This document shows, piece after piece, positions 1 through 64,000 of a stretch of 64,000 nucleotides of DNA; the first letter of the stretch is position 1, and each line of letters opens with the position of its first letter. This DNA comes from Prosthecobacter debontii. GTDB taxonomy: Bacteria > Verrucomicrobiota > Verrucomicrobiia > Verrucomicrobiales > Verrucomicrobiaceae. The stretch lies in NCBI RefSeq assembly GCF_900167535.1, contig NZ_FUYE01000003.1, positions 1 to 64,000 on the forward strand, in the 5' to 3' direction. The notes below the pieces were generated by a model, which was not told where the DNA came from, did no database searches, and worked only from the letters and a program-made list of their open reading frames with translations. The position numbers and the translations under genes are program-made.

Positions 1-238
1 CAGGCTTGGCCTTGAGATGCTGGCGGATGGCGATGCGATGCTCGGCGACAATGGTTTTCTTGCGTCCGGCGCGATGATGACGTGCTTTGATACAACCGGT
101 CTTGCGGCGCTGCTGAAGAAGCTTTTTGACCATGCCTAAAGACACATCGAAGCGGCGAGCGATCTCGGGTTGAGTGCCCTCGCCTTGATCATAGGCTTTG
201 ACGATACGTTCACGTAAATCCAGAGAAAGAGTGGCCAT
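1..238 (-). CDS. IS630-type transposase, N-terminal part (cut by window edge)
   Basis: The reverse strand encodes a 79-residue start beginning MATLSLDLRERIVKAYDQGE and running off the window. It reads as a helix-turn-helix (PEIARRFDVSLGMVKKLLQQ, about residues 24-43) followed by a basic linker (RRKTGCIKARHHRAGRKK). This is the usual N-terminal layout of IS630/Tc1-mariner transposases, where the HTH part binds the terminal inverted repeat and a DDE catalytic domain follows. The catalytic domain is not in the window, so intactness and family are inferred from the N-terminus only. The AT-rich stretch just upstream (about 255-300) is where an element end would be expected, but no partner repeat is available. 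Confidence 0.75.
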   Translation of the reverse strand, partial: MATLSLDLRERIVKAYDQGEGTQPEIARRFDVSLGMVKKLLQQRRKTGCIKARHHRAGRKKTIVAEHRIAIRQHLKAKP

Positions 239-303
239 GCTCAGACTATCTCACACTCCCTCTTGTTACGCTATAGAATTATTTAATATGCTCTAAAACG
301 TAA

Positions 304-660
304 TCAGCCGTTTGTGGATTGAGTTGGCGGTCTGCCGACTCCTCCAAGCGGTTGCTCCACCGACTGCTTCAATGACCGGCTCCATACCACACCCGCGATC
401 ATAAGCCCAACACCCAGCAGGATATAAATGGGCCTCAAATTCAGGGGTTCCATCGTCCCCGCATAATGATCGACCACAGACGCTGATGCTGCCCCAAGGG
501 TCACCAGCAACATGCAATAAACCCAGGCTTTTTGGACACGCCCTGTACCATAAGGCGAACCCTGCGGCAATTCGGGTTTCGAAAAGACCCCCAAGAAGGC
601 GAAGCCTCCCAAAAGAGCCGCTAACAACATTAGACGTCTGAACGAAAGATTAAACTCCAT
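304..660 (-). CDS. Small membrane protein, unknown function
   Basis: This 118-residue protein starts at an ATG (MEFNLSFRRLMLLAALLGGF). The reading frame is open 15 codons further upstream, but that stretch lies inside the preceding gene. Three hydrophobic segments are visible near residues 9-24, 49-62 and 78-94, so it is probably an inner-membrane protein. Its start overlaps the end of the upstream 197-residue membrane protein by 11 bases, which suggests translational coupling and a two-gene operon. I do not recognise the family. Confidence 0.55.
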   Translation of the reverse strand: MEFNLSFRRLMLLAALLGGFAFLGVFSKPELPQGSPYGTGRVQKAWVYCMLLVTLGAASASVVDHYAGTMEPLNLRPIYILLGVGLMIAGVVWSRSLKQSVEQPLGGVGRPPTQSTNG

Positions 661-1243
661 GGTCGTTGGCGGTTGCTTTGATTCTCGGCACTCCCTTGTG
701 AGCACTGAAGTCGATTTTCTGCATTTGAGCCAACATGAGAATCTCCTGTCTAAGATCTGGATACTCCTGGATCGATTGCCATTTCCCAGCCGCCTGCAGG
801 ACCTTAAGCGTGTCAGTCAGTCGCCTCTCCATCTGCGATGAATCCGGGAGACGCTGCACGAAGTGTTTCCAGGCTCGCAGTAACAGCAATGGACCTCCGA
901 GAAAAATTTGGCTCAAAACATAGGCCGGCCCAGTCACTCGACGCGCATAGCAATCCATCATCACTGCGTGAGCTGAATCCTCTCCTAAATCGTGGAAAAG
1001 GGATGACTCCAGATAGCTTTTGAACCCATCTCCATTCCGCCAGTGCCGATAACCACTCCAACTGATAGCCCCCAATGCAACGATGACACTCCCAGACACA
1101 AAACTGACGTCAAACTTAAAGCTGTAGAAAACGAAGCGGAGCCCGTAGCTAAAAAATAGCCACGCGATTCCGTAGCAAAGCAAGCCGACAAATGCCAGAA
1201 GCACGGCCTTGATGAGTTGATGGCGATTGTAATCAGCGATCAC
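650..1243 (-). CDS. Membrane protein, unknown function
   Basis: This 197-residue protein starts with GTG (MIADYNRHQLIKAVLLAFVG). Two strong transmembrane segments lie near residues 11-31 and 44-62, and a third hydrophobic patch sits near 105-122 (YVLSQIFLGGPLLLLRAW). The C-terminal third is hydrophilic and probably cytosolic. It overlaps the next membrane-protein gene by 11 bases, so the two are likely co-transcribed. No domain is recognised. The GTG start has no clear ribosome binding site and could be placed differently. Confidence 0.6.
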   Translation of the reverse strand: MIADYNRHQLIKAVLLAFVGLLCYGIAWLFFSYGLRFVFYSFKFDVSFVSGSVIVALGAISWSGYRHWRNGDGFKSYLESSLFHDLGEDSAHAVMMDCYARRVTGPAYVLSQIFLGGPLLLLRAWKHFVQRLPDSSQMERRLTDTLKVLQAAGKWQSIQEYPDLRQEILMLAQMQKIDFSAHKGVPRIKATANDHGV

Positions 1244-2087
1244 AAAAATCGTTATAGAATACCAACCTCAAGCACTGCGAGATTTTTATGAGAGCTGGTA
1301 TTTACGCCATTCATTAGCCCAGGTTAATCTCTTCATAACACATTCCAAACCATCTATTCTTTTCAAGAACTATGCGCTGAAACTGAATATCCATTTTGCT
1401 ATCTGATCGGGGTTTTGAAAAAGCAGCCACCCCAGAAGCATCTGACGGCCAAGTTTTTCACGGACCAATTCAGCAGGTTGATGACTGTTGAAGATCAGGC
1501 TGACACAGGGTGGTAAACCCAAAGGCGCTGTCTTCTCACGGCTAAGTACGTGATGCCCACAGCTCCTCTAACCATGGCTCCATCATGGAGTCCCTTTCCC
1601 GTTGCGGCTAGCCTGCTCTAGCACGTGCTTGCACATGGCAAAACAGAAGAGAGCTGCGCCTCAGCATATGCAGTGTTTGAGCCACAGCTCCAGGCGGGCG
1701 AAAACACAACAAAGCAATTTGCTGGTGAATCTCGCTCCTTTGATTTGCCCGTCGCCGACAAAGATCTGTCGTTTGAGAACATTCATGCACACCACTTTTT
1801 CTGGCTACTTGAAATGACCGTGGCCCGCGCACAGCAAATGCGAAAACCTGTGATCCTTGCTGGGTTGCCGGGATACGGGTATGAAGATTGTCTTGAGGAC
1901 GAGCCTGGAACTAAGACGCGGTTGCGACTTCTCCAAGCAAGCTATCTCTATCCGTCCCGTGTCCCTCAAGGTGCGCGTTATGCGTTTCTTTCGGACACAG
2001 CCGCCAGAGAAAAACGGCGGGCCAAGGTGACAGCGATGCGTGAGTCAGGCTTCCGTGCCCCACCTCTTCCATGCCGATAACAGCATT
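1244..2087. other. 844-base stretch with no confident gene
   Basis: No well-supported gene is visible here. The only long reading frame is the doubtful one at 1625-2080. The segment around 1573-1600 contains a short palindromic element (GGCTCCATCATGGAGTCC). I see no tRNA or recognisable terminator. It may hold degenerate coding sequence left between the mobile-element end and the lipoprotein gene. Confidence 0.4.
1625..2080 (+). CDS. Doubtful ORF or gene remnant
   Basis: This 151-codon frame opens with GTG two codons after an in-frame TAG. The middle and end read as plausible protein, for example KPVILAGLPGYGYEDCLEDE and QGARYAFLSDTAAREKRRAK, with balanced charge and no low-complexity bias. 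There is no clear ribosome binding site and I recognise no family. It may be the 3' remnant of a longer gene whose 5' part has been lost. The frame ends next to, and convergent with, the SLBB-like lipoprotein gene. Confidence 0.25.
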   Translation: MLAHGKTEESCASAYAVFEPQLQAGENTTKQFAGESRSFDLPVADKDLSFENIHAHHFFWLLEMTVARAQQMRKPVILAGLPGYGYEDCLEDEPGTKTRLRLLQASYLYPSRVPQGARYAFLSDTAAREKRRAKVTAMRESGFRAPPLPCR

Positions 2088-2501
2088 TCACAAATGCCAT
2101 TTCTGGTGGTCTGCGACCGCTACGATGGCGCCATCGGCCAGAGGTCGTCGCAGGTATTCTTCCGAAGGCCAGCCAAGACTGAGCCAAGCAATGAGCTTGC
2201 CGCCCTGTATCTGCTCCAGATAAATGCCACACTTCTTGTTAGTTAGACCTATCTCAACGACAACATCGGCCAGTTGGGCTTTTTCAAGTAGATCACCCGG
2301 CGTGGTGCCCTGCGGCAGATGATAGGTGCCCGGACGCAAGAACCCTGCCTGGACCGTCACGGTCACAGGCAAAGACGAAGCTCCGTAAACGCGCGGTTTT
2401 TTCGAGTGATAGGCGGCTAGCTGATGGTCAATCAGCGCCGCACACCCCGCCATCATGAAGACGATGGGCAAGGTCACGCAGAGCTGGAGGAAGGCTGGCA
2501 T
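2088..2501 (-). CDS. Lipoprotein with SLBB-like domain
   Basis: The protein is 137 residues if translation starts at the second ATG (MPAFLQL), which has GAGGT five bases upstream; an ATG four codons earlier lacks this. A hydrophobic signal segment ends in a lipobox MAGC with the lipidated cysteine near residue 20. The mature part contains VTVQAGFLRPGTYHLPQGTT followed by PGDLLEKAQL. This is the G-x-PGTY-x-L-x-G-x-T pattern of SLBB domains, found in polysaccharide export and sugar-binding proteins. A periplasmic, membrane-anchored, possibly glycan-binding role is inferred. No export machinery gene lies beside it. Confidence 0.6.
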   Translation of the reverse strand: MPAFLQLCVTLPIVFMMAGCAALIDHQLAAYHSKKPRVYGASSLPVTVTVQAGFLRPGTYHLPQGTTPGDLLEKAQLADVVVEIGLTNKKCGIYLEQIQGGKLIAWLSLGWPSEEYLRRPLADGAIVAVADHQKWHL

Positions 2502-2522
2502 TTGGCACCTCATGGCGCTGGG

Positions 2523-2756
2523 TTAGTCACGCTGCGAAAACCATACAATGGCTGGCATCAGGAGAGAAAATCCAAATCCTAAGAGGCGAGAAGCCACTCC
2601 GTAGAACACAGCCTTAGCCCCGCCGGTTTTGCGCCATTCCTGGTGCTTCTTCCGACGAAACTGAGGTGATATGACATAGCACCATCCCTCAAACGTCAAT
2701 ACAATCAATTCGAGGAGTCCGCGATTGTGACCGCTGCTGCCATATCGAAAAGTCAT
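2523..2756 (-). CDS. Small membrane-associated protein, unknown function
   Basis: This 77-residue protein (MTFRYGSSGHNRGLLELIVL at the start) has a basic centre, RRKKHQEWRKTGG, between two hydrophobic stretches near residues 14-29 and 52-72. It lies 21 bases upstream of the SLBB-like lipoprotein on the same strand and could share its transcript. I do not recognise a family, and the short length limits confidence. Confidence 0.45.
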   Translation of the reverse strand: MTFRYGSSGHNRGLLELIVLTFEGWCYVISPQFRRKKHQEWRKTGGAKAVFYGVASRLLGFGFSLLMPAIVWFSQRD

Positions 2757-2770
2757 GGTCTGGATAGCAA

Positions 2771-2800
2771 AAAGCCAGTAAATCGAAATTTACTGGCTTT
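2771..2800 (-). terminator. Intrinsic terminator, outer hairpin
   Basis: A perfect 13-bp inverted repeat (AAAGCCAGTAAAT / ATTTACTGGCTTT) with a 4-base loop lies downstream of lpdA. On the reverse strand it runs into TTTTTGC. It sits directly after a stronger hairpin at 2801-2842, so lpdA appears to end in tandem terminators. Confidence 0.7.
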
Positions 2801-2842
2801 AAAGGAAAAAAAACAGGGAGCCCGCAGTCACTGCAAGCTCCC
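2801..2842 (-). terminator. Intrinsic terminator of lpdA
   Basis: On the reverse strand a GC-rich hairpin, GGGAGC...GGCTCCC, with an inner stem GCAGT-G-ACTGC, is followed by a T-rich tract (TGTTTTTTTTCC). It starts 6 bases beyond the lpdA stop codon, which is the expected place for a Rho-independent terminator. Confidence 0.8.
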
Positions 2843-2847
2843 AGATT

Positions 2848-4224
2848 TTACACGTGGATCGGATGCCCCTTGGCCACTTCGGTGGCTTCTTTGACCATCT
2901 CGCTCAGCGTGGGGTGAGCGTGGATGGTGGCTTCGATCTCGTCCCAGGTGGCTTCCAGATTCATGGCCAGACCGATCTCGGCGATCATCTCGGTGCTTTC
3001 GCTACCGATGATGTGGGCGCCGATGATCTCACCATGAGGCTCACCGTAAAGGATTTTGACGAAACCTTCCGGCTCGGCGGCGGCGAGGGCCTTGCCACTG
3101 GCGACGTAGGGGAACTTGCCGACCTTGAACTTGAGGCCTTTTTCCTTCGCGGCACGCTCGGTCAGACCGATGCTGGCGACCTGAGGATGACAGTAGGTGC
3201 AACCTGGGAACACGCCGACTTTCTTCGGCTTGTGCTTGGTGAACATTCCTTCGACACACTGGACGGCCTCATAGCTGGCGACGTGGGCGAGCCAAGGTGG
3301 CCCGATGATGTCACCGGCACCGTAGATGCCTTTGACGCTGGTCTGGTAAGTGTCGTCGGTCTGTAGCCAGCCGCGCTCGGTCAGTTTCAGCTCGATGCCG
3401 CCGGGCAGCACGGGCTTCACGCCGATGGCGACGAGGGCGATGTCTGCCTCGAGCGTCTCATTGGCAGCGCCTTCCACGGTGATCTTGACACCGTTACCGT
3501 CCTCGGAGGTGCCCGTGACCTTCGTATTGGTCAGGATACGGATGCCCGCCTTGGTCAGGCTCTTTTCCAGGGTCTTGCTGACCTCGGTGTCTTCCACCGG
3601 CAGGATGTCGGGCAGCATTTCCACCACGGTCACTTTGGTGCCGTAGGCATTGAAGAAGTAAGCGAACTCGATGCCGATGGCACCCGCGCCGATGACGATC
3701 ACGCTCTTCGGCTGTTTCTCCAGCGTCAGGGCCTCACGGCTCCCGATGACGGTGTTGCCGTTGAAGGGGAAGCCGGGCATGTCGCGGCTCTTGGCACCCG
3801 TAGCGATCAGGATGTTCGCGGTGTCGTAGGTGGTCTTGGCACCATCGGCAGCGGTCACTTCCACTTTACCGGCAGCAGGGATGCTGGCAGTTCCTTTGAG
3901 GTAGTCCACCTTGTTCTTTTTGAAGAGGAACTCGATGCCCTTGTTGAGCTTATCGGAGACGCCACGGCTGCGGCCGATCACCTTGGACCAGTCGTAGCTC
4001 AGACCTTCCACCTTGAGACCGAACTCATCGGCACGATGGGAGATGGTGTGATACAGCTCGGCGTTCTTCAGCAGGGCTTTGGTGGGGATACAGCCCCAGT
4101 TCAAGCAGGTGCCGCCTGCACGGTCATTTTCCACACATGCCACTTTTTTACCGAGTTGTGCTGCGCGAATGGCTCCGACGTAGCCCGCAGGCCCGCCGCC
4201 GATGACGATGAGGTCGTAGTTCAT
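2848..4224 (-). CDS. lpdA: Dihydrolipoyl dehydrogenase (E3)
   Basis: This 458-residue flavoenzyme reoxidises dihydrolipoamide in 2-oxoacid dehydrogenase and/or glycine cleavage complexes, using FAD and NAD+. Visible features are the N-terminal FAD dinucleotide fold (GGGPAG, residues 9-14), the redox disulfide GGTCLNWGCIPTKA (Cys40/Cys45), the NAD-binding fold VIGAGAIGIEFA near 178-190, the second FAD motif GIYGAGDI near 300, and the C-terminal HAHPTLSE with catalytic His437/Glu442. Length is normal for the family. No E1 or E2 gene is adjacent, so the enzyme is probably shared between complexes. Tandem terminators follow the gene. Confidence 0.97.
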   Translation of the reverse strand: MNYDLIVIGGGPAGYVGAIRAAQLGKKVACVENDRAGGTCLNWGCIPTKALLKNAELYHTISHRADEFGLKVEGLSYDWSKVIGRSRGVSDKLNKGIEFLFKKNKVDYLKGTASIPAAGKVEVTAADGAKTTYDTANILIATGAKSRDMPGFPFNGNTVIGSREALTLEKQPKSVIVIGAGAIGIEFAYFFNAYGTKVTVVEMLPDILPVEDTEVSKTLEKSLTKAGIRILTNTKVTGTSEDGNGVKITVEGAANETLEADIALVAIGVKPVLPGGIELKLTERGWLQTDDTYQTSVKGIYGAGDIIGPPWLAHVASYEAVQCVEGMFTKHKPKKVGVFPGCTYCHPQVASIGLTERAAKEKGLKFKVGKFPYVASGKALAAAEPEGFVKILYGEPHGEIIGAHIIGSESTEMIAEIGLAMNLEATWDEIEATIHAHPTLSEMVKEATEVAKGHPIHV

Positions 4225-4393
4225 GTGTGTGAGATTGGGGGAGAAAGGATACGCGCAGAGAAGCGCAGGGGGGGAGGGAGTTCAACAAGAGACTGAATCC
4301 CATCCTCGGCCCAGCGCAGATTCTCAGGCATCCCGGCTCTTTTCCCAATCTCACCGCCGAGAGGTCGGCATGGACTCAAAAAGAGCCGCTACA

Positions 4394-4513
4394 TCAGGTG
4401 CAGCCGCGCAGGAGGAACAGAACCAGAAGCACGGGGATAGGGATGCCGATCAGCCAGAGAAAAATCCAGCCCAGCTTGCCCGACTCACGCGGGCGTTTCA
4501 TGTGGGTTTTCAT
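4394..4513 (-). CDS. 39-residue single-pass membrane protein
   Basis: A short reading frame (ATG at 4513, TGA at 4394) encodes MKTHMKRPRESGKLGWIFLW and then a hydrophobic stretch, IGIPIPVLLVLFLL, ending RGCT. The basic head and single transmembrane helix with two prolines look like a genuine small membrane protein. Codon use matches its neighbours. It sits between lpdA and the AEC transporter on the same strand. Function is unknown. A start at the second Met would give 35 residues. Confidence 0.6.
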   Translation of the reverse strand: MKTHMKRPRESGKLGWIFLWLIGIPIPVLLVLFLLRGCT

Positions 4514-4615
4514 AAAGGTTGTTGGTTAGTGGATGAGGAGAAGCCCTCCTCACCAAGGTATCGCAAGCCGCTCCGCGACTAGCCCTATCCAACACATTTG
4601 ACTCGGTTCACACCC

Positions 4616-4655
4616 ACACGCCCCCTTCCCTACACGCCCCCTTCCCTACACGCCC
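4616..4655. repeat. 16-bp tandem duplication at the transporter stop codon
   Basis: The unit ACACGCCCCCTTCCCT occurs twice in direct succession (4616-4631, 4632-4647), with half of a third copy (4648-4655) formed by the last codons of the transporter gene. It appears to be a slippage duplication of the gene's 3' end and stop region. Confidence 0.75.
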
Positions 4656-5593
4656 ACCACCTTCAGCGCCCAGGCAATGAGTAACGGTGCAGTGACCAAG
4701 CTCACCACCGTGGTGGCGATGACGCACTGCACGGCGGTCGGAGCATGCCCTCCATAATGCCGGGCGATCATGATGGTGAAAACCGCACTCGGCATGGCTC
4801 CCTGGACGATGAGGATGCGCTTCAGTTCCACCTCCAGAGGCAAGTAAAACGCCGCTGCCAAAAAACCGAGAGGAAGGATGAATTGACGTAAAATGGGTGC
4901 CAGAATCGCCACGGACCAGCGCATGCGCTCCTGCCCCCAGATATCGGCAATGGAAGCCCCAATGATCATCACCGCGAGCGGCACCGCACAGGCCCCCATC
5001 ATGCCCAGGGTATTGTGGATCACTTGGGGGATATAGACGTGCAGACCCGTGAAATTCAGCAGCAGCGAGGTCAAAATCGTGATCACCGGCGGATTGATCG
5101 CCAGTTTCCACGGGGCATTGCCCAAACCGGTCAGCAAACCCACCCCAGCTGTCCAGCAGGCCATTTCCACCCCAAGGGTAAAGGTAAACATCACCCCCAA
5201 TGTGCCATTTTCAGGGAAAAGCGCGGTCACGATGGGGATCGCCACAAAGCCATAGTTCTGCATGCCGCAGGTGACCGCAAACGTGCGGCGTCCTTCATGC
5301 TTTTGCAGGCCGATGAGCGGCGCGGCAAAATATGAGATGGCAATCCCCAAAGCCACGAGCGCATAACCCAGACCTGCTGCAATGAGCACCGGCCCAGGTT
5401 TCATCACCGCTTCATTGCCCACCACCCGCTCCAGGATGAGGCAGGGGGTCAAAACCTTGACGGCCAAGCGCATCATCCCAGCATCAGCCTCCGCCGGTAG
5501 GATGCCTAACTTCCGCACCGCCGCTCCCGTCGCCATCGTGAGATAGACGGGCAGGACGACCGTGAGGATGCTGGCAAAGTCGAGCTGGAGCAT
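4646..5593 (-). CDS. AEC-family transporter (auxin efflux carrier-like permease)
   Basis: This protein of about 315 residues starts at MLQLDFASILTVVLPVYLTM. That ATG lies only 4 bases after the metG stop, so it is preferred over the frame's earlier start inside metG. It consists almost entirely of hydrophobic helices (about ten) with the AEC-type signature TCGMQNYGFVAIPIVTALFP near residue 110 and a second conserved half ending CVIATTVVSLVTAPLLIAW. AEC permeases export or import small organic acids and related anions; the substrate cannot be read from sequence. The tight spacing implies co-transcription with metG. Confidence 0.85.
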   Translation of the reverse strand: MLQLDFASILTVVLPVYLTMATGAAVRKLGILPAEADAGMMRLAVKVLTPCLILERVVGNEAVMKPGPVLIAAGLGYALVALGIAISYFAAPLIGLQKHEGRRTFAVTCGMQNYGFVAIPIVTALFPENGTLGVMFTFTLGVEMACWTAGVGLLTGLGNAPWKLAINPPVITILTSLLLNFTGLHVYIPQVIHNTLGMMGACAVPLAVMIIGASIADIWGQERMRWSVAILAPILRQFILPLGFLAAAFYLPLEVELKRILIVQGAMPSAVFTIMIARHYGGHAPTAVQCVIATTVVSLVTAPLLIAWALKVVGV

Positions 5594-5597
5594 GGAA

Positions 5598-7169
5598 TTA
5601 CTCCGCAGTGGCGATCTCCAAACGTGGGAATAGCGGCACCGGCGCACCCAGTTGATGACCGTCCTTCAGCATGCCCCACTTCAGATCACTCAGTTGGAAA
5701 GCTTCGGGCATCTCCCAGCCGATTTGGGCACGGGCGGTGGCCATGGCGGTCGGCATGATCGGATTCAGCAGCACGCTGATGTGCACCCAGGACTCGGCCA
5801 GATGATAGAGCACGCTGTCCAGGCGGGCCGCCTGCTCAGGGTCTTTCGCCAGAGAGAAAGGCTTCGTGCTATCCACATAGGCATTGGCGGCCGTAACGAT
5901 CTTCCACGCGGCAGCGATGCCATCGTGGATGCCCCAGCCTTCCATGCTTTCCAGGTAGGCAGGCAGAGCCTCCGCCACCGTCTGTCGCAGAGCTGCATTC
6001 TCCGCATCGTCGTAGCTACCAGGGGTCAGCACGCCACTGCGATATTTCTGCGCCATGTTGATGCTGCGGTTGAGCAGGTTGCCCAGGCCACCGGCGAGCT
6101 CTTTGTTATACGACATGATGATGCGCTCATCACTGAAGTCGCTGTCGTAGCCCGTGGCGATATCGCGCATCAGGTAATAGCGCAGCCCATCGGGCGTGAA
6201 GGTGCCGGCGAGCACATTGGGATCAATGACATTGCCCAAGCTCTTGCTCATCTTCGCTCCTTTAACGTTCCACCAGCCGTGGACGATCAGGCGAGGGATC
6301 TGGTCATCGCTGAATCCAAGCGCATGCAGCATGATCGGCCAGTAAACGGCATGAGCAGGCACCAGGATGTCCTTGCCAATGACGTGAGCCTCAGATGGCC
6401 AGAGCTTGCTGAAATCAGGCAGGTCCGTGTTGCCGCATTCATCGGCAAGATAACCGGCGAAGCTGATGTAGTTGGTTAGGGCGTCGAACCAGACATAGTT
6501 CACAAATCGTTCATCGAAGGGCAACGGAATGCCCCAGCTCAGGCGCTCAATCGGACGGCTGATGCACAGGTCTTGTGGAGTGCCTTCCAGCGCATTCAGC
6601 ACCGCGCTTGCACGGTGAGTCGGGAAGATGAAATCGGGGTGGGTCTTGATGTAATTCTTCAGCCACTCCACGTGATCACTCAGGCGAAAATACCAATTCT
6701 CCTCCTGGAGTTCGACCACCTCACCCCACTCCTCACCGAAACTGCCATCAGCACCGCGTTCCTTGTCGGTGAGGAACTGTTCCTGACGCACGCTGTAGAA
6801 GCCCGTGTAAGCTTGTTTGTAGAGCTGCCCGCAATCGTGCAGCTTTTGCAGCATCGCCTGCACCACTTTCTTGTGCGTGGGATCTGTCGTGGCAGCCCAG
6901 CCGTCATAACGAACATTGAGTTTATCCCAAAGCGCTAGGAAATGCTCGGTGACACCATCCACGAAAGCCTGAGGCGTAAGCCCAGCTTTATCGGCGCTCT
7001 TCTGCACCTTCTGCCCATGCTGGTCCACACCCGTCAGGAAATACACCTCTCGGCCGTTCAGCCGCTGAAAGCGAGCCATCACGTCCGCCAACACTTTTTC
7101 ATAGGCGTGGCCGATGTGCGGCGGCGCATTCGTGTAGTCGATGGCGGTGGTGATGTAGTAGGGCTTCAC
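5598..7169 (-). CDS. metG: Methionyl-tRNA synthetase
   Basis: This 523-residue class I aminoacyl-tRNA synthetase charges tRNA-Met and initiator tRNA. The HIGH motif is PPHIGHAY (residues 16-23) and the KMSKS loop is GAKMSKSLGN near residue 300. The insert region (YTGFYSVRQEQFLTDKE) lacks the zinc-binding cysteine pairs of long MetRS forms. The protein ends after the anticodon-binding helical domain with no C-terminal tRNA-binding (EMAP-like) module, so it is a short-form MetRS. The start MKPYYITTAIDYTNAPPHIG fits the family exactly. The AEC transporter follows almost without gap. Confidence 0.97.
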   Translation of the reverse strand: MKPYYITTAIDYTNAPPHIGHAYEKVLADVMARFQRLNGREVYFLTGVDQHGQKVQKSADKAGLTPQAFVDGVTEHFLALWDKLNVRYDGWAATTDPTHKKVVQAMLQKLHDCGQLYKQAYTGFYSVRQEQFLTDKERGADGSFGEEWGEVVELQEENWYFRLSDHVEWLKNYIKTHPDFIFPTHRASAVLNALEGTPQDLCISRPIERLSWGIPLPFDERFVNYVWFDALTNYISFAGYLADECGNTDLPDFSKLWPSEAHVIGKDILVPAHAVYWPIMLHALGFSDDQIPRLIVHGWWNVKGAKMSKSLGNVIDPNVLAGTFTPDGLRYYLMRDIATGYDSDFSDERIIMSYNKELAGGLGNLLNRSINMAQKYRSGVLTPGSYDDAENAALRQTVAEALPAYLESMEGWGIHDGIAAAWKIVTAANAYVDSTKPFSLAKDPEQAARLDSVLYHLAESWVHISVLLNPIMPTAMATARAQIGWEMPEAFQLSDLKWGMLKDGHQLGAPVPLFPRLEIATAE

Positions 7170-7334
7170 AATGGGAAAAAGGAGGATGACAGTGTTACGC
7201 CTGCTGTGGCTTCAGGGCAAGCGGTTGCACAAAGATGAGCGGTCAAGAACAGCCAGTTCCCCCAGGGAAAACGTAAACCTTCTTGCACTCCGCCGTGTTG
7301 CCCCTACCATCGCTGCCCCCCTTTTACTTCTGCA

Positions 7335-10064
7335 ATGGAACAACCTCTTCCTGGACAACGCTGGGTCAGCGATAGCGAGCCTGAACTTGGGCTCGGTGTG
7401 GTCATGAAAGCTGAATTCGCCCGCGTGGAAATCTTTTTCCCAGCCGCCGGTGAACACCGCCAGTTCGCCATGAAAACTGCCCCCCTACGACGTGTGCGTT
7501 TTCAAGCCGGTGATACCGTCAAGACCCACGATGGCAAATCCCTGGAAGTGGAGACGGTGGAAGAGCGCAAAGGCATGCTTTTTTACCTGGGCGCGAGCCG
7601 TGAAGTCAGTGAGGCCGAGCTCTCCGATACCATCAGCTTCAGCAAACCTGAGGACCGCCTCATGGCTGGGCAGATTGATGATCTGCGCACCTTTGACCTA
7701 CGGGTCGAGGCGATGAAACGCCGCGCCGATATGCGTCAATCCACCGTGCGTGGTTTCTGCGGAGGCCGTGTGGATCTGCTACCGCACCAGATGTACATCG
7801 CCAACGAAGTGGCGGGCCGCATGGTGCCGCGCGTGTTGCTGGCGGATGAAGTGGGTCTGGGAAAAACCATCGAGGCCAGCTTGATCCTGCATCGCCTGCA
7901 TCTCACAGGGCGTGCGGAGCGTGTGCTCATCCTCGTGCCAGAGCCGCTGGTGAATCAGTGGTTCGTCGAGCTCTATCGCCGCTTCCATCTCACCTTCTCG
8001 ATCTATGACGAGAACCGCTGCGATGTCCTCGAAACCGAGGAAGAAGGCATCAACCCCTTCCTGGAAAGTCAGCTCATCCTTTGCAGCACCAGTTTCCTGG
8101 CTGGTTCTCCAAACCGTGCGGAGCAAGCCGAAGCCGCAGGCTGGGATCTGCTCATTGTGGATGAAGCTCACCACCTGGAATGGAGCCCCGAAGCGCCGAG
8201 CGACTCCTACGCTCTGGTGGATCGGCTCGCGTCTAAGATTCCTGGTTTGCTCCTGCTGACCGCCACACCTCAGCAGCTTGGGCCAGAAGGTCACTTCGCT
8301 CGTTTGCGTTTGCTGGACTCCAATCGCTATGCGGATCTGAGCCAGTTCCTCGCCGAGTCCGAGCACTACGAAGAGGTCGCCAAGGCCATGGATCGTCTTG
8401 CTTCGGGCAAGAACCTCACGGCCGCGGATGAAAAGCTCTTCATCAAAAAATCTCCGCACCTGAAGGAACAGCTCGCCGCTATGAAATCGGGTGAGGATGG
8501 GGCGCGCGAAAAACTGATCTCCTCGCTTCTCGATGAATTCGGCACCGGCCGTGTGATGTTCCGCAACACCCGTGCTGCGCTGAGTGGCTTCCCTGAACGT
8601 CAGGCCAACCTCGTGCCCATCAAAGCCAAAGAGGAGCCTCTGGAAGCCAAGGTCAAATGGCTGGCCGGATTGCTCAAGGAGTTAGGCGAAGAAAAAGTCC
8701 TGCTCATCTGCCGCACCCGTAAGCTGGCCGAACAGATCAATGAGAAACTGCTTCATGAGGTCAACGTTCACTCCGCCCTCTTCCACGAAGGGCTGACATT
8801 GATGCAGCGGGATCGCCAAGCCGCCTTCTTTGCCGAAGAAGATGGTGCTCGCATCCTCCTGTGCTCCGAAATCGGTAGCGAAGGACGTAACTTCCAGTTC
8901 GCGCATCACCTTGTGTTGTTTGATCTGCCGGAAGATCCCGAGTTACTAGAGCAGCGCATCGGTCGTCTGGACCGTATCGGTCAGACTTCCACGATTCACA
9001 TCCATGTGCCTTACATCCAAGCCGGCGCTGAAGAAGTGCTGGCACGCTGGTATCACGAAGGTTTGAATGCCTTTGAGAAAAACCTGCATGGAGCCACCGA
9101 GATCGTCGAATCTCTCCGTGATGAATTGGCCCCGCTCATGAAGGACATGAAGGCCACCAACCTGAAGGCTTTCATCAAGAAGTCTCAGGAGCAACGCAAA
9201 CTGGTGACCAAGAAGTTGGAGCGCGGGCATGACCGCCTTTTGGAACTGAACTCCTGCAAGCCTGAACAAGCCGAAGAAGTCATCCAAGCCGTGCGCGCCC
9301 AGGATGCGGACATCGACTTCGAAGAGTTCTTCATCCGCCTCGTCGATCACTTCGGCCTGCATGTGGAGGAGCATGGCAATCGCAGCTATGTGCTGATGCC
9401 CGCCCACCTCACCACCGATAAGTTCCCTGCCCTGCCTGATGAAGGCCTACTGGCTAGCTTCGACCGCACACGTGCACTCTCTCGCGAGAACATGGCTTTC
9501 CTCACCCAGGATCACCCCATCGTGCGCGGGGCACTGGATCTTTTGTTAGGCAGTGAAAACGGCAACAGCAGCTTCGGCCTTTGGCGCAATACTGGCAGCG
9601 AAGGTCTGATGTTGGAGACCCACTTCGTGGTCGAATGCATCGCCCCCGCCTCCCTGCATGTGGATCGCTTCCTGTCCTCCACACCGATCCGCATCGTTGT
9701 GGATCATAGCAGCAAGGATAGGCGAGATGACGCCGCCTTCATACAGGCCAAGATCGAAAAAGGCAGCCCCACACGCCTGCTCGAAAACGCCGGTATCAAG
9801 CGCAAGATCTTCCCCGCCATGATGAGCAAATCCAAAAAGCTCGCTGAAGCGGAAATGGACAAGCTGATCGCCGAAGCCACGGAAAAGATGAAGGCTCAAC
9901 TCCAGGCCGAGAAAAATCGCCTGGAAGACCTGCGCCAAATCAACGACCACGTGCGCCCCGAGGAAATCACCGCCCTCGAAACCCAGATGACCGCCCTCGA
10001 AGAAGCCATCGGCTCCGCACGGGCACGCTTGGATGCCTTGAGACTGGTGCTACAGAGCACGTGA
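7335..10064 (+). CDS. RapA-like SNF2/SWI2 helicase
   Basis: This 909-residue Swi2/Snf2 ATPase resembles RapA (HepA), which recycles RNA polymerase. The N-terminal 130 residues form a beta-rich region like RapA's Tudor-like domains (MEQPLPGQRWVSDSEPELGL). The helicase core has Walker A LLADEVGLGKTIEAS near 170-182, VDEAHHLEWS near 275, LLTATPQQLGPEGH near 311, and motif VI EQRIGRLDRIGQ near 540. The C-terminus is charged and probably coiled-coil (EKMKAQLQAEKNRLEDLRQI). It is divergent from metG. Assignment to RapA rather than another SNF2 clade rests on the LLPHQMYIANEVAGR-type entry and overall layout. Confidence 0.85.
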   Translation: MEQPLPGQRWVSDSEPELGLGVVMKAEFARVEIFFPAAGEHRQFAMKTAPLRRVRFQAGDTVKTHDGKSLEVETVEERKGMLFYLGASREVSEAELSDTISFSKPEDRLMAGQIDDLRTFDLRVEAMKRRADMRQSTVRGFCGGRVDLLPHQMYIANEVAGRMVPRVLLADEVGLGKTIEASLILHRLHLTGRAERVLILVPEPLVNQWFVELYRRFHLTFSIYDENRCDVLETEEEGINPFLESQLILCSTSFLAGSPNRAEQAEAAGWDLLIVDEAHHLEWSPEAPSDSYALVDRLASKIPGLLLLTATPQQLGPEGHFARLRLLDSNRYADLSQFLAESEHYEEVAKAMDRLASGKNLTAADEKLFIKKSPHLKEQLAAMKSGEDGAREKLISSLLDEFGTGRVMFRNTRAALSGFPERQANLVPIKAKEEPLEAKVKWLAGLLKELGEEKVLLICRTRKLAEQINEKLLHEVNVHSALFHEGLTLMQRDRQAAFFAEEDGARILLCSEIGSEGRNFQFAHHLVLFDLPEDPELLEQRIGRLDRIGQTSTIHIHVPYIQAGAEEVLARWYHEGLNAFEKNLHGATEIVESLRDELAPLMKDMKATNLKAFIKKSQEQRKLVTKKLERGHDRLLELNSCKPEQAEEVIQAVRAQDADIDFEEFFIRLVDHFGLHVEEHGNRSYVLMPAHLTTDKFPALPDEGLLASFDRTRALSRENMAFLTQDHPIVRGALDLLLGSENGNSSFGLWRNTGSEGLMLETHFVVECIAPASLHVDRFLSSTPIRIVVDHSSKDRRDDAAFIQAKIEKGSPTRLLENAGIKRKIFPAMMSKSKKLAEAEMDKLIAEATEKMKAQLQAEKNRLEDLRQINDHVRPEEITALETQMTALEEAIGSARARLDALRLVLQST

Positions 10065-10159
10065 TGAACGAAGCTGGGGAGCGAGTTTCTGACTGATCCC
10101 CTTCGAGTTCAAAACAAAGATATTGTATTCCTTCGCCAAGTTCAGCTACGGCTGGGTCA

Positions 10160-10861
10160 GTGAGTGCTATTCAATCAGTCCCCGAAGAACTCGCTAAATT
10201 CGAGAATCTACAAATTCAGCTCTCTGATATCAAGAGAGCTACCTCCATTCATACGGAGCTTATAGCACTGGCCGAATCGTTGGTTCGACGCTTCCCTCAT
10301 GAGGCCGATGCTCATCATCTACTGGGTATCGCTTGGTATGAATACCCCTGTGCGTCTTCGTATCGGTCCTGGCGTTGCAAGAGTTCCTTAATGAAGGCCG
10401 TCCAGATCGAACCGGACCATCAATACGCTCTGCAATACCTTGCTTATCTAGCCTTCGATCAAGAGCGCTATGACGAAGCCCTGAAATTTCAACAGCAACT
10501 CAAACACGACTACTTCATCGAACGGGATCAAGAGTGGCGAGCATTGAAAAATGCCGAAACCTCTTTAGTTTGTAAGGTCCGAATCTGCTCAGATGAGCTT
10601 CCAGAGCAAGAATTCTCGGCTTTCTGCACATGGTATCTCGACGCTGAAAAACGAGAAAACTCCATCGACCCAAACGGTAGCTATGTGTGGCCTCAGGAAC
10701 TCCGAGAACTAGCTGAGTGGTTGTTTGAAAACGGCACAGTCATCTCCGATGCGAAGCTTCAGAAGATTCTAAAATTTCTTCACCAAATCTCTTATCATAA
10801 CACACTCCGCAACATGGAGCTCCGATCTTATACAGAGGCACTGCCTGATCTACATGGCTGA
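10160..10861 (+). CDS. TPR-like repeat protein, unknown function
   Basis: The 233-residue frame opens with GTG (MSAIQSVPEELAKFENLQIQ). Residues 30-125 look like tetratricopeptide-type helical repeats (EADAHHLLGIAWYEYP, EPDHQYALQYLAYLAFDQER, YDEALKFQQQL), which usually mediate protein contacts. The C-terminal half is helical without a recognised motif. No signal peptide is seen, so it is probably cytosolic. Base composition is less GC-rich than the helicase before it. It converges on the acyltransferase-glycosyltransferase gene. The exact start is uncertain. Confidence 0.6.
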   Translation: MSAIQSVPEELAKFENLQIQLSDIKRATSIHTELIALAESLVRRFPHEADAHHLLGIAWYEYPCASSYRSWRCKSSLMKAVQIEPDHQYALQYLAYLAFDQERYDEALKFQQQLKHDYFIERDQEWRALKNAETSLVCKVRICSDELPEQEFSAFCTWYLDAEKRENSIDPNGSYVWPQELRELAEWLFENGTVISDAKLQKILKFLHQISYHNTLRNMELRSYTEALPDLHG

Positions 10862-10883
10862 GGACTTTTAGCTCAGAACTTCA

Positions 10884-12881
10884 TCACCCCACCACCGCCA
10901 ACTGCTTCTCCACGGCCTCGGCCACTTGTTCAGGCGTCACTTTCGTCATGCACTCGTAGTGACCCAAAGGGCACTCGCGCTTGAAGCAGGGGCTGCAGGG
11001 AACGTGGTGACGGATGACGATGTGCTGTGAACCCAAAGGTCCAGTGAGCACAGGCTCCGTGGAGCCAAAGATGCTGACGGTTGGCACCCCCAAGGCAGCG
11101 GCGAGGTGCATAGTTCCTGTGTCATTGGTAACCAGCAGGTGGCAGGAACGCAGTTCCTGGATCAGCTCTGAAAGCTTGGTTTTACCCACCAAATTGGTGT
11201 GCGGTACGGAGCCCCCCACGAGCAGGGACAGTTCTTCACCCATTTTGGCCTCCCCTGGAGCGCCGTAAAAGGTCCACGCCGCATCGGCATGAAGGCTACT
11301 CACCTGCTGCATCACGGCCGCAAAGCGATCCATGGGCCAGCGTTTAGCCTGCCCGTATTCAGCACCGGCGCAGATGCCGATCTTCAATCCAGGCCCTGCC
11401 ACCGGGCGTGCGGCCTGAGGCTCGCGTGATTCCAGCTTGGCCAGCTCCGGTTCCACATTCGCCCCGCAGCTCTTCGCAATGTGCAGGTAGCGCAGTGCAT
11501 GGTGCATGGGAGGACCGGGTGCCTTTTTCGGCTCTTTGATGATCTGCGTGAGGAACCGAGAGCGAAGGGAGCCTTTGAACCCAACGAGACGTGGGATGCC
11601 TGCGAGCCAGAACTCCAGGGTGCTGCGGGTGGAATTGGTCAGCAGGATGGCAGCATCGAAGCGAATGCCCGTGGCTTTGATCCGGCGAGCCACGCTGAAG
11701 AGGCCCTCTTTGTTTTCCTTGCCGATGTAACGATCCACCTCGGGCTGGGACTCCCACAGCTCGCGCAGTTTTTCAGGGCCAAACACGGTCAGCTTGCAAT
11801 CTGGGCGACCCGCTTTCATGGCACGCACAGCCGGGAAGGCCATGCAGGCATCACCTAACCAATTAGGCGACCGCACCAGCAGCTCAAAGGGCTGAAGTTT
11901 GGACTTATCGTAATCCGCCGGGAAGGCAATGCCGCGCTTATAATCATGCAGGAGGAAGCGCGGCTTTGGCAGCTTCCAGCGGTTATGCACCCAGAACCAG
12001 TTCTCGGGTTGGCGGCGCACCATCTGCTCCACGCTACGGTTCATCCAAACGGTGAGTCCATCCACAGTCTGTTTAACCTCGTGGGTGTCCACAGGCGCAC
12101 TGCACACCATGCGCCAGCGGCCTGGACCATCATCATAAATGGCCATCGGCATCAGCACGCCATGGCTGCGCTGAGCCATCATGGCGGCGATAGGAGTGGT
12201 CGAGGCCAGACGATCAAAAAAGGGAGCCCATAGACCTTGATCCCCCGCATGCTGATCCACCAGCACACCGAGGCACCCCCCCTCCTTCATGTGTTTCATC
12301 GCCCCGGTGAAGCCATCCTGCCGATTGAAAAGCGTGTAACCCAGCTTACGCCGCCGCCGGATGAGCAAGTCATTGAGGAAGGGATTGCGTAACGGCTGAT
12401 AAACCGTAGCCGGTTTGCGATCAAAAACGAAGAGGGTCGGCACCTGAGTAAGGATCTCCCAGCAGCTCAGATGGCAGACGAGGTAGAGGATGGGTTTCTT
12501 CTCCGCCATCGCCTTGCGGGTGTGCTCCATGCCTTCCACCTTCACCCGGGCCTCCACCTGGGCCTGCGTCATCATGGGCAGGCGGAAGCCGCACAGCACA
12601 TTGGAAAACAGCGATTGGAAATGCTTTTTGGCCGTGTGGTGAATCCAGTGTTCATCCCTCTCACGACCGAAAGCGATGCGTAGGTTATGCTTCGCCAAAC
12701 GACGGTATTTCCCGGCCACGTAAAAACCAATCGTGCCGACCACACGACCCACATACCAGACCAACTCCAGAGGCATCAGCCAGAGTGTGCCTTCGATGCA
12801 GCGAAAGAAGGCATACACCAGCCACTGGCTGATGCGTTCGAGTGTCTTGTTGCGATGTTTCTTTTTGGAGGCCTTGCCCAT
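10884..12881 (-). CDS. Fusion: lipid A-type acyltransferase + GT9 heptosyltransferase
   Basis: This 665-residue protein joins two LPS enzymes. Residues 1-300 match the LpxL/HtrB/LpxM lipid A late acyltransferase family: an N-terminal membrane anchor (TLWLMPLELVWYVGRVVGTI) and an H-x4-E catalytic motif CHLSCWEIL near residue 136, ending NWFWVHNRWK. Residues 330-665 match glycosyltransferase family 9 (heptosyltransferases): LLVRSPNWLGDACMAFPAVR at the domain start and VTNDTGTMHLAAALGVPTVS near 588. The two reactions act on lipid A acylation and inner-core sugar transfer at the cytoplasmic face of the inner membrane. The donor sugar and acyl chain are unknown. The linker has no stop or frameshift, so this is one polypeptide. 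Confidence 0.9.
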   Translation of the reverse strand: MGKASKKKHRNKTLERISQWLVYAFFRCIEGTLWLMPLELVWYVGRVVGTIGFYVAGKYRRLAKHNLRIAFGRERDEHWIHHTAKKHFQSLFSNVLCGFRLPMMTQAQVEARVKVEGMEHTRKAMAEKKPILYLVCHLSCWEILTQVPTLFVFDRKPATVYQPLRNPFLNDLLIRRRRKLGYTLFNRQDGFTGAMKHMKEGGCLGVLVDQHAGDQGLWAPFFDRLASTTPIAAMMAQRSHGVLMPMAIYDDGPGRWRMVCSAPVDTHEVKQTVDGLTVWMNRSVEQMVRRQPENWFWVHNRWKLPKPRFLLHDYKRGIAFPADYDKSKLQPFELLVRSPNWLGDACMAFPAVRAMKAGRPDCKLTVFGPEKLRELWESQPEVDRYIGKENKEGLFSVARRIKATGIRFDAAILLTNSTRSTLEFWLAGIPRLVGFKGSLRSRFLTQIIKEPKKAPGPPMHHALRYLHIAKSCGANVEPELAKLESREPQAARPVAGPGLKIGICAGAEYGQAKRWPMDRFAAVMQQVSSLHADAAWTFYGAPGEAKMGEELSLLVGGSVPHTNLVGKTKLSELIQELRSCHLLVTNDTGTMHLAAALGVPTVSIFGSTEPVLTGPLGSQHIVIRHHVPCSPCFKRECPLGHYECMTKVTPEQVAEAVEKQLAVVG

Positions 12882-12964
12882 GCGCGCGTCCTCTTATGGC
12901 TCAGCGAGTTGCATTGCGCAACCATCGGAGGCGACACAGGGCGTGCGCGACAGTAATTTATGCC

Positions 12965-13879
12965 TCACGCCCAGTTCATCCACTCCTTGAGCACCTTGAG
13001 ATCCCGCTGGTGAGCCTCACGGAATTCCTTGAGCACCGCAGGCGAGGTGGCATCCCCCTTCAGATACTCCAGGTGCAGGGAGATAGGACCGGCGAAATTG
13101 TTTTTCACCAGCATCTTAGCGAAGTCCGGGCTGACCTGCCCCTGACCGAGTGGGCAGTTTTCGCCTTTGCGGCCTTTCCACTGGAAGTCTTTGAAATAGA
13201 CACCGCCCCAGTGGTCCTCGGTGAGTTTGGCGTTTGTCTGCCAAGAATAGCCGCCCTCAAGAGTCGCGTGGAAGATATCGAAGAGGAAGCCGAACTGCTT
13301 CGGATCATACTCCCGCATGATGGAATACATGTCCCAGATCGGTGCGGCCACATAGTCCTTGCCTGAGTGGTTCTGGAACAGGGGTTGGATGCCGATTTCA
13401 GAACTGAGCTGGACGAGATCTTTGATTTTCGGACGGAGATCCTGCAACTGCGGCCAGATGGGCTTGGTCAGGTCGTATTTGAAGTAGTTCATCCGGTAGC
13501 GCTTCACACCGAGAGCGGCTGCGGTGCGCAGGACTTTTTCCGTGTGTTGCTCGGCACTGACTTCATTGATACCGGAGGTCATGACGGTGAGCTCCAGCCC
13601 CTGTTTCTTCAGCGCTTCCACGTACTTAGGCAACTCCACCTCCACCGCTTCAGGCTCGATGTGACCCTTGGGTCGAATTGGCGACTCGACGCCGTCCACT
13701 CCCATCTCGACCGCGAGACTGGCGATATCTTCATACCCCAGTCCTTGCAGATGCTTGGTGAAGAAACACAGCTTATTGGTCCGCTGGCGCGAAGTGGCTG
13801 CGAAAGCTGGGCTGCCAGCAAAGGCGATGGAGCTACCCACAAGAGCAGCGTTTTTCAGGAAGGAACGGCGGTCAGGCAT
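12965..13879 (-). CDS. Secreted sugar-isomerase-type TIM-barrel protein (Tat substrate)
   Basis: This 304-residue protein belongs to the xylose-isomerase-like TIM-barrel (AP endonuclease 2/sugar phosphate isomerase) superfamily. The N-terminus has a twin-arginine signal, DRRSFLKNAALVG, followed by a hydrophobic core and an AFA cleavage region near residue 28. Barrel residues typical of metal binding are visible: an acid in DGVES, QNHSG near 197, DIFHA near 230 and a glutamate near the end (SLHLEYLK). It may isomerise or epimerise a sugar or cyclitol in the periplasm, but the substrate is not known. A related protein is encoded at 53453-54349. Confidence 0.8.
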   Translation of the reverse strand: MPDRRSFLKNAALVGSSIAFAGSPAFAATSRQRTNKLCFFTKHLQGLGYEDIASLAVEMGVDGVESPIRPKGHIEPEAVEVELPKYVEALKKQGLELTVMTSGINEVSAEQHTEKVLRTAAALGVKRYRMNYFKYDLTKPIWPQLQDLRPKIKDLVQLSSEIGIQPLFQNHSGKDYVAAPIWDMYSIMREYDPKQFGFLFDIFHATLEGGYSWQTNAKLTEDHWGGVYFKDFQWKGRKGENCPLGQGQVSPDFAKMLVKNNFAGPISLHLEYLKGDATSPAVLKEFREAHQRDLKVLKEWMNWA

Positions 13880-14107
13880 GGTGATGGGAGAAGAAACCGC
13901 GCAAGCGGAGGAATCTTGCAGGCTTTCCCTGCATACATTGACTCAAGAACGAGTTCACTCCTAGCTTCAGCCCCATATCCTAAAGTCTATTCACCCAAGC
14001 AGGCAAACATCGCAGGCTTCAACGTAATCCTGGCCAGCATCATGAGGCTTTTACCCCTGCATGATATCCATCGAACAGGAAACGGGCCCTCCCAGTCAAT
14101 GTAACCT

Positions 14108-14608
14108 TTATTGATACTTCGCCAGCAGTTCACCAGCTTTGGCCGGATCGACTTTCTCAAAGAAGTCGTCCTCCACCATGCACACAGGGCCGAAGCCACA
14201 GCTGGCCAAACACTCTGCGAATTCGATGCTGTATTTCCCATCTTCACTCACCGCGATGGGGTGGTGGTGATCGGTATGGCTGCGATCAATTTTAGCCTCT
14301 TTGCAGAGGGAATCCATTAGCTCATAACTACCCGCCATAGCACAGGAAAGCGTGCGGCAGACACGGATATGATATTTACCTGGGGCACTCTGGCGGAAGC
14401 CTGGATAGAAGGTCACGACCTCCAGCACCTGGATAGGCTCCAACCCCAGCTTTGCGGCCACCCAGTTCACGATATCCTCGCTGATGTAGCGATAATGCTC
14501 CTGCATTAGATGAAGCAGAGGAAGCACGGCACTGCGCTTGGACACAGGGTAATGCGTAATCACCTCGTCCATCTTGCTTTCCAATTCTGCGGGGACTGCA
14601 AATGCCAT
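14108..14608 (-). CDS. nuoE: NADH-quinone oxidoreductase subunit E
   Basis: This 166-residue thioredoxin-fold subunit of respiratory complex I carries the N1a [2Fe-2S] cluster in the NADH-dehydrogenase module. The four cluster cysteines are present: CRTLSC (Cys84, Cys89) and CLASC (Cys133, Cys137). The N-terminal helical region (AVLPLLHLMQEHYRYISEDI) is typical of NuoE. It lies about 40 bases downstream of nuoD on the same strand and is surely co-transcribed. nuoF, which normally follows and docks with NuoE, is not downstream; the next gene is the TIM-barrel protein. Confidence 0.95.
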   Translation of the reverse strand: MAFAVPAELESKMDEVITHYPVSKRSAVLPLLHLMQEHYRYISEDIVNWVAAKLGLEPIQVLEVVTFYPGFRQSAPGKYHIRVCRTLSCAMAGSYELMDSLCKEAKIDRSHTDHHHPIAVSEDGKYSIEFAECLASCGFGPVCMVEDDFFEKVDPAKAGELLAKYQ

Positions 14609-14649
14609 CGTCGTCGTTCTAAAAAGTTCTGCTTCGTCTGCCGCCGGGC

Positions 14650-15909
14650 TTAGCGGTCACATTCACCCATCACAAAGTCCAAGCTACCCAGCACGGAAGG
14701 AATGTCGCTGAGCATATGTCCGGGCATCATTTTGGAGATGATGCTCAGGTTGATGAAGGAGGGGCTACGAATCTTCAAGCGATACGGCACGCCGCCGCCT
14801 TTGCTGTGGATGTAGAAGCCCAGCTCGCCTTTCGGGTTTTCCGCACCGAAATAAACTTCACCGGGAGGTGCGTCGATGCCCTGAGTGGCAATGATGAAAT
14901 GGTGGATCAACTCCTCCATCTTCATGAGCACCCGTTCCTTGTTAGGAAGCAGCCCTTTGGCATCCGCCACATTGATGGGGCCACCAGGCAGGGTATCCAT
15001 CACCTGACGCAGGATGCGCACGCTCTGGCGCATCTCTTCCATGCGAACCAGATAGCGATCATAGCAATCGCCCTTGGTGCCGATGGGGATATCGAATTCA
15101 TACTTCTGATAATCCAGATACGGCTGGGTCTTGCGCAGGTCATGCTCCACACCGGAACCACGCAGGTTCGGGCCGGTCAGACCGTAAGAGATCGCATCTT
15201 CCTTGCTGATCACGCCCAAATCCTGAGTCCGGGCGATGAAGATGGCATTGCGAGTGAGCAGCTTATCGATCTCGTCGATCACTGGCTCCACCTCATTGAG
15301 GAACTTCCGCACCGCTTCCACAAAGCCATCTGGAAGGTCGCGAATCTGACCACCTACGCGGGTGTAGCTGGTGGTGAAACGAGCACCCGTAAGCTGCTCA
15401 CAAAGGTTATAGATCTTTTCACGCTCCGTGAACGTGTAGAGGAAAACCGTCATGGCACCCACGTCCATGGCAAACACACCGACGCCGAGCAAGTGAGCCG
15501 AGATACGCGCCAGCTCACAGCAGATCACGCGAATGGCTCGGCCACGCTCAGGCACTTCCCAGCCCATCAGCTTCTCGACGGCGAGGGAGTAGGCCACGTT
15601 ATTGGCCAGAGGAGCGAGATAGTCCAGACGGTCCGTGTAAGGCACGAACTGGTTGTAGTGCATGTTCTCGGCGATCTTTTCATCGCCACGATGCAGGTAA
15701 CCGACGTCGGGTTCCGCTTTGGTGATGATCTCACCATCCAGCTCTAGGATCATGCGCAGCACGCCATGAGTGGCTGGGTGGGAGGGGCCCATATTCAGGA
15801 CCAGCTTCTCGCCCACAATGTCATTGGTCGTCTCTTCAAGCCCGTCCAGGTGCATCGCAGCCTTCGCGGCGGTGTCCGGGGTCTCGTATTCACGGGTTAC
15901 GGCAGGCAT
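14650..15909 (-). CDS. nuoD: NADH-quinone oxidoreductase subunit D
   Basis: This 419-residue 49-kDa subunit of complex I forms the quinone-binding site with NuoB at the peripheral/membrane interface. Family signatures visible are LNMGPSHPATHGVLRM near residue 38, EPDVGYLHRGDEKIAE near 65, and the C-terminus SIISKMMPGHMLSDIPSVLG...DFVMGECDR. The start MPAVTREYETP was chosen because the 15 codons upstream (MPLFLRRRIVLST...) are basic and unlike the family. nuoE follows. No nuoA, B or C lies upstream: rpsU and its terminator are there instead. Confidence 0.95.
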   Translation of the reverse strand: MPAVTREYETPDTAAKAAMHLDGLEETTNDIVGEKLVLNMGPSHPATHGVLRMILELDGEIITKAEPDVGYLHRGDEKIAENMHYNQFVPYTDRLDYLAPLANNVAYSLAVEKLMGWEVPERGRAIRVICCELARISAHLLGVGVFAMDVGAMTVFLYTFTEREKIYNLCEQLTGARFTTSYTRVGGQIRDLPDGFVEAVRKFLNEVEPVIDEIDKLLTRNAIFIARTQDLGVISKEDAISYGLTGPNLRGSGVEHDLRKTQPYLDYQKYEFDIPIGTKGDCYDRYLVRMEEMRQSVRILRQVMDTLPGGPINVADAKGLLPNKERVLMKMEELIHHFIIATQGIDAPPGEVYFGAENPKGELGFYIHSKGGGVPYRLKIRSPSFINLSIISKMMPGHMLSDIPSVLGSLDFVMGECDR

Positions 15910-16025
15910 AATCAGGGTGGAAAGGACTATTCTCCGCCGCAGAAACAGCGGCAAGGCGAATTTGTGAAAAATTTCACAAGCTCAGATTCAAGAGCTCTAA
16001 AAGGTTAAGACCCACTCAAAAACAC

Positions 16026-16059
16026 AAAAAGGCTGCCTGAACGAGCAGACAGCCTTTTT
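16026..16059 (-). terminator. Intrinsic terminator after rpsU
   Basis: An inverted repeat AAAAAGGCTG...CAGCCTTTTT with inner CTG/CAG pairing lies 37 bases beyond the rpsU stop. It is A/T-flanked on both sides, so it could terminate either strand, but only rpsU reads into it. It separates rpsU from the nuoDE operon. Confidence 0.8.
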
Positions 16060-16096
16060 GAGGTTGGAAATCCAGACAACGAGCCCGGGAAAGAAA

Positions 16097-16327
16097 TCAG
16101 GCTACGGGAGCCGAAGCAGCTTCAGGTGCCTTTGGCAATGTGAAGCGGAAACGGATCTTACCCCGCTTAGCGGCAGCACGGGCTTTGCGCTTGGTGCGCT
16201 CCTTTGGGTTCTCATGGGAGCGCAGACGGCGCATTTCCTCGAGGATACCTTCCATCTCGAGCTTGGTTTTCAGACGCTTGAGAGCGCGGTCAACTGGCTC
16301 ACCTTTGCGGATTTGGACTTCGGGCAT
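16097..16327 (-). CDS. rpsU: Small ribosomal subunit protein bS21
   Basis: This 76-residue basic protein (MPEVQIRKGEPVDRALKRLK) is ribosomal protein bS21, which contacts the 30S platform near the anti-Shine-Dalgarno region. The family core VDRALKRLKTKLEMEG is followed by a basic helix RSHENPKERTKRKARAAAKR. The C-terminal tail (PKAPEAASAPVA) is an Ala/Pro extension compared with the usual form of about 65-70 residues. It appears monocistronic, ending at the hairpin at 16026-16059. Confidence 0.93.
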   Translation of the reverse strand: MPEVQIRKGEPVDRALKRLKTKLEMEGILEEMRRLRSHENPKERTKRKARAAAKRGKIRFRFTLPKAPEAASAPVA

Positions 16328-16417
16328 ACTGATTCAGAGAAATGAGTTTGAAGAGGGGCGGCGATTGTAGAGGCTCCTGACCTTTCGTCAAATAGAAAGA
16401 TGCCTTCTATCGCGCTT

Positions 16418-16909
16418 TTAAGCCTCAGCAGCCTCTGATTTGGAAGCAAGGCCATAATAACGCCGGCTGGGAAAACCAAAAATGAAGCCGCCAAAGATCC
16501 ATATTTTAACGACTTGAACCACGAGTGCCGCTATGCCCACGCCCGGCCCAACTCGTTGGGCCAAGTCGGGTTCGGTCAAGAGGGGCAACAAACTTCCCAC
16601 CATGAGAATTACCATAAAACAAGTCACGATGCGATGACTCCAGTGAGAGCGACCTCCGATCATCAAAACAAAGGCCGCCATGTAGCAGCCTAATGAAAGA
16701 GCCGTCGGACCATTCCACCCCATCGAATGCTGGCCGAATTCCTGCCAAAAAAACCACTGCCTTAACGACCAAGACAAGGCTCCTAGCACAAACACCATCA
16801 GCGCCAGCCACCACACCACAGGCCGTTTGGGTCGCGGGGATTGCAGACGACTCACATCACTCTTCGGAGGCTGATACGGATTCACCTCGTCGGAGTCAAA
16901 GTCAGACAT
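16418..16909 (-). CDS. Four-helix membrane protein with NPYQPP head
   Basis: This 163-residue protein starts at MSDFDSDEVNPYQPPKSDV. The NPYQPP-type soluble head is common on small membrane proteins of Planctomycetes and Verrucomicrobia. Four hydrophobic segments follow (near 35-50, 70-85, 95-112 and 127-147). Function is unknown. The frame is open 14 codons upstream, but MSDFDSDE is the natural start because the NPYQP motif usually lies within the first 15-20 residues. Confidence 0.65.
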   Translation of the reverse strand: MSDFDSDEVNPYQPPKSDVSRLQSPRPKRPVVWWLALMVFVLGALSWSLRQWFFWQEFGQHSMGWNGPTALSLGCYMAAFVLMIGGRSHWSHRIVTCFMVILMVGSLLPLLTEPDLAQRVGPGVGIAALVVQVVKIWIFGGFIFGFPSRRYYGLASKSEAAEA

Positions 16910-17373
16910 AATGCAGTAAATGGATCGGCGAGGGTCGCTTGATTTCGCCAAGTTTCAAATCCAGAAAACGACCGACGTCACAGCAAGTCTGGTGCAGCCA
17001 TCCAACCCATCTCGGTAGTGACGACGCCCCTTCCATAGGTCCTTGGCATGGAGACGGTGGGCGGATAGCCTTCTATCAAGAGCGTCATGTCGCTCTCTTC
17101 TCGTCGGTATCCGCTCCTTGAAAACGGACATAACCAAGCCGCTTTCGGAATCGCTGCATTTCGCGTCGCTTACGATAGGCCGGAGAAATGACCCCTCGCT
17201 TGTAGGTTTTGCGGATGATATCCCCATCAATTTAGGAGCGATCATGTGATATACGATCATTTTGATGGATAAAACAATTATAAAATCTTGAGTGAGTCTA
17301 CTCAGACATCATCAAGCGAAGGACAATCACAGGATCGCTTAGGTACTGTCATTCACATTACCCCTCGCCTATC
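16910..17373. other. 464-base stretch without a confident gene
   Basis: No convincing gene, RNA or terminator is seen. On the reverse strand between about 17085 and 17240 a short open stretch without a proper start reads KTYKRGVISPAYRKRREMQR. Its basic SP-x-(F/Y)RRK pattern faintly resembles the centre of the 77-residue protein at 2523-2756. It may be a gene remnant. The 3' part is AT-rich and must carry the promoter of the large surface protein at 17374. Confidence 0.4.
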
Positions 17374-19740
17374 ATGAAAACACTTCAAAATGACCCTCTC
17401 TCGGTCGATGGTAGCCCTTGCCTTCAAGGGCTTGTTCAGTCTTACACACTGAAATATTTGTTCGCTTTCTTATTAAGTTTAATCGCACTAGCGTCACCAC
17501 CACCTGCACATGCAGATCCAACGCTTGATGATCTCGTCATCGTTGATGTGGGTCCAGATTCAGCCGAGGTGAAGGTCGAACTTCCGTCTCTCTTTATTGG
17601 CACGGTCAAACTGATCTACACCGATGAGGAAGGCACAACGAATGAAGTCGTTAAGCTCAACGTCAATGCACTCAACTTGGTCGACCTTACGCTGCCTATC
17701 CAAGTCACAGGCCTTGTCCCGGATACCGCCTACACTGTCCGCGCAGTGGCTACGGGCCTTTTGGGTACAGTCTACAATACCGCAGATGCGGTTCTTGAAA
17801 CTCTGCCACTCGATGGCGACCCACTCCTCGACCTAGTGGCGGTGGAGGTAGGAACGGAGTCAGCAGAGTTGAACATTGAGTTACCAGAACTTTTTACGGG
17901 CACGGTGACTGTCGTTTACGAGGATGAAAACGGAAATGTGAACACGGAGGTGATCACCGACGTGGCCGGTCTAACCAGTCTGGACGTCAATCTGAATGAT
18001 CTCCTTGCAGGCACCACTTATACTGTGCAGGCCTTAGTGGATGACCTCCTTGGGACGATCACTGAAACGGTAACTATCATTGTGGACACACTCCCACTAC
18101 CAGCTACTGAAGCACCTGAGGCGGTCACCACCACGGCCACGAACATCACCACCACCAGTGCGACCTTGAACGGGACAGTCGATCCCAACCAGTCTTTAAC
18201 CGTCTATTATTTCGAGTATGGCAAATCTACCGCCTACAGTAGCAGCACGCTCCCCGCTCCCCTCGTCGCGGGTGACAGCCCGGTGGCAGTTCCAGGTCCG
18301 ATCAGTGGTCTGACGCCCAACACACTCTACCACTTCCGCATCGTCGCCACCAACAACGCTGGCACCAGCCGTGGCAGCGATGCCACTTTCACTACAGAGG
18401 CAGTGCCACCCAACACTCCTAACACAGCGCCTGTGGCATCGGATGACTTCATGTATCCCCAAGGAAACGCCACCTCCGTCGCAGTGCTGGACAACGACAC
18501 CGATGCGGAGGGCGATCCCCTCACCATCTCAGAATTCACCCAGGGCACGAGCGGCACTGTGACGACGGGTCCCGACAACACGTTGGTTTACACGCCGGGA
18601 CGTAATTATCGGGGGACAGATTCCTTCACCTATACCATCACAGATGGTGAGTTCAGTGATACAGCCACTGTTTACGTCCAGGACTACTACCAAGCCACCA
18701 CCGGTATCTACAACGGTCTTGTCTCCAACACGACTCCGACGAATCGCAACACGGGTGTTCTTACATTGAAGGTCAACAAACGCAGCTCTTACACCGGCGT
18801 GCTTCAACTTGGCGGCCTGAGATATCGTTTTAAAGGTGCCTTTGACCCTTCCGGCAATTCGGTCGTTAATGTCAATCGATCCAAGCTTACGCCAGTCAAC
18901 ATCAGCCTCCATCTCAATCCTTTCCGTGGAGCAGTGGAAGGCACGATCCTGGTGGATAATTTCAGTTCGACTACTGTAGCGAAACGCTGCCCCTATAACA
19001 TCAAGTCTAACCAGACTGCACACTACGGCCGCTACAATGCTGTGCTGAATCCCGCCGTCGGCCCCAATGTGCCGTTAGGCAACGGTTACATGGTCTTCAG
19101 TATAGGCAAGACCGGAGGGGTCCGCGTATCTGCCAGACTGAGTGACAATCGCCCATTTACCACCTCAGCTTATCTCGCGGCAGACGGCACCTTCCCTCTC
19201 TACAATGGCATCTATCCAGCCAATTTCAGCGAACGTGGCAGCTTGGGTGGCCTAGTCACCTTGGAAAATCCTGCCACGGCAGGCAACGGCAGCCTGACGG
19301 CCAGTAGCACTCTACGGTGGTACAAGCCCCCTCAGAGATCGGGCTTGTATGCTTCTGGTTTTACTGCCGACGTGGATCTAACAGGGTCTCGCTATGGAAA
19401 ACCTGTCACTGGAACTCGTGTCTTCCAGGTGGACAATAGCAATGGTCAAGTGAAGGTGACTATCACAGATGGTAACCTGAGTTCCCCGATTTCTGCCACC
19501 TTCATCTGGGCCACGAACAATAAATTGGTCGCCACGGGTCCAAATCCGGGAAATGTGCAGATCAAGATATCACCAAGCACTGGGGCATTCTCAGGTAGGT
19601 TTGTAGACCCAGGTACTGGGCTAAAGAGGAGCTTTCGAGGGGTGATCACTCAGCGGCAAAAATATGGCAGCGCCCTATTCCAGGGCTTCACTCACACTGG
19701 CACTGTCACCCTTTCTGAAAGTGGCTTCGAACCTAACTGA
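17374..19740 (+). CDS. Large secreted/surface protein with FN3- and cadherin-like domains
   Basis: This 788-residue exported protein has a long n-region, a hydrophobic signal core (LFAFLLSLIALASPPPAHA) and probable cleavage near residue 48. Two similar beta-sandwich repeats follow (about 50-150 and 150-245), sharing the pattern V-x-V-G-x-x-S-A-E and TYTV. A fibronectin-III-like domain (about 250-345) and a tandem-type cadherin-like module (VASDDFMYPQGNATSVAVLD, YRGTDSFTYTITDG, about 355-440) come next. The last 350 residues form a duplicated Gly-rich beta domain (TGVLTLKVNKRSSYTGVLQL) of a kind repeated in verrucomicrobial surface proteins. No enzyme motif is seen; adhesion or an S-layer-like role is a guess. 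A strong terminator follows. Confidence 0.8.
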   Translation: MKTLQNDPLSVDGSPCLQGLVQSYTLKYLFAFLLSLIALASPPPAHADPTLDDLVIVDVGPDSAEVKVELPSLFIGTVKLIYTDEEGTTNEVVKLNVNALNLVDLTLPIQVTGLVPDTAYTVRAVATGLLGTVYNTADAVLETLPLDGDPLLDLVAVEVGTESAELNIELPELFTGTVTVVYEDENGNVNTEVITDVAGLTSLDVNLNDLLAGTTYTVQALVDDLLGTITETVTIIVDTLPLPATEAPEAVTTTATNITTTSATLNGTVDPNQSLTVYYFEYGKSTAYSSSTLPAPLVAGDSPVAVPGPISGLTPNTLYHFRIVATNNAGTSRGSDATFTTEAVPPNTPNTAPVASDDFMYPQGNATSVAVLDNDTDAEGDPLTISEFTQGTSGTVTTGPDNTLVYTPGRNYRGTDSFTYTITDGEFSDTATVYVQDYYQATTGIYNGLVSNTTPTNRNTGVLTLKVNKRSSYTGVLQLGGLRYRFKGAFDPSGNSVVNVNRSKLTPVNISLHLNPFRGAVEGTILVDNFSSTTVAKRCPYNIKSNQTAHYGRYNAVLNPAVGPNVPLGNGYMVFSIGKTGGVRVSARLSDNRPFTTSAYLAADGTFPLYNGIYPANFSERGSLGGLVTLENPATAGNGSLTASSTLRWYKPPQRSGLYASGFTADVDLTGSRYGKPVTGTRVFQVDNSNGQVKVTITDGNLSSPISATFIWATNNKLVATGPNPGNVQIKISPSTGAFSGRFVDPGTGLKRSFRGVITQRQKYGSALFQGFTHTGTVTLSESGFEPN

Positions 19741-19782
19741 ATCTTCGACACTCCAACAATTCGTTAATTCCTGCATAAACCA

Positions 19783-19817
19783 AACGGCGCAGTCCTAGCG
19801 GGCTGCGCCGTTTTTTT
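19783..19817 (+). terminator. Intrinsic terminator of the surface-protein gene
   Basis: The stem AACGGCGCAG / CTGCGCCGTT is followed by seven T residues on the forward strand, about 40 bases after the stop codon of the surface-protein gene. It is a classic Rho-independent terminator. Confidence 0.9.
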
Positions 19818-19873
19818 GAATACTTTGCTGTGAACGTTAACGTCTTGAACAAACAATCGTTAACACGCCCATC

Positions 19874-21235
19874 TTACCCTTTCATCCCTTCCTGGCGGAG
19901 GAAGTTCTCCACCCAGGTGATGTCATACTGGCCGTTTTGAAAGTCACTGGTGGTCAGCACTTTGCTCTGGAGAGGGATCGTGGTCTTGATGCCCTCCACC
20001 ACGAACTCACCCAAAGCACGGCGCATGCGACGAATCGCGATGTCTCGCGTAGCCCCCGTGACGATGAGCTTGGCGATCATCGAATCATAGTAAGGAGGCA
20101 CTTCGTAACCGGAATAGACGTGCGTGTCTACGCGCACGCCACGACCACCGGAGGTATACCACAGATTGATGCGGCCTGGGCTGGGGGCAAAGTTACGGGA
20201 CGGGTCTTCAGCATTGATACGGCACTCGATGGAGTGACCGCGTGCGGTTGCATTCAACACGTGTTCACTTAGAGGCAGGCCTGCAGCGATGCGGATCTGC
20301 TCCTTGATGAGGTCACAACCATAAACTTCTTCCGTGATCGGGTGCTCAACCTGGATACGGGTATTCATCTCCATGAAGTAGAAATCTTCACCCTTGTTAT
20401 CCACGAGGTATTCGATGGTGCCACAGTTTTCGTAACCGATCTCTTTGCAGATCTTCACGGTGGCGTCGCCCATACGCTTACGCAGGCTGTCGGACATTTT
20501 CGGGCTGGGACATTCCTCAATGATCTTCTGGTTGCGGCGCTGCATGGAACAGTCGCGCTCACCCAAATGGACCACGTTGCCATGGCTATCCGCCACCACC
20601 TGGAACTCAATGTGGTGAGGCTTCTCGACGAGCTTTTCCATGTACATGGAGCCGTCACCGAAGCACTTCAGAGCTTCCAAAGAAGCAGCTTGGAAACTGG
20701 AAATCAAAGTCGCTTCATTGAGCACCGGACGCATGCCACGACCACCGCCACCGGCGCTGGCCTTGATGATCACAGGATAACCAATTTTACGTGCCCACTC
20801 GATGGCTTCCTCTTCGGAAGTGATGAGACCTTCAGAGCCTGGAGTCACTGGCACACCCGCCGCACGGGCGGTGGCACGAGCCACGTTCTTGTCCCCCATC
20901 ATGGAGATCACGCGGGAGCTAGGCCCAATGAACTTGATTTTGCACTGTTCGCACACGTCGGCGAACTCGGCCTTTTCAGACAGGAAGCCATAACCAGGGT
21001 GGATAGCATCCACGTTAGCGATCTCAGCGGCGCTGATGATACGGCTGATTTTCAGATAGCTTTCCGTGCTGGGACCAGGCCCAATACAGATGGCTTCATC
21101 GGCCAAGTGGACGTGCATGGAATCCACATCTGCCTCGGAATACACAGCGACGGTTTTAACATCAAGTTCTTTACAGGCGCGAATGATGCGGACGGCGATC
21201 TCACCACGGTTGGCGACGAGGACTTTGCGGAACAT
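19874..21235 (-). CDS. accC: Acetyl-CoA carboxylase, biotin carboxylase subunit
   Basis: This 453-residue ATP-grasp enzyme carboxylates the biotin on AccB, the first half-reaction of malonyl-CoA formation. Hallmarks are [20 protein letters not shown] at the N-terminus, the glycine-rich ATP lid [13 protein letters not shown] near residue 160, the EKP/HIEFQV region near 201-212 and the catalytic [20 protein letters not shown] near 286-305. Length is normal. It is the last gene of the run small basic protein - pseudouridine synthase - accB - accC and lies 107 bases after accB. Confidence 0.97.
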
Positions 21236-21342
21236 GCGGGTGCGGGAGGGAAAGAGAGAGGGTGCTTAATTGAGACGATTGACGCCCTGACTGCCTGACC
21301 ATCAAGTGGCTCAAGCAGTCAAGAGTAAGCTCACAGGTTGTC

Positions 21343-21876
21343 TTAGACCTTCAGCTCAAACAGGGGCTGACCGTATTGCACGGGCTTGCCATCCTCCACC
21401 AGAATGCGGGCAATGGTGCCACGCATCTCGGCTTTGATTTCATTCATCACCTTCATGGCTTCAATGATGCAGACATTGCTGTTTTCATCCACTGAGTCAC
21501 CGATGTTGGCGAAAGGCTTCTCACCAGGAGCAGCGGAGCGGTAGAAAGTACCCACCATCGGGCTGTTGATCGTCGGACCGGCAGGCTCCGAAGCAGCAGG
21601 AGCTGAAGCGGCGGGGGCAGCACCTGCTACAGGCACCGGAGCGGCGGCGACTGGAGCCGCCAAGGCCATCGGGGCGGCGGCAGAAGCCATCGGCAGATTT
21701 TTCAGCAGCTCTTTAGCCGCCTGGAAGTCAGAGCCGCGGCGCAGCTCCACTTTCGATCCTTGGGTTTCGAAATTGAAATACGTGAGATCGTTCTCGGCCA
21801 TCAGGGCCACGATCTGTTTGATCTGCTTCAGGTCCAAAGCTGTGGCCTCCTTGTCGTTTGATTTTGTGTCGTCCAT
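21343..21876 (-). CDS. accB: Acetyl-CoA carboxylase, biotin carboxyl carrier protein
   Basis: This 177-residue protein starts at MDDTKSNDKEATALDLKQIK. The frame continues upstream only as a shadow of the repetitive pseudouridine synthase gene. The N-terminal domain (KQIKQIVALMAENDLTYFNF) is followed by an Ala/Pro-rich flexible linker (about 70-100). The C-terminal biotinyl domain has the acceptor lysine in the IIEAMKVMNEIKAE motif near residue 143. It carries carboxybiotin between AccC and the carboxyltransferase, whose genes are not in the window. accC follows. Confidence 0.95.
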   Translation of the reverse strand: MDDTKSNDKEATALDLKQIKQIVALMAENDLTYFNFETQGSKVELRRGSDFQAAKELLKNLPMASAAAPMALAAPVAAAPVPVAGAAPAASAPAASEPAGPTINSPMVGTFYRSAAPGEKPFANIGDSVDENSNVCIIEAMKVMNEIKAEMRGTIARILVEDGKPVQYGQPLFELKV

Positions 21877-21955
21877 TAATGGGATGTGAGTGCGATTGGC
21901 GGTGATGAGGTTAGCCCCTCTCACTCGCGTGGCAAGAATAAAGAGAATCCGTGTT

Positions 21956-23224
21956 TTACGGACGACGACGTGGGCCTTTTTTTGCAGGCGGGCGGGTATT
22001 TCCTCCAGCCCGAGGTCCTCGACCTGCCGAATCCGCCCGACCGGAACTTGATTTTCCACTGCCAGAGCGGCCACGTGGACCACCTTCGCTTTTGGCAAAG
22101 CGAGCACGTGCGCCACCGGCTCTAGGGCGTTCCTCGTCGTCACCACGAGCAGGCCTACGGCCGCTGGTTCTTGGACGACGCTCTTCATCGTCACCGCGGC
22201 TCGGTCGGCCACGTCCGCTTGATCTCGGACGACGCTCTTCATCGTCACCGCGGCTCGGTCGGCCACGTCCGCTTGATCTCGGACGACGCTCTTCATCGTC
22301 ACCGCGGCTCGGTCGGCCACGTCCGCTTGATCTCGGACGACGCTCTTCGTCGTCACTGCGGCTCGGTTTAGCCCGCTCGCTACGGCCACGCCCGCGTTCA
22401 TGGTCAGGCTTGGAACTCAGTCGTGGGCGACGAGCAGTAAAAGACGCCTCACCCTCGTCATCTTGGGGGCGAGTCGGCTTTTCAGCGCTGGCTACACGAG
22501 GCTTCTCAGCACGCGGTGCGCGACCTGTGGCCCCTTCTTTAGAAAAGAAGCGTTGAACCTCGGTCTCGGTGAGCTGCTTCCAGCCGCCTTTTTGCAAATT
22601 CTTAAGCTCCAGCCAACCGATGCGGGTGCGGGTCAGACGCTCGACTTCGAAGCCCAATTGATAAAACATCAGGCGGATTTGTCGTTTCAGACCCTGCTTC
22701 AGGACCACATGAGCACGATACTCAGTGATCATCCATGCACGCTCAGCCTTGGCATGACCTTCTTCGGTCAGCATACCTTTGACCAGCTTAGCCATGGTGG
22801 CTTGGTCCATGGCCTTATCCACGATCACCTCATATTCCTTCTCGGCTCCCATGCTGGGGTGGATGAGTCGGTGGGAGAGCTCGCCGCGATTGGTCATCAG
22901 CAGCAGACCTTCACTGTCTTTGTCCAGACGTCCCACATGGTGGAGGGACTGAAATTGCTTGGGCAGCAAGGAGTAGATCGTCATGCGATCTTTCTCATCA
23001 CTTCGGCTACAAATGTAACCGCGTGGCTTGTGCAGAGCGATCACAACGCCCGCTTCGGTTTTCACCGGTTTCCCATCTGCCACCACTCGGTCGTCTGGAT
23101 TGACCTGAGTGGCGAGATCGGTAATGACGTGTCCATTGATGGACACGCGGCCTTCAAGAATGAGCTGCTCGCAGCCACGGCGGGAACCGAGGCCGCATTG
23201 GCTGAGGTAACGATTGAGTCGCAC
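21956..23224 (-). CDS. RsuA/RluB-family pseudouridine synthase with long repetitive basic tail
   Basis: This 422-residue protein isomerises uridine in rRNA. An S4 RNA-binding domain (MRLNRYLSQCGLGSRRGCEQ, residues 1-60) precedes the catalytic domain, with the aspartate in HVGRLDKDSEGLLLMT near residue 99 and KRQIRLMFYQLGFEV near 180. Residues 240-422 are a low-complexity Arg/Ser/Gly/Asp/Glu tail containing an 18-residue unit (RRPRSSGRGRPSRGDDEE) repeated three times, plus partial copies. Such tails probably bind RNA or rRNA nonspecifically. RluB is the closest named enzyme, but the exact target base is not inferable. Confidence 0.9.
   Translation of the reverse strand: MRLNRYLSQCGLGSRRGCEQLILEGRVSINGHVITDLATQVNPDDRVVADGKPVKTEAGVVIALHKPRGYICSRSDEKDRMTIYSLLPKQFQSLHHVGRLDKDSEGLLLMTNRGELSHRLIHPSMGAEKEYEVIVDKAMDQATMAKLVKGMLTEEGHAKAERAWMITEYRAHVVLKQGLKRQIRLMFYQLGFEVERLTRTRIGWLELKNLQKGGWKQLTETEVQRFFSKEGATGRAPRAEKPRVASAEKPTRPQDDEGEASFTARRPRLSSKPDHERGRGRSERAKPSRSDDEERRPRSSGRGRPSRGDDEERRPRSSGRGRPSRGDDEERRPRSSGRGRPSRGDDEERRPRTSGRRPARGDDEERPRAGGARARFAKSEGGPRGRSGSGKSSSGRADSAGRGPRAGGNTRPPAKKGPRRRP
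22174..22368. repeat. 54-bp in-frame tandem repeat
   Basis: A 54-bp unit starting GACGACGCTCTTCATCGTCA is repeated three times without visible mismatch (22174-22227, 22228-22281, 22282-22335), followed by a diverged partial copy to about 22368. The unit length is a multiple of three, so copy-number change adds or removes 18 residues without breaking the pseudouridine synthase frame. Confidence 0.92.
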
Positions 23225-23253
23225 AGGGGTAGGCGGGGACTACCCGCACAGGC

Positions 23254-23406
23254 TTAGTCAGATTTGGTTTTTGGCAGGCCGGTCGGAAGACGACCTTCTT
23301 TCCACTGACCACGCGCCTTCATGAGCTTGATGCGCTCACCGCGCTTAAGGACACTGCGCTTGGTGCCAACGGAACCGGCGGTTTTGAGGCTGCGATGCTG
23401 GGACAT
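23254..23406 (-). CDS. Chlamydia/Verrucomicrobia-type small basic protein
   Basis: This 50-residue basic protein begins MSQHRSLKTAGSVGTKRSVL and ends with KARGQWKEGRLPTGLPKTKS plus D. Sequence and length fit the small basic protein family known only from Chlamydiae, Verrucomicrobia and relatives (modelled as TIGR04137), suspected to be ribosome-associated. I base this on recall of the family pattern (SQHRSL, VLKR-ERI-LMK--GQWKEG, GLPKTK). It lies 29 bases upstream of an rRNA pseudouridine synthase gene, which fits a ribosome link. The ATG at 23406 is chosen because the longer upstream frame has a different, non-conserved character. Confidence 0.85.
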   Translation of the reverse strand: MSQHRSLKTAGSVGTKRSVLKRGERIKLMKARGQWKEGRLPTGLPKTKSD

Positions 23407-23550
23407 GGTAGAATAGAAGGTTCGAGGTTCGGAAAAGGGGTTGCGAGAATAGGCGACTCCTGAGTTTGCGCAACTTGTTTGTTCATCTCCCTCACTTCCA
23501 GCCTTGACCTGACCCCTCACGGAAGCCAAGCCTAGGCTCCGTTTCCTGCC

Positions 23551-26055
23551 ATGTCTGACGCCAGCACCACCCCCATGATGAAGCAGTACCTCGCCATCCG
23601 GCGGGAGCTGCCGGAGGATGTGCTGCTGTTCTTCCGGCTGGGGGATTTCTACGAGCTGTTTTTTGAAGATGCCAAGGTCGCCTCTCCCCTGCTGAATGTG
23701 GCCCTGACCAAGCGCAATGGCGTGCCCATGTGCGGGGTTCCCCACCACTCTTCGCAGGGTTACATTGCCAAGTTGATCAAGGCGGGCAAACGCGTCGCCA
23801 TCGCTGAGCAGACCACCGATCCCGTCCCCGGTAAGATCGTCGAGCGCGCCGTCTCCCAGATCCTCAGTGCGGGCACGATCAATGACCTGAACCTCTTGGA
23901 GTCTAACCGAGCCAACTACCTCGCCGCCGTTTTTCAGACCGGTAAAAAGCTGGGCCTCGCTTATGTGGACCTTACCACGGGGGAGTTTGAAGTCGCTGAG
24001 TTCAAGGAACCTGCCGAACTAGCCGATGAACTGGAGCGCATCCAGGCCAGTGAGCTTCTGTACAATGAGGAACAGCAGGAGTTGATCTCTGCACTGGGGC
24101 GTCCGTCCTACGCGCTTGCCGTTGAGGGCTATCTATTCCTTCAGGATCAGGCCGACCACGCCCTGACCCAGCATTTCAAAGTGAAGTCCCTGGATGGTTT
24201 TGGCTGCCAGGGTCTGAGCGCTGCCATCTGTGCCGCCGGGGCCATTCTGCAATACCTGCAGTTCCAACTCCGCCGAAATGTGGATCATATTCAGCGGCTG
24301 CGGGTGGCCCAAACCAGCGACTTCGTCTTGATCGATGCTGCCAGCCAGAGCCATCTGGAGTTGGTCAATGCCCGGGGTGGTAACCAGCACACGCTGCTTA
24401 GCGCGCTGGACCGCACCTGCACTCCGATGGGCGGTCGCAAACTCCGCCATTGGGTGCTGCACCCCCTGCGGGATCTTGAGCAACTCACCCAGCGCCAGGA
24501 CATGATCGGCGGTCTCATGGCAGAACCCATCGTTCTGGGGCAAATCCGCACTCTGCTCAAAGAAGTGCGCGATCTCGAACGCACCAGCAGCCGCCTCAGC
24601 CAAGGCAGTGGTAATGGTCGCGATCTCCTGGCCATGGCCACGTCGCTGGAGGTCGTCCCTTCCCTCAAAGCCACCCTGGAGACCTTTGACACCGCCGGTT
24701 TCCATCAGGTTCAGGCCCACCTTCACGATCTCTCCGCCCTCGCTACGGAACTCCAGAGCGCCATTGTCGATGAACCGCCCATGCAGATCAAAGAGGGCGG
24801 CGTTTTCCGGCCCGGTTATCTGCCCGAACTCGATGAACTGCGCGATGCCTCCAGCCTGGGTCGCCAGTGGATCGCCGACCTGCAAAACCGCGAGATCGAA
24901 CGCACCGGCATCAAGAGCCTGAAGATCAAGTATAACGCCGTGTTCGGTTACTTCATCGAAGTAACCAAGGCCAACGTCGGTGCCGTGCCTGCCGACTACC
25001 ATCGCAAGCAAACCACCGTCAATGGCGAGCGCTACATCACCGACGAACTCAAGCGCATGGAGGACAAGATCCTCGGTGCTGAGGAACGTAGCAAAGCCCT
25101 CGAATACGAAGAGTTCGTGAGTCTGCGTAACAAGGTCCTGGCCCATCTGACCGAGATCCAGGAAACCGCCTCCGCCCTTGCCGTGCTGGATGCCCTGGCC
25201 TCCCTGGCGGAAACCGCGCGCCTGTTCAATTACACCCGCCCTGTTCTTAACGATACGCGCAATCTCTTCATTCGCGATGGTCGCCATCCCGTGCTGGATC
25301 AGAACCTCACCAGCGGAGAACGTTTCGTGCCCAATGACGTCACCCTGGAGCCTGAGGAGAGCCGCCTCATCCTCATCACCGGGCCGAACATGGCCGGTAA
25401 GAGCACCTACCTGCGCCAGACGGCCCTGCTCACCCTCATGGCCCAGATCGGCAGTTACCTGCCCGCTGCCAGTGCGGAAATCGGTCTTGTAGACCGTATT
25501 TTCACCCGCATCGGCGCCAGTGACGACATTGCTCGTGGTCAGTCCACCTTCATGGTGGAGATGAATGAAACCGCCCTCATTCTGAACAACGCCACCGAGC
25601 GTTCCCTCGTCATCCTGGATGAGATCGGCCGCGGCACCTCCACCTTCGATGGCCTCAGCATCGCCTGGAGTGTGGCCGAGCACCTGCACGACCACGTCGG
25701 CGCCCGCACCCTCTTCGCCACCCATTATCACGAGATCACCGCCCTGGCGCAGAGCCGCCCCGCCGTGCAGAACTACAACGTCGCGGTGAAGGAGTGGAAC
25801 CAGCAGATCATCTTCCTGCGCAAGATCCTGCCCGGCTGTGCCGAGAAGAGCTACGGCATCCAGGTCGCCCGCCTCGCCGGCCTGCCCGAAAACGTCATCC
25901 ACCGCGCTAAAGAAGTCCTGGCCCAGCTCGAATCCGGCCACCAACCCGCCGACAGTGTCACCGACATCCCCTCCGCCACCAGCGTCCCCGCCAAAGCTCG
26001 CAAACCGCGCAGCCCCAGCGACAGCGAGGCAGGCCAGATGACTCTTTTCGGTTAG
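23551..26055 (+). CDS. mutS: DNA mismatch repair protein MutS
   Basis: This 834-residue mismatch-recognition ATPase is full-length. The N-terminal mismatch-binding motif is LGDFYELFFEDA near residue 31 (Phe and Glu of F-x-E present). The connector, lever and clamp domains fill the middle. The ATPase core has Walker A ITGPNMAGKSTYLRQ near 610, MNETALILNNATERSLVILD with Walker B DEIGRGTSTFDG near 690, and FATHYHEIT near 725. The C-terminal helix-turn-helix dimerisation region [15 protein letters not shown] lies near 770. No mutL is adjacent. A second copy of the last 107 codons lies 345 bases downstream. Confidence 0.97.
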   Translation: MSDASTTPMMKQYLAIRRELPEDVLLFFRLGDFYELFFEDAKVASPLLNVALTKRNGVPMCGVPHHSSQGYIAKLIKAGKRVAIAEQTTDPVPGKIVERAVSQILSAGTINDLNLLESNRANYLAAVFQTGKKLGLAYVDLTTGEFEVAEFKEPAELADELERIQASELLYNEEQQELISALGRPSYALAVEGYLFLQDQADHALTQHFKVKSLDGFGCQGLSAAICAAGAILQYLQFQLRRNVDHIQRLRVAQTSDFVLIDAASQSHLELVNARGGNQHTLLSALDRTCTPMGGRKLRHWVLHPLRDLEQLTQRQDMIGGLMAEPIVLGQIRTLLKEVRDLERTSSRLSQGSGNGRDLLAMATSLEVVPSLKATLETFDTAGFHQVQAHLHDLSALATELQSAIVDEPPMQIKEGGVFRPGYLPELDELRDASSLGRQWIADLQNREIERTGIKSLKIKYNAVFGYFIEVTKANVGAVPADYHRKQTTVNGERYITDELKRMEDKILGAEERSKALEYEEFVSLRNKVLAHLTEIQETASALAVLDALASLAETARLFNYTRPVLNDTRNLFIRDGRHPVLDQNLTSGERFVPNDVTLEPEESRLILITGPNMAGKSTYLRQTALLTLMAQIGSYLPAASAEIGLVDRIFTRIGASDDIARGQSTFMVEMNETALILNNATERSLVILDEIGRGTSTFDGLSIAWSVAEHLHDHVGARTLFATHYHEITALAQSRPAVQNYNVAVKEWNQQIIFLRKILPGCAEKSYGIQVARLAGLPENVIHRAKEVLAQLESGHQPADSVTDIPSATSVPAKARKPRSPSDSEAGQMTLFG

Positions 26056-26399
26056 GCCGCCTAGCCGCATGTTCGCACCTCGATTGTTGTGTTTTGTCGA
26101 GTTTTGTTCCGTTTTTAAATCTTTAGCCTCTTTACAGCCCTTTTTCGCCTGTGGTTCCTTGAGGATGAAAGGCTTGATCGGAAAACGGAATGGCTCATCC
26201 GCGAGACAAAAGGCATCAATGCCACCTCCCCCGGAGCCGCATGAAACTTCACGCATGGCCTCCACCCAGGCCTGACACGTCTGACGATAGCGAAGAGAAC
26301 GGTTCATCCAAGTGAACCGGGTGGATTAAAAGAGAAAAGGCAAATGATTTGAAGCCACTCAAACAGCAACTCTCGCGGAGCACCGAGAAAGAGCGCCAG
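26056..26399. other. Spacer between mutS and its 3' duplicate
   Basis: This 344-base stretch has no convincing gene. Its first part is AT-rich. The hairpin GGTTCA-TCCAAG-TGAACC at 26301-26318 could terminate mutS but has no T tract. The reverse strand is open through it (MNRSLRYRQTCQAWVEAMRE...) but continues only into a mutS shadow. From 26349 an ATG-led frame of 17 codons ([17 protein letters not shown]) joins directly to the mutS-like fragment. Confidence 0.45.
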
Positions 26400-26720
26400 G
26401 AGATCACCGTGCTCGCCCAAAGCCGCCCCACCGTGAAGAACTACAACGTCGCCGTAAAGGAATGGAACCAGCAGATCATCTTCCTCCGCAAGATCCTCCC
26501 CGGCTGCGCCGAAAAAAGCTACGGCATCCAGGTCGCCCGACTCGCCGGCCTACCGGAGAACGTCATCGCCCGCGCCAGAGAAGTCCTCCGACAACTCGAA
26601 GCCGGTCACCAACCCGCCGAGAGCGTCAAAGAGGTCCCCGTGGCGACCAGTGTGCCTGCAAAGACAAGGAAGAAAGCCATCAGCGACGAGGATGCAGGGC
26701 ATGTGAGTTTGTTTGGTTAG
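26400..26720 (+). pseudogene. mutS 3'-end fragment (second copy)
   Basis: Codons for [20 protein letters not shown] to the stop repeat the last 107 residues of the intact MutS (EITALAQSRPAVQNYNVAVK to LFG). A 43-residue block from [10 protein letters not shown] to LPENVI is identical in protein. The corresponding 129 bases differ at 12 third-codon positions, all synonymous by my count. No ATPase Walker motif is present, so it cannot act as MutS, although an ATG-led 123-codon frame (26349-26720) could express a MutS C-terminal dimerisation peptide. Synonymous divergence suggests this allele evolved as a functional gene in another lineage or paralogue before being truncated here. Confidence 0.85.
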
Positions 26721-26877
26721 GAATTTCAGCCAAAGGACGTTCTCGGCCATTTCTCACATCCTCCTCGGCAGCGGCAATATCCCGCAAGAGGCGTGCGTCC
26801 TCATGCAACTCACGCCACACAGGTGACTCATCCGGCAATTCGGCCAGCCAGGACAAGGTTTGCTGTTTGGTGCTCAT
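26680..26877 (-). pseudogene. Antitoxin-like small gene with 3' end lost at the mutS fragment
   Basis: From ATG 26877 the reverse strand encodes MSTKQQTLSWLAELPDESPV, then WRELHEDARLLRDIAAAEED and VRNGRERPLAEI. This resembles short antitoxins of PVC bacteria, in which a W-x-E-L/I head is followed by a D-x-x-x-G-R-x-x-P segment. After LAEI (about 26721) the frame enters the mutS fragment and ends as [13 protein letters not shown], which is mutS antisense. The natural C-terminus therefore appears to have been replaced at the junction. No toxin gene is beside it. The family call is tentative. Confidence 0.45.
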
Positions 26878-27380
26878 GGCTAAAAGTGTATCCCCATCCC
26901 AGCGGGCTACAAGACTCAGCCTGCTGTGATCTGGTTCAAAAAGTTCACGATTCGCAAGTGACAAGGGTGTTTGCGAGCGCTTCCCCTCAGGATGCTTTTC
27001 GGCTTTTAAATGAGGATACTGCCAGTAGTTGGAAAAACGCAACGAAGAGCCCTTTCTCTTCTGAGACCTTCCCATTTCTCGCGATATCTAACCAATGTTG
27101 CCCTAACGAGTTTGTTTTCCAGCCTGGACTGTAAACCAGATTCACGCGGCCCTATCTTGGGCGGAAAGCCTGACTCCTGAAGGGAGGCGAGAAGTCCATC
27201 ATCACCAATCAGGCGCGAACTGGCCTAACCAACCGCACCTCGACACGGTTGTTTCTCGCGCCCATCCAGGGCGCTTCGGGATGCTGCGACGGGGCCTTCA
27301 TCAACCGGGGGTTCCGTTCGTTCCTCACTCCCCCTCCCGGCTAATCTCCCTCCACCCTCCGGGAGGTCTTAGAGCCGTAT
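26878..27380. other. 503-base non-coding stretch with tandem hairpins
   Basis: I see no gene here. The left part (to about 27130) is unremarkable. The right part (27140-27370) is GC-rich and contains the hairpin cluster described separately. The DUF2007-like gene ends at its right border. Confidence 0.5.
27258..27366. repeat. REP-like cluster of three hairpins
   Basis: Three inverted repeats lie close together: GCGCCC-ATCCA-GGGCGC (27258-27274), GGGGG...CCCCC (27307-27334) and CCTCCCGG...CCGGGAGG (27333-27366). The intervening text GTTCCGTTCGTTCCTCACTC and CCGGCTAATCTCCCTCCACC resembles dispersed intergenic repeats I recall from planctomycete and verrucomicrobial genomes. This could be a REP/BIME-type element, but copy number cannot be tested from one window. 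Confidence 0.5.
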
Positions 27381-27719
27381 CTAGGAGCACTGCCAGCATA
27401 TGGCAAAGGTCCCCGGCACCTCAGCCCCGCACTTGGGACAACTCCAATCCTCTCCAGGGGTCACAGAGGCCTGATAGGCGGTCAAGATCGTTAAGGCCTC
27501 GTCATAATCTTCATCTTCGGCGAGGCAAAGCTCCGGCATGAACAAGGGGTTTTGGGCGTGTTCCCGTTTCCCCAATAGCAGGGCCAAAAACGACACTTCC
27601 CCATTGGCCAGCCACCAACTGTTGCCATTCAGAACGAAAGATGCGATGCCTGCTCCCGCTAGGATGGATTGCTGCAAGCCCAGCACCGCCAAGTCTGGAT
27701 GATGAGAGATCCTGCGCAT
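27381..27719 (-). CDS. DUF2007-like protein with C-terminal zinc ribbon
   Basis: This 112-residue protein has an N-terminal alpha/beta region (AVLGLQQSILAGAGIASFVL, EDEDYDEALTILTAYQA) that fits the DUF2007 'putative signal-transducing' fold, and a C-terminal zinc-ribbon C-x2-C...C-x2-C (WSCPKCGAEVPGTFAICWQC). DUF2007 proteins with such a ribbon are common in bacteria, and their function is not established. The start at 27719 is a reasonable choice, with no alternative nearby. It sits between the repeat cluster and the NACHT gene on the same strand. Confidence 0.65.
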   Translation of the reverse strand: MRRISHHPDLAVLGLQQSILAGAGIASFVLNGNSWWLANGEVSFLALLLGKREHAQNPLFMPELCLAEDEDYDEALTILTAYQASVTPGEDWSCPKCGAEVPGTFAICWQCS

Positions 27720-27817
27720 GGAGGTATTCTCAGTTATCTAATAACTACAAGTCATAATTTAATTTGGACACTCCATTTGAATCTATTTAGGCATCAAACC
27801 TCATTAAAACAAAATCA

Positions 27818-30166
27818 TCAATTAAGCGTATTTAGCAGCTTGTTTTTCAAGGTAATAAACAGCTTATTGATTTGACCAACGAAACTATTATTTTGGCCAA
27901 AGAAAATGACATCATTTTTAAATTCTTGCCGAATATTGTAAGCAGTTTCTGACACCCCTGAAAGGTGATGCTCTTCAAGAAGCATTTTTCGAAACTCTTC
28001 AATAATCTGATCGGCATATTTCGAAGATCGAATAGCTCCCCGCGTTAAGTTGGATTTTTGAACAGTCCTGAGCATCACTCTGCCCTTATTGAGAAACCGT
28101 TCTAACAAAATGCCAATGTCGTTCCGAAGATCGCTTTCAGAATATTGTCGCTTTCCAGCATTAACCCTAACCTGATCAATCCACATTTGAGCGAAGGGAT
28201 CAAATGATGTGCTATCTAAGAAAATAGACTCCCCTAAACCATTACATCGGATAGGAGCAATCCCCCCCCGGAAGGAACATTCAGCGAATTCGGTCTTGGC
28301 ATCAAATTCACAGTTAATAAATGTAGCATGGTCAAACTTACATTTTATGAAAGATACGTTTTCAAAGTTAAATGAGCTAATAGTCCCACTAAACTCAAAA
28401 TCTTTAATTGGAGATCCACACAACTCCACCAAACATTCCGTTCTTTCCAAGTGGCTCTTTCCTTTGGGCGTAATTTTTTCTACTGCGGCGAACGCTAGAG
28501 AAGCGGCAAATCTACCTGAGCAATGAATCTTTAAAGCATCGATCAACGTTTTGATTGAATCAGTCGGTGAGGCGATTGTTTCCAATGTTAGTATTTCAAC
28601 CACAGTTTGAATAAGATCTTGCTGCTCTCCTGGTGTCAAAACCCAACGAGCGACTCGACTGGTTTGTTGTTCGTTGGCTAAAAAATGGGCCAGTAAGTAT
28701 GTGCGAACTTGTTCTTCCCGGAAATACCACTTACGCGATGAACCGTCCATTTGTAGAATCGGGTGAGATGTCATGCTCTGAACCGCTTTTTGCCGCGAAC
28801 CTCTATCAAGCACAGGCTGAACTACCTCCATACACAATTCTAAAAGCTCGGAGTCGGGGGACGCACCAGAAGCAATTTCTTCTGCAAACATCCGAAGGAT
28901 TGAAAATTGCTGTTCGGAGTTAAATGGCAGCTCCTGCCTATGACGATCTCGCTGACAAAGCTCACGGATTAACCAGTCAATAGCATTGGAGGATGCTAAG
29001 ATGGTCGCAAAAGATTTGCCGTCTGAGCTACCAACAACATCAGCAATAAGATTAAGAATAAAACCCCTTCCAACCAAATCTCTTGCACTAGCCGCAAGAT
29101 TTCTAAACAACTTATCAGCAGATGAGACTAAACGATCATTACTGCCAAATCTTTTAAGGAAATAATTGTTAGCATGTGTCTCTTCAAACGGAACCATTTC
29201 ATAAAATAAGCAACTAGTTGATTCACGCATCCTCTGATCAATTTGAGAATCTATACTGGCATGCCAATAAGAAGTTCTCGATGTTATAATTATTCTAGCC
29301 CCAGTTTCTTCTGCCAAGTTTCGAATAGCATCAATCACATCTTCTTCTTGGGCTACATCACGATTACTGAGTAAGTATTCATCAAAACCGTCGAATATTA
29401 TTTTAAAAAGATCAAGTTTCAAAGCTATTGCTATAAACTCATCTTCATGACTAGTTAACCAAGGAACCGGACATCCATAATGATGCAGGCAGTTAAGAAT
29501 GGTTTTGGACAAAGAACGCTGATCAGCGACAGGCATATTCTTCCATTGCGAAGAGTCGATAAGTATTGGTATCACGTCTGAACCGCGTTCTAGGATTGTA
29601 GACGCTAGGTGTTTACACATGTAAGTTTTGCCTTGCCCTGCTTCAGCGAGGACTACAGCTACTGTCCCATCACTATATCCTGCACCCAAGTGAGGATCTA
29701 AAAGGAAATTTAGAAGTGGATTGGGTGTTTTTTTATTGAATCCACTTGGAGTTTTAATATTTGGGTCAATATAATGGCTCGGCTTTTCTTCCTTAAGATG
29801 TTCCGTATAACCACTTAATTCATCGTGAATAAAGGAAGCTAAATATGCCTTGGTATCGAGAACCTTTAACCCTTCCTTGCTAGCACGCTTCAACTCAACA
29901 AGCTTTAATGATGCAGCATGAACCAATTCTGGATTTTGAACTCTTTTAGCGCAACTAATGGCCTCGGCAAGATCTGCATTTGAAGCACTTGATTTAAGGT
30001 AAATAACATTAAACGGGTAATCAACTCCACGTAAAGTATTTTTACCAGCATACCTAGCCCAATTAAAACCTGATTCTTTGGGGTCTAAATCAATATTTGT
30101 CGAACGGCTGTAATTGAGTAGCTTAGCAACGTCCGTAAATTCCAAAATTTGGTTGGCTTGGATCAT
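27818..30166 (-). CDS. NACHT-type STAND NTPase with pentapeptide-like repeats
   Basis: This 782-residue protein has the layout of a NACHT immune-type NTPase. The P-loop is VVLAEAGQGKTYMCKHLAST near residue 170-188. The NACHT Walker B with trailing acids is FKIIFDGFDEYLL near 252-264, and the sensor arginine strand is ARIIITSRTSYWH near 290. A winged-helix/helical region follows. Residues 585-640 contain pentapeptide-like repeats (FEFSGTISSFNFENVSFIKC, FDHATFINCEFDAKTEFAEC), and the tail is helical and basic. Residues 1-130 are an unassigned domain. The gene is clearly more AT-rich than neighbouring genes, suggesting horizontal acquisition. No effector or partner gene is adjacent. An antiviral role is inference from the family. 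Confidence 0.8.
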   Translation of the reverse strand: MIQANQILEFTDVAKLLNYSRSTNIDLDPKESGFNWARYAGKNTLRGVDYPFNVIYLKSSASNADLAEAISCAKRVQNPELVHAASLKLVELKRASKEGLKVLDTKAYLASFIHDELSGYTEHLKEEKPSHYIDPNIKTPSGFNKKTPNPLLNFLLDPHLGAGYSDGTVAVVLAEAGQGKTYMCKHLASTILERGSDVIPILIDSSQWKNMPVADQRSLSKTILNCLHHYGCPVPWLTSHEDEFIAIALKLDLFKIIFDGFDEYLLSNRDVAQEEDVIDAIRNLAEETGARIIITSRTSYWHASIDSQIDQRMRESTSCLFYEMVPFEETHANNYFLKRFGSNDRLVSSADKLFRNLAASARDLVGRGFILNLIADVVGSSDGKSFATILASSNAIDWLIRELCQRDRHRQELPFNSEQQFSILRMFAEEIASGASPDSELLELCMEVVQPVLDRGSRQKAVQSMTSHPILQMDGSSRKWYFREEQVRTYLLAHFLANEQQTSRVARWVLTPGEQQDLIQTVVEILTLETIASPTDSIKTLIDALKIHCSGRFAASLAFAAVEKITPKGKSHLERTECLVELCGSPIKDFEFSGTISSFNFENVSFIKCKFDHATFINCEFDAKTEFAECSFRGGIAPIRCNGLGESIFLDSTSFDPFAQMWIDQVRVNAGKRQYSESDLRNDIGILLERFLNKGRVMLRTVQKSNLTRGAIRSSKYADQIIEEFRKMLLEEHHLSGVSETAYNIRQEFKNDVIFFGQNNSFVGQINKLFITLKNKLLNTLN

Positions 30167-30243
30167 AACTGATTCTTAGGCGATCGACCTCTAATCGGGC
30201 TAAATGCATATAAATGCAACTTTTTGTAACATTTTATCTTCCA

Positions 30244-30275
30244 CAAAAAAACGGCGGGCATTTCTGCCCGCCGTT
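30244..30275 (-). terminator. Intrinsic terminator of nrdA
   Basis: On the reverse strand the perfect stem AACGGCGGGCA / TGCCCGCCGTT (loop 4) is followed by TTTTTTGTGG, starting 35 bases after the nrdA stop codon. It separates nrdBA from the NACHT gene, which is transcribed in the same direction. Confidence 0.92.
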
Positions 30276-30310
30276 GAGGAATCAACGAATTTGGAAATTC
30301 GTTCTACAAG

Positions 30311-33300
30311 TCACTGACACGCCTCACACGTGCCACCATTCCGCATGGCTTCGATGGAGCAGGCCATGGCTTCTTCGGCGGTGTATTCGCGTTTGGCTCC
30401 GGTGTCCTGACCGACGACGCCGCGGAGTTCCTTCTTCACTTCGACATCGGCTTTCTCGATGTTGGAGGCGGAGCGGGTGCGGAGGTAGTAGGTAGTCTTG
30501 AGGCCTTTTTTCCAGGCACCTCGATACATGTGGGAGAGAGTGCGCATGTCACTTTCTCCACAGAAGAGGTTCACGGACTGGGACTGATCGATCCACTTCT
30601 GACGGCGGGCGGCGGCGTCGATGAGCCAGGCCCAGTCGATGCCGAAGGCGGTGGCGTAGCGGCGCTTGAGGTCCTGAGGGATTTCCTCAATGCCTTCGAT
30701 CTCGCCATCCATGTATTTGAGCTTGTTCTGGATGTCGGCGGTCCACAGGCCGCGCTTCTTGAGGTCGCGGATGAGGTAGGGGTTCAGCACCATGAAGTCG
30801 CCGGAGAGGTTGGACTTCACGAGCATGTTGCTCATGAGCGGCTCGATGCACGGGCTGCTGCCCATGATGTTGGAGATGGTGGCCGTTGGGGCGATGGCGA
30901 GGACATTGCTGTTACGCATGCCGTTCTTGGCGATCTTGGCCCGGAGGGCGCTCCAGTCCATCTTACCACCACGGGGCACCTCGACCTCGACACCGCGCTC
31001 TTTTTCCAGGAGGTCCACGGTATCCTGCGGGAGGAGGCCGCGATCCCACTTGCTGCCTTTGTAGGAGGAGTAGGTGCCTTTTTCGGCGGCGAGGTCGCTG
31101 GAGGCCTCATAGGCGTAGTAGGCGACGGCTTCCATGAATTCGTCGTTGAACTCGACGGCTTCCTTGGAGGCGAAGGCGACGCCTTTGCGGTAGAGGGCGT
31201 ATTGGAGTCCCATGACGCCGAGGCCGATGGGGCGATGGCGCTCGTTGGAGGTGCGGGCGGCGGGGGTGGGGTAGAAGTTGATGTCGATGACGTTATCGAG
31301 CATGCGCACGGCGGTGCGGATGGTCTCACGCAGCTTGGTGTGATCGATATTGCCAGCGTCGTCGAGGTGGTTGTCGATGAGGACGGAGCCGAGGTTACAG
31401 ACGGCGGTTTCATCCGCGCTGGTGTTCAGCGTGATCTCGGTGCAGAGGTTGCTGCTGTGGATGACGCCGGTGTGGTCCTGCGGGCTGCGTAGGTTGCAGG
31501 GGTCCTTGAAGGTGATCCAGGGGTGACCGGTCTCAAAGATGGACTTGAGCATCTTTTTCCACAGGTCGAGGGCCTCGATCTCGCGGCCGAAGATTTTCCC
31601 GGCTTTGGCCAGGGCTTCGTATTCGACGTAGCGTTTTTCAAAGGCGCTGCCGTAGAGTTCGTGGAGATCGGCGACTTCATTGGCCCGGAAGAGGGTCCAC
31701 ATGCCACGGGACTCCATGCGCTTCATGAAGAGGTCGGGCACCCAGTTGGCGGTGTTCAGGTCGTGCGTGCGGCGGCGTTCGTCACCGGTGTTCACGCGGA
31801 GCTGGAGGAAGTCCTCGATGTCGTTGTGCCACACTTCCAGGTAGGCGCAGCCGGAGCCGCGACGCTTACCGCCCTGGTTCACGGCGATGAGCTGGTCGTT
31901 ATGCAGCTTCAGGAAAGGAATGACGCCCTGGCTTTCACCATTGGTGCCTTTGATGTAACCGCCGGTGCCACGCACACTGGTCCAGGAACCGCCGAGACCG
32001 CCAGCCCACTTGGAGAGGAAGGCGTTTTCCGCGATACCACGGATCATGATGGACTCGATGCTGTCATCCACCTTGTAGAGGTAGCAAGAGCTGAGCTGGC
32101 TGTGCAGGGTGCCGCTATTGAAGAGAGTGGGTGTGCTGGAGCAGAAGCGGCGGCCTTTGTAGAGGCGGTAGAGCGCGATGATTTTATCCTCGGGATTTTC
32201 CTCCTCGATGCACAGGCCCATGGCCACACGCATCCAGAAGAGTTGAGGCGACTCCAAACGCTTGTTAGGCTTCACCTTCTTATCGACGATGAGATAGCGA
32301 TCGTAGAGGGTCTGGATGCCGAGGAAGTCGAAGTCCATGTCGGCCGCGGGATCGAGGGCATCGGCCAACTTATCCAGATCATACTCGAGCAGACGAGGGC
32401 TGATGCGATCGATCTCCACGCCACGAGCGAGGTTGCGACGGAAAGCGCGGCGATGGAAGTCGCGCAGGGCTTCGATGCCGTCTTTGACGATGTCCCAGCC
32501 GAGCACTTCCTCATAGATGTAGCTGAGGCGGATGCGGGCGGCGAACTTGGCAAAGTCGGCATCCTTTTGCATCAGCGTCTTGGCATTCAGAATGACGGTC
32601 TGCTTCAGGTGATCCAGCGTGATGTCGGAGTTCAGGGAGCGACGCAGTTCCATCTCGATCTCACTGCGGGTGAGGCAGAGATCCAGGCCGAGCATGGCGA
32701 AGTCGATGCGCTTTTTGAGGTCCTGTCCATCCCAGAAGAAGGTCTCGGTGGGGCTGGCCTTCACCACGATGAGGGCCTGCTGATCCTGGTCCTGCTCAGC
32801 AGCCACGGCGGCGACTTCCTCGTCGTGCTCACGCATCTTGGAGCGGAGGGCACGGTATTGGATGTAAGCGCGGGCCACTTTGTAGAAGCCCTGTTTCATC
32901 AGCTCTTCTTCGACGATGTTCTGCACGTCCTCGATGTGCATGAACTGCTTGTTTTCATCTGCCACGGCCTGGCTGACGGCCTCCGCTACCTGCACGGCAG
33001 GAGTGGAGTCCAGCTCCATGGAGAGGAAGGCCTTGCGGACAGCGATCTCGATCTTGTTATGATTCCAGGGGACGAGCTGACCGCTGCGGCGGATGACTTT
33101 GGTATTCACAATCAGGGGCTGTGGGTGGCTGTCACCAAAAGCATCGTTTTCGACACGCTTGCGCCGCTCTGCCAAGCTACGGGCGATGTCGTGGGCATTG
33201 TGGCGGACGAGCGCACGCTCGATGCAGTGATAGATGTCCTTGCTATTGAGCAAGCCAGCGCCTTCCACGAGCTCTGAGGAGCGCTGCTGAAGTTCAGTCG

Positions 33301-33586
33301 TCACCGCCTGGGCGATGGTCTGCACCAGACGCTGATTTTTCTCGTTGTAGATGTCGCCTTCTTTTTGGCGTGCCATGAACAGGTCCGCCAGGGCACTGCC
33401 GACGGTATCGGCGATCTCGCCCATGTCGAAGTCGCGTTCGCCACCGCCGACTTTCACTTTAATGGAAGAAGCCGTATCGCCACCTCCGACAGCCAGAGCG
33501 CTCCATTCAAAATGAGGCTTTTGGTCTTTAGGGGTATGGGCGACTCTTTTGAGTTCCTTGTCTTCGTGAAGCAGGTCCTTGAACAT
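30311..33586 (-). CDS. nrdA: Class I ribonucleotide reductase, large (alpha) subunit
   Basis: This 1091-residue catalytic subunit reduces ribonucleoside diphosphates to deoxy forms. The N-terminus has a canonical ATP-cone (VIRRSGQLVPWNHNKIEIAV near 160-180), preceded by a second, degenerate cone-like region (residues 40-145). Active-site features include the cysteine in QLSSCYLYKVDD, NLCTEITLN with CNLGSV, and APTATISNIMGSSPCIEPL. The C-terminal redox pair is GGTCEACQ (Cys1087/Cys1090). Duplicated ATP-cones are also known in chlamydial NrdA. The partner nrdB lies 113 bases upstream, and a terminator follows. Confidence 0.97.
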   Translation of the reverse strand: MFKDLLHEDKELKRVAHTPKDQKPHFEWSALAVGGGDTASSIKVKVGGGERDFDMGEIADTVGSALADLFMARQKEGDIYNEKNQRLVQTIAQAVTTELQQRSSELVEGAGLLNSKDIYHCIERALVRHNAHDIARSLAERRKRVENDAFGDSHPQPLIVNTKVIRRSGQLVPWNHNKIEIAVRKAFLSMELDSTPAVQVAEAVSQAVADENKQFMHIEDVQNIVEEELMKQGFYKVARAYIQYRALRSKMREHDEEVAAVAAEQDQDQQALIVVKASPTETFFWDGQDLKKRIDFAMLGLDLCLTRSEIEMELRRSLNSDITLDHLKQTVILNAKTLMQKDADFAKFAARIRLSYIYEEVLGWDIVKDGIEALRDFHRRAFRRNLARGVEIDRISPRLLEYDLDKLADALDPAADMDFDFLGIQTLYDRYLIVDKKVKPNKRLESPQLFWMRVAMGLCIEEENPEDKIIALYRLYKGRRFCSSTPTLFNSGTLHSQLSSCYLYKVDDSIESIMIRGIAENAFLSKWAGGLGGSWTSVRGTGGYIKGTNGESQGVIPFLKLHNDQLIAVNQGGKRRGSGCAYLEVWHNDIEDFLQLRVNTGDERRRTHDLNTANWVPDLFMKRMESRGMWTLFRANEVADLHELYGSAFEKRYVEYEALAKAGKIFGREIEALDLWKKMLKSIFETGHPWITFKDPCNLRSPQDHTGVIHSSNLCTEITLNTSADETAVCNLGSVLIDNHLDDAGNIDHTKLRETIRTAVRMLDNVIDINFYPTPAARTSNERHRPIGLGVMGLQYALYRKGVAFASKEAVEFNDEFMEAVAYYAYEASSDLAAEKGTYSSYKGSKWDRGLLPQDTVDLLEKERGVEVEVPRGGKMDWSALRAKIAKNGMRNSNVLAIAPTATISNIMGSSPCIEPLMSNMLVKSNLSGDFMVLNPYLIRDLKKRGLWTADIQNKLKYMDGEIEGIEEIPQDLKRRYATAFGIDWAWLIDAAARRQKWIDQSQSVNLFCGESDMRTLSHMYRGAWKKGLKTTYYLRTRSASNIEKADVEVKKELRGVVGQDTGAKREYTAEEAMACSIEAMRNGGTCEACQ

Positions 33587-33699
33587 GGCAGTAGGGAGCT
33601 AGAGTGGGAGTAAAATGTCGTTCAATGGGGGGAAATGGAGAGCCTGAGAAGCCAGCACCGGCAGCCCGGCGACAGACCTCCCCAACCCGGCGATGCGGG

Positions 33700-34782
33700 T
33701 TACAGATCGTCGTCGTCGCAGACCGTCAGGGCGGAGGCCTTTTGATAGTCGGTGACTTTTCCTTCAAAGAAGTTTTGCTCTTTGCGCACATCCATCATCT
33801 CCGCCAGCCAAGGCAGTGGGTTGGTGACGCCAGGGTTCAGGGCAGGCAAACCGCAACCGGCGAGACGACGGTCAGCGATGTAGTCGGTGTAGCGCTCGAA
33901 TTCATCCGCGCTTAGGCCCACCGCATTGACGGGCAGGCAGTCACGGATGAATTCTTTTTCCAGAGTTACGGCCTCACGCATGGTATCGACGAGATTTTCG
34001 CGGAATTCGGGAGTCCAGATATCTGGATTTTCCTCGATCAGGTCCATGAACAGATTGCGGAAGACCTCAATGTGATTCGACTCATCCCGCAGGGTATAAC
34101 GGAACATCTGACCGATGCCGGGGAACTTATTCTGGCGATACAGACTGAGGATCATGCCAAACAAACCGTAGAACTGCGTGCCCTCCATGCACTGGCCGAA
34201 GACGAAGATGTTCTTGGCCAGGAGTTGTTTGTTCTCCAGCTTGGTCAGGTCGAGATCGCGGCGCAGGTTGTTCGAATGCTTGGTGACGAATTCGTTTTTC
34301 TTCACGATCGTCGGGATCTGCTCAAACATGGCCTCACACTCATGGGGATTGATGCCCAGGGAGGAGATCATGTACAATAGAGAGTCTGCATGGATGTTCT
34401 CCTCATGGGCATGACGGCCTAACACGAGTTTCAATTCAGGTGCAGTGACGAGCTCACGCACCACGTGCTGGACATTGTCTCCGACGATGCCCTCGGCTGC
34501 GGAGAAGTAACCGATGCCCATCATGATGATCCAGCGCTCGTTTTGAGAAATGTCGTGGGAGCGCCACTGCTCCACGTCTTTTTGCATCTGAATGTCCTCA
34601 GGCTCCCAATGGTTAGCCTTCATGACACGATAGAGATCATAAGCCCATTGATATTTCAGAGGCAAAAGATTGAAGGTCATCGTCTGACGGCCATTGATCA
34701 CCTTTTTTGCGGCAAAGGCCGCTTCGGCTTTGTCTTGGTCGAGAGGGAATTCGCGGTTTCCAATCTTGTAGATCTTATCCAT
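33700..34782 (-). CDS. nrdB: Class Ic-type ribonucleotide reductase, small (beta) subunit
   Basis: This 360-residue ferritin-like subunit generates the oxidant for NrdA. The metal ligands are all present: Glu97 (FSAAEGIV), Glu128 and His131 (EENIHADSLLY), Glu200 (CMEGTQ), Glu234 and His237 (RDESNHIEVF). In the E-x2-H-x3-Y motif of class Ia enzymes the radical tyrosine is replaced by Leu135, and the first ligand is Glu rather than Asp. Both are marks of class Ic (R2c) enzymes such as that of Chlamydia, which use a Mn/Fe cluster instead of a tyrosyl radical. The C-terminus ends in an acidic CDDDDL tail that likely docks to NrdA. Confidence 0.95.
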   Translation of the reverse strand: MDKIYKIGNREFPLDQDKAEAAFAAKKVINGRQTMTFNLLPLKYQWAYDLYRVMKANHWEPEDIQMQKDVEQWRSHDISQNERWIIMMGIGYFSAAEGIVGDNVQHVVRELVTAPELKLVLGRHAHEENIHADSLLYMISSLGINPHECEAMFEQIPTIVKKNEFVTKHSNNLRRDLDLTKLENKQLLAKNIFVFGQCMEGTQFYGLFGMILSLYRQNKFPGIGQMFRYTLRDESNHIEVFRNLFMDLIEENPDIWTPEFRENLVDTMREAVTLEKEFIRDCLPVNAVGLSADEFERYTDYIADRRLAGCGLPALNPGVTNPLPWLAEMMDVRKEQNFFEGKVTDYQKASALTVCDDDDL

Positions 34783-35213
34783 GGGGAGCTTCAGAGTTGG
34801 GTTAAAAAGCAGAGAAGAATCGAATTTGTGAAAAAAGACCGCCGATCGCTAACCACCAGATATTGCGAGAGGCGGGGGAGATTATGCACTACATCTTGTG
34901 GAGGGCGAGATGTTTTTACCCCACTTCACCACTACCAGATGTTTCACAGCGCAGCGGTAAGCGTTCCACAGGGATAAAATTTTTTGCGCGTTAAAAAGTT
35001 AAAATAGAGGCTGATTTTTGAGAATTGTCGCAAAAATGCAGAAACTCCTTCAAAACCAAGACGTTGTGAATAACTCCCTGGCAGAAGTGTCACCCAACCT
35101 ATTTTTGAACTGCTCCCCGCCCCTCATTTTCAAAGGCTTTCCTATCCGGTTTGCACCCCCCTGGTAGAAGCTGCTTGCCAAAGAGAGGACTTCCCCCATA
35201 TTCGCCGCCCCTT
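34783..35213. other. 431-base intergenic region between divergent nrdB and secG
   Basis: No gene is seen. It carries the two NrdR-like boxes (34854-34900). The middle (34975-35030) is AT-rich (for example AAAATTTTTTGCGCGTTAAA), as expected for promoters. A single TGTGAATAA near 35065 matches the DnaA-box consensus but is isolated. Confidence 0.6.
34854..34900 (-). promoter_or_regulatory. Paired NrdR-like operator boxes upstream of nrdB
   Basis: CACTACATCTTGTG (34887-34900) fits the imperfect palindrome bound by the NrdR repressor. A weaker copy, CACCAGATATTGCG (34854-34867), matches it at 10 of 14 positions. Their centres are 33 bases apart, about three helical turns, which is the usual spacing of tandem NrdR boxes. 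They lie 72-118 bases before the nrdB start. nrdR itself is not in the window. Confidence 0.65.
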
Positions 35214-35846
35214 ATGGACATTTTGATTGGCATTCTCACGGTAGTCGAAGTCCTCGTCTGCCTTCTCCTCATCCTCGTCGTTCTCATGCAGCGTCCGCGG
35301 CAAGAAGGCCTTGGTGCATCTTTCGGAGATGGCATGATGTCTCAAATCGCCGGAGCGCAAACCACCAACGTGCTTCAGAAGTTCACGGTGTATTTGGCAG
35401 TGGGCCTGTTCATCTTGACCCTGAGCTTGGCCATGCTGGTGACACGCAAACAATCCTCCCGCGCTAACACGCAACTTTTCTCCGCCCCTGCCCCAGCCGC
35501 CGTGGAAGCCCCCAAAGTGGAAGAAAAACCTGCCGCTCCTGCTCCAGCAGCCCCTGCTGAGGCGCCCAAGTCTGGCGAGGCCAAGCCTGCTGTGGAAACC
35601 AGTCCGCCCACTAAGCCCCTCCAGGAAGCCGTGAAAAAGGAAGCTGCCCCAGCCGCTCCTGCGGAGAAAAAGGCGGAAGCACCAGCTCCTGCTAAGCAAG
35701 AAGAGCCTAAGTCCGCTCCGGCGGCACCTGCCCCAGCCCCCGCACCAGCAGTTCCGGCCCCGACTCCAGCTCCAGCGCCAGCCGCCCCTGCGACGACACC
35801 CGCTCCTGCTCCAGCGGCCCCTGCAGCACCTGCCACCAACCCTTAA
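35214..35846 (+). CDS. secG: Protein translocase subunit SecG with long Ala/Pro tail
   Basis: This 210-residue protein begins MDILIGILTVVEVLVCLLLI with the two transmembrane helices of SecG and the conserved loop VLMQRPRQEGLGASFGDGMM between them. SecG is the small auxiliary subunit of the SecYEG channel in the inner membrane. The usual protein is about 75-110 residues; here residues 85-210 are an Ala/Pro/Lys/Glu-rich low-complexity tail (APAAPAEAPKSGEAKPAVET). The start at 35214 was preferred to an in-frame start 21 codons upstream because the SecG hydrophobic N-terminus begins there. An M23 peptidase gene follows after 49 bases. Confidence 0.92.
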   Translation: MDILIGILTVVEVLVCLLLILVVLMQRPRQEGLGASFGDGMMSQIAGAQTTNVLQKFTVYLAVGLFILTLSLAMLVTRKQSSRANTQLFSAPAPAAVEAPKVEEKPAAPAPAAPAEAPKSGEAKPAVETSPPTKPLQEAVKKEAAPAAPAEKKAEAPAPAKQEEPKSAPAAPAPAPAPAVPAPTPAPAPAAPATTPAPAPAAPAAPATNP

Positions 35847-35895
35847 ACCAAAGGCTCCTTTTCCGAGTCTCAACCAACCACCCTCTGACCGCCCC

Positions 35896-36735
35896 ATGAC
35901 GAACGGCGGCCCAGCCTTTACCTTCAGCCCCCCACGCCCAGTCTCCTGGTGTGGAGGGCTGTTGTTTTTCGGCCTGCTGCTACTGGCAACCCTCAGTCAG
36001 GCTCAGTCCACTGGCTCTGTCCGCTGCCAATTGGCCGATGGTTTTGACTTCCCTGTCGGTAAGCCCAATGGCGACGGCTATTACAAGTCTCGCGGTTACT
36101 GGCCCAACGGCCACCTCGGGGAAGACTGGAATGGCAAAGGCGGTGGCGACAGTGACCTCGGCGCTCCTATCTACTCCACAGCCCGCGGAGTGGTGATCAT
36201 TTCCGAGAACATCGGAGTCGGCTGGGGAAATTGCATCATCGTGCGTCACGCCTACCGTGACGAAACGGGCAAAATCGCCATGGTGGATAGCCTCTACGCC
36301 CACCTCCAACAGCGCCTCGTCAAGGTGGGCCAGGTGATGGAGAAAGGTCAACTCGTGGGCACCATGGGTGGCAACAACGGCATGTATCTGGTGCATTTGC
36401 ACTTTGAGATGCGGAAAAACCTGCGCATCGGCATGAACCGCAGTCAGTTCGCCCGTGACAATACGAACTACTACAGCCCCACGGACTTCATCAATAAGCA
36501 TCGAAATCTCCAGACCAACTTCCAGAAGTATCCCATCCCCATGGGCTTGTTTGCTCCCTATGGCCGATCCTTGGCCGATGCCCGTAGTGACGGAGGCGAT
36601 ACCGTGAAGGTGCCGACGGTGACCCCCAATCTCCCAGATGCGGGTCCTTCTGCTGACGACGAAGACTTTTGGTCAAAGCTGCGCAGCCGCTTGAAGCAGA
36701 GCAAAATCACCGAAGGCGAGAAGACTCAGCCCTGA
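35896..36735 (+). CDS. Secreted M23-family metallopeptidase
   Basis: This 279-residue exported protein has a signal segment (GGLLFFGLLLLATLSQAQS) ending near residue 37. The LytM/M23 domain shows the zinc ligands HLGEDWN (H-x3-D) near residue 74 and HLHFEMR near 166. The canonical PIYSTARGVVIISENIGVGW strand region lies between them. These enzymes cut peptidoglycan cross-links or activate amidases. The C-terminal 80 residues are hydrophilic with no recognised domain. It lies just downstream of secG on the same strand and may be co-transcribed. Confidence 0.9.
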   Translation: MTNGGPAFTFSPPRPVSWCGGLLFFGLLLLATLSQAQSTGSVRCQLADGFDFPVGKPNGDGYYKSRGYWPNGHLGEDWNGKGGGDSDLGAPIYSTARGVVIISENIGVGWGNCIIVRHAYRDETGKIAMVDSLYAHLQQRLVKVGQVMEKGQLVGTMGGNNGMYLVHLHFEMRKNLRIGMNRSQFARDNTNYYSPTDFINKHRNLQTNFQKYPIPMGLFAPYGRSLADARSDGGDTVKVPTVTPNLPDAGPSADDEDFWSKLRSRLKQSKITEGEKTQP

Positions 36736-36786
36736 TCTGGAATAAGCCTCTCAGCCGAATTTCGAGGAGACGAAAAGATCCGTCCG

Positions 36787-37485
36787 TCACGGTGCCGCCA
36801 CCTTTTCCCAAACCCCTTCTTTCTCCTCCCTGGCCCGGCGGCCGAGAGCCATGAGTTCAGCCAGATAAGTCGGTAAATCCCGAGAGTCGCCGGGCAGAGC
36901 CGTGTCCACCCCGTCCAACCGCGCATAGCCTTTGCGCAGCAGTAGATCCATGAGATACACCCGATGCCCATCTTCACGCAGGAAACGGATGAGGGCATAA
37001 TAACGGAGCGTATTGGGCACGCGTTCCCAGCGAGTAAGGACCTCAAACGGACGGGTTTTCAGCAGCTCCGTCACATAAGCAGCCGCCTCCTCCCCCGTGG
37101 ACGTGATCACCTTCTCCGTAGTGTGACCAAAGTAGCGAGCCTGCTCAGCCACCCGTTGGGGATGCGTCATGGTCGCTTCCAGAGCATCCACAAAGTAGAG
37201 CACGAAGATGTACTCATCATTGCCGATGCGAATGCGTAAGGTGTCGGCCTCATTGGCACGGCTCTCGACCAATGACGCCTTCGGAAAGATAAGAAATTTC
37301 TCCTCCACCGGGTTGGGTGCCCCTCCCTCATCAGGCAGAGTTTCCCCCGGCACACCCGCCACCTTCACGGGCATCGCCCGCGCAGGAGCTGAGCGGCTTT
37401 CTTTGAGCAAGATCCCACCGAGTACAACAATCAGCACCAGCACCGCAGTGATGGCGAGATTGAGTAAAGTATCACGGAGAGACAT
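36787..37485 (-). CDS. Membrane-anchored nuclease-fold (SNase-like) protein, probably inactive
   Basis: This 232-residue protein has an N-terminal membrane anchor (NLAITAVLVLIVVLGGILL) and a region from about 85 to 215 patterned like staphylococcal nuclease: FVLYFVDALEATMTHP, TGEEAAAYVTELL, and LRKGYARLDG near the end. In active nucleases the strand carries an Arg before VD-x-PE. Here it is Val, and P is replaced, although the Glu is kept. I therefore infer an OB-fold binding role rather than catalysis. It is convergent with the M23 peptidase gene. The family call is based on pattern alone. Confidence 0.6.
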   Translation of the reverse strand: MSLRDTLLNLAITAVLVLIVVLGGILLKESRSAPARAMPVKVAGVPGETLPDEGGAPNPVEEKFLIFPKASLVESRANEADTLRIRIGNDEYIFVLYFVDALEATMTHPQRVAEQARYFGHTTEKVITSTGEEAAAYVTELLKTRPFEVLTRWERVPNTLRYYALIRFLREDGHRVYLMDLLLRKGYARLDGVDTALPGDSRDLPTYLAELMALGRRAREEKEGVWEKVAAP

Positions 37486-37537
37486 GAGCAGCAGCCAATC
37501 ATCGTGAAATCAGCGCTCTTGCCAAGTGCTTACCGCT

Positions 37538-39655
37538 TTAGAGGCCGAGATCTTCAATGACCTCGGGGTCACTCAGCAGCTTGCTTTTGGCCGCATCCGC
37601 CGAACGTCCGGCTTGTCGAGCCCGCCCCAGCATCTCGTTGAACTTGTTTTGAGTGCGGGATGGATTTAGCAGTTCTCCGCGAATAATCTCTCCACAGCTC
37701 ACGAGGCTGTCCACATAAGGCCAGACGCGAGGGTCCAGACGCGGACGCAGATTCTTCAGTCGATTGATGGACCCACCGAGTTCATCGGGCTGAAACGATA
37801 AAGCGGTTTTTCCGGAAAAATCGTTTTTGGTTGAACTGCTCAGCCCCATGGCTCCCGCATCCGCCGCCTCAATGGAACCCGCCAGCGACAGCTTTGTCGG
37901 CACCCGTCCCTGGGCATACATCAACAAATATTTTGCCGAGAGGCTATGAGGGGCTTTTTCCAGGACTGCTTGCAGCCGAGTGATGGCGTGAGGCGTGCGC
38001 AGAATGGCCAACATCTGCCGTGGATCACGCTGGAGCGCGCTGCGAATGACATCAAACTCAGCCACAGCTTGCTGAAGCGTCCCCGTTCTCTCTGAGTCGG
38101 CTAGCTGCACGGCTTGATTGAATTGCTCCAGAGCAAAGACATGGATCGCCGCCAGCGGTCCTGGACCATCCAACACGAGGATGTCCTGAACAGATCGCTC
38201 GTTCTTGGCTGGCACAGCGACGATCTTACAAGCACCCTTCGTTGCTCCTCGCACCTTAGCCGCGACTCCGCCGATGGGTTGGACACTTCCATCGGCATTC
38301 ATGTCCCCTGTGACTGCAAACGTAGGATCCCAGGTCTTACCCATGATCACAGACTCCACGAGTAATCCACACGCCACCGCCGCTGAAGGACCATCCTTGC
38401 CTGAATATTTTTCTTCAAATGCGATCTCCAGCGATCTACCTGCCGCGAGCCCCTTATGGCGTAGCCTCATGAATTTGGTGACTTCGTTCAGGGCGATGCG
38501 CATATCACTCCCGACTGGTTGACTAAAGTTAAGCGAGGCATTTCCCGGCACGGCCGTGATATTCATTTTGGTCACTTGGCCTGCTTCTCGCCCGGAGGCC
38601 AGTTGCATGATAAGTAATCCATTCACATGGGACTGCTCCAACTTCAATTCCACCCCATCGGTCGCCAGCGTGTCCCTACCTTGCATGGAGCTATCAGTGC
38701 TAGGTGTGCCGGACTCGGGCAAGATACTTGTCAGTGGTAAGGCCGCCTGTACGTCTAGCCCTTTGAGTTTGAGCACCCCATCCTCGACCGTCGCCTCCAA
38801 ACGGCACCCACCAGCAATTTCCTCATTCAGGACCAGCAACCCAACATTTGTTGGCAACTCCTCAGGCTGACTATTTATCCAACGAATGGGCAAAACGACG
38901 CTTGTCGAAGCTCCAAGCCCATCCGCAGCAAGCAGGTTATTGAATAGGCCGCGACTGTTTTCAAACGTCACATGAGAACTGGTCAGCAACAAAGATCGGT
39001 CAATGGCGCATTGGTCAAATCGAGTGTATTGGATCAAAGGGCTCCGGGCCAGGGCTAGAGGTGTAAAAGGGCCGCTTTTCTGGGCAAGTGCACCGCCAAA
39101 AGCACAACGCATGGTATACCGCGATGATTCTAGCTCTCTCACCACACAATCCATCATCTTTAGCCCCATGAGATTGATGGGAGAAAACCAAGCACCCGCC
39201 TGCAAGATGGAATTGGTGATCTTGATCTCCGATGGAAAATCCAGCTTCAAAGCATTGGGCGAAGCAAACTCGCATTTCTCCAAACCACAGGAATCAATCG
39301 CTACCTCAGCACCTGGGTCCATACCGATATAACAGTTCCTCAACAACGAACCGCGGACGCTCAAGCGTCCCCCAGCCCGAACGATAAAACGAGTGGATTC
39401 AATGACACACCTGTCGGGAATCGTCAGCGTGCAGGTCCGATCAGGACCAGGATCAATAGTGACTGCGCCTGTTCCCTGATAGCCCCCCTCCGGAAGCTTG
39501 AACGAAGAGGTCAGGACATGCTTATCCTCGCCGAATTTCAGCATTTCATATCGTGCAGTTTCCTCCTGCGCTGAGACTAAGCCATACGATAGCAATAATC
39601 CTAAATACCAACGCCCCAACTTGCAGCCTCGGAATTTTTTCATCCCCATTTTCAT
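37538..39655 (-). CDS. Secreted protein with Lon-type (S16) protease domain
   Basis: This 705-residue protein has a signal peptide (LGRWYLGLLLSYGLVSA). Residues 60-200 are patterned like a beta-helix (RFIVRAGGRLSVRGSLLRNC, MDPGAEVAIDSCGLEKCEFA). The Lon proteolytic domain lies at about 360-520, with the catalytic serine in SGKDGPSAAVACGL near 421 and the lysine in IGGVAAKVRGATKG near 465, the normal 43-44 residue spacing. The AAA+ ATPase domain of Lon is absent. The C-terminal 150 residues are helical. An ATP-independent, exported Lon-like protease is inferred. Substrates are unknown. It is divergent from pyrE. Confidence 0.85.
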   Translation of the reverse strand: MKMGMKKFRGCKLGRWYLGLLLSYGLVSAQEETARYEMLKFGEDKHVLTSSFKLPEGGYQGTGAVTIDPGPDRTCTLTIPDRCVIESTRFIVRAGGRLSVRGSLLRNCYIGMDPGAEVAIDSCGLEKCEFASPNALKLDFPSEIKITNSILQAGAWFSPINLMGLKMMDCVVRELESSRYTMRCAFGGALAQKSGPFTPLALARSPLIQYTRFDQCAIDRSLLLTSSHVTFENSRGLFNNLLAADGLGASTSVVLPIRWINSQPEELPTNVGLLVLNEEIAGGCRLEATVEDGVLKLKGLDVQAALPLTSILPESGTPSTDSSMQGRDTLATDGVELKLEQSHVNGLLIMQLASGREAGQVTKMNITAVPGNASLNFSQPVGSDMRIALNEVTKFMRLRHKGLAAGRSLEIAFEEKYSGKDGPSAAVACGLLVESVIMGKTWDPTFAVTGDMNADGSVQPIGGVAAKVRGATKGACKIVAVPAKNERSVQDILVLDGPGPLAAIHVFALEQFNQAVQLADSERTGTLQQAVAEFDVIRSALQRDPRQMLAILRTPHAITRLQAVLEKAPHSLSAKYLLMYAQGRVPTKLSLAGSIEAADAGAMGLSSSTKNDFSGKTALSFQPDELGGSINRLKNLRPRLDPRVWPYVDSLVSCGEIIRGELLNPSRTQNKFNEMLGRARQAGRSADAAKSKLLSDPEVIEDLGL

Positions 39656-39779
39656 AGAATAATTACCCAGAATAAAAAGCCCGATTCTGGATCAAAAACC
39701 AACTACAAATGTTGTGTCCTTTCAGATCGCCGAAAAATCCTGTCCTTGCGTCGCGAATCATCCCCGCTAAACGCTCGGC

Positions 39780-40349
39780 ATGTCCCTCGAATCCGACCGC
39801 GCTGAACTCGCCCAAATCCTCCGCACCAAATCCGTCAAAACTGGAAAATTCACTCTGGCTTCAGGCAAAGAGAGCGATCTGTATGTGGACTGCCGGTTGA
39901 CCACTCTGGATGCGCGTGGTGCGGTTTTGGTGGGTCGGGTGCTGCATGATTTACTGCGCCAAAAAGAGGCAGCCCTGGGAATCAGCGTTGGCTCTCTGGG
40001 GGGCCTGACCATGGGGGCAGATCCCCTGACGTTGGCCGTCGCGATGACCTCGAGCCTAGCGGGTGACGCCAAGGTCGTACAAGCCTTCAACGTGCGTAAA
40101 GAACCCAAGGGCCACGGACGGGGCAAGCGCATCGAGGGGAACTTTGATCCCGCTCAACCCGTCGTGGTGGTGGACGATGTGATCACCACGGGTGACTCCA
40201 CCCTGAAAGCGATCCAGGCCATCGAGGACGAGGGTGGTAAGGTGGCTTTTGCGCTGATTTTGGTGGATCGCCAAGAAGGCGGACGGGACAACATTGAGAG
40301 CAAAGGTTACCCCGTCGTGGCGGCTTATACCCGCGCTGACCTGGTGTGA
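39780..40349 (+). CDS. pyrE: Orotate phosphoribosyltransferase
   Basis: This 189-residue enzyme converts orotate and PRPP to OMP in pyrimidine synthesis. The PRPP-binding loop VVVVDDVITTGDSTLKAIQA lies near 125-142, the catalytic Lys-containing RKEPKGHGRGKRIEG near 106-120, and the N-terminal TGKFTLASGKESDLYVDCRL is typical of the family. Length is normal. It starts with ATG at 39780, 124 bases from the divergent Lon-like gene. The next gene begins about 30 bases after its stop. Confidence 0.96.
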   Translation: MSLESDRAELAQILRTKSVKTGKFTLASGKESDLYVDCRLTTLDARGAVLVGRVLHDLLRQKEAALGISVGSLGGLTMGADPLTLAVAMTSSLAGDAKVVQAFNVRKEPKGHGRGKRIEGNFDPAQPVVVVDDVITTGDSTLKAIQAIEDEGGKVAFALILVDRQEGGRDNIESKGYPVVAAYTRADLV

Positions 40350-40380
40350 TACTTTCCTCATCCGGCATTTGATTGACAGG

Positions 40381-42477
40381 ATGTCGGCTCACGGGATGCT
40401 GTTGCCCGTGAGGATGCACCTTTTTTGTTTTTGGCAGAGGCTCCTCGGCCTCTGCGCTCTCCTCTGTGTCAGCGCCACAGCGCAGGTCACCACACGCGGC
40501 GACGCGGTGGGAAAACTGCTCAACGATTGGTATCAAGCCGGGACCGCAGCAGGACTCACCGCCATCACGTATGAAAATCGGGACGGTCAGCACTCCCCGT
40601 TGGAACCAGGGCGCTATCCCCAACTTCAAATCTTCAAGCCGGACTCGAAGAGTGGCCCAGCGATGGGACCCGCCGTTGCCCTGCGCACCTCACCCACGGT
40701 AGGCAATTGCTCCATGTCCGCCCCTGCGGATAAAGGCGGCAGCCTGCCACGCATGTATCAGATAGATCCTCAAGGTCAGCGTTTCCTGATGATGCAGTAT
40801 CTGGCCTGTAACCTGATGATTTATCCGGAGCATCAGGACTACGATCCCGGCGGCAATGGTGTCGGCGGTTATGGGGATCTCTATCCTACCAACAACGCCT
40901 GCACTCTCATCTCGCAAGGTTCGTCGGGGAGCGATCAGCCTTTTCTCAATTCCGTGCTGACCACCATCGCCGCATTCCCTCCGGCGACGCAGCAATTACT
41001 GATCGAAAAGCGACTGCTGATGCCGACTGTGCAAGCCATCTTCCGCCAGTCTAACAAACGGGTTCAAAAAGAAGAGGATTATTTCACAGGCATCGCCCAC
41101 CCAGTCGTCTTCGATGCAGCGGATCTCGACGAAGAGAAGATGATGCGCATGGCTCATGACATGCGACCACCTCAAATCCCTCCCTTGCCCCAAATTGAAG
41201 TCATCGAAGAGACGGAGATGCAAAACGGTCGGGATTACTTTGAGGCGGAGAAAGCCCACCCTTGGAAGCTGGCCGACACCCCTGTCTCGATTGCCCGCAT
41301 CATGCGAGGAAACACCTCCGAGCATGTTATGAAGATCAGTACGAAAAAAAGTGCCGACCTTATGGGCAGACCGGTGCAACTCCGCTGGCAACTTCTGCAG
41401 GGTGACCCGCGCCTGATCCGACTGGAAAACTCGGCCCAAGGCGCCATCACCGAACTGCATGTGCGCTGGCAGCCTCCGATCAAGACATTGAAAGGGCTTC
41501 GCAGCCATCGCGTGGACATTGGTGTCTTCGCCACCAATGGCCTCACCGTGAGCGCCCCTGCCATCCTCAGCTTCTACATGCTGCCTAACGAAATGCATTT
41601 TTATGATGAGAAAGGACACTCATCGGAAATCTGTTATCAGGTGCATAATCCAGATCTCGGACTCCCCAACGATCCGCGTGACCTACGTTGGCTGAAGGCC
41701 ATGCTCGCCGCCTCGCTCGCCGGAGATGGACTGCGCAGCCGACTCATGGAAAAGCTGCTGACAGAACCAGAACGTCAAAGCCTTCAAAAGATCTGGATAC
41801 CGCTCAATCAACGTTGGCAATCGATCCAAAAACTAGAGTCCGATGAAACCCGCAAGGACAGTGCTCCGATCCTGAAAAACAGTCTTCAGGATGACCTCGC
41901 CAAGACACTGAATGAAAAACTGGAAGGTGATCGTGGCCTGACCGTCCGCACAGCCATCGAACGGTCACTGGAAGCCATTGCCGGATTCACCGATCTCTAC
42001 CTCACCTTTCAAAAGGAATTGGTCCCCCTCGCGGCCCAATCGCCGAAGACGAGCGCAACAGGCGATATCCAAAGGGAAATCAAACGCCTCCAGGATCTCA
42101 ATGTGCTCATGGTTGAGGCCAACGGACATGTCACGACATCAGCACCGCCAGACCGGATTTCACTGGCAGATCGCTACTACATCAGCGGTTTGAACCTGAC
42201 CGTCATGAGTCAGGCCTTGTTCCCAGAGGTGCTGGAACGCTCCACCGCACCAGCTTGGGTGGACCCTCGTCTAACAACACCTAAACCCTGGAGAGATATC
42301 CGCCGTTATGATGAGGCCGGCAAGCTCATGGGCTGGATACGTTATCAAGCAGGACGCACCACTTGGTTCAATCCAGAGGGGCAACTTTTGCCCGAAGGCC
42401 CTGATCATCCCGAGAAAACCAAAACCGTGATTTATCAAAAGACTGCGGAAGGTTTGTTGGAGTGGCTGCCTCAGTGA
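40381..42477 (+). CDS. Conserved PVC secreted protein, unknown function
   Basis: A secreted protein of about 698 residues. The signal peptide is best seen as MHLFCFWQRLLGLCALLCVS, so an ATG at 40396 or 40414 is as likely as the one at 40381; the upstream frame overlaps pyrE. Motifs YDPGGNGVGGYGDLYPTNNA and EKRLLMPTVQAIFRQSNKRV match a hypothetical family I recall from Planctomycetes and Verrucomicrobia. No catalytic signature is identified. The last 16 bases overlap the frame of the next gene, but that gene's likely start is 24 bases downstream, so the two are probably co-transcribed. Confidence 0.7.
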   Translation: MSAHGMLLPVRMHLFCFWQRLLGLCALLCVSATAQVTTRGDAVGKLLNDWYQAGTAAGLTAITYENRDGQHSPLEPGRYPQLQIFKPDSKSGPAMGPAVALRTSPTVGNCSMSAPADKGGSLPRMYQIDPQGQRFLMMQYLACNLMIYPEHQDYDPGGNGVGGYGDLYPTNNACTLISQGSSGSDQPFLNSVLTTIAAFPPATQQLLIEKRLLMPTVQAIFRQSNKRVQKEEDYFTGIAHPVVFDAADLDEEKMMRMAHDMRPPQIPPLPQIEVIEETEMQNGRDYFEAEKAHPWKLADTPVSIARIMRGNTSEHVMKISTKKSADLMGRPVQLRWQLLQGDPRLIRLENSAQGAITELHVRWQPPIKTLKGLRSHRVDIGVFATNGLTVSAPAILSFYMLPNEMHFYDEKGHSSEICYQVHNPDLGLPNDPRDLRWLKAMLAASLAGDGLRSRLMEKLLTEPERQSLQKIWIPLNQRWQSIQKLESDETRKDSAPILKNSLQDDLAKTLNEKLEGDRGLTVRTAIERSLEAIAGFTDLYLTFQKELVPLAAQSPKTSATGDIQREIKRLQDLNVLMVEANGHVTTSAPPDRISLADRYYISGLNLTVMSQALFPEVLERSTAPAWVDPRLTTPKPWRDIRRYDEAGKLMGWIRYQAGRTTWFNPEGQLLPEGPDHPEKTKTVIYQKTAEGLLEWLPQ

Positions 42478-42500
42478 CGTATAGCTTGGCCCTACCCGCC

Positions 42501-44303
42501 ATGCGTCTCGTTGCTTTGTCTCTCATTCTCGCCGCCTTCACGGGCTTATCCGCTGCTGACCTGCAAACGGATGTGTGCATTTATGGTGCCACTCCCGGCG
42601 GTGTTGCGGCCGCTCTTTCAGCCGCGCGTTCAGGCAGTGAGGTGGTTTTGGTCGAGCCGACGGCCCGCATCGGAGGCTTGCTGACCAGCGGTCTATCTCA
42701 CACCGACTTCCATTCGCTGGAATCCCTCACGGGCAGCTTTCTGGAGTTTAGCCAGAAGGTGAAAGCCTATTATGTGAAGACTTACGGTGCCGATTCAGAG
42801 CAGGTCAAAGCCTGCTTCGAAGGCACCTTTGGCGAGCCCAAAGTGAACCTCCTGATCTTGGAGCAAATGCTGGCGGGGGAATCGCGCATCCAGATTCACC
42901 GTGGCGCCGCGCTGGAAAAGGTGGAAAAGGAGGGCACCCAGATCGGTGCGATTCACTTCAAAGGTTTGAGTGTTCATGCCAAGGTCTTCGTGGATGGCAG
43001 TTATGAGGGCGACCTCTTAGCGAAAGCAGGCGTCAGTTATCATGTCGGACGTGAAGGGCGGGATGACTATGGCGAATCTCTAGCTCCTGAAAAAGGTGAC
43101 TCGCAATTGCAGGCCTACAATTTCCGCTTCTGCGCTACCGATGATTCTGCCAATCGCGTTCCGATCGCTGCACCTGCCGGCTACAAACGGGAGGATTTCC
43201 TGCCCGTGCTGGATTTTCTCAAGCCTGGCGAAATCGAGCGCGTCTTTGGTTATCCTTCCAAATGCATCGTGAAGGCTCAAACACCGGCTTTACCGAACCA
43301 CAAGTATGACTTGAACGATGTCTCTCGCGGCCTTGTTCGCCTCTCCATGCCGGGACATAATCTAGGCTGGCCGGAAGGGGATGCCGCTGCACGCCAAGCC
43401 ATCTTCGCCGAACATCTCCGTTACAACGTGGGATTGCTTTACTTCCTGATCAACGATGAAGCCGTTCCGGCTCATATCCAGGAACCGGCAAGAGCCTGGG
43501 GATGGTGTAAAGACGAGTTCACCGAGACCGACCACCTGCCACCCCAACTCTATGTGCGCGAAGCCCGCCGTATGACGGGGGAGCATATCTATGTGCAACA
43601 GGATAGCGAGCACGCCGCTGGAGACGCGCGGGCGAAGCTGTTCACGGACTCCATCGCCATGGGAGACTATGGGAACAACTGCCACGGCACCTCTCACGAA
43701 GGACCTCAAATCGGCGGCAAGCATGGTGGCGAGCTCTACAATCCTGTGCCGCCTTACCAGATCCCGTATGGTGCACTGGTGCCCAAGGCTGCTGAATGCA
43801 CAAACCTCTTGGTTCCCGTAGCGCTCTCTTCCTCTCACGTCGGGTTCTGTGCCCTGCGGCTGGAACCGATCTGGATGTCCCTGGGACAAGCGACAGGACA
43901 CGCCGCTGCACTTGCTGCAAAATCCGGCCAAAGCGTGCAGGATGTCCCCGTGCCCAAGCTTCAAACCCTGCTCTGGGCGGATCACTCAGCCACCCTCTAT
44001 GTCGCAGATGTGCCGCCAGGACATACTCTCTTCACCGCCGTCCAGTGGTGGGGCACTGCGGGCGGCCTGCATGGCCTCAATCCCATGCCTGCGAAACTTG
44101 GCCAGCGTGGCAAGAACTTGCATGGCCAGTATTACGAGGCCAATCCCGGCCATGCTGTGGAACTGGATAAAGCCCTTGATGACGCTACCCGCACGCGCTG
44201 GCTGGAGCTTGCTCAGAAGCTCGGCGTTCCGACTTCCACACTAACGCAAACGAAGACACGGGGTGGCTTCATTGAAAAGGCTTTCACCGCTGCCAAACCC
44301 TGA
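42501..44303 (+). CDS. Secreted FAD-dependent oxidoreductase
   Basis: This 600-residue protein starts at MRLVALSLILAAFTGLSAAD, a signal peptide, rather than 13 codons upstream in the previous gene. An FAD-type dinucleotide fold follows immediately (CIYGATPGGVAAALSAARSG) with EPTARIGGLLTSGLSHTD. This matches the FAD-dependent oxidoreductase family often found in PVC and Bacteroidetes genomes beside carbohydrate genes and annotated as xanthan-lyase-associated. The VFVDGSYEGDLLAKAG segment near 165-180 and a C-terminal GQATGHAAALAAKSG complete the fold. The substrate is not inferable. Confidence 0.85.
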   Translation: MRLVALSLILAAFTGLSAADLQTDVCIYGATPGGVAAALSAARSGSEVVLVEPTARIGGLLTSGLSHTDFHSLESLTGSFLEFSQKVKAYYVKTYGADSEQVKACFEGTFGEPKVNLLILEQMLAGESRIQIHRGAALEKVEKEGTQIGAIHFKGLSVHAKVFVDGSYEGDLLAKAGVSYHVGREGRDDYGESLAPEKGDSQLQAYNFRFCATDDSANRVPIAAPAGYKREDFLPVLDFLKPGEIERVFGYPSKCIVKAQTPALPNHKYDLNDVSRGLVRLSMPGHNLGWPEGDAAARQAIFAEHLRYNVGLLYFLINDEAVPAHIQEPARAWGWCKDEFTETDHLPPQLYVREARRMTGEHIYVQQDSEHAAGDARAKLFTDSIAMGDYGNNCHGTSHEGPQIGGKHGGELYNPVPPYQIPYGALVPKAAECTNLLVPVALSSSHVGFCALRLEPIWMSLGQATGHAAALAAKSGQSVQDVPVPKLQTLLWADHSATLYVADVPPGHTLFTAVQWWGTAGGLHGLNPMPAKLGQRGKNLHGQYYEANPGHAVELDKALDDATRTRWLELAQKLGVPTSTLTQTKTRGGFIEKAFTAAKP

Positions 44304-44324
44304 GTCACCCAAAATCACGAACGT

Positions 44325-45110
44325 CTAGTTAGGCTTACCCTTCGCCAGCAGCTTGCGCTCGTAGAGCTTCGCATACTTGAGGAAGGTGTAAAGAAAGGCG
44401 TACATCCCCAAAACCACTCCGGGGAAACCATCTTTATATCCTTGTTTTACGAGATACCATTTGAAGGCTGCAACCCAAGGCCGTGTGATGACTTTTCCCA
44501 ATGAAGCACTGGTGACCTCGCTTTGATCGGTGCCGCGTGCTGCACGGCTCGTGTAATGATTCACCTTGCCAAATAGGTCGTGAATGGAGCCTGTCGTATC
44601 ATGGACCAGTAGGCCAGGCAGTGGTAAAATGCTACAACTCTTAAATCCTACAGGCTTATCATCGACAGGACGATCATTGAACTGAACTGACTGCCGATTG
44701 AAGAGGCGGACCACTCGATCTGGCGATGAGACGGGATAAAACGCATGCAGGCTGCGTCCCAAGAACAGCCACTCCCGATGGACCCTGTAAGCATCGTGAT
44801 GAACAGGTCCTTTCTCTTTCCATGCCCTCAAAATCTGAGCTAACTCAGCATTTACGGACTCATCAGCATCCACACAAAACACCCAATCATGGCTAGCCAA
44901 GGCAATGGCTTTATTCATTTGAACGCCATGATACAGATAAGGCTCCTGGGTAATTTTTGACGTGTAACGGCGGGCGATGTCCAGAGTCGAATCCGTGCTG
45001 AAAGAGTCCACGACAATAATCTCGTCGGCCAGACCCACTAGGCTGGAGAGAGTCGCATCAAGGGTGCGCTCGGCATTGTAGGTCACACAGCAAAAGGAGA
45101 TCGGCGTCAT
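44325..45110 (-). CDS. Family 2 glycosyltransferase (WaaE/KdtX-like)
   Basis: This 261-residue GT2 enzyme has the nucleotide-sugar fold SFCCVTYNAERTLDATLSSL, EIIVVDSFSTDSTLDIA near residue 30-45, and the D-x-D metal site FCVDADESV near residue 80. The C-terminal region FLYTFLKYAKLYERKL is amphipathic and probably membrane-associated. It resembles LPS inner-core beta-glucosyltransferases of the WaaE/KdtX group. The acceptor and donor are inferred only by similarity. It lies downstream of the priming sugar transferase on the same strand. Confidence 0.87.
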   Translation of the reverse strand: MTPISFCCVTYNAERTLDATLSSLVGLADEIIVVDSFSTDSTLDIARRYTSKITQEPYLYHGVQMNKAIALASHDWVFCVDADESVNAELAQILRAWKEKGPVHHDAYRVHREWLFLGRSLHAFYPVSSPDRVVRLFNRQSVQFNDRPVDDKPVGFKSCSILPLPGLLVHDTTGSIHDLFGKVNHYTSRAARGTDQSEVTSASLGKVITRPWVAAFKWYLVKQGYKDGFPGVVLGMYAFLYTFLKYAKLYERKLLAKGKPN

Positions 45111-45214
45111 GGAACAGAAAAGCGACTATGCTCGGAGGAGAAGCATGCGGTGGCCGCTTATTTCGGAGAAACCTCCGTAGGTTGCAAGGAAGGAATCCGA
45201 GACGAACTCTTCGT

Positions 45215-46609
45215 TCAAGAAGCCCCGGCTCCCCGCAGCACAGCGGGCAGGGTGCGAAGGAGGATTTTCAGATCCAACCACAAGGACCAGTTGTCGATGT
45301 ATTGCAGGTCCAGCGCCACCCATTCCTCGAAGTTACGGATGCCATTGCGTCCTGTCACTTGCCATAAACAAGTGAGCCCCGGCTTCACACTCAAACGCCG
45401 CCGCTGAGCATGCTTCTCGATCTTTTCGATCTCATAGACCGGAAGGGGACGGGGCCCGACGAGGCTCATCTCCCCACGCAATACGTTCAAAAGCTGTGGC
45501 AGTTCATCGATGCTCATCCGCCGTAACCAGCGGCCAAAGGCAAAAATGCGAGGATCACGTGTGACTTTAAACACGGGGCCGTCCATCTCATTGACTGCCT
45601 CCAGCTCTGCCCGCCGTTCCTCGGCATCCAGGCTCATGGTGCGGAACTTCCACATCTTAAAGGGCTTCCCATAACGGCCGGAACGCTCCTGGCGAAAAAA
45701 AACAGGCCCAGGCGAGGAGAACCGAATGCCAATGATGGCGATGAGCCACAGCGGCAGGGACAGCACGAGCAAGACGGCAGCTCCCACCCGATCCACGATC
45801 TCTTTAAACCACAACGCCCAAGAGATCTGAGGCGTGCTATGGAATACCAGCATGAGCCGACCGCCCAACACATCAAAGGTGGGCCGAGCGATGGCTGTCT
45901 GAAAGAAATCCGCAGCAATCCAGGCCTCCACACCCTCGGTTTCACAGGCCTGCACGGCCTCTTCAATCTTGCTGAAATGCACGTGTTGTGCGGCAAAGAT
46001 GACCCGCACGGCGGAGTACTGATGCATGGCCTTCACTAGATCACTGATCGGCCGGGTAGTGATATCAATGCGGTCCGCCACCTCGATACTGGCCAGTTGC
46101 TCGGGCGGCAGCATGTCCAAAAAACGCTGAATATCCGCCTCCAGCCCAGCGAGCAGCACACACTCACGCCCAGCTCCAGAGGAGATCTGCTGGCGTAGCC
46201 GATGCCGCTGCACACTCTCCCGAATCAGCAGGGCGGTCCCTGCCATCGCCACCGCGAAGATCACCACCGAGCGGCTAGGCACTTCCCATTTTAAAAACAC
46301 GACAAAGGTGCCCACGATCATGCCCATGATCACCAGTGCTTCTGCTAACTGGCGCAAACTCTGCGCTGGGGTCTTATGATAGAGGTTGCTGTAAAAACCA
46401 CGTGCCTCCAGCACCAGGGGTGTGAAAGGGCCGACGACCGCCATCACCCAGTAGAGTTTCTCCATCGGGGGGATCTCCACTAACTCCGGCCATATCCCAG
46501 ATAGGACGGTCGAACGTAAAAAGTGAGCAAGCCAAAGACAGAAAATAAGCAAAGCGCTATCCAGTAGCTGGGTGAGCTGCAAATTGATTTCTTGTCGGCG
46601 GCCAAGCAT
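45215..46609 (-). CDS. Polyprenyl glycosylphosphotransferase (priming sugar transferase)
   Basis: This 464-residue WbaP/WcaJ-type enzyme starts exopolysaccharide repeat-unit synthesis by moving a sugar-1-phosphate to undecaprenyl phosphate. It has four N-terminal transmembrane helices, a central Rossmann-like domain (about 130-260), one further membrane helix (AAVLLVLSLPLWLIAIIGIR), and the catalytic C-terminal domain with FFRQERSGRYGKPFKMWKFR, MSIDELPQLLNVLRGEMSLV and GPRPLP. The ending SVKPGLTCLWQVTGR is typical. The sugar is unknown. It is divergent from aroD. Confidence 0.93.
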   Translation of the reverse strand: MLGRRQEINLQLTQLLDSALLIFCLWLAHFLRSTVLSGIWPELVEIPPMEKLYWVMAVVGPFTPLVLEARGFYSNLYHKTPAQSLRQLAEALVIMGMIVGTFVVFLKWEVPSRSVVIFAVAMAGTALLIRESVQRHRLRQQISSGAGRECVLLAGLEADIQRFLDMLPPEQLASIEVADRIDITTRPISDLVKAMHQYSAVRVIFAAQHVHFSKIEEAVQACETEGVEAWIAADFFQTAIARPTFDVLGGRLMLVFHSTPQISWALWFKEIVDRVGAAVLLVLSLPLWLIAIIGIRFSSPGPVFFRQERSGRYGKPFKMWKFRTMSLDAEERRAELEAVNEMDGPVFKVTRDPRIFAFGRWLRRMSIDELPQLLNVLRGEMSLVGPRPLPVYEIEKIEKHAQRRRLSVKPGLTCLWQVTGRNGIRNFEEWVALDLQYIDNWSLWLDLKILLRTLPAVLRGAGAS

Positions 46610-46673
46610 AGTCGCGTTAATATAGCCTACAAACGGTCCTTTATTCCTATTAAAATTATAGCAAACCTAGCGA

Positions 46674-47384
46674 ATGCCTCAACTGCTTTCCTCCAGCAAT
46701 CTGCTCCTCTCTTCTCGCCCACTGGCGGTGGGAGTCATCCCCGATCCTGCCACTCTGGACCTCTGGGCAAGCTACAGCCTTGAGCAGAAAACGGCTGCTT
46801 GCGACGTCATCGAGCTCCGTCTGGACACGCTGCAACTGTCTGCGGAAAAAGTGCGAGCCGCTCTCGTGGGCAATCAAACGCCTGTGCTGCTTACGGCCCG
46901 TCATCCGGCAGAAGGTGGACAGGGCACGGTGGAAGCCGCTGGCAGAATCGCCCTGCTGGAGCCTCTCCTCGACCTCGCCGCTCTCGTGGATATCGAGCTG
47001 CGCAGCGCCATGGAAATGCGCCCTCTGGTGCAAAAAGCTCAAGGAATGGGAGTGCGTGTCATGGGATCCTTCCACGATTTCCAGACCACCCCTGGGGAGG
47101 AAGTCTTGCGCGGGGCCATCAACTTTGCTCAACCCGCGGGGCTGGACGCAGTGAAGATCGCTACGTTCCTGAATAATTCTACCGACCTGACCCGCCTGAT
47201 CGCGCTCACCTCGGAGGTCCATCGCCTGCGCCTCTCCTGCATGGGGATGGGGCCATTGGGCAGAGTCTCGCGGTTGGTCCTTGCAAAGTGTGGCAGCTTG
47301 CTCAACTACGGCTATCTCGGTGAGTCAAATGCTCCCGGACAATGGCCTGCCCCCCGGCTGAAAGAACTTCTGGCTGAACTGTGA
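46674..47384 (+). CDS. aroD: Type I 3-dehydroquinate dehydratase
   Basis: This 236-residue TIM barrel catalyses the third shikimate pathway step by a Schiff-base mechanism. The catalytic histidine is in GSFHDFQTTP near residue 129, and the lysine in LDAVKIATFLN near 161. The N-terminal acid-rich strand DVIELRLDTL is the usual substrate region. Length matches the type I enzyme. The next gene begins at the following base after its stop codon, so the two are tightly linked. Confidence 0.92.
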   Translation: MPQLLSSSNLLLSSRPLAVGVIPDPATLDLWASYSLEQKTAACDVIELRLDTLQLSAEKVRAALVGNQTPVLLTARHPAEGGQGTVEAAGRIALLEPLLDLAALVDIELRSAMEMRPLVQKAQGMGVRVMGSFHDFQTTPGEEVLRGAINFAQPAGLDAVKIATFLNNSTDLTRLIALTSEVHRLRLSCMGMGPLGRVSRLVLAKCGSLLNYGYLGESNAPGQWPAPRLKELLAEL

Positions 47385-47385
47385 T

Positions 47386-48438
47386 ATGATCTCTTTCCCA
47401 ACATCCAAGCCCTGCCGGTGGATTACCCTGCTGGTCCTACTGCCTCTGACTGGCTGCCTTGAAGATCCTCAACGTGAGGAAAAGCTGAAATGGCGGGAAG
47501 AAGAGGTCAACGCCAAAGAAGCGGCCGTCATCCAGCGCGAACTCGCCCTGGCCAAAGAGAAGCAAGTCCTGGAAAGCGCCCGCCTCGACCTCGTGGCCAA
47601 GGAAAAGAATGTGGCCATGCTACAGGAGCAGCTGGCTGATGAGGTGGAAAAGACCAAACGGGTGAGGCGTGAGATCGAAATCAAGGAGCTGCGCGGCCCT
47701 ATTCCCCAGGTCAGTGCTGACCGTGTTATCGTGATCGATGTCGACTCGGACGAAGTCCTTTTCGAGAAAAATCCTGATAAACGCGGTGCCATTGCCAGCA
47801 CGACCAAGTTGCTGACCGCCCTCCTCGTAGTGGAGGCAGGAGATCTCGACAAAATCGTCACGATTGAGCAAAGCGATACCCAATGTGCGCCTGTGCGCCT
47901 GGGGCTGAAAGCGGGCGAGCAATACACTCGCCGTCAACTCCTGACGGCGGTGCTGGTGAAAAGCTCCAATGACATCGCTCAGGCGCTGGCTCGTGACAAC
48001 GCAGGCAGTCTGGAAGCCTTCGTCGCCAAGATGAATGCCAAATGCGCAGAACTCGGCCTCAAGGATAGTCATTACGTGAACCCTCACGGCCTGCCCGCCC
48101 GTGACGGAGATGAGCCCTTCAGCACCGCTCGTGATCTGAGCGTCATCGCCAAAGCATGCGACACGAAGCCTGACATCCGTGCGATCGTGAAGCTGCAGAA
48201 CTTTTCCTTCAAATGGCCTAACGGCCGTGTGACGGAACTCTCCAATACCAATCGTGTGCTGCGTAGCGCGAGCTACTGCGACGGCATGAAGACCGGCTAC
48301 ACCGATGCCGCCGGGTATTGTCTCGTGGCCAGTGGTGAGCGCAATGGCCGACGCCGCATCGTGATTGTGCTGAACGATACCGAAAGCGGTGTCTGGCGAG
48401 ACGCTCAGTCGCTCCTCGACTGGGCCCTGAAAGCCTAA
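47386..48438 (+). CDS. Lipoprotein D-alanyl-D-alanine carboxypeptidase (S11) with coiled coil
   Basis: This 350-residue protein begins with a lipoprotein signal (LLVLLPLTGCLEDPQ; Cys near residue 25), then a coiled coil of about 80 residues (EEKLKWREEEVNAKEAAVIQ to DEVEKTKRVRREIEIKE). The penicillin-binding S11 domain follows, with the S-x-x-K motif ASTTKLLTAL near 137-142, SSN near 193 and KTGYT near 301. It trims pentapeptide side chains of peptidoglycan. A lipidated, coiled-coil-spaced S11 enzyme is unusual compared with amphipathic-helix-anchored DacA types. It starts one base after the aroD stop, suggesting co-translation. Confidence 0.9.
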   Translation: MISFPTSKPCRWITLLVLLPLTGCLEDPQREEKLKWREEEVNAKEAAVIQRELALAKEKQVLESARLDLVAKEKNVAMLQEQLADEVEKTKRVRREIEIKELRGPIPQVSADRVIVIDVDSDEVLFEKNPDKRGAIASTTKLLTALLVVEAGDLDKIVTIEQSDTQCAPVRLGLKAGEQYTRRQLLTAVLVKSSNDIAQALARDNAGSLEAFVAKMNAKCAELGLKDSHYVNPHGLPARDGDEPFSTARDLSVIAKACDTKPDIRAIVKLQNFSFKWPNGRVTELSNTNRVLRSASYCDGMKTGYTDAAGYCLVASGERNGRRRIVIVLNDTESGVWRDAQSLLDWALKA

Positions 48439-48456
48439 CTCCCATCAAACTCTGCC

Positions 48457-49155
48457 ATGCCTGAAGCCCCCACCGCTGAATTCGACGCCTACGCAGGCGA
48501 TTACGATGCTGCCATCAACAGGGGGCTCAAGTTCACCGGCGAGACCAAGGAATACTTTGCCGAAACCCGGATCGAGTGGCTGAAGGCCCGGCTGAAAGAA
48601 GTGGGTCTGACGCCCAAGAGTTGTCTGGATTTCGGATGCGGGACAGGCACCTCGGCCCCGTTGCTCGTGTCGGGATTGGGATTGGACACTTACATCGGCT
48701 ACGATCCCTCCAGCGAATCGATCACTGAAGCGAGCAAGGAACACCCAGATCCAGCCTGCACTTTCATCCATGATGTGGACAAGCTGCCCAAACACACTCT
48801 GGATCTCGCTTTCTGTAACGGCGTGTTCCATCACATTCCCATCGCAGCACGGCAGGAAGCCTTTCAGCACGTTTATGACAGTCTGCGCCCTGGTGGCTGG
48901 TTTGCCTTCTGGGAAAACAATAAGTGGAATCCCATCGTGCATCTCTTGATGAGTCGCGTTCCCTTTGACCGCGATGCCATCATGCTTTTCCCTGGCGAAG
49001 CAGCCCGCCACATGGAGAGGGCTGGATTTAAGATCGGATTGAGAGACTATTTGTTCGTCTTCCCTGCCAGCCTTAAAGCGCTTCGCCCCCTAGAGCCTGC
49101 CTTGTGCAAGCTACCCTTGGGCGGTCAGTATTTGATCCTCGCTCACAAGGTTTAA
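48457..49155 (+). CDS. SAM-dependent methyltransferase
   Basis: This 232-residue class I methyltransferase has the SAM-binding glycine motif CLDFGCGTGTSAPLL near residue 52-66, an acidic end of strand 2 (YIGYDPSSES) and the motif IV strand LDLAFCNGVFHHIP near 115-128. It probably modifies a small molecule or lipid, but the acceptor is not identifiable. It follows the carboxypeptidase on the same strand and ends 4 bases inside the convergent endonuclease-family gene. Confidence 0.85.
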   Translation: MPEAPTAEFDAYAGDYDAAINRGLKFTGETKEYFAETRIEWLKARLKEVGLTPKSCLDFGCGTGTSAPLLVSGLGLDTYIGYDPSSESITEASKEHPDPACTFIHDVDKLPKHTLDLAFCNGVFHHIPIAARQEAFQHVYDSLRPGGWFAFWENNKWNPIVHLLMSRVPFDRDAIMLFPGEAARHMERAGFKIGLRDYLFVFPASLKALRPLEPALCKLPLGGQYLILAHKV

Positions 49156-50315
49156 TCAGGGCTTCGCTCAAGGTCTTTAAGCACCAGCGTCGCAGCTAAA
49201 GCTCGGTGTTGGGAAGGGCGATCGGGTTCTGTTACGCATTGGATTGCCTCCCAGTGGCGATCATAAAAGACGTAATCAATTCGCATCCATGGACCGCCAG
49301 CACTCAACGGGTTGTTGGTAAAACCAGGAAAGGTGAGACCGAACCCCTGGCCAGCTTCTGCATGTGAATCCTTGAGCTGCCGAGTGATCATCCTGTGGAT
49401 GTAACCTATGTGGGGAGCATTGAAGTCCCCAGCGGCGATCACAGGTAAAGAATCCTGACGGATCGCGGCTAAGACGATCTCGGCATCGGCAATCTGGCCA
49501 TTCCAAAACTGCTGTAGGCGCTGGCGCTTCTCCGCCCAAGGGGTTCCGGGAAGTCCTAAAATGCCATACAAAAACGGCCCCCATTTTTGATATGCCAAAG
49601 TTTCGCGAGGTGAATGCAAGTGTACACTGTAAAGGGCAACTTGCTTTCCCTTCCAATCGATCACGAATCGCACCGCCTTGGGAGACTGTCCGGGCAACGA
49701 TGCCAGTGCTGAACTCTCCAAAATAGGATAGCGACTCAAAATGGTGTGTTCCCGCACACTCTGCATGAAGGGAAACTCGGCGTAGTTGCCGGACCTCTCA
49801 TAGCTAGATGCCTTGCCAGGACTCTCCTGAAGAACGATCACATCGGGCTGAGTAGCGTTCTTAAAGGGCTGCAAACTTTGATTCATATGCTGCCCATGAT
49901 TGTTGGTCATAACAATCAAAGCGTCATTCCCGCCCTCTCGCTCATGGCCACTCAGGTTCCATCGCCACCCCAAAAAATCATATCCAAACCATGCCATCGT
50001 CAGCGCGAGGAGACATAAGGCACGCCGATGCAGGCAAAGAGTCATCAAAGCCAAGGGCAAGGCAGGCAGCCACCAAATCGCCGGTGGTAAAAAAAGCAAA
50101 AAGGCCGTCGTCGGATTCCTCTCACCGACCCAACTTGAAACCAAGGTAAGCCCAACCAAGACCGCAATATACAGCAACGTCGTCCACAGAGTCAGAAAGC
50201 GCAGCCACCGCACTAACAGCATCCCGCAACCTTCGTTTTCTGAAGCCTCAATGAGGGCATGTCCCGCGCGGGCCAACCATGCTCTTTTGGCAGCCACCTT
50301 CGTTTCAGCATCCAT
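49152..50315 (-). CDS. Membrane-anchored endonuclease/exonuclease/phosphatase-fold protein
   Basis: This 387-residue protein has three N-terminal hydrophobic segments (LTLWTTLLYIAVLVGLTLVS, PPAIWWLPALPLALMTLCLH and ALCLLALTMAWFGYDFLGW). An EEP domain follows, with VIVLQESPGKASSYER near 180, YSVHLHSPRE near 225, PVIAAGDFNAPHIGYIHR near 295 and a C-terminal RIDYVFYDRHW near 345. These carry the Glu, Asp, Asn and metal-site residues of the family, so phosphodiesterase or phosphatase activity is likely, facing the periplasm. It resembles YafD-type proteins. The substrate is unknown. Confidence 0.85.
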   Translation of the reverse strand: MDAETKVAAKRAWLARAGHALIEASENEGCGMLLVRWLRFLTLWTTLLYIAVLVGLTLVSSWVGERNPTTAFLLFLPPAIWWLPALPLALMTLCLHRRALCLLALTMAWFGYDFLGWRWNLSGHEREGGNDALIVMTNNHGQHMNQSLQPFKNATQPDVIVLQESPGKASSYERSGNYAEFPFMQSVREHTILSRYPILESSALASLPGQSPKAVRFVIDWKGKQVALYSVHLHSPRETLAYQKWGPFLYGILGLPGTPWAEKRQRLQQFWNGQIADAEIVLAAIRQDSLPVIAAGDFNAPHIGYIHRMITRQLKDSHAEAGQGFGLTFPGFTNNPLSAGGPWMRIDYVFYDRHWEAIQCVTEPDRPSQHRALAATLVLKDLERSPD

Positions 50316-50376
50316 GCATTAAACAGTCAGCTTTGGCTATAAAGACTACCTGTCATTTGATAGATCGCCCAACGGA

Positions 50377-50631
50377 TCACTCGGGCTGGCCAAATTTCTC
50401 TTGGAGGGGGGGATCCGGGACCATGATCATTGGTTGATCCGTCTCATGGAACGCCGGAATAAAAGGCTGCTCAACCTTCTCCCACACACCGGGCCCTTTT
50501 CGATTGGGATCCGTTTCTTTCAGATAGATCGCCCAGCTAGCCAGAGCCAAAATAGTCATCAGCCCCATCATTAGCAGCGATTCTAGAACCGTAAATGCTG
50601 GTAGGAAGGGAGACGAGGACGTAAAGCGCAT
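50377..50631 (-). CDS. Small pseudopilin-like protein
   Basis: This 84-residue protein has a prepilin-type N-terminus: after SPFLPA comes FTVLESLLMMGLMTILALAS, with a plausible cleavage Ala12/Phe13 and Glu at position +5 of the mature form, then a single hydrophobic helix. The C-terminal 50 residues are soluble and proline-rich. It may be a minor pseudopilin of a type II secretion or pilus system, although no such gene is near. A start further downstream is not possible without losing the motif. Confidence 0.5.
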   Translation of the reverse strand: MRFTSSSPFLPAFTVLESLLMMGLMTILALASWAIYLKETDPNRKGPGVWEKVEQPFIPAFHETDQPMIMVPDPPLQEKFGQPE

Positions 50632-50707
50632 GCAGCAAACAGAAGAGTAAAATCATCAGGCACAGGGCTTTAAACCATGTGCAAATAAAGCTCTAGAATC
50701 ACTCGAT

Positions 50708-50878
50708 CTAGAACATGGAACGCTCTCGCTGAACTTCTCTGGGCACATATGTGCGAGGAGCGGCAGCGTCACCACCTCGGCTACCATAGTAGTTTCCATA
50801 GGAACTATGGCCGAAAGGATATGCACAACTGCTCAAAAGAGCACCCACTGTGAGAGCGAGAGTAAGGCGAAGGATCAT
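50708..50878 (-). CDS. Small lipoprotein, unknown function
   Basis: This 56-residue protein begins MILRLTLALTVGALLSSCAY, a clear lipoprotein signal with the lipobox cysteine at residue 18, followed by a Gly/Tyr/Ser-rich mature region (PFGHSSYGNYYGSRGGD) and a basic end. The frame is open 59 codons further upstream, but that part is cysteine-rich and non-signal-like, so the ATG at 50878 is preferred. Function is unknown. Confidence 0.6.
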   Translation of the reverse strand: MILRLTLALTVGALLSSCAYPFGHSSYGNYYGSRGGDAAAPRTYVPREVQRERSMF

Positions 50879-51082
50879 GAGGTATGCAGCTTGAAGTTCA
50901 GGGAACACGCACCTCACTGCCAAAAGACAGCGGCACCGATCAACATCCCTTATGGGTTGGGCTTTGCAAGCGTCAAGAATGCCCTCTTGTTTTCCCAGTG
51001 TGTAGGATTTCCCTGAAAAATGGTGGCAACGATGGGACAATTCTTGCATAGACAAGCCGCGTTAGCTCTCGCATCTCCCATC

Positions 51083-52381
51083 ATGGCTCCCGACTCACTC
51101 ATTGGCATCATTGGTTTAGGATACGTCGGCCTCCCTCTTAGTTTACGATTTGCCCAATGTGGCAGCCGAGTCCTAGGCCTCGATATTGATTCTGCAAAAG
51201 TGGATAAATTGAATGCAGGCCAGAGCTACATTCTCCACATTTCAGAAACGGACATCGCCTCCGCCGTCACCGAAGGGCGCTTCTCGGCAACCACCGATTT
51301 TTCCCGCGCCGCCGAGTGCTCCGCCCTCATCATCTGTGTGCCGACTCCTTTGGCGCCAGGCAATCAACCTGATCTCAGTTTTGTCCTTAACACAGGCCGA
51401 GCCATCGCTCCCTATCTGCAAAAAGGGCAACTCGTCGTGCTGGAATCCACCACTTACCCAGGGACGACGGACGGCGAACTTCGTGAGGTTCTCGAAGAAG
51501 GCTCGGGACTCAAAGCAGGTGTGGATTTCCACCTTGCCTTCTCGCCGGAGCGCGAAGACCCGGGCAATCCCCTGAGTGACGTCGCCCGCATTCCGAAAGT
51601 CATCGGTGGCCTGACCCCCGAATGCCAAAAGCGTGCCATGGCGGTATATGGGCGCGCCATTCAGACCCTCGTCCCCGTGGACTCCTGCCGAATTGCCGAG
51701 GCGGTTAAACTCACGGAAAACATCTTCCGCGCCGTCAACATCGCCATGGTGAACGAACTCAAGGTCGTTTACGACAAGATGGGTATCGATGTCTGGGAAG
51801 TGATCGAAGCCGCCAAAACCAAGCCTTTTGGTTTCATGCCCTTTTACCCCGGCCCGGGCCTCGGCGGGCATTGCATCCCGATTGATCCCTTCTACCTCAC
51901 TTGGAAAGCTCGCCAGTATGGTCAGGAGACTCGTTTCATCGAGCTCGCGGGTGAGGTCAATACGGCCATGCCCAGCTACGTCATCCAGCGTTCCAGTGAA
52001 GCGCTGGCTACGGTGGGCAAAGAACTCAGCACCAGTCGCGTGCTTCTTCTCGGCATCGCCTACAAACCGAATGTGGATGACGACCGCGAAAGCCCCGCCT
52101 ATGTACTGTGGGAACTCCTCGAAGAAGCCAAGGCCGATGTCGCTTACCACGATCCCCACGTGCCAGTGATCCGCCCCTCTCGTGAGCACGGCCACTTCGC
52201 AGGACGGGAGAGCGTCGCACTGACGCCGGAGAGCATCGCCAGTTTTGATCTCGTGTTGCTCGCCACCAATCACAAAGCCGTGGATTATCCCCTCATCGCT
52301 GAACACGCGAAACTGATCGTGGATACCCGCAATGCCTTTGGCAGCCTCCTGAAAGGCAAGCCACATTATCACAAAGCTTAA
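51083..52381 (+). CDS. UDP-sugar 6-dehydrogenase (WbpA/TviB-like)
   Basis: This 432-residue nucleotide-sugar dehydrogenase starts at [20 protein letters not shown]. The upstream in-frame extension is not family-like. It has the NAD fold, the substrate-binding CVPTPL strand near 86, and the catalytic cysteine in [18 protein letters not shown] near 264, with the domain 3 motif [20 protein letters not shown] near 325. It resembles UDP-GlcNAc/UDP-GalNAc dehydrogenases that make uronic acids for polysaccharide. With the adjacent epimerase it probably supplies UDP-GalNAcA- or UDP-GlcNAcA-type donors. The exact substrate is inferred from the pair. Confidence 0.92.
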
Positions 52382-52488
52382 CCCGCTGGTTGTCTAGGAG
52401 ACAGGGGTCGACTCCATGATCGTCTGCCTTGCTCCTTCCAACTTTCGCCAACCCCAATCCACAACAGCCCCACCCTGTCCCTTTTCTC

Positions 52489-53424
52489 ATGAAAGCCCTC
52501 ATTACCGGCGGTGCCGGATTCATCGGTTCTCACATTGCGGAAGCTCTCTGCGCTCGCGGAGCCAGCGTTGTCATTCTCGACAACCTCAGCCTTGGTAAAG
52601 TCGAAAATCTGGCTTGGAAAAAGTCGGGTGATGACCTCGAATTCATCGAAGGAAGCATCGCTGATGAAGCTCTCTTGGCAAAAATCATGCCGGGCTGTGA
52701 TTGGGTCTTTCATGAAGGCGCCCTGCCCTCCGTTCCTCGCTCCGTTGCTCAGCCTTGGGAAAGCAACGTGGACAATCTCGATGGCACTTTGAAGGTCCTC
52801 ATCGCGGCTCGTGATGCAGGCGTGAAGCGCTTGATGTTCGCCAGTTCGTCCTCCATTTACGGCGACTCGGACGCTCCGTCTAAACACGAAAGCCTCCCTC
52901 CCAACCCGCTCTCGCCCTATGCGCTTCAGAAGTATGGGAGCGAAAAATACTGCCAGCTCTTCCATCGCCTCTACGGTTTGGAAACCGTCGGTCTGCGTTA
53001 CTTCAATGTCTTTGGACCTCGCCAAGCCTTCGACTCGCCCTACTCAGGCGTGATCGCCAAATACTGCACGGCCATGCTCAAAGGTGAGCGCCCTCTCGTT
53101 TTCGGTGACGGCCTGCAAGCCCGCGATTTCACCTTCGTGGACAACGCCGTTTCCGCCAATCTCCTGGCCGCTGAAGCCCCTGCGGAAAAAGTGGCCGGCA
53201 AGTTCTTCAACACCGCCGCCGGTGAGTCCATCTCCCTGCTTCAGCTGATTGAGGAGTTAAACCAACTGACGAACCAAAAGCTCGAACCCGAGTTTCAACC
53301 TCCACGTGTAGGTGATGTCCGCAACTCTCTGGCCGATATCTCCGCCGCCCGTGATGCCATGGGCTATGAAGTGCTGGTGAACTGGAAAGATGGCGTGGCT
53401 CGCACGCTGGATTTCTATCGTTGA
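52489..53424 (+). CDS. NAD-dependent epimerase (UDP-sugar 4-epimerase-like)
   Basis: This 311-residue extended SDR enzyme starts at MKALITGGAGFIGSHIAEAL. The glycine motif is followed by FASSSSIYGDSD near 117 and the catalytic Tyr/Lys in LSPYALQKYGSEKYC near 140. The DFTFVDNAVSANLLA segment near 210 is typical of UDP-GlcNAc/UDP-uronate 4-epimerases. It lies about 107 bases after the nucleotide-sugar dehydrogenase, mirroring the WbpA-WbpP and TviB-TviC pairs. It probably interconverts gluco and galacto forms of the uronic acid or amino sugar. The substrate is not proven. Confidence 0.88.
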   Translation: MKALITGGAGFIGSHIAEALCARGASVVILDNLSLGKVENLAWKKSGDDLEFIEGSIADEALLAKIMPGCDWVFHEGALPSVPRSVAQPWESNVDNLDGTLKVLIAARDAGVKRLMFASSSSIYGDSDAPSKHESLPPNPLSPYALQKYGSEKYCQLFHRLYGLETVGLRYFNVFGPRQAFDSPYSGVIAKYCTAMLKGERPLVFGDGLQARDFTFVDNAVSANLLAAEAPAEKVAGKFFNTAAGESISLLQLIEELNQLTNQKLEPEFQPPRVGDVRNSLADISAARDAMGYEVLVNWKDGVARTLDFYR

Positions 53425-53452
53425 TCGTTAATCAATTCCTCACGGACTTCCC

Positions 53453-54349
53453 TCACGCCTCCAGCACCCGTTGGATGCGTGAGACGATGTCTTTCAGGCG
53501 GGTCAAATCGCCCCCTTTTACCTCGGCGGAGATCCAGCCTCCGGTGTAGCCGACTTCATCCAAGGCTTTCATCACAGCGGCAAAGTTAATGTCCCCGTCA
53601 CCGATCTCGCAGTCAAAGCCCGCCCAAGGCCCCTGCTTCAGGTGCTTCTCCGTACTGTAGTCTTTGATATCCAGTTTAAAGATGCGTTTGCCGCCCAAGG
53701 CTCGCACCCAATGCTCCGGCCAACCGAAGCGCGCAATGTTGCCGATATCAAAGAACCATCCGCAATAGGGGCTGCCGATCTCATCCACAAAACGCACCGC
53801 ATCCAGCGGGCTCAGGAAGATGTTATTCCAGACGTTTTCGAGCGCAATCTTGACTCCCGTCTCCTCAGCAACCGGCAGAACCTCACGGGTGGATCGCAGC
53901 AGATTTTCATACACCTCCGCATAGCGATGCCCCTCATCCACGATCCCTGGATACATCAGCACCGTCGTGCCTCCCAGAGCCTTCGTTTGCTGTAGGGACT
54001 GCTTGAAAAGCTCCACGCCTTCCTGGCGCAATTTCTCGTCGGAAGATCCCATCTGCCGACCACCTTTGGGACACACCGTCCCCGGCACAACAACACCGGT
54101 TTTCTGGATCGCTTCCAGCATTTCGGCCACCTCTTCATCCTTGAATGGGCCTCCAGGCTCAAGCCCATCAAAACCCGCTTGCTTGGCGATTTCAAACTTC
54201 TCCAGCATCGTCTTGCCATCTTTGATCATGCCGAGCTTAGCCGCGATCTTGATCGGCCGCCTTGTCGCAGCCTGAACCTGACCTAACCAAGAGGATGACA
54301 CACCCGCAGCCAGGACCGATGGAATGAAACGACGTCGAGAGATAAGCAT
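53453..54349 (-). CDS. Secreted sugar-isomerase-type TIM-barrel protein
   Basis: This 298-residue exported protein of the xylose isomerase-like superfamily has the signal LISRRRFIPSVLAAGVSSSW (Tat-type RRRF). The barrel shows DGLEPGG near 58, IALENVWNNIF near 163, GWFFDIGNIARFGWPEHW near 192 and a C-terminal GGWISAEVKGG, which include plausible metal-ligand acids and histidines. It is a relative of the protein at 12965-13879, though the two are clearly diverged. Sugar or cyclitol isomerase/epimerase activity in the periplasm is inferred. It converges with the epimerase gene. Confidence 0.82.
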   Translation of the reverse strand: MLISRRRFIPSVLAAGVSSSWLGQVQAATRRPIKIAAKLGMIKDGKTMLEKFEIAKQAGFDGLEPGGPFKDEEVAEMLEAIQKTGVVVPGTVCPKGGRQMGSSDEKLRQEGVELFKQSLQQTKALGGTTVLMYPGIVDEGHRYAEVYENLLRSTREVLPVAEETGVKIALENVWNNIFLSPLDAVRFVDEIGSPYCGWFFDIGNIARFGWPEHWVRALGGKRIFKLDIKDYSTEKHLKQGPWAGFDCEIGDGDINFAAVMKALDEVGYTGGWISAEVKGGDLTRLKDIVSRIQRVLEA

Positions 54350-54415
54350 GTTCCCTCTACGTCCGTAGCACGCCCGTATTTATGATGTTTTCGTGACCAA
54401 AATGCATGCAGCGGA

Positions 54416-55138
54416 TCATTTCCTGATCCAACGCGTCCCGAGAGCGACACTCCACTGATATTTGCGAGCGTGCTCACGAATCAAAAACGGCAGGTTCTTT
54501 TCCAGATCCAATTCGAAGTGCGTTGCGAGCTCTTGTTTTAACCAATCCCGTGTCGAACCCGTGGGCCAATGACCTTTCGGTGTAAACTCCTCCAGCCAAG
54601 TGCATGGGGTCGCCAACAGAAGTTGCCCGCCTGGTTTCACTAGGTCAGGTAACCGTGAGATCAGCAAAGCGGGATCCGTCAATCGGCACAGCAAGTTAGC
54701 GGCATGCACGAGATCGAAGCTGCCGAGGTCCTCGCGCAAATGCATGGCATCGCCTTGCTCGAACTTCACGCGATCGCATGGGCAATCCACAGGCACTTTG
54801 GCCGCTAAGCGAGTCGTCGCCGCCGCCTCATCCAACCGGAGGTAAGACAACTCATTCCAAGTCAATGCCGTCGCCGCTTCGATGAAGCTGTGACTGTAAT
54901 CAATCCCGACCACCGACTCAGCATGCTTGGCGAGTTCAAACGACGAACGCCCGACTGCACAGCCGAGATCCAAGGCTATGTGGATCGGTTTATCCAAATC
55001 CGCCAGCTCCGTCACCGTCCGCACCGCAAACCCCAACGCCGACTTGGGCCCCTCCTCCCACGGCAGCACCTCATGCGGAGCTCCGTAGTGAAAGAGCAGG
55101 TATTCATCGAGCAGGCGACGGGTTTCGTAGATGTTCAC
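54416..55138 (-). CDS. Stand-alone OvoA C-terminal-type methyltransferase
   Basis: This 240-residue SAM-dependent methyltransferase matches the putative 4-mercaptohistidine N1-methyltransferase family, which elsewhere forms the C-terminal domain of OvoA in ovothiol synthesis. Signatures are YETRRLLDEYLLFHYGAPHE at residue 4, the SAM motif ALDLGCAVGRSSFELAKHAE near 54, VVGIDYSHSFIEAA near 76, and FDLVHAANLLCRLTDP near 137. The N-terminal sulfoxide synthase part of OvoA is missing from this gene and from the window, so the partner, if any, is elsewhere. The identification is by recall of this pattern. Confidence 0.78.
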   Translation of the reverse strand: MNIYETRRLLDEYLLFHYGAPHEVLPWEEGPKSALGFAVRTVTELADLDKPIHIALDLGCAVGRSSFELAKHAESVVGIDYSHSFIEAATALTWNELSYLRLDEAAATTRLAAKVPVDCPCDRVKFEQGDAMHLREDLGSFDLVHAANLLCRLTDPALLISRLPDLVKPGGQLLLATPCTWLEEFTPKGHWPTGSTRDWLKQELATHFELDLEKNLPFLIREHARKYQWSVALGTRWIRK

Positions 55139-55158
55139 GCGGGATCGGGACCTTTTTA

Positions 55159-55263
55159 GACAGGATGGACATGATTTTCAGGATTAACAAAATTGGATAA
55201 CAGATCATCGGTTAGACTCCTTCAAAGCCTCCTGTGAATCCTGAAAATCTTGTTAATCCTGTC
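55159..55263. repeat. Long imperfect inverted repeat (27-bp arms)
   Basis: The left arm GACAGGATGGACATGATTTT...(55159-55185) is complementary at 24 of 27 positions to the right arm ending AATCTTGTTAATCCTGTC (55237-55263), separated by about 50 bases. Both arms are flanked by T- or A-rich tracts (CTTTTTAGACAGG and CCTGTCAGAAAAAG). Text of this type (CAGGATTAACAAGATTTTCA) is a dispersed intergenic repeat in many PVC genomes as I recall them. It lies between the two reverse-strand genes and could also fold as a terminator. Confidence 0.7.
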
Positions 55264-55274
55264 AGAAAAAGACA

Positions 55275-56456
55275 CTACTCAGCAGCCAGAGCTTCCAGCA
55301 GATACTTGGCCGGCTGGAAGTGCTCGATCAGGATTTCGTGCTGATCACCGCGCTGCATCCGCACCTGTTTAATATCGAAGTTTGGTGTTTTGTGAGGGGC
55401 AAAGAGGATATCATCATGCGTGGCATTCTGATGTCGTTTGAACTGAGCCGGCGTAATGTGGCCACCGAGATGATCGTCGCGCCCCGTGGCCATGTGGCAG
55501 GTGCCCAGCACTTTTTCATCCTGAATATCAGCGCCTGAAACAGGCAGCACCTGAGTGCCAAAACCGAGTTCCCCAAGCACGCCCGTCATCGGATCGTCTT
55601 GAAGCTTGGCGTTGTGAACATCAATGGTGGCCTGATCCCCAGCGATGAGCTCGCTCTTGATGATGCGTCCACCCGTGACCGTGAGTTTCCCCAGGGTGCC
55701 GTTTTCATACTTCATGGGGAAGAAACCTTCCGCACCTGTCGGCACGAAATAGACCTCGCCCGCCGGTAGGTTAGCCACGTCTGGCGTGGTGCCACGGCAG
55801 AGGCCATGGCTTTTCTGGGCCTCCTGGCCACTCAGTTCAAGCTTGGCCGTGAGAATCTCACCGCTTTCGAGAGCAAAGTCGATCTCCACAGAGTCGGCCT
55901 TGGTCATGGCCAAACGCAGTTTTTCAGCATCACGGCTGACTTCATCATAATCGACCGCAAGGCCGGTATTGAGGATGATGTCGTTAAGACCATGCAGAGT
56001 CGCGCCACGGAATCCATACTGCTTGGCAAAGGCGGTGAGAGGCGCTGTGGCGGAGAAGGTGGAGATGCACAGAATGATGTCGTAGTTCGGGTAAATATCC
56101 TTCTCTAGACTCAGTGCCTTGCCTTCCATGTCCACGCACTCATCGGGGAGATCCAGATTGCTGCCGCCGGTCTGCTGGTAGGCATACATTTCGCCGCCCT
56201 TCATGGCCAGCTCATCGAGCACGCCGTTTTTCAGCCCCAGGTAAAAGTGCTTGTGGGCTTGACGTTGCACAGCCCGCTCTGGATTTTCCAAGAAAGCCAT
56301 GCCTTGGGCCTCTGCGAGGTCTGGCAGATCAATGAGGATACAAACTTTACAGCCAAAAGTGGGCTGAAAAACGGTATGTAGGAGACGATAGAGATCGAAC
56401 TTGGGGAAAGTGCGGCTATTCGCCGTCGTCTGAACGGTGGGCATGGCAGCGGACAT
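55275..56456 (-). CDS. M29-like aminopeptidase family protein
   Basis: This 393-residue protein starts at MSAAMPTVQTTANSRTFPKF. An in-frame GTG 37 codons earlier lies against the divergent SDR gene. The C-terminal half contains DVANLPAGEVYFVPTGAEGF, GVLGELGFGTQVLPVSGADI and CHMATGRDDHLGGHITPAQF, a Glu/His/Asp-rich layout like the thermophilic metallo-aminopeptidases of family M29 (AmpS/PepS). The match is at pattern level and the N-terminal half is divergent, so a metal-dependent aminopeptidase is likely but not certain. It is cytosolic, since no signal is seen with this start. Confidence 0.65.
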   Translation of the reverse strand: MSAAMPTVQTTANSRTFPKFDLYRLLHTVFQPTFGCKVCILIDLPDLAEAQGMAFLENPERAVQRQAHKHFYLGLKNGVLDELAMKGGEMYAYQQTGGSNLDLPDECVDMEGKALSLEKDIYPNYDIILCISTFSATAPLTAFAKQYGFRGATLHGLNDIILNTGLAVDYDEVSRDAEKLRLAMTKADSVEIDFALESGEILTAKLELSGQEAQKSHGLCRGTTPDVANLPAGEVYFVPTGAEGFFPMKYENGTLGKLTVTGGRIIKSELIAGDQATIDVHNAKLQDDPMTGVLGELGFGTQVLPVSGADIQDEKVLGTCHMATGRDDHLGGHITPAQFKRHQNATHDDILFAPHKTPNFDIKQVRMQRGDQHEILIEHFQPAKYLLEALAAE

Positions 56457-56570
56457 GATGAAAGAGAGTGTGATTCGGGTAAAGCGCAATACGGCGTCAA
56501 AGGACTTCACGGGCGCGGTTTTCTTTTGGGAAATGGCTCCTTTGTGGGAAGAATGCACTGAAAACACCCC

Positions 56571-57263
56571 ATGAAGAAGCCCAAAATCGTTCTGATCACC
56601 GGCTGTAGCCGCGGCCTTGGCCGAGCCATGATCCCTGAGTTCATCGCCCGTGGATGGACAGTCGCAGGCTGTGCACGCGACGAACAGATGATTTCCGCCC
56701 TACAGAAAGAGTTCCCTCAGCCGCATTGGTTCCAGCCCTGCGATGTCGCCCACGCCGATATCGTCGAGCATTTTTGTCACCTCCTCCAAAAACACTGCGG
56801 ACTCCCGGATCTCGTGCTCAACAATGCCGCCATCGTCAATGCCAATGCTCCGATCTGGGAAGTGAGCGCGGATGAGTTTGACCGAGTCGTGGATATCAAC
56901 ATCAAAGGCCCGACCCATGTGATGCGTCATCTGCTGCCACCCATGCTGGAGCGGGGCAGCGGTGTCATTGTCAATTTTTCCTCGGGTTGGGGCCGCTGCA
57001 CCGCCCCCGAGGTGGCCCCCTACTGCGCCACGAAATACGCCATTGAAGGTCTGTCTCAGGCCGTGGCTCAGGAGACCGGTGGTAAGGTGGCTGTCATTCC
57101 TTTAAACCCAGGCATCATTGATACCCGAATGCTGCGCAGTTGCTTCGGTCATGATGCCGGGCACTACCCTGGTCCCGAGGTGTGGGCAAGAACAGCGGTG
57201 CCTTTTTTGATTGGCCTCGGCCCCAAGGACAACGGTCGCCCCCTGACGGCTCCCGGTGGGTAA
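56571..57263 (+). CDS. Short-chain dehydrogenase/reductase
   Basis: This 230-residue SDR has the cofactor motif ITGCSRGLGRAM near residue 9-20, LVLNNAAIVN near 80, and the catalytic Ser/Tyr/Lys in VNFSSGWG and YCATKYAIEG near 146-155. PLNPGIIDT is the usual post-catalytic motif. The Arg in the TGCSRG loop suggests NADP(H) preference. The substrate is unknown. It is convergent with the large helicase gene. Confidence 0.88.
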   Translation: MKKPKIVLITGCSRGLGRAMIPEFIARGWTVAGCARDEQMISALQKEFPQPHWFQPCDVAHADIVEHFCHLLQKHCGLPDLVLNNAAIVNANAPIWEVSADEFDRVVDINIKGPTHVMRHLLPPMLERGSGVIVNFSSGWGRCTAPEVAPYCATKYAIEGLSQAVAQETGGKVAVIPLNPGIIDTRMLRSCFGHDAGHYPGPEVWARTAVPFLIGLGPKDNGRPLTAPGG

Positions 57264-57275
57264 GTCGAATCACTC

Positions 57276-60200
57276 TCACTCCACCATAGAAGCAATCTGT
57301 TTGTCGGAAGGCGGGGCGGAGAGGCGATCATGCCCAGCTTTCACCTGCTGCAGCATCTCTTCAAATCGGCGAAACAAAACGGGCGACCAAAGACGCTGGA
57401 TCTCCCAGCCTTGAGTGCGCAGAACTCGGGTGCGGAAGATATCCCACTCGATCGGGTCAGGGGTCTTGTGAAAACGACTGAAGTCGGTGAGCACACCCAC
57501 CGTCACATCCGCAGGCATCAGCGGATGAATGCAGGCCACGTCCACGCAAAAACCCTCATTGCCCCAATGGATGTGTATGCCCGTCTCATGACGATCCAGC
57601 ATCGCTTGCCCCAGAGCTGTGGCCAGCCGTGAGGGAGTCGCAGTTTCCCACGCCTTCAACTCAGGCTTCGCATCCCTGCGCATTTTCTCCAAGTCCTCTT
57701 GATAACTCGCAAAGACCTCGGCCAGACGTTCCGCATAACGCAGGTAGGCATAGAGCTGCAATCGTCCATTCGGGATCTGGCCGGGAGGCACCGCTTCCAC
57801 GGCGGTGTATTCAGCAGTGGGAATGGAAGTGAGAACATGCACCGCATCACGCGCACGGGTCACCAGCACATTGAGACGACGTCCTCCTTCCCGTTGCGAT
57901 AGGGCTCCAAAGTTACGTCGGAACTTGCCCTGGGTGTCGGGACCGAATGTGGTGCTGATGATCATCACATCGCGTTCATCCCCTTGCACATTTTCGAGGT
58001 TTTTGACAAAGAGCCCCTCGAAGGAATCCCGGCCTTTGCGGGTCTTGGCCGCTTCATACTTGCGGGCAAATTCAGCGTCACTTTCCACCCGCTTGGCGAG
58101 CGCTTCATGAATCGCCTCTTTTTGTGTGAGATTAAAACACGCCACACCAATGGAAGGTGGATTCGGCTCAGCCAGAAGTTCGGCGATGAGATTCACCGCA
58201 GCCTCGGCTTCCTGCACATTGGCCCTCTCGGCATACACGCCATTGACACGATGCAGACGGATCGGTGTGCTCAGGGCCTTATTGCGTGGATGACCGGGAA
58301 TAGGCTGCAGGCGTGAGCCGTAATATTGCTCATTGGAGAAGCCGATCAGCGCCTCATTCCGACTGCGATAGTGGACATCCAAATAGGCCTCACGAACATC
58401 CAGATTGAGGGCTGCCGTCAGTAAGTCTTCAGCCTCTTGCTGTTGCTGATAAAACAATTCCTCCGCTGTTTCCGCATCACTATCACCAGAGTCCGCCAAG
58501 GCCGACTCAAAGAAACGCGTGGGGGGTAACTGTTTCTGGTCACCTGCAATCACGACACGATGTCCACGGAGCAAAACGGGTAGAGCCTCTTCCAAACGAC
58601 ACTGGGAAGCCTCGTCAAAAATGACCACATCGAAAATGGCATTGCGCGGAAAAATCTGAGCGACCGTGGAAGGACTGGCCATCCAGACGGGGCAGAGATC
58701 AAAGAGTGGATCTCCTCCTTCCACTTCGGCCCCCGTCGCCAGCATCTGGCGTAGCTTCAGCGCCTTCTTGCCACGCACATAAAGACGTTGCCTCAGACCT
58801 ACCCCGAGCTTGTTGAGTTGAGAGCCTGTACTCGCCAACAAACGACCACGCTGATGAGTCACCCAAAGAAAGCGAACATAGTTCCGCACATGCACCACCT
58901 TGTCCTGAGATAGTCGCAGAAAAGCATCGAAGGCCGCCTCAATCCTCTCCCCATCAATCGCCGCCAAGGCTGGATCATGATGCAAGCGATCCCGCAACAG
59001 GTTCTCGACCGCCTGGTGTATGAACGCGGCCTGAATGTCCTCCGCTGGCACGGCCTCCCGAAGCATCTGCTTGGCAGGTTCTTGCATGAGCGTCGGGAGC
59101 TGCTCCAACGCATGCTGGAGACGCACGATGTCTTCCAACGAGGTGAGATGAACAAGCCAAGCATGAGTGATCTGCTGCGCTGGCTCTTCCCCCAACCAAC
59201 GTTCGATAAAACCGTTCTCCACCCCTGCGAGAAACAAACCACTTTGTCTCACCAGTTGACTGAGATGATGCAAAGCCTGCGCCCACCGCACTTCTTGGGT
59301 TAAACCATCGGCCAGCCTATAGACGGCCGTTGGATCATCCAGATGAGCTTGCAGCACATCTGCCGCTCCGAGGGTTTGGAAGAGATCCAGAAGTTCCCAG
59401 GTGTTTTGGATCAACTTTACCCGTGTTTGCATCTCGCCATCATCCAGCCAGGCAACCTCAGCAGCCGTCACTCGACCTAACCAATCGTTAACCAGAAGAC
59501 GACTTTTCACCTCTCGATAAAAGGCCAGCCCTTGCTGCCAACCTGCATCGAGGCTCAGCCCCAAAGGGACCAAAGCTGCAGTAGCGGCTTTCTTCGCTGA
59601 TCCAGCAAAGAGCTTCTTGAAAAAGCTCCCCGCAATCGGTTCCCACGCCTGTAGAGCTGCGAGGTGTTGATTGGCCGCCGCCAAGGTCAACACACCCGCG
59701 CTGCGGGCCCCGCTAAGCATCGCCCGATCCAACGGTGTTTCCGACTGTTGAAGCCAAGCCTGCACCTCAGGAAGCTCACGCTTCCATTCCTGACGTTTGG
59801 GCGCAGCCACTCGCGCTATAATCCCTGCAAGTGTGAGGTCGGCGCTAACGGCGATTTCCCGGAGCAGCGCCACCGCCGATTCACGCACCGCCGCCTGATT
59901 CACCAAGGGTTTGGCCGTATCCAAGGGAATGATAAGCACATTCGGACGATCTGCATCCGCCTGTTTCGCCGCTGCATCCAGAGTCTCAAACACCGCATGT
60001 GTATCGCGAGTCGAACGCGTTAAAAAATCGGCCAGACCGATCCCTAACAAATCTCGAAAAGGATTGGTGGGATAACCAGCCTTCTCAGCGCGGCGCACCA
60101 TCTCATCCACAGTCGTCGCAGCCGCCTCGACCTCGGCGAGTTGCAAGCCGGGAATCTTATCGAACACAGGCGCATCGGCTTTCGCTGCATGACTCAACCA

Positions 60201-61634
60201 TTGACCTAACAAATCATGAAAACTCCGCTCCGCTGGATTGCTGTTCGCGTGAATCTTTTGGCGATAACTCTCGAGTTCCAGATGCAGGGCTGCCAGTTGG
60301 TCATTCACCGACTGCAACTGACCTCGTGGATCCTGCGGAACCGGTGTGTCAGCGAGGTTTTCCAACTGCTCCCGTAGGCCCATGTAGAAGTCTTTGCGAT
60401 CCGCACTGGGATCATGCACCACCCCACAGAGATCCCCCAGCCCAGTCGCATCCAGGCGATACTTCACCACATCAAGAGCCGTGCGTTTATCGCAGACGAA
60501 CAAGACACGCTCGCCACGTGCGAGGTGATCCGCGATCATGTTGGTGATCGTCTGGCTTTTCCCCGTCCCAGGTGGACCGTGAACGACCAGCGCCTTCGCC
60601 TCGCGTGAGGCTAGAACCGCATTGGCTTGGCAAGGGTCAGCCGCAGAAACCAGCCATTCTTGAGCAAAATCGCGTCCTTGAACCGTCACCGACTCATCCG
60701 CGCTCTCGGTTTCTGGAGCTTCATCGTGCAAAGCCTGCGGATGGAGAAAGGCTGAGACGGGTTCCTGGAGTGTCGGCTGATTTTCCAGCATCCAGCGGGT
60801 ATCCCTCAGCAGGGATTGATTGGACAACGGGAACAGACCCAACACGGCCGAGGGTAGGACCGACACAGATTTCGGCAGCTTATCGGCCATGGGCACGGCC
60901 TCCAGCACGGTTTCGTGATGAAAGGCAGGTGGCGGCACCAGATCGAGCAACGCATTGATCTGCCCTAAAAGCTCCTCCACCTCTCGCCAGGGATCACTGG
61001 CCTCCTCATCCAGGTAGATTTCACCGAATGACTTCCCCGTCTGCCGCTCAAGCCAAGCGAGAAGGGCCGGATTCGCCACGAGGAGGTCGGCGCCTTCGCC
61101 CACACATTCCAGGGTCACACCTGCACGAGAGCCGGTGCGCACCTGGAGCTGGATCGGCATCAGGAGCAGCGGCGCCAGCACTCGACTGGAGGAACCGCGC
61201 AAGGATTTTTCATCTGCGGCTGGGGGCATCGAGATGAGAGGGAACCCTAGAGCTAGGCAAGATTCTCCATGATCATTCATGTATTCCAAGGCGTCGTCCG
61301 CGATGTCGCGCAGCTTTTTCAGCAGCTTGGTCTGCTTTTGATAGGCATCCCGGGCCTGTTTTTGGTCGTCGGACCACTCCGCTTCAGGAAAAGACGGTGC
61401 CGTGAATACCGGAACCTTGACGGGAAACTCGATTTTCCGCTTATCCAACAGGGTTTTCAGGGCACTGGCGGGCTCCAATCCCTGCAAAAGGCTGAAATCC
61501 ATCCAATCACAGCGCTGCCGGGAGCGGTGTGGACGGGCATTCATGGAGGGACCGTGGACCAGACTGGCAAACAGCCTCTGAAGCATTGTTTCGAGAATCA
61601 TGGCAGCAGCTTCGGGAAAATTCCTTTGGGACAT
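57276..61634 (-). CDS. Large SF1 helicase of DUF4011 type with Vsr-like C-terminus
   Basis: This protein of about 1452 residues is an SF1 DNA/RNA helicase with the AAA_11/AAA_12 layout. An N-terminal DUF4011-like region (LETMLQRLFASLVHG, PLLLMPIQLQVRTGSRAGVT) precedes Walker A VVHGPPGTGKSQTITNMIAD near 355. Motif II, FDVVIFDEASQCRLEEALPV, and motif III, VIAGDQKQLPPTRF, lie near 1010-1045. The last motifs are ENVQGDERDVMIISTTFGP and GGRRLNVLVTRARDAV near 1230. The C-terminal 150 residues look like a degenerate Vsr/MTES_1575 nuclease domain (VDVACIHPL...RVLRTQGWEIQRLWSP). Such proteins are often found in defence islands, but the role here is unknown. The start is uncertain: ATG 61634 was taken over GTG 61655. 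Confidence 0.82.
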   Translation of the reverse strand: MSQRNFPEAAAMILETMLQRLFASLVHGPSMNARPHRSRQRCDWMDFSLLQGLEPASALKTLLDKRKIEFPVKVPVFTAPSFPEAEWSDDQKQARDAYQKQTKLLKKLRDIADDALEYMNDHGESCLALGFPLISMPPAADEKSLRGSSSRVLAPLLLMPIQLQVRTGSRAGVTLECVGEGADLLVANPALLAWLERQTGKSFGEIYLDEEASDPWREVEELLGQINALLDLVPPPAFHHETVLEAVPMADKLPKSVSVLPSAVLGLFPLSNQSLLRDTRWMLENQPTLQEPVSAFLHPQALHDEAPETESADESVTVQGRDFAQEWLVSAADPCQANAVLASREAKALVVHGPPGTGKSQTITNMIADHLARGERVLFVCDKRTALDVVKYRLDATGLGDLCGVVHDPSADRKDFYMGLREQLENLADTPVPQDPRGQLQSVNDQLAALHLELESYRQKIHANSNPAERSFHDLLGQWLSHAAKADAPVFDKIPGLQLAEVEAAATTVDEMVRRAEKAGYPTNPFRDLLGIGLADFLTRSTRDTHAVFETLDAAAKQADADRPNVLIIPLDTAKPLVNQAAVRESAVALLREIAVSADLTLAGIIARVAAPKRQEWKRELPEVQAWLQQSETPLDRAMLSGARSAGVLTLAAANQHLAALQAWEPIAGSFFKKLFAGSAKKAATAALVPLGLSLDAGWQQGLAFYREVKSRLLVNDWLGRVTAAEVAWLDDGEMQTRVKLIQNTWELLDLFQTLGAADVLQAHLDDPTAVYRLADGLTQEVRWAQALHHLSQLVRQSGLFLAGVENGFIERWLGEEPAQQITHAWLVHLTSLEDIVRLQHALEQLPTLMQEPAKQMLREAVPAEDIQAAFIHQAVENLLRDRLHHDPALAAIDGERIEAAFDAFLRLSQDKVVHVRNYVRFLWVTHQRGRLLASTGSQLNKLGVGLRQRLYVRGKKALKLRQMLATGAEVEGGDPLFDLCPVWMASPSTVAQIFPRNAIFDVVIFDEASQCRLEEALPVLLRGHRVVIAGDQKQLPPTRFFESALADSGDSDAETAEELFYQQQQEAEDLLTAALNLDVREAYLDVHYRSRNEALIGFSNEQYYGSRLQPIPGHPRNKALSTPIRLHRVNGVYAERANVQEAEAAVNLIAELLAEPNPPSIGVACFNLTQKEAIHEALAKRVESDAEFARKYEAAKTRKGRDSFEGLFVKNLENVQGDERDVMIISTTFGPDTQGKFRRNFGALSQREGGRRLNVLVTRARDAVHVLTSIPTAEYTAVEAVPPGQIPNGRLQLYAYLRYAERLAEVFASYQEDLEKMRRDAKPELKAWETATPSRLATALGQAMLDRHETGIHIHWGNEGFCVDVACIHPLMPADVTVGVLTDFSRFHKTPDPIEWDIFRTRVLRTQGWEIQRLWSPVLFRRFEEMLQQVKAGHDRLSAPPSDKQIASMVE

Positions 61635-61790
61635 ACCTTCTCTAGCCCAAATCACAACGCCGGTTTTGCCTTACTGAAAACTGGCCTCATCCTTTCCATG
61701 AAGCCTTTTCATCCATGTTCTGGCCTAGAGCCTGCATCACCAGTTGCCAGCCGGAGGGCACGCGCTAATCTCCCATCCCCCTTCCCCATC

Positions 61791-63332
61791 ATGCCTGAAC
61801 TGGAAAATCCCTTTCAAGAAACGCTCCTTCAGCGCCACCGCGCAGAACCATGCACCGTGGTGATCTTTGGCGCGACCGGCGACCTAACGAACCGCAAACT
61901 GATCCCGGCACTCTACAATGTGGCCGTGGAAGGTGATCTGCCGCCCCAGTTCAAGGTGGTAGGTTTTGCCCGCCGTGATAAGTCGGATGATGTCTTCCGC
62001 AAGGAGCTGGAGGAAGGCAACCGCAAGAACAGCCGCCAAGGCCATAATGACGAGCTTTGGGCCAGCTTTTCCCAGAGCATCCATTACCACCGCAGCGAGT
62101 TTGAAGATCTGGACGGTTACAAGGCCCTGGCTGATCTCCTAAACAAATTCGACGAAGAACGTGGCGCCCCTGCCAATCGCCTTTTCTACCTCGCCTCGGC
62201 TCCTGAGGCCTTTAAACCGATCCTAGAAATGCTGCGCGCCGCAGGTCTGAACCAAGGCGTTGGCGGTAAATGGGCTCGTGTGGTCTGTGAGAAGCCTTTT
62301 GGGAAGGACCTGAAGAGCGCCCGCGCCCTGAACGAGACCGTGGCAGCCACCTTCGAGGAAAAAGACACCTATCGTATCGACCACTACCTGGGCAAGGAAA
62401 CCGCCCAGAACATCATGGTGCTGCGCTTTGCCAATGCCCTGTTCGAGCCCAATTGGAACAGCCGTTACATCGATCACGTGCAGATCACCTGCGCCGAAAA
62501 TCTGGGCATGGAAGGCGGCCGGGGTGGTTACTACGACACCGCCGGTGCCCTGCGTGACATGGTGCAAAACCACCTCTTCCAGCTCCTGTCCCTGGTGGCC
62601 ATGGAGCCTCCGACCGACCTCAGCGCGGATAGCGTGCGTGATGAAAAGGTGAAGGTCATTCGTGCCCTACGCCCGCTTGTCGGTCCAGAAGCCGTCGGTG
62701 CTAATATCATCCGCGCTCAATACACCGCTGGCAGCGTGGATGGCGTGCCGAGGGTGGGTTACCGCCAGGAAGATCGCGTGAATCCGGAATCTCAGACGGA
62801 AGCTTACGTGGCCCTGCGCCTCTTCATTGATACCTGGCGCTGGCAAGGCGTACCGTTCTACATCCGCGTCGGCAAGCAGCTTCCGAAAAAGGCCACCGAG
62901 ATCAGCGTGCATTTTAAGCGCCCGCCGCAGGTGCCCTTCGCCACCGCTCGCCTCCCCGGCAGCAGTGAAAACACCCTGGTCATCCGCATCCAACCGGATG
63001 AAGGCATCGCCCTGCGCATCCTCGCCAAACAGCCTGGGCAGGCCCTGTCCATGCAGCAGGTGAAGATGGATTTCCGCTACAGCAGCAGCTTTGGCAAAGC
63101 CAGTCCTGAGGCCTACGAGCGCCTGCTCCTGGATGCCATGGCCGGTGACGCCACCCTCTTTGCCCGCCGCGACGAAGTGGAAAGCGCCTGGAAGTTCATT
63201 GATGAACTGGAGAACGCTTGGCACAAGTCCGATACACCACCACCGATGTGCGAATACCCTGCCGGCTCCTGGGGGCCGAAGGAAGCCGACGACCTCCTCC
63301 GCCAGGATGGCCGCGAGTGGCGGACGCTGTGA
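61791..63332 (+). CDS. zwf: Glucose-6-phosphate 1-dehydrogenase
   Basis: This 513-residue enzyme starts at MPELENPFQETLLQRHRAEP and oxidises glucose-6-phosphate to 6-phosphogluconolactone with NADP. The cofactor fold is VVIFGATGDLTNRKLIPALY near 23-42, EKPFGKDLKSA near 169, and the active-site peptide RIDHYLGKETAQN near 195-207. The in-frame extension upstream to 61269 is antisense to the helicase gene and was discarded. opcA follows 24 bases downstream, a common pairing. Confidence 0.97.
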   Translation: MPELENPFQETLLQRHRAEPCTVVIFGATGDLTNRKLIPALYNVAVEGDLPPQFKVVGFARRDKSDDVFRKELEEGNRKNSRQGHNDELWASFSQSIHYHRSEFEDLDGYKALADLLNKFDEERGAPANRLFYLASAPEAFKPILEMLRAAGLNQGVGGKWARVVCEKPFGKDLKSARALNETVAATFEEKDTYRIDHYLGKETAQNIMVLRFANALFEPNWNSRYIDHVQITCAENLGMEGGRGGYYDTAGALRDMVQNHLFQLLSLVAMEPPTDLSADSVRDEKVKVIRALRPLVGPEAVGANIIRAQYTAGSVDGVPRVGYRQEDRVNPESQTEAYVALRLFIDTWRWQGVPFYIRVGKQLPKKATEISVHFKRPPQVPFATARLPGSSENTLVIRIQPDEGIALRILAKQPGQALSMQQVKMDFRYSSSFGKASPEAYERLLLDAMAGDATLFARRDEVESAWKFIDELENAWHKSDTPPPMCEYPAGSWGPKEADDLLRQDGREWRTL

Positions 63333-63356
63333 GGTAAGGCCCAACCAGTAAAGACC

Positions 63357-64000
63357 ATGCCTCTCTCCGAAGACACCCTTTCCTGCCTTGGCGCTGAAGT
63401 TCCACTGCCAAAGATCGACCGCGCTCTCAAAGAATTGTGGGCTACCGATGGAGCGAACAAAACCCGCGCCTCGTTGATCAACTTCGCCATTTACAGCGAA
63501 GACCCTGAGAGCATTGTCAAAAACAATGAGCAGATGGGTCGGATCGCGGACGACAATGCCTGCCGGGCTCTATTGATCACTTGCCTGCCTGACATCCAGC
63601 CCCAGCGAGCTCGTGCCTGGATCAATGCCCTCTGCCGCCCGTATCAGGGGAAGCAGATCGTCTGCAGCGAGCAGTTGTCCTTCGTTCTGGAAGGTGGCGA
63701 TGCGACTCAGGTTCAAAATGTGGTTTTTGCCCACCTCGATTCCGACCTGCCTTTGATCGTGTGGTGGCAGGGAGATCTGACCAAACGCTTTGAAGAGCGT
63801 TTTTACAGTCGGATTGACACCCTCATCATCGACAGCCGACGCTGGTCGGATCCCGCTGCCGAGTTTGCTTGGCTGAATGAGGCCAAAGCATCCGCTCATT
63901 TCGATGTGCGTGACTTGAGCTGGACTCGCAGCCACTTCCTGCGCACCGCCCTGGCGAACAGCTTCCAGGACATCAAAGCCCGCGAGCATCTGAATAACAT
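63357..64000 (+). CDS. opcA: Glucose-6-phosphate dehydrogenase assembly protein OpcA (3' end cut)
   Basis: The first 214 codons run to the window end. The protein begins MPLSEDTLSCLGAEVPLPKI and contains the OpcA-type strand VFAHLDSDLPLIVWWQGDLT near residue 125-145, RIDTLIIDSRRWSDP near 160, and the CRPYQGKQIVCSEQL segment near 95. OpcA is an allosteric assembly partner of Zwf in cyanobacteria and actinobacteria and occurs in PVC bacteria. It lies 24 bases after zwf and is probably in the same operon. Confidence 0.9.
   Translation, partial: MPLSEDTLSCLGAEVPLPKIDRALKELWATDGANKTRASLINFAIYSEDPESIVKNNEQMGRIADDNACRALLITCLPDIQPQRARAWINALCRPYQGKQIVCSEQLSFVLEGGDATQVQNVVFAHLDSDLPLIVWWQGDLTKRFEERFYSRIDTLIIDSRRWSDPAAEFAWLNEAKASAHFDVRDLSWTRSHFLRTALANSFQDIKAREHLNN

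Follow-up and report, generated by a model that had tools for sequence, protein, structure and literature searches.

A tyrosine-less, class Ic-like ribonucleotide reductase small subunit with leucine at the radical site in Prosthecobacter debontii

Class Ic enzymes and residues described at the radical site

The Mn/Fe cofactor of class Ic ribonucleotide reductase (RNR) was worked out on the Chlamydia trachomatis (Ct) enzyme. In Ct R2c, manganese at site 1 and iron at site 2 are oxidized by O2 to Mn(IV)/Fe(IV), one electron is delivered via Tyr222 and Trp51, and the Mn(IV)/Fe(III) center replaces the tyrosyl radical (PMC4118035, PMC8463856). Tyr222 is described as an electron relay in cofactor activation (PMC4118035). 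Host nitric oxide or hostile niches have been put forward as the reason why class Ic uses Mn/Fe (PMC4118035, PMC4390871). According to a published pairing rule, the residue at the radical site goes with that at the first metal ligand, being Tyr/Asp in classes Ia and Ib, Phe/Glu in class Ic, and Tyr/Glu in class Id (PMC8463856). Class Ie is described as having lost three ligand Glu residues and as using a DOPA radical derived from Tyr (PMC8463856, PMC9531940), and R2lox as being without the conserved C-terminal Tyr (PMC3824934).

Leucine at the radical site of class Ic is already in print. R2c proteins with leucine, isoleucine, or valine have been documented (PMC3824934, citing Hogbom 2010), Phe or Leu is given as the reference state of subclass Ic (PMC12918982), and Phe or Leu is also reported in class O (PMC9531940). 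With respect to phylogeny, NrdB proteins without the radical Tyr are stated to form a tight cluster (PMC4390871), R2c was polyphyletic in an earlier study as reported in PMC3824934, and PMC9816063, from the literature on RNR and Verrucomicrobia, speaks of chlamydial ancestors. Our literature search, with most subscription journals outside its scope, revealed among the matches listed no paper on a verrucomicrobial NrdB with Leu at this site.

The nrdB gene of P. debontii and its residues

The DNA analyzed was a stretch of 64,000 nucleotides of the P. debontii genome (the window). On its minus strand, nrdB (33700..34782) encodes a class I RNR small subunit of 360 residues counted from the ATG. 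NrdB matched Ribonuc_red_sm (PF00268) with an E of 5.2e-68 and scored 330.9 bits against NCBIfam NF005550, ribonucleotide-diphosphate reductase beta subunit, for which the cut-off is 309. When searched against the PDB with phmmer, NrdB aligned with 1syy, the R2c of C. trachomatis (E = 1e-76), and the Ct residue numbers used here are taken from that alignment. The sequence-only reading had placed a leucine where the radical Tyr would be, in the motif E-N-I-H-A-D-S-L, and a Glu rather than Asp as the first metal ligand. Its numbering agreed exactly with the translation, and the alignment put Phe127 of Ct, not a Tyr, opposite Leu135 (codon 34378..34380) and Glu89 opposite Glu97 (34492..34494), the ligand that is Asp in class Ia/Ib and that was also located in a wide alignment. 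We take the position of Leu135 to be that of Tyr122 in E. coli.

The remaining ligands, which had likewise been called intact, are encoded on the same strand by E128-N-I-H131 (34390..34401), Glu200 (34183..34185), and E234-S-N-H237 (34072..34083). Trp59 (34606..34608) aligned with Ct Trp51, Tyr229 (34096..34098) with Tyr222, and Tyr346 (33745..33747) with Tyr338. Among the 134 sequences with Leu at the radical site in the wide alignment, Trp59 and all six ligands were present in 134/134, and Tyr346 in 133/134, with one gap. We take Tyr346 to be the C-terminal Tyr of radical transfer. The protein ends in the acidic tail DDDDL (residues 356-360, 33703..33717), which is presumed from sequence to be the tail that binds NrdA; an acidic tail is also found in relatives and in the ligand-dead paralogues described below.

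The gene for the large subunit, nrdA (30311..33586), follows nrdB on the same strand after 113 bp. Its product of 1091 residues matched PF02867 (E 5e-191), PF03477 (E 1.6e-24), and PF00317 (E 2.3e-19), and has an ATP cone, a double Tyr (YY at 1033), and a C-terminal CxxC (CEAC from 1087), the latter two of which are presumably the usual radical-transfer and reductant motifs. A search for an NrdR box 5' of nrdB gave a best match at only 12/16 positions, at -119, which was not used as evidence. Adjoining nrdA, on the minus strand, is a gene (27818-30166) whose 782-residue product matched a NACHT NTPase domain (PF05729, E 8.1e-10) and is a candidate STAND/NACHT protein; PADLOC models gave no match to it at E 0.001. 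Farther along, an ORF on the plus strand (26349-26720) repeats the 3' end of mutS (23551-26055), its translation being 80% identical to the MutS C terminus over 106 residues, and appears from its sequence to be a partial mutS duplication just downstream of that gene.

NrdB resembles Ct R2c (1syy, 4d8f, 4m1i) in each of the features of class Ic: a nonoxidizable residue replaces the radical Tyr (L135), Glu replaces Asp as the first ligand (E97), and the other five ligands (E128, H131, E200, E234, H237) and the equivalents of W51, Y222, and Y338 (W59, Y229, Y346) are all present. It is unlike Ct R2c in having Leu for Phe, Tyr92 and Trp84 for Phe and Arg, and a position in a separate clade. The Tyr with Asp ligand of class Ia/Ib is replaced by Leu135/Glu97, only the Glu of the Tyr/Glu pair of class Id is found, and in contrast to class Ie all six ligands are present and the Tyr is absent. 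The presence of Tyr346 and the adjacent nrdA distinguish NrdB from R2lox. The ferritin-like subunits of class O share the possibility of Leu at the radical site; those proteins are, however, of about 240 residues with a C terminus cut short (PMC9531940), whereas NrdB has 360 residues and a longer tail that continues after Tyr346 to DDDDL. NrdB proteins from plasmids of Pseudomonas sp. Leaf58, Acidithiobacillus caldus, and Acaryochloris marina were 37-39% identical over 91-96% of the query, and unlike NrdB carry Tyr and Asp.

We then compared the two diagnostic positions in 264 R2 rows, drawn from the window, 80 close relatives, a scan of the phylum, 12 plasmid or phage genes, 2 PDB sequences, and 80 viral contigs. 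We excluded from this set every match shorter than 270 aa, namely L128 and L129 (both fragments), L119 (the split copy), and L116 (R2-like, with E/F), as well as the copies from the P. debontii genome itself, L001 and L174. The states at positions 97 and 135 were E/L in 134 rows, E/V in 62, D/Y in 37, E/F in 21, E/I in 9, and Q/L in 1. All 37 Tyr rows had Asp at ligand 1 and all 226 Glu rows had Leu, Phe, Val, or Ile at the radical site; the pairing held in 263/264 rows (among them a set with 116/117 and the viral rows with 80/80), and the exception, Q/L, is a ligand-dead paralogue. The count is striking, but it does not stand for many independent events because the R2 rows are related: a 64-row tree had four changes per trait and only one independent pair on well-supported branches. 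Given the published rule, the combination of Leu135 and Glu97 would assign to NrdB the class Ic pairing with Leu replacing Phe, as judged from sequence.

A first AlphaFold model, made with 35 close relatives, had a poor active site and a mean pLDDT of 62.1 and was not used. The second model, made from an alignment of 58 rows in which Tyr-less viral R2s were abundant, had a mean pLDDT of 83.9. Foldseek hits to this model at ranks 1-13 were all Ct NrdB, at 36-37% identity. Among the chains listed by VIA-align, to which the fold comparison is limited, the Ct structures gave Z of 38.8-39.2 (39.2 for 4d8f), the Mn/Fe-loaded 4m1i aligning at 1.8 A over 306 residues, and lower values were obtained with 6y2n (37.8), Aquifex (34.6), E. 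coli Ia (~32), and class Id (~31). As predicted by the model, the closest solved folds to NrdB are those of Ct R2c, several of them Mn/Fe-loaded.

A Leu clade in the Verrucomicrobiota and its paralogues

A scan of genome contigs with NrdB confirmed 579 relatives, of which the best 80 were kept. These were 79-96% identical to NrdB. Most have titles such as Verrucomicrobia, Prosthecobacter, or Opitutia; four titles, as deposited, lack a Verrucomicrobia name (one Armatimonadetes, one UBP7, and two 'bacterium'). The nearest named relatives among these best 80 of 579 were Prosthecobacter and Brevifollis, the NrdB of Brevifollis gellanilyticus NBRC 108608 being 92% identical. The motif ENIHADSL was present in 80/80 of those kept, and a sequencing error or chance as the source of Leu135 was ruled out because all of these close relatives share the Leu.

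A scan of 387 genomes of the phylum found an R2 in 125, of which the R2s of 86 were read, two as fragments only. A Leu-type R2 was present in 52 of the 86, and the remaining genomes read had either Phe/Glu (in the Chlamydia-like motifs EAVHTHTF or EAVHTHAF) or Tyr/Asp. Leu at the radical site is no rarity, being documented for class Ic and found in these 52 genomes. In one genome (L119, G327:C32) the Leu NrdB is split between two frames, which is probably an assembly error. Trp84 is near-invariant in the Leu rows (132/134), and this position is mostly Leu or Arg elsewhere.

The genome of P. debontii, which is 99.62% complete, has one match to PF00268 and one to PF02867, and no further RNR was found in it by PF00268, PF02867, or PF13597 (NRDD). 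A second ATP-cone match in this genome is in a frame of 181 aa (G000:C6), which we take to be probably NrdR. Since nrdA adjoins and searches of the genome detected no other RNR, the Leu subunit presumably supports catalysis, and an inactive R2 appears unlikely because the near-complete genome has these single matches and none to NRDD. Across the 52 Leu-type genomes, PF02867 had one match in 35 and two or three in 17, and six of the 35 had an NRDD match; in the other 29 no further RNR was detected. A further candidate RNR was found in 23 of the 52 (17 by PF02867 and 6 by NRDD), and therefore sole-RNR status is not general. Among the 29 are G327, with its split R2, and G342, with two further Tyr-type R2s, as well as two genomes of 0.9 Mb (G036 and G057), in which an idle RNR would hardly persist.

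In a 57-row tree the Leu rows formed one clade with support of 99/95. When viral rows were included, for 64 rows in all, the support was 99/96, and the viral Val/Ile rows formed another clade at 100/100; in an 87-row quick tree the Leu rows came together only with the ligand-dead paralogue inside (94). Columns 97 and 135 were included in building the R2 trees. The Phe rows were intermixed with Tyr rows, and forcing them into one clade was rejected (p-AU 0.0013), whereas forcing all Tyr-less rows into one clade was not (p-AU 0.106). Several independent origins of the Tyr-less state are not claimed, as the AU test does not reject a single Tyr-less clade. The tree called for by the sequence-only reading, which had likened NrdB to the chlamydial enzyme, gave a distinct Tyr-less clade of Leu proteins and did not nest it in the chlamydial Phe clade; to judge by these trees, NrdB is not a member of the latter. 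What appears to be new here is that the Leu proteins of the Verrucomicrobiota form a well-supported clade outside the chlamydial one.

A viral source was also considered and set aside. A scan of viral contigs with the single NrdB sequence confirmed no relative, and a profile scan confirmed 386, among the best 80 of which there was no Leu type. In these 80 (L187-L266), 71 R2s are Tyr-less with Glu as ligand 1, having Val (62) or Ile (9). By their residues, the only basis of the comparison, they resemble the marine viral 'subclass Ic-like' group (PMC12918982). That group shares with NrdB the loss of the Tyr; it has Ile or Val where NrdB has Leu, and the fetched viral Val/Ile rows fall in their separate clade.

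We surveyed 117 genomes of the family of G375 for paralogues. A second NrdB lies directly upstream of the Leu NrdB in 15 genomes of three genera (12 of g205, 1 of g11, and 2 of g204), as at 6955-8013 on the plus strand of locus L112, with the further upstream copies in L268-L281. In G437 the Leu NrdB partner is split between frames, and in G474 it is truncated where the contig ends. Compared with E-E-H-E-E-H in NrdB, the ligand positions of this paralogue read Q-E-R-E-[VIT]-R (13) or G-Q-Q-E-A-R (2), so that four to five of the six metal ligands are lost. The C-terminal Tyr is missing from 15/15, but the proteins retain an acidic tail with DL at its end (DDDDL in 8/15). All 15 formed one clade in a quick tree (SH-aLRT 100). 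Of the 8 closest pairs (of 105), 4 had a computable dS and gave dN/dS of 0.04-0.075, one dS being 1.5; the 15 look to be under purifying selection. The PF00268 search found no such paralogue in P. debontii. Separately, a tandem NrdB paralogue lies downstream of the Leu NrdB in L113 (G116, ~6555-7427) and L115 (G204, 5396-6643), with its ligands kept and with Tyr229 changed to Asn and Tyr137 to His.

The known analogue of the ligand-dead paralogue is, we assume, yeast Rnr4, and the yeast Y2Y4 heterodimer (PDB 1jk0) was in the Foldseek list of the NrdB model. By this analogy the paralogue is possibly a bacterial Rnr4-like beta' subunit; no bacterial Rnr4-like case was named in the titles or abstract openings among the literature matches listed. 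We regard as rather doubtful the broader proposal that the Leu clade is a cofactor-distinct lineage, whose switch to a metal-centered oxidant was separate from that of Chlamydia, with some members heterodimeric with a metal-dead beta'. If true, Leu NrdB and beta' would correspond in bacteria to the yeast pair.

The likely cofactor of NrdB and its alternatives

The above considerations bear out, at the level of sequence, the sequence-only reading of NrdB as class Ic-like, by virtue of the separation of Tyr/Asp from non-Tyr/Glu pairs, the chlamydial R2c proteins as closest structures, and the finding of a sole RNR. We consider it probable, at about 0.78, that NrdB is the R2 of the only RNR detected in the genome, a Tyr-less, Glu-ligand, class Ic-like protein with a Mn(IV)/Fe(III) oxidant. 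That oxidant is likely by analogy with Ct R2c, and is carried over only by analogy because the Leu clade lies outside the chlamydial one, in which Mn/Fe was demonstrated; the literature search found neither metal analyses nor EPR data on a Leu-clade protein. The residues named in the Ct R2c mechanism all exist in NrdB. Apo-NrdB would take up Mn(II) at site 1, the one adjacent to Leu135, and Fe(II) at site 2, and reaction with O2 would give Mn(IV)/Fe(IV). One-electron reduction through Y229/W59 would then lead to a stable Mn(IV)/Fe(III) center in place of the tyrosyl radical, which would oxidize the active-site Cys of NrdA via W59, Y346, and the NrdA Tyr pair. Leu135 would be only a space filler that is not oxidizable.

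An unlikely alternative is that the Tyr-less protein stores its oxidant on another metal pair, either a dimanganese center like the Mn2(IV,III) of class Id or a high-valent di-iron center. Class Id also couples a Glu ligand with a metal-centered oxidant, yet it keeps a Tyr that is essential in F. johnsoniae (PMC8463856) and that is absent in NrdB. With Leu substituted for Phe there may be space beside site 1, and the Leu clade is separate from the chlamydial one, but the folds nearest to the NrdB model are those of Ct R2c and not of class Id.

It is more improbable still that a tyrosyl radical has been relocated to another Tyr near the cluster. One candidate might be Tyr92, which is nearly specific to the clade, being Tyr in 134/134 Leu rows and in only 9 of 130 other rows, where 119 have Phe. 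However, Tyr92 is five residues before Glu97 on the helix, whose geometry suggests that it should point away from the metals, whereas Tyr137, Tyr205, and Tyr229 are common to the Tyr-less chlamydial enzyme. Further, the Asp that partners the radical Tyr in Ia/Ib is Glu in NrdB. A degenerate or accessory R2, with the true radical subunit elsewhere in the genome, is brought to mind by the ligand-dead paralogues of relatives, but is nearly excluded by the single PF00268 match, the six ligands kept, the adjacent nrdA, and the motif kept in all of the best 80 of 579 relatives.

With the Mn(IV)/Fe(III) center as the preferred reading, NrdB is a naturally occurring case of Leu at the radical site, and B. 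gellanilyticus NBRC 108608 is a named strain that could serve as a protein source. In P. debontii and in 28 of the 51 other Verrucomicrobiota genomes examined, no RNR but the Tyr-less one was found. An explanation from pathogen defense alone would presumably not cover this enzyme.
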